A DNA stretch of 17,235 nucleotides from Diplocarpon mali (Eukaryota; Ascomycota; Leotiomycetes; Helotiales; Drepanopezizaceae), in contig JAENRP010000435.1 of assembly GCA_024741835.1 (NCBI GenBank), positions 5,764 through 22,998 of the forward strand. Reading direction: 5' to 3'. The notes below the pieces were generated by a model, which was not told the origin of the DNA, ran no database searches, and worked only from the letters and a program-made list of their open reading frames with translations. A program made the translations under genes and the position numbers. This document shows, piece by piece, positions 1 through 17,235 of the stretch. Each line of letters begins with the position of its first letter. Positions within the stretch are counted from its first letter, which is position 1.

Positions 1-113
1 TACGCTTTTCACCTATAGGCTAGGCCCAGGAGTTAGAAAAAGAAACTAGCAAAATAAACAAATAAGCTATAGAATCGCAAAAAAAAACAATTAAAATAGA
101 ACTAACCTAGGCG
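1..113. other. Left outer terminus, non-coding
   Basis: About 110 bp between the tip and the stop of ORF3. It starts TACGCTTTT and holds one 29-bp palindrome only 8 bp from the tip, then A-rich sequence with no recognisable gene. The matching right end has the same organisation. In fungal DNA transposons this is where transposase binding would be expected, but no such site is known to me here. Confidence 0.6.
8..36. repeat. 29-bp palindrome, left tip copy
   Basis: Consensus arms TTGACTCGCAGGC and GCCTGCGAGTCAA around CTA. This copy is non-coding, 8 bp from the element tip, and pairs with 17197-17225. Confidence 0.8.
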
Positions 114-318
114 TCAGTTTTCCTTAATTCTCTTTAAAGGATAAGGAAAACTATCATTAGATAATACTCTCTTTACCAAACGACTACTTCTTCTTATAGT
201 ATTGCTATTAGTATCTGATAAGATAGGTCTCAGTATAGTAAGAGCTTTAGTAGTTTAGGCAAATGCTAGTATACTTTAGCGGCTTCTACTAATAGGAAGA
301 GAGACTTATATAATAGCG

Positions 319-343
319 TTATTATTATTATTATTATTATTAT
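319..343. repeat. ATT trinucleotide microsatellite (left copy)
   Basis: About eight ATT units, coding an Asn tract in ORF3. The right copy has fewer units followed by a variant stretch, with compensating length, so the frame is kept. Confidence 0.85.
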
Positions 344-426
344 CCTTAAGGGAATTATCAATAATAGAGGAAAGGGAGGCAGGAGATTTTATAGACTCTA
401 CTTCCTTAGCCTTTCCCTTTGCCAGA

Positions 427-455
427 TCAAGTTGCGGGCCAGGCCTAGGAATTAT
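427..455. repeat. 29-bp palindrome in ORF3
   Basis: In phase with ORF3 (minus strand); inverted-repeat partner of 16783-16811. One arm is more degenerate than in other copies. Confidence 0.7.
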
Positions 456-1248
456 ATTAGGTATCTTTGCATAGGGTTTCTTAGTGCTATACTTCTTAAA
501 TAGAATCGTCTTATCAATTATATTATTAGCCTTAATATTATCGTTAGTGCCTTTTATCTTAGCTTAGGATTTATTATTATATAACTATAGTTCCAGTTAT
601 TATATTAGCTTTTAAATATTAGTAAAATTGTTAAAAAGTTCTTACTCGTATTTCTTTAAATATATTATCAATTATACTATATCCTTTAAGAATAACTCCT
701 TTATAGCTATTACTATTAATAGGTTATTCTATAATCTTCTACCTATAAGGGCCTTTAATAATAGACCGCCTTTCGTCATCCCAAGGGTTATATAGAACTT
801 TATAAAAGATTCTCCTACCGCACCTTATCTTACTATACTTAATCTCTTTATACTAAGTAAGTTAATAAGAAAATCTTCTAGGTTAGTGCCATTCTTAAGT
901 GAATTATTGCTAACAACTTCCGTATAGTTATTACTAATAGTTAAAAAACCGCCCTTTCTAGGTTCCTATTCTGAATTGAGATCAATAAATATACCTTATC
1001 TTATAAATACTAAGAATAGAGTAGTATTATTTAAAATGTATTCCTTTAAAACAATTTTCTTCTTAGTATTTAGCTCTTTTTATTATATAGCGCTTTGCGC
1101 TAGATTTAATAAGATCTATTAAGAGTTCTTAAAATAATAGAGTATAAGTATAGATAACTTATAAGACTTTTCCTATATAGTAAATTCTCTAGTCGATTAT
1201 TTTACAATAGGAATTATATAATAGTTAATAGTTTTATTATTAAAGGAG

Positions 1249-1277
1249 TTGACCTGCGAGCTAGGCCTAGGAGTCGA
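1249..1277. repeat. 29-bp palindrome in ORF3
   Basis: Well-kept copy, in phase with ORF3 (reads STPRPSSQV); inverted-repeat partner of 15961-15989. Confidence 0.85.
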
Positions 1278-2874
1278 TTTAATAAATCGCAAGTTGGCGT
1301 TAATCTTAATAGTAATAATTCTCAAATGATAATTAATGCTTATAAACTATATAAGCTTAGGATACGTTACTAACTTATATAAAGACTTATAATAAGTCAA
1401 TAGCGCATTAAGATATAGCCTATAGTATATTCTTAAAGTCTATTATATTAAACTATGCGTTATATTATAAAGAAATGCAAAAGGGGGCGAAAGTTTTTTA
1501 TTAGAATTCCGAAAATGATGCTAATACATTTCCAATTCCTCTTATGCTAATATTAAAAATGAATTCTTTCTATAATAGCCAAGGCTATATATGCGTATAG
1601 CGCTTAGAAAGGCACAGCTAAATAACTTAAGCATATTTAAAAAGCCTTTGCTATAAAATAATATAAAGTTATTAATAGTTAATATAGCATTATACTAAGC
1701 AGGGGTCTATGCGATATTATAGAATAATTTAAAGGCTTTAAGTGCTACTCTGAACTTAGAGAAGCCTAATAACATATCCTTCTTAACTTAGCTTGCCATT
1801 CTATTACCAGTAGCCATAATTATACGATTTCCTAAATATAATAGAAATAAAGTTAAGTCAAGAGTAGTATAAAATTTATAGATATTAGATAATACATCTT
1901 CGTTAGTAAGGCCTATTATTGCCAATCCATAGTACTGCGCATATTAGCATTTATAATATAGAGACCTGAGATGGATAGGTCTTATAATATATATTATATA
2001 ATCGGCGCAGGATGGTAGGAGGATAAAAAGGGCCATCTTCTGTATATAGAGATAGCGTATTGCTATAAGTACTGAATATACCTCATACTTGGGACTTGTT
2101 CCTAATATCTTATCTAGGAGAGCCCGCTTATAGTGCTTCCTCCTTTTGTTTTTAGGTCTTCCCTTAGGCCTATTCTTGTATTATCTCCCTTTAGTTTTAT
2201 ATTAGTGATTTACGCAAGGACCGATTTCTTAAGATTTCTATCCCTATATGACCTTATCGATCTTTTAGTTTGTAGATAAGAGACTAGCCTTTTTGAAAAA
2301 TACATCTTTAAAACACTTATAGCATTTTGATCAACTTTAAAAACCTTATCTTCAATCGCCTAATTACTTAGAACTATCGATTTTCATTTAGTAATTATTA
2401 ATAACCTTAGATTTTCCCTTTTCGGCTCTGCTTTAAAAACCCTTATTTTCTTCCTTAACTTTGAGATTTTTGGAATTTTCAGCTTCCTAATATGAAAAGT
2501 TTAGCAAACCTTATAATAGCAATCTCAAATAGCGGTAGTTTTAAATACTTAAGTAATATTAAGTATAAACTCCAATTAGAAGTGCCTCCTTAGAATCTTT
2601 AGAAATCCGAATCTGATAATTTAGCCGCCTTAGCTTAATAAAACTTTAAAAATTGCCTTAGAATCATCTTTAAAGACCCTTTTATTCTAAAGACTAATAG
2701 GAATTAGCCTAAAGGCTAAGAAGAATCTTAGATATAAACCTTATTTTAGAAATTAGTCCTTAATTAAGTAAACCTTATATTATTGCGATTAGTCGCAATG
2801 CTTCTATTAGCTATTTAGTACTTACTTAAAATCTTTTAGTAAACTCGGATTAAACTTTAAGTAGAATCCGGAAT

Positions 2875-2903
2875 TCTACTCCTAGGCCTAGCCTATAAGT
2901 AAG
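2875..2903. repeat. 29-bp palindrome in ORF3 N-part
   Basis: Reads LTYRLGLGV in the ORF3 frame. Its phase supports coding continuing upstream of the 2387 ATG. Confidence 0.8.
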
Positions 2904-2989
2904 AGGATAAAAAGATATCCTTAAATAATTTAAGGCTACTACTTACTTTTTTAATATTAATATTAGAAAATATTATAAATAATAATAAT

Positions 2990-5785
2990 TTTGAACTTTT
3001 TATTAACCCTTTATCTAAATCCTTTTAAACTCGTCTTAGTCACTTTAAGATTGACTTAGATTTTAAATATTCTTTAAGCCCTTTTAAATTTCGAAATACT
3101 CCTTTTAATAATCAATCTTATAATATTAAAGCTTTCCCTTTGCCCTTTATGGATTCTATTAACTTAGACGGTTAATATAAAATGATAATAGCTGCATTTA
3201 AGGCTATTACTAGTCACTTTTTCCTTCTTAGTTCTTCTAGCGCTCCTTACTTTATAAGCGCTAATATTACTAATTTCCTTAAGTAATATAAAGAAACTTA
3301 TTACAATTTTAATATTATATAAAAGGATATGATTTCTCGACTTCCTTACTATTATAATTATATAAGTAAGGATATTATTAAGTCCCTTTTTAAATAGAAA
3401 ACTCATAGTTTATAGGAACTCCTTATTAAGGCCTTTAAATCTAAATTTTATAAATTTAATAAATAGTAGATTTGCGATACCTTGGCTTTCTTAAAGGAAT
3501 TTGTTTTAGTCACTTATACTCTTAAGGAACTTAAGAACTACTATTAGACTTTTACTTATATATCAAATACCTTAATTAATTAGAAAATACTTAGTAAAGT
3601 TAAATAAGGCCGCCTTTTCTTACTTAGATTACCTATTAGCCTTTGAAATAAGATCATTAAGCATTTTAAAATCGATAAGCAAGACCTTATAACCTTTGCC
3701 TTATTTAAGGAATTCTTAGCCTTTGCTTTAAAATCAGATCTTAGTAAGAGAACTATTAATACTATAGAGTAGGAAAAAGCCCCTACTTCCTCTTATACTA
3801 AAGACCTTAAGAATCTAGTCTAAGAATACTCGAAAGCTTTAGAAGTTATAAAGGAGGCAAAGAAGAACCTAGTAGTTATACCTTTTACTCGCGGGCCTAA
3901 CCTAGGAGTAAGATTTAACCTTAGAATTAAGGAACTTAAGACTTAATTTGCAAAACTCTAAATCTAAAGCTTAGAAACTAGGATTAATAATCTTTTATAA
4001 GAAAAATAGTATATTCCTTAATTTGGTAATAGGCAAAACTCGGCCATTATAAGCTAATATAATAGTTCCTATTACTAGACTCTTACTTTTTATTATTCGG
4101 AATAACTAACTAATATAAGAATTTAACAGTTGACTGAAGAAGGAGAAATTAATTCTAATTAGCACTTTGCTAATATTAATACTATAAGGTACTAAGGGAA
4201 TAGTAATAGAAGACGACTAACCTACAACTTTTATAATAATAAAGAACCCAATTGCACTTTATATAAGTATTATAACAATTGCCCTCTTTTCTATCGTTTT
4301 ATTAATACTAGGGTCATATATATTAATAAGTATAGGATGCTTTGCATTAGAGATCTTAGGCTAAAAGCTATCCTTATTAAAAAGTATTAGAATTACTTAT
4401 AGTTATAGATTGTTCGAATGATAATATATAGTATAAAATAGGACGAGAATTTAGTTAAACGATAGCGTATTATAAATATAAATGCTAAAATTCCAACTTA
4501 TATATATATAGGTCTAATTAGCAACCTACTTAAGGGAGTTCTTAAGGACCTAGCTTCTGATTAAATAGCTATAGAAGTTAGAGGCATCTTTATCTTAGGA
4601 TAGGTTAATAATAATATATCTATTAATATTAATACTACTTTTATATCTAAAAAACCTTAGAATACTTAATATCCTTTTAGATCTACTACTCCTTTAATAC
4701 TAATAAAACTAGCTAAAGTCCAGAAATTAATACGTATAACTTAGGAATCTTAATATAAAGTCTAAATGCTAAAAGATACTTAATAATCTGGAATTATAAT
4801 AGATAAGGATAAAGCTAATATAGTAGATAAATTAATTAAAGATATAATAGACGAAGATGGCTTTAAGCTTAAAGATTAAGAAGTTGAAGTTATTACGCAG
4901 ACCCTTGACTTTAAGCGAAAGAGATAAATATTAAAATAGGAAAAATTCGTTAATAAATATACTAGTTCAATTGCAATAGAGAAAGCTATAGAGAATATTA
5001 TAGCTTAGCAAATTAACCTTATATTTAAAGACCTATTTGATTTAATTAAACACTTTAATAAAGTGCTAAAAAAGCATATCCCAATTGCTTTTAAAGATTT
5101 GAATAATAATAAGGAAATGGAAATTGTAATGCGAAAGAACTTTAAAAAGCACTTAGCTTTAATCAAATGTCTTTAGATTATAAAAGATAAAGGAACCTAA
5201 AGGTATTATAATATTATAATAATAGCTTTAATATCTTAGAATATTAATTGAAATTGTTTAGCAGTTGCGATAAAAAGCCTTATTATTATTTGTTTAATAA
5301 AAGAATTAGTTAAAGCAAAGGCTTTGATCAATTATAGTTTAAAAGTTAATGCGATAATTAGAAAAGTGGTAGAAATAGCTAGATTGACAATTATTAGCAA
5401 TCGACTCCTTATTTATTTAATTGTTTTTAGATTGAAATACAATTTTAATAGATAGGTAAAGAATGTAAAGGTTAGAGTTAGAAGAATTGTTAATTATATT
5501 GACTTTTTAATAATAAAGAATTCTTCGAATGATATTCTTTTAAAAATGCCCTTTATTTTAAAATCTTAGCTAATATTTAATTATCCTAGAGATAATCTTA
5601 TAAAAGCTAGTCTTTAAAATATGGATCGATCTTTAAAAGGATAAATAGTTATTATAAGAGATATAGCTGAATTCTAGAATAAGGTTTTAAGAAACGATTA
5701 GCTAGTATAAGGGCTAGGCTTAATGCTAGTAAAAGAAGGCACTTAGCGAGGAGTTATAGCAAAAGAAAGGTAAGTTTGCCGATTT
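2990..5785 (+). pseudogene. gag: Gypsy gag-protease frame (RIP-inactivated)
   Basis: A single plus-strand frame, interrupted by many TAA/TAG and by TGA at 3644 and 5249. The first looks like a former Trp (P-I-S-L-W-N-K context). The N-terminal two-thirds reads as a fungal Ty3/Gypsy capsid region, with segments such as NLDGQYKMIIAAFKAITSHF near 3161 and LPISLWNKIIKHFKIDKQDL near 3630. The C-terminal part is an aspartic protease: ALINYS at 5321-5338 sits where ALID(S/C)G is expected, so the catalytic Asp has become Asn, and DILLKMPF at 5531-5554 matches the flap-distal ILLGMPF motif. A palindrome lies in phase at 3884 (FTRGPNLGV). The first visible ATG is 3149, but earlier codons look coding. 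The frame ends at TGA 5786-5788. Confidence 0.8.
3884..3912. repeat. 29-bp palindrome in gag
   Basis: Reads FTRGPNLGV in the gag frame, between the capsid-like part and the C-terminal region. Confidence 0.85.
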
Positions 5786-5961
5786 TGAATAATAGCGATT
5801 TAACTTACGGTCTTAAACTAAGAGTCAAATCTGGAATTTTGAAAAATAGTATAATTAATGTTTTATTAGCTTAACAATTAAGAAAAAAGAAAAATAAGGT
5901 AGAGAAGAGAGTTTGTTTTATAAATTTCTATAATTTACTAATCATTTTAAAAAACTTAAAA

Positions 5962-5990
5962 ACCACTTATAGGCTGGACCTGCGAGTGAA
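5962..5990. repeat. 29-bp palindrome in pol N-part
   Basis: Reads TTYRLDLRV in the pol frame, upstream of reverse transcriptase. Confidence 0.75.
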
Positions 5991-7928
5991 AAATAATAAA
6001 ATTACTAATAATATTTCTATTTATATACTTTAAATTAACGACTTAAAAAATCTTTTATTTATTTTTAAAAAGGAAAATTCGGACCATTTTATAAGATTTA
6101 ATAAAAAAGGAAAGAAGTAGAAAAGTATAGTACTAGCTAATATTCGAACTATATATAAAAGTAAGGTCGATAAAGTATAACTAGTAGATTAGGGAATCTC
6201 TAATAGCTTAAAGCCTAAAGGACTAGATAATTAGTTTAAATAAGATAAGAAGCTTCGACCTTTAAAGCTAAGTAGCAAATTCGATAAGTTTATTATAGGC
6301 AGATTTTCTAATAAACCTATTGGATATCAGCTAATAAAAGAACGTTTTAATATGCTAAAAATTAGAGATAACTTAATAGAGTAAGAATGCGAATTACTTT
6401 ATAAAACCTTAATAAATCAAGAGAATACTTTAGCTTTTAACTAGACGGAACTTAGCTAGATTTGAAAGGAAGTTATACCTTATATTAAGATTAAGATAAT
6501 ACCTTATAAAGCTTAGTAAGAGAAAACATTTGGGGTCTTTAAAGCTCTTTAAGAAAAGGTAATCGAAATATTAAAGGATAGGCTAAAGTAAGGTATTCTT
6601 AAGTTCTGTAATAGCCCTTATAGGAATAAATAGTTCTTAGTTGCTAAAAAAGAAAAGGGAACTTATAAACTAATAATAGTAGTAGTAGAGATGAACTGAG
6701 TAACTATTAAAGATGCTAACATTCCTTCGAATATAGATGAGTTCTTAAATGAATTCGTAGGATTAACCTATAGCTCTCTTATTGACTTCTTCTTTAAATA
6801 TAATTAATTCATTCTTAATATTAAATCGAGAGATATAATAGTAATTTAAACCCCTCTTAAGCTACTTCGGATAATAAGATTACCTTAAGAGGTTATAAAT
6901 TCGATTGCTTAATTTATCTAAGTAATCTATAAGATACTAATAGATTATATATCTAATATTGCGCTCCTTTATATAAATAATATAAGAGTAAAAGGATTAA
7001 GATTATTCTACAATTATAAAGAAGTTCTTCTTAGCATATAACGATTTATAATAGAATACATTTAGAACCTGGATTAGGTACTTATATAATTTAAAAGGGT
7101 AGGAGTAACAGTTAGTCCGAAGTTATAATACTATTTTCTATTAATAGAAATTGTTAATTTTATTACTAATTCTAATTGCCGAAGTCCTTAGAGGGCTAAA
7201 GTACTTAAAATCGATAAATAGAAGAGGTATAATAATATAGCAGAAGCTTGCGCGTTTATTAGCGTTATAGTATACTATCGCATTTGGATTAAGGATTTTG
7301 CTAAAAAGGCAGTACCTATTTACGCCTTATTTTAGAAAGGGGCTGAGTTTTAGTAAGAGGAACCTTAAATAGAGGCTATAAAATAACTGAAGCAAGCGTT
7401 ACTTAAAGCGCTATATCTAATTAAAATAGACTATAGAGCTAATGCTAGGCCAATTATACTAATAGTTGACGCAAGCTTAATTAGATAAGGTGCTATCTTT
7501 TAATAAGCTAATAGCTAATAGAAAAGACATCTAGCTCGCTTTAAAAGTGGTCTTTAGAATCTAGTAGAAATAAAGTATAATACTATTAAGTAGGAATGCA
7601 AAGGCGCTTTAAAGGTAATGAAAAAGATAAAAAGCGACCTTTACAGCACTTACTTTATCTTTGAAACTAATGCTAAAGTGCTAGTAGAATAATTGAATAG
7701 AGCTATAAGTGACCTATTAAGAGCCTTGCTAATAAAATAGATTACTTAAATAAGATTAATAGACTTTGAAGTCAAATATATTTTAAGAATGAAAAATACT
7801 ACTGCTAACGGCCTTTTAAGAAGAACTCGGCCCTATTCCTTTAATTTAATTAAAGAAGATAAAATAGATATTGATAAGTAGGTAGAAAATAAAGTTAATT
7901 ATCTATTAATATATTACCTTAAAGGGAT

Positions 7929-7957
7929 ATAACTTGCGAGCCTGGCTTGTAAGTTAA
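7929..7957. repeat. 29-bp palindrome between RNase H and integrase
   Basis: The one intragenic copy not in the usual codon phase relative to pol. It lacks the central CTAG, so it would not create a stop in this phase. Confidence 0.7.
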
Positions 7958-9480
7958 ATAAGAGAATTTTATTACTTAATTACTTAAGTGACTCTAAAGA
8001 AATCGCGAAATTTTTAATTACACTTAAACGACTAAAGACAGTTGCTCTTAAGGATTTTTAAAAATTCAAAGCTAAAGCTTTGATTTATTTAATAAGAGGA
8101 AGATAATTGTTTAAAAGGAGTAATAACTCATTTCTTATATAATTCTACTTAGATAATGAAAAACTAAAGGCTAAGGCTATCTAGGATATTTATAAGGAAA
8201 CTGGCTACTAAGGAGCTAAGTCTACCTACTATTAACTCTTAAGGAAATTCTTTTAAAAGGGTTCTTTTAAGGATTGCAAAGCCTTTATAAAAAGTTGCAT
8301 CCTTTATTAGAAATAAAAACCTAATTATAAAGAGAATCTCCTATTCTTAACTTAGCTAATAGGCCTTTTTTATAAAGTTAGTCTTAATATTATATAAGTA
8401 CTAATAACCGAAAATAGGATTATATATTTTATTCTAATAAAGGAAGACTTATTAAGATAGCTTAAAGGGTGACCTTTGAGATCTGCTAACTTTGAATCTA
8501 TTATAAAGTTCCTTTAAGAAGACGTAGTCTATTGCTATAGACTTTTTAGCAGACTAACTATTAATAGAAGCTTTAAAAATAAATAAGTAGTTAAAGCTTT
8601 TTTGCGAAAATATAGCATTAAATAGGTTTAAATCTTAATATATAACTCGAAAGCTAATAGAGTAGTAGAGCGAGGATATTACGATATTTTTAATAGACTA
8701 TCTAAAGTCACTTGTAGAAGATTTAAGAATTAGATAAAATACTTTTATAAAATACTCTTTGCTTATTAAATGATAATTTATAAACCGACTAGAGTTATAC
8801 TATTTTTCCTTATTTATAGTAGAGAGGTATAGCTCCTTTTTAAATCCTAATAGCCTATTTGGAGATTATTCGATTATAGTTAAATTCAGAACCGTTCTAA
8901 TTTGCTTATAATAAGATGCTAATAACTTAAGCTTTAAGATATAAATATAAAGGAAATCATTTTATAAAAGAAATAATATTAGGAAAAAGCTAAGGAAGTA
9001 TAGGCTGCTTTTAAAGTACTTAAAACGCATCTTATTTAAAAAGATGATCTTATCTTAATTTACGATATTATAAGAAGTATTAATATATTAGTAGATATTA
9101 AACTTAACTATTAATAGCTTGGTCTATTTAAGGTTAAGTCTAAGTAGAAAGAAAAAGGATACTATTCTCTTTAAGAACTTAATAGAGTTGATATTAAAGG
9201 AACCTTTGCAGCTAATCGACTAAAGCGCTTTTACTAATGTAATTAGACCTTATTCCTTTTAAAAGACGAATTAGAAATTGATATAACCTTTGAATCTTTT
9301 ATAAGAACTAATAGTAATATAAGCGATTTTAAACCCTTAGATAAAGACTAAGATTTTTCCAACTTAACTTATAAGCTAGTCTTATAAGTAAAGAATATTA
9401 AAATACCTAACTAATTGCAACCTTAAGTTATTATTCCTAAAATATTTAAAGAATGCAAATAGGAATATTAAACGATTTCC

Positions 9481-9783
9481 TAGCCTATTAATTATCTTAC
9501 CTTTCTCTAATCCTTATTTTTACATTTTTAGCAAAGTCGCCTCTTTTATTATTTAAGATATAGATCTTTTAAGATCACTTTAAATTCTTGCCTACTTTGA
9601 CTTATTTTATATTCTTAATATTAGCCTTTAATTATAGCATTCCTATTACTTTCCTTAAATAATAAATAAAAAGTCCAATTTCCTTAATATATATATAGTA
9701 AACCTATTATAGCTTATATACCCTTTTAATTCTTATACCCTATTAAACTTTCTTATTTATACTTCTTATCTTTTATAAGTAAT
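9481..9783. other. Spacer between pol and ORF1, pyrimidine-rich
   Basis: About 300 bp of C/T-rich plus strand (runs such as TTACCTTTCTC and CTTTCTTATTTATACTTC) leading to the ORF1 ATG. Pyrimidine-rich tracts upstream of the start are common in fungal promoters, and the ORF2 upstream region has the same character. A TATATATATA stretch lies near 9690. No gene, LTR or RNA gene is recognised here. Confidence 0.45.
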
Positions 9784-10626
9784 ATGCCTTTAAAGAACTT
9801 ATAAATGGTTTTATCTATTATAATAAGGGATAAATAAGCATTAGTTATAAACTTCTCTTAGGATAGTAGAGCTATTATATTATTAAAGAACTTTAAATCG
9901 ACCTATGCAGTCTTAGGAGATATAGAGTAATAAAAACTCCTTTTAGCTTATGCGAATGCTATTAATAACCTTTTAACCTAAGTGGCCTTTGGAATTCTCT
10001 AATTTAACAACTTCTTAATTAAAGAATTAAGATTAAAGGGAATCTTTAAAGAGGAATTCTTAGCTAATATAGATTAATATATAACCTTAGCTAATACTTT
10101 TAAAATGGATTAAGATAAAAGGGAAGAATCTATTTAATAATTAGATAATTTAACTACTAATAAGAGAGGACTCCTATTTCATTTACGCTTTTTAATAAAT
10201 ATTGATTCTAATAATAGAAGGCGAGTATTATTAAAAATTCTTAAGGAAAATACTCTTATAGCTAGAGCTATTCAGATTCTCAATTTCTTTATTATTTAAA
10301 AAGGAGTAATAAAATTCTAAGGCAATCGAATTCGCAGTCGCAGATTTATAAGCTTATCTAATGCAATACTTATAGCTACTAATAAGGCTATAAAAAGATC
10401 AAATTAGGCTATAGATATTACCCTACTTAATAGTACTATTATTAATATACTAGGGCTTTACGCTTCTGCTTATAGTTTGCTTATTTTAAAAGAGAACTAG
10501 ACTCTTATACTAAGGTTTAAATAAGATTTCTTTAATAATAAAGAAGGGAATTAGTTATTTATAATTAAGCTTGCTTTAAAATTCGCTTCTTAATCTAAAG
10601 ATATAATAAGTATTAAACTATATAAT

Positions 10627-10655
10627 TTGACTCGCGGTCCTAGACTAGGAGTTAG
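10627..10655. repeat. 29-bp palindrome in ORF1
   Basis: Reads LTRGPRLGV in the ORF1 frame. Confidence 0.88.
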
Positions 10656-12012
10656 AAATAAGAATTTTAAAATTAGACCTAACTTGCCTTTTATTAAAAT
10701 AATTCTAAAAACTGCTGTTAAATAAACTGCTTAAACGCTTAACGTAGCCTCTTTGGAATTTTCGGAATCTTTAAGAGACTTTCCTTTAATTAAACGACTA
10801 ATTTTAACTTAACCTTTAAAAAGGATAGATCGTTCGATAGCCACTTTAGCTAATTTGCAATTTAAAACTAAAGGATTGCGCGCCTATTTAGACTCCTTCC
10901 TTAATAACTTAAAAAAGCTAGTTCTTAACTTCTTTATATTTATATACAACTACTTTAAAAACGATAATATAAGAGACGACCTTATTCCTACTACTTTAAA
11001 GATAACTAAAAGAGCTATTAGATAGATTTAATAGCTTATCTTAAACGAGTTTGCCCTTATAGATATTGTTTGATTCTTTAATAATTATAAAAGTTAAGAA
11101 CCTAGTCTTTCAAATGCTAAGCAAGACTATTTTATCTTATAAGAAAGAGAATATAAAAAGGAATCTATTAATTAAGATATTTGTAATTATAGCAATATGC
11201 CTTAATCGGTTATTCTTAACCTTAAGCTTAAAGAATAATATAATATTTAAGTATCCTTTATAATGAAAACTCGCTTTTAATAGTATCTTCCTAGCGTAGG
11301 AATCGAAGGGAAAAGACTTTGCGACCTTTATATTCGCTCTCTTTTAATTTACTATAGTCTTAATTATAAAGGATTTGATATTAACGAAACTATTAAACAC
11401 TTCGAACTTCTTTATATAGTAGAAGATATTAATCTTTTTCTAATCTACTTTAATAATCAATTCTTTATCTCTTTAAAGATATGTAAATCTAATCTATTAA
11501 TAATAGAAGCATCTTTAAATACTATAAAATTTAAGGCTAATCCTAAAGCCTTAAAAGCATTAGAGCCAATTAAATAGAACAATTCCTTTTTATTGATATT
11601 ATTAAGTAATAAATAGCAGGAGGAAATAGAGGAAGAAGGGTTAATTATAATGCTTAAACCCTTTAGATACCGCTTCTTAATCGACAATTTTACTACTAAT
11701 AATAGTACTTTTATAGATATATTCCTTTTTATTATAAGATAAGAAGCAGAGATATATTTTTATCACTTCTACCCTATAGATAGCGCGACCTCTATACCTT
11801 CTTATTTTCTTTATAATATAATATTCAGTCTTACTTAATAAGTCCTTCGAATGTACTATAGACTCTACCTTTTAGCTATAATAGTAAGAAGTAAAGGAAC
11901 CTATTAGCTTATAGCCTACCTTAAACCTCCTTAATTGATTGGCCTTAGTTTTTATAATTAAGTTGTTTTAATAAAGAGAGATATAAGTGCTACTAATAAA
12001 GAAATTCCGATT

Positions 12013-12041
12013 TTCACTTGCAGTCCTAGCCTGCAAGTCAA
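12013..12041. repeat. 29-bp palindrome in ORF1, near-perfect
   Basis: Arms TTCACTTGCAGTC and GCCTGCAAGTCAA around CTA, among the best-preserved copies. Reads FTCSPSLQV in the ORF1 frame. Confidence 0.9.
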
Positions 12042-12897
12042 TTTTATTAAATAGTAAGTCTTAGATTATTAGATCCTATCGATCGAATAAGGGCTAGCTT
12101 TTGGAAGCTTTAATAAATAGGTCGGCTCTTAATCGAATATAAAACTTACTTTATTTGCAAAGAAGATAAGTCGATAGACTTCTTAAGTACTTAGTTTAAA
12201 ATCTCAATTAGCTTAAATGATTATAAAATAGAAGCAAAAGGAGATCTTACAACCTATTATTAATAATAGCAATCCAATTATAGTAATAATAAAATAGGAA
12301 TACTTTCTTAAAATGCTTTTAGACAATTCTTATAGGACTAGTGGTTTTATAGCCTTTTATAATAACTATATAGCTATCTGCGATAAGAATACCTTAGAAA
12401 ATAAGACTCGAATCTTTAATTTTGTCTTTTCAATTTCTACTTTAAAGCAATCTCTAGTACCTTAATAGATTAATGCAAGTAGAACTACTACACCTTTTAA
12501 GGTAGCTTTTTATCTTAAGAACTATAGCAACCTCTTTAAAGCTATTATTAGTCGATGCTTTTAGATAGATCTATCGGTTATAATTAAAGTATAAGAGTTG
12601 TTTCTTTTTAATAAAGATAAATTGAAAATCCACTTTATAGAATATAATTAGAAGCTCTTTAACGCCTTTATTAAGGCTTAGACAAATATTATAAATACTA
12701 AGTCGCTTCTTTATAAACTTAAGTCTTAGAAATAATATAATAAAGTAAATGCTATCTAAGAGCCTAATGCACTAATTGATAAAGGTATTATTATAAGAAA
12801 ATTCGGAAAAGAGATAAACTAAGACGCTAGTATAGTATTAGACCCTGATTTAGAAACTAATCCTCTATTTTTACCCTTAAGCTTAAAAACGCTAAGA

Positions 12898-12926
12898 CTG
12901 ACTCGCGAGCCTAGCCTATAAGTAAG
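12898..12926. repeat. 29-bp palindrome in ORF1 C-part
   Basis: Reads LTREPSL-(stop/Q)-V in the ORF1 frame. Confidence 0.85.
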
Positions 12927-13176
12927 GTTAGACTCGGCTGGCTTAAGCCTATAAGATAGTTCGGATAAACCTCGGTTACCAAATCTAAGGGTACTAATAG
13001 AAGATCCTTTAAGAGAAGTCCCTAAAGTTAAGAAATCGCTGAGAAATAAGAACCAATATAAGAGAAGAAGACTCTAAAGTGATAATAGAACTAATAATTG
13101 AGTCGACTTAAACTTAGAGAATTAAGTCTACCTCCCCTTTGAAAACCATTTAGAGAGATTGCGAATTAGAAGTTGA

Positions 13177-13659
13177 ATTTTTTTAAGATTACTTACTTTC
13201 TATATACTAGCACCTCTTTATTCTTTATTTATTATTCTATTTTATATATATTCTTTACTTTACTTTTTTCTTTATATAATCTATCCTTTGATTATTTCCT
13301 TTATATATAACTTTTTAACGCTTACCTTTGAAATGTCATCCTTACCTTTGATAATTATCATTTACTAATTATAGGTCTTTATATAAGTCATACCCTACTT
13401 TTATTCCTACTCCTAGCCTCTTTATGCCTACTTTTCCTTTGTATACTAGCGCGATTCCAAACTCTATAAATAAGCCTCTTTTTATACTACGATTTTACTT
13501 TTTTTACTTTTTCTATAACCCTACTAGACCTATAATACTAGCACCAACTACTATTATCTTTCTATTATTAATCTTTTCTAGTATAGGCCTCCTATATAGT
13601 TAATCTTTCTTAAATAATCATCTCTTTATTTAAAGCTACCTCCTGCTAACTAATTTATT
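13177..13659. promoter_or_regulatory. ORF1-ORF2 intergenic region, probable ORF2 promoter
   Basis: About 480 bp without a recognisable gene. The plus strand is pyrimidine-rich, as expected of a fungal promoter (for example TTTACTTTTTTTACTTTTTC near 13485). A TATAAATA sequence is at 13465-13472, roughly 190 bp before the ORF2 start, but in such AT-rich DNA this could be chance. CTTACCTTTGA occurs twice 20 bp apart (13321 and 13341), a small imperfect tandem duplication. Assignment as promoter rests on position and composition only. Confidence 0.4.
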
Positions 13660-14544
13660 ATAGCACTACTAAGCTCAAATAAGAAAGCTATACCTAAGAA
13701 GAGTATGTTAGTTATTGCCTTAGGCAGTAAGTTAATGAATACTACTAGTAATAAGCTAATGTTAAAAGGTGGCTTTTTATAGGAAGGCAAGTTATTAAGA
13801 TTATTAGAAGATGTGGTAAGCACTTATAGAACGTTAGGTAAGATAGAATAATAGGTATTCTTAAACTTATTTATTAAAGTATTAAACTATAGAATCTCTA
13901 TAGTTAAAGAAGGATTTTTAGGCTTTGATGATTTTCTTAAGAATAAGCTTAAGACAAAGGGAATCGATTATGAAAAATTTCTATAGGAATATTAGAGGTA
14001 TGCTAATTTAGTTGATCTGTTTTAGAAGAATCGAGATAAGAAAAATGAGTGTATGAAAAGATTATTATAATTTATAGGTAGCACTTATAGTATACTTTTT
14101 CAAATACACTTTTTAACTAATATTACTACTAATAACGCCCTGCGGAGGCTTAGCAAAATTTTTGAAATATACTAACTAATAGCAAAGGCTATATAGGTAT
14201 TGAATCATTTTACTATTTAAGAGGGTATGAAAAAGCTATAGGGAAATAGTGCGCGAGGTAGAAAATTTATAGGTTTCTTAAGTACTATTATACACTTAGC
14301 CATTTAGATAATGAAAGATACTCTATTATAGTACGATAATTTAGCACTTTTAGATCAAACTATTCTAAATACCCTTAGCCTATAATAGTCTTAATATAGT
14401 TTACTTATTATAAAAGATAAGATGATATATTTAGCTAAGTATACTATAAACTACTTTAATAATAAAATAGAAAGATAGGAATTTGTTATACCTACTATCT
14501 TAAAGTTATTACTAATAGTAGCGGAATCGACAAGTGAGCCTAAA

Positions 14545-14573
14545 TTGACTTATAGGCCCGGCCTACGGGTAGA
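14545..14573. repeat. 29-bp palindrome in ORF2
   Basis: Reads LTYRPGLRV in the ORF2 frame. Confidence 0.85.
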
Positions 14574-14730
14574 AGTACTACGTAAGGAGGATATTCCTAA
14601 GCCAGAGGTGCTTATAATACCTAGAATTTAAATAGCTGACTATTGCGATTATTAATTATTAAACTTAGACGAGTTTGATTCACTATCCCTAGAGATGCTT
14701 TAAACACTTAGAATACTAGTAGTAAAGAAG

Positions 14731-14759
14731 TTGACTCGTAAGCCTAGCCTATAGGTTAT
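14731..14759. repeat. 29-bp palindrome in ORF2
   Basis: Reads LTRKPSL-(stop/Q)-V in the ORF2 frame, only 158 bp after the previous copy. Confidence 0.85.
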
Positions 14760-15960
14760 CTTATATAATAATATAGACTTTAAAGATGATCTAATAAATA
14801 AAGAGAATAACCCTATCACTAATGTGATAGAAATTTTTAATAATATTAAAAAGGATATATCTAATATTATATAAACCTTTTCTAAAGACTTATAAAAATT
14901 TGTTTTAAAATTCTATAAGTTAATAATAAAGCGTTTGAAAAAGGAAGGTTAGGGAGAAGTTTTGCTAGTATAAGAAGCAATAGCAAGAGCTGTTAAATAA
15001 ATTATAAAGCTACAATAAGACGAGTTTTCTATAGATAATATTATATATTTCTTTATTAAGTATAAGAAATCGAAGGGCGCCTACTATATCCTTAAAGAAA
15101 AGCTAGAAAATAGTATAACAATTATCTTTATAAAGTGCTATGAAGTTTCCCTTAATATTAAGATAATACTTTAATATGGCGATAGATTTAAGATTATAGT
15201 GATACTAGAGATAAAGATACAATTAAGCAAATTTATAATAGAGATATTCGAAGACTTTAGTTTCGAAAAATTTTATACTTTTTATAAATGCTAATATGCG
15301 TAGTATTATAGATTAGTAACGATAGGCCTTACTAACGAAGATGTATTATCTAATATTTATAAATTTTACACCGCTCCTAACCTGACCTTGTTTTTATTAT
15401 ATCTAAGAAATTATACAATTATAGCTACTGGCAATAGAAGGGCTAATTAAATTAAAAAAGATATATCGTTAGGTTTCTTTAAGTTTAGAGTAGCACCTAA
15501 GGCCCTTAAATTGTTTTATAATATCGCTTGGGCCCTTGCTTAGTATAAGACTATACTAACTAAGGATACCTTAATATCGCTTTGTATTAAAGGTTTCTTA
15601 AAGATGCTTAAGTTATTAAGTTGTGCATTCTTAAGCACTATGCGCACGCATAGTACTAGTAACTGTAGAAAGAATTCCTTTTTAATATTAGTATAAGAAG
15701 AGTTATAAATATACTAATATCATTTCCGGACTTTTAATAAAAGGCCTTCTCCTCCTTCTACCTTTTTCTATAATATGACTTATAGCTTGATATAGTAGAC
15801 CTTAAGGATATACTATAGTCTGTATCTTAATGCTCTATTAACTTATCATAATTCTTTATATAAGCTAGTAGCGTATCCTAAGCTTATATAGTTTATAGGC
15901 ATTAACTACTATTTGCGAATTATTTCTATTAAGATTGACGCTAACTCGAGATTTGTAAGA

Positions 15961-15989
15961 TTGACTCTTAGGCCTAGCTCGCAGGTCAA
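15961..15989. repeat. 29-bp palindrome in ORF2 tail
   Basis: Reads LTLRPSSQV in the ORF2 frame; inverted-repeat partner of 1249-1277. Confidence 0.85.
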
Positions 15990-16782
15990 TTCTCTTAATA
16001 GTAGAAATATTGACTATTATATGATCCCTATTGCTAAACAATCGACTAGAGAATTTACTATATAGGAAAAGTCTTATAAGTTATCTATACTTATATCCTA
16101 TCGTCTTAAGAACTCTTAATAGATCTTACTAAATCTGGCATAGAGCGCAGCTTAATAGAAAGAATTAAATACTAAGGATAGAATAATTCTAAAGGAGTAT
16201 ATTTCTAATAAGACTACTCTATTCTTAGTATTTATAAGATAAGGCACCTTTATTGACCTGGACTCTAATAAAGAACCTAGAAAGGGTGGTTTTCTTACTA
16301 TTAGTAATAACTATATAGAAGTTATTAATAATAAGTCACTTGAGAATAGCGCTGACTTAAAAGAATTTATTATCGATTCTATTTATATAAAGAAACTAAG
16401 CATAGCAAGATAGAGTATTGCTAGAGAATCCTTAGCTAAGTTTTATATAATACTTAGTATAATAAAAGGTAGTCTACTATTAGACGCTCTTATAGGAAGA
16501 CGATTATAGAATAACCTATTAATAGTAATGATTATAAAGGATTTGTTTATAAAAGATATGTCTTAGCTAATAGCATATCTAAAGAAGTATAAATAAGAAC
16601 TTTTTAAAGATTTTGCTAATACTTAAAAGCTGGTTTAATAACTAAAGCTATAGTTATATAGTAATAAGTCTTAGACAAAGACTAAAGATATAGATAATAA
16701 TATCGAAGTTGATAACCTAATTAATAAGACGATACTTCTCGAGAAGTATAGCACTAAAAAGCCTTATATAAAAACCCTTGAT

Positions 16783-16811
16783 ACGACTCCTAGGCCTAGC
16801 TTGCAACTTGA
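16783..16811. repeat. 29-bp palindrome in ORF2 tail
   Basis: Reads TTPRPSLQL in the ORF2 frame; partner of 427-455. Confidence 0.8.
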
Positions 16812-16894
16812 TCTAGCAAAGGGCAAGGCTAAGGAGGTAGTATCTATAGAATCTCCTACCTCCTCCTTCTCTATTACTGATAATTCCCTTAAGG

Positions 16895-16913
16895 ATAATA
16901 ATAATAATAATAA
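16895..16913. repeat. AAT trinucleotide microsatellite (right copy)
   Basis: AAT units coding an Asn tract in the ORF2 C-terminal region; counterpart of 319-343 in the inverted repeat. Confidence 0.8.
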
Positions 16914-17124
16914 CGATAATACTATTATATAAGTCTCTCTTCCTATTAGTAGAAGCCGCTAAAGTATACTAGTATCTGCCTAAACTACTAAAGCTCCTGC
17001 TATACTAAGACCTATCTTATTAGATACTAATAGTAATACTATAAGAAGAAGTGGTCGTTTGGCAAAGAGAGTATTATCTGGTAATAGTTCTCCTTAACCC
17101 TTAAAGAGAACTAAGGAAAATTGA

Positions 17125-17235
17125 TATTTAAGTTGGTACTATTTTTAATTGTTTTTAGCGATATAGCTTGTTTATTTGTTTTGCTAATTTTGTTTTCTGA
17201 CTCCTAGGCCTGGCCCGTAGGTAAAAAGCGTATAA
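17125..17235. other. Right outer terminus, non-coding
   Basis: Counterpart of 1-113, about five bases shorter. It holds the terminal palindrome (17197) ending a few bases before the tip AAAAGCGTA. The last three bases of the window (TAA) lie beyond the matched repeat and may be flank. Confidence 0.55.
17197..17225. repeat. 29-bp palindrome, right tip copy
   Basis: Non-coding copy next to the right tip; partner of 8-36. Confidence 0.8.

Follow-up and report, generated by a model that had tools for sequence, protein, structure and literature searches.

Architecture of the locus

The stretch of Diplocarpon mali DNA analysed here (the window) comprises 17,235 nt (assembly GCA_024741835.1, contig JAENRP010000435.1, positions 5,764-22,998, forward strand). 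It contains a giant Ty3-type LTR element that has been mutated by RIP, abutted by part of a second, inverted copy (Table 1). The element is about 15.8 kb long and is composed of an LTR, gag, pol and two paralogous ORFs of ~1,100 aa; RIP mutation of the window is strong (CA 0.32x, TpA/ApT 1.41). The assignment to Ty3/gypsy is based on direct LTRs and on the position of RNase H ahead of the H2C2 integrase domain, a domain order that is a mark of Ty3 elements. Pfam did not detect RT in the RIP-mutated pol reading and gave no match for the gag-like ORF, and in a homologue search with a piece of pol, which scored 7,997 candidates, none reached E<=1e-3. In other copies the 3' LTR lies 200-300 bp downstream of position 17235, and a solo LTR of ~244 bp with a 5-bp target duplication is found in L032.

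The inverted arms of the window (82-1956 and 15282-17156) are 80% complementary. A TIR transposon was considered and rejected: the arms represent an opposed partial copy, other copies of the element show only an LTR at the place of 1-1952, and LTRs of ~250 bp bound these copies. Accordingly, the palindromes at 8 and 17197, which an earlier note on this DNA had placed at the element tips, are a single 3'-tail site seen in two opposed copies.

ORF A and ORF B are 35% identical (P0005 versus P0001). Diplocarpon coronariae was the sole species among the matches listed in protein searches with the two ORFs, no Pfam family was found for either, and their structure model was unusable (mean pLDDT 31).

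Table 1. Features of the window and positions of the palindrome copies
Feature	Position	Strand	Remarks
3' part of second, inverted element copy	1..1952	-	complement of about 15282-17235
Palindrome, inverted copy	8..36	-	counterpart of tail site 17197
Palindrome, inverted copy	427..455	-	counterpart of 16783
Palindrome, inverted copy	1249..1277	-	counterpart of 15961
5' LTR, about 250 bp	1953..2206	+	the C138 and C1 copies carry it at either end
Palindrome, 5' leader	2875..2903	+	20/29; upstream of gag as read here
gag-like ORF, RIP-mutated	3152..5248	+	assigned by position and reading
Palindrome in gag	3884..3912	+	in phase, FTRGPNLGV
pol, RIP-mutated	5686..9480	+	RNase H and integrase H2C2 domains; PF17919, PF17917, PF17921
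Palindrome ahead of RT	5800..5828	+	in phase, LTYGLKLRV
Palindrome ahead of RT	5962..5990	+	in phase, TTYRLDLRV
Palindrome between RNase H and integrase	7929..7957	+	sole off-phase coding site
Degraded palindrome, pol C-terminus	9364..9392	+	in phase; L052 shows it more clearly than the window, where it is weak
ORF A, ~1,105 aa	9784..13110	+	family unassigned; P0005, Diplocarpon coronariae
Palindrome in ORF A	10627..10655	+	in phase; homologous to 14545
Palindrome in ORF A	12013..12041	+	in phase; homologous to 15961; 25/29, best copy
Palindrome in ORF A	12898..12926	+	in phase; homologous to 16783
ORF B, ~1,140 aa	13693..17106	+	paralogue of ORF A; P0001-P0004
Palindrome in ORF B	14545..14573	+	in phase
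Palindrome in ORF B	14731..14759	+	in phase
Palindrome in ORF B	15961..15989	+	in phase
Palindrome in ORF B	16783..16811	+	in phase
Palindrome in 3' tail	17197..17225	+	past the end of ORF B

A dispersed palindrome in the window and in the genome

Scored against the 29-mer given in the earlier note, the window holds 17 places at >=18/29, 15 at >=19 and 12 at >=20, as against a mean of 0.05 places at >=18 (largest value 1) and none at >=20 in 40 Markov-1 shuffles. The 29-mer itself is absent from the window at <=3 mismatches. Three of the sites (8, 427 and 1249) repeat those at 17197, 16783 and 15961 in inverted orientation, so we count 14 independent loci; the site at 9364 is an addition to the earlier set. 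The dispersal described in that note is therefore borne out, but its tally of 15 copies at 12 loci is replaced by ours. The leader site is retained in relatives of 67% identity (L065, L075).

The palindrome is clearer in less mutated copies than in RIP-mutated ones. The former approach GACTC(C/G)CGGGCCNGGCCCG(C/G)GAGTC, a GC-rich form that reads (L/T)T(P/R)GPGP(R/G)V. The conserved core measures 25 bp (majority form GACTCCCGGGCCNGGCCCGCGAGTN), with weak symmetry out to about 35 bp and a weak AATTY...RAWTT tendency in its flanks.

The genome search for the motif that had been suggested at the outset returned 301 exact matches (157+144). With up to one mismatch to one form we obtained 503+492 matches by strand, that is at least 503 places, a lower bound since symmetric forms can be counted on both strands. 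Further counts at <=3 mismatches gave 94 matches and 157 places, and reversed-pattern controls gave 0 throughout. All 20 sampled places belong to repeated families: 12 to one Copia-like tail, four to Copia linkers, two to the leader of a Ty3 relative, and two are unassigned. In a small sample of host genes, 12.4 kb around six kinase loci, we found no palindrome.

Codon phase and position in the encoded proteins

With ORF frames assigned by hand from the reading, 11 of the 12 Ty3 coding sites share one codon phase, the exception being the pol site at 7929, in agreement with the shared phase that had been reported for these sites. When the three A/B pairs are counted once and three Copia loci are added, 11 of 12 loci are again in phase (P 4.7e-5 against an expectation of 1/3; P 0.003 against 1/2). 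The second-Copia region after RNase H and L074/L079 were left out of this tally because coding is not established there; if translated, the region after RNase H would have its three palindromes off/in/in in L057 and off/in/off in L042.

The earlier note had explained the bias by stops in the other two phases, such that only in-phase insertions would be tolerated. Such stops are present in the RIP-degraded consensus, but in the GC-rich form one alternative phase is fully open and only the third contains TGA; stop codons therefore do not force the phase bias.

Seven palindromes lie in readings with Pfam domains, and none of them is inside a domain (0/7). Sites separate gag from the protease-like domain, integrase SH3 from RT, and RNase H from H2C2. 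At 20 coding sites, the third bases of four-fold codons are restricted in the arms and vary freely in the centre and at the right edge, and the half-sites are near-invariant in coding and other positions alike; as sites were recognized by consensus, this arm conservation is partly ascertainment.

Three palindrome sites are common to ORF A and ORF B (10627/14545, 12013/15961 and 12898/16783). Among residues identical in the two ORFs, third-base identity is 7/13 within palindromes and 99/225 elsewhere, with no clear excess.

Insertion, pairing and folding

The alignment for unfilled sites that the earlier note had recommended revealed no empty site in any aligned Ty3 copy (2-34 rows per site, none for site 8), in a set that is biased at the 7929 loci and at part of the 12013 and 12898 loci, which were chosen by motif match. 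Removal of duplicate rows from the same place reduced 35 rows to 30. Nor did we find a target-site duplication: summed flank repeats were 39 versus 32.4 in shuffles (P 0.26), and the 18 non-tandem sites gave P 0.55.

Dyad symmetry is evident, with 79.7% of arm cells paired versus 21-42% when slid. The arms show no covariation (79.7% paired versus 79.4% in shuffles); 23 of the 29 sites have a mismatch at pair 6-20. Folding was better than in shuffles for three of five examples (L049, antisense strand, z -5.65; window site 12013, z -4.26; L053, z -3.49) and no better for the other two (L066, z -1.46; window site 15961, z -0.14). Recurrent conversion of the pol-site interior, considered because of a GAG/GGT dimorphism, gained no support (5 changes on a transversion tree versus 6.4 shuffled, P 0.13); other columns require 1-5 changes on this tree, so the comparison is uninformative.

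Tandem units in Copia elements

The integrase-RT linkers of 16 Copia copies carry two (7 copies), three (8) or four (1) units in tandem and in phase, and all 26 spacings are divisible by 3; these regions were chosen for at least one exact unit, a criterion by which copies with zero units would be missed. In a second Copia array, examined in two copies, 16/16 spacings are divisible by 3; this count omits a single weak hit (21/25) that lies past each array. The units comprise 13-18 residues and are P/G-rich. Their variation in number looks like ordinary tandem duplication that includes the spacer. The Copia tail has no fixed phase (RNase H phase in 4/12 copies), and in the tail of the second Copia family 1/4 spacings is divisible by 3.

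Discussion

We tentatively favour, with somewhat less than even confidence, an old palindromic coding repeat that spread among LTR retrotransposons and works in a manner similar to the palindromic elements of Rickettsia. In this view, LTR retrotransposons of unrelated kinds in a Diplocarpon-like fungus came to share a GC-rich, dyad-symmetric sequence with a 25-bp core, which would have settled where extra DNA is least harmful, namely at domain joints, ORF ends, the leader and tails. Coding copies would have been kept mostly in the phase that gives the short proline/glycine-rich linker, and those in Copia linkers multiplied further by frame-preserving tandem duplication together with a spacer. 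The palindrome would be carried along with its host element and would be old at the Ty3 sites. Movement between elements may have occurred via insertion, ectopic conversion or template switching in reverse transcription, and tolerance of linkers combined with phase selection probably determines the sites of survival. Unrelated element types have the sequence in common, in the same phase and outside detected domains; its tandem copy number varies, and diverged copies retain it. To this extent the Rickettsia-like logic put forward in the earlier note holds for unrelated coding sequences, but the insertion step itself gained no support. We consider it rather doubtful that the sequence is a nuclear eukaryotic mobile coding palindrome that jumps between Ty3 and Copia retrotransposons and joins their modules as a frame-safe spacer, its palindromy allowing either orientation to specify about the same linker peptide.

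One alternative, possible although unlikely, is that the peptide functions as a linker, for instance as a hinge or as a site of polyprotein processing, with selection acting on (L/T)T(P/R)GPGP(R/G)V and the palindrome being a by-product of the common descent of the coding unit. This would account for the single phase, the P/G-rich composition, the inter-domain positions and the lack of a clear synonymous excess between ORF A and ORF B; moreover, retention of three sites at 35% paralogue identity is more in keeping with a function under maintenance than with a passenger that is merely tolerated. However, the one site that is off phase separates RNase H from integrase, a junction at which cleavage would be predicted, the palindrome also occurs in the leader and tails, and the four-fold third positions are restricted in the arms but not at the centre and edge. 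The near-invariant half-sites at coding and other positions would suit a cis-acting DNA or RNA site required at many points along LTR elements, such as a dimeric binding site or an RNA hairpin, with the phase arising from tolerance, and the three examples that fold better than shuffles are consistent with it. This, too, we regard as unlikely: the arms do not covary, mismatch of pair 6-20 is the rule, two of five examples fold no better than shuffles, and a cis-acting site by itself predicts no single codon phase.

Shared phase and dispersal would also follow from a recent, still active insertion of the Rickettsia type into fungal genes. Such activity is improbable given that the aligned Ty3 copies contain no empty or polymorphic site, that no target duplication was found, that the host kinase loci are free of the palindrome and that every sampled copy lies in a repeat. 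Finally, a window so strongly RIP-mutated and AT-rich might be suspected of producing the pattern by mutation or chance, but the palindrome becomes clearer in less mutated copies, and the shuffle and reversed-pattern controls rule this artefact out for practical purposes.

The old, spreading coding repeat that we favour has several partial parallels. In the accessible parts of their descriptions, the Rickettsia palindromic elements and the coding palindromes of Wolbachia are likewise palindromic repeats that lie in frame within unrelated ORFs, typically in non-structured segments (PMC2996958, PMC10969869). They are ~150 bp long and occupy host metabolic genes, whereas the core described here is 25 bp, the setting is eukaryotic, the coding copies identified lie in retrotransposon ORFs, and insertion is one of several possible routes. 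PARCEL repeats, as far as the available account goes, share tandem coding repeats, dyad symmetry and, in some taxa, an association with mobile elements (PMC2996958), but consist of a 25-residue amphipathic repeat instead of P/G-rich Copia linker units of 13-18 residues plus tail copies. The GC clusters of yeast mitochondria, according to the portion accessible, are short GC-rich palindromes with constrained stems dispersed in AT-rich DNA; they differ in being mitochondrial, in their presence/absence polymorphism and in their target nucleotides (PMC4478555). Our copies reside in LTR elements of large contigs, with no empty Ty3 site or target duplication found, and the Copia linkers vary in tandem number only. 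The host element resembles Ty3/gypsy in its LTRs and in the order of RNase H and H2C2 integrase, but is distinguished by its length and by the two added paralogous ORFs.

It has been proposed that coding palindromes give rise to new protein segments, with cases described in bacteria and an archaeon and sporadic PARCEL repeats in the part of the literature account available (PMC2996958). Among the matches listed in a literature search covering few subscription journals, none described a coding palindrome in fungal retrotransposons, and 'palindrom' occurs 0 times in the accessible main text of either of two Diplocarpon genome papers. Hundreds of in-frame copies across unrelated retrotransposons would offer a setting in which to study how one coding region passes such a sequence to another and why a single phase persists.

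Sequence and genomic setting of the palindrome

The 29-bp palindrome described in the earlier note was recovered at 17 places of the window with at least 18/29 matching bases, and at 12 places with at least 20, whereas 40 Markov shuffles yielded a mean of 0.05 places at the lower threshold and none at the higher. The window palindromes are degraded versions of the repeat, as judged from less mutated copies, where the DNA is near GACTC(G/C)CGGGCCNGGCCCGCGAGTC, and from Diplocarpon coronariae proteins, where the peptides are mostly LTRGPGPRV or TPGPGPRL/TPGPGSRV. The genome search that the note had called for (assembly, 49.4 Mb) gave 94 matches to one palindrome pattern and 157 places matching a perfectly palindromic pattern (≤3 mismatches each). 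The C-C form gave 157+144 exact matches (301) and, with ≤1 mismatch, 503+492 strand matches, corresponding to at least 503 places because symmetric forms may count on both strands. All reversed-pattern controls gave 0 matches; the repeat is thus present in hundreds of copies.

All 30 loci fetched with the first pattern align to the Ty3 element of the window, as do 13 of 15 fetched with the perfectly palindromic pattern; the two exceptions, L055 and L057, are of Copia type. All of twenty places picked for diversity (19 among the C-C-form matches listed, one from the perfectly palindromic pattern) fell within repeats: a single tail, read as Copia by RNase H words, accounted for 12, Copia linkers for 4, the leader of a Ty3 relative for 2 and a family not assigned to a transposon type for 2. 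Besides Ty3 and Copia, loci L079 and L074 represent a further repeated family with two palindromes, assigned to no type. Six host kinase loci, a small sample of 12.4 kb, showed no RIP signature and no palindrome match above 19/25.

Architecture of the Ty3 element

CA and TG are strongly depleted in the window (0.32x and 0.44x) and TpA/ApT is 1.41, which marks the DNA as RIP-mutated. Under table 11, the window yielded no listed ORF of at least 100 aa; with TAA and TAG taken as former glutamine codons, long coherent frames were obtained. The Pfam domains identified in pol were RNase H and H2C2 integrase; gag and the stretch upstream of RT gave no match.

In copies of the element on contigs C138 and C1, a ~250-bp sequence is present at both ends of a unit ordered leader-gag-pol-ORF A-ORF B-tail (~15.8 kb, summed from window and C138/C1 coordinates). 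Because both unit ends carry this sequence and a solo copy of ~244 bp in locus L032 has a 5-bp target duplication, it is an LTR; the left 1.95 kb of the window is therefore a fragment of a second, opposed copy adjoining the 5' LTR. The earlier note had placed palindromes at the element tips, but the two 1.9-kb inverted arms are not terminal repeats, LTRs bounding the other copies, and the terminal inverted repeat reading was rejected. The solo LTR in L032 sits within ORF A of another element copy.

This giant Ty3-type element carries two extra paralogous ORFs of ~1,100 aa each, 35% identical over 1,064 positions. Protein searches (~7,990 candidates scored in each) found five homologues, all from D. 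coronariae (Leotiomycetes), which makes a Diplocarpon the probable host. No Pfam family matched either ORF, and the predicted structure was too poor to use (mean pLDDT 31). All 42 ORF A copies scored, of 623 candidates, have at least 32 in-frame stops.

Coordinates of features in the window and in other loci
Feature	Location	Position	Remark
Window	G000:C435	5764-22998	right edge is the contig end; contig bases 1-5763 all N
Fragment of opposed copy	window	1-1956	
LTR	window	1953-2206	
Non-coding palindrome	window	2875	upstream of gag as read
Off-phase palindrome	window	7929	between RNase H and integrase
Interior of pol site	window	7938-7940	
ORF A and ORF B	window	9784-17106	
Non-coding palindrome	window	17197	after ORF B
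Solo LTR	L032	2306-2559	
Palindrome array	L057	155-540	
Palindrome array	L040	374-846	
Palindromes of unassigned family	L079	239 and 362	minus strand

Codon phase and arrays

The Ty3 element holds 12 coding and two non-coding palindromes. All coding sites except 7929 (11 of 12) read ACT as a codon, which bears out the shared phase noted previously. The accompanying explanation, a barrier of stops in the two remaining phases, applies to the degraded consensus and not to the GC-rich form, in which one alternative phase is fully open; the bias therefore also points to peptide selection or descent. Among 30 distinct copies, that of the window being one, the interior of the pol site reads GAG/AAG in 23 and GGT/AGT in the other 7, the two forms being scattered over the tree of flanks.

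Some Copia palindromes separate gag from the protease-like domain, others follow the SH3 domain of the integrase; in a second Copia family they precede a region read as integrase (no Pfam domain was found in that piece). The integrase-RT linkers of 16 copies contain two (7 copies), three (8) or four (1) units, zero-unit linkers escaping notice because the copies were chosen for at least one exact unit. All 26 spacings are 45, 48 or 54, and multiplication is by tandem duplication, spacer included. The second family has 8 or 10 units spaced by 39, 48 or 90. In L057 and L040, units numbering 8 or 10 at 39/48-bp spacing form a variable array that keeps the frame of a Copia-like polyprotein, a coding minisatellite. 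In the first Copia tail, 4 of 12 copies are in RNase H phase, the chance level. Palindromes 3' of RNase H in the second family are spaced by 66 and 61 (L057) or 61 and 64 (L042) and, if translated, would be off/in/in and off/in/off, respectively; they were left out of the phase tally either way.

Age, constraint and origin

Sixteen of the 17 window places could be aligned to other copies (2-34 rows each). No row lacked the palindrome, not even in relatives of 67-77% identity. There was neither an empty site among these rows nor a target duplication to mark its mode of movement between elements. Despite their divergence, ORF A and ORF B share three palindromes at homologous places, matching at 17, 17 and 19 of 25 bases against 11-20/45 in the flanks (one less mutated copy).

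Most arm positions hardly vary across 29 sites, a conservation exaggerated by recognition through the consensus; C and G alternate at position 6 and, less so, at 20, and the centre base and right edge vary freely. At 20 coding sites the four-fold third positions in the arms are narrow (ACN, T18 C2; GGN, G7 T3 and C7 A5; CCN, G10 A2), with the centre CCN and edge GTN variable, which speaks for the DNA itself being conserved or homogenised. Against conservation of the DNA, third bases of identical A/B residues agree in 7/13 cases in palindromes versus 99/225 elsewhere (with the third site misaligned), the arms show no covariation, one arm pair is mismatched in 23/29 sites, and of five folded examples three were better than shuffles and two no better. 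We consider a cis-acting site improbable, and rank it just after a functional linker peptide, itself an unlikely reading, with which the phase bias would agree and the copies in a leader and in tails would not.

Coding palindromes of Rickettsia and Wolbachia work likewise (PMC2996958, PMC10969869); the fungal repeat differs in length and is not classed there. With PARCELs (PMC2996958) it has tandem coding dyads in common, but not the amphipathic repeat, and it is not placed among them. Presence/absence polymorphism sets mitochondrial GC clusters apart (PMC4478555), and fungal mitochondrial palindromic microsatellites and the palindromic site adjoining the LTR of fungal GalEa elements differ in sequence. 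Among the literature matches listed, there was no report of this repeat.

Convergence is implausible as the source of sharing between Ty3 and Copia; we infer that a specific 25-base sequence at non-homologous places of both must have been copied between them. The reading we favour, tentatively, is that of an old, spreading coding palindrome: of ancient origin, it would spread among LTR elements, survive where joints and tails tolerate extra sequence, and be filtered to leave one codon phase.
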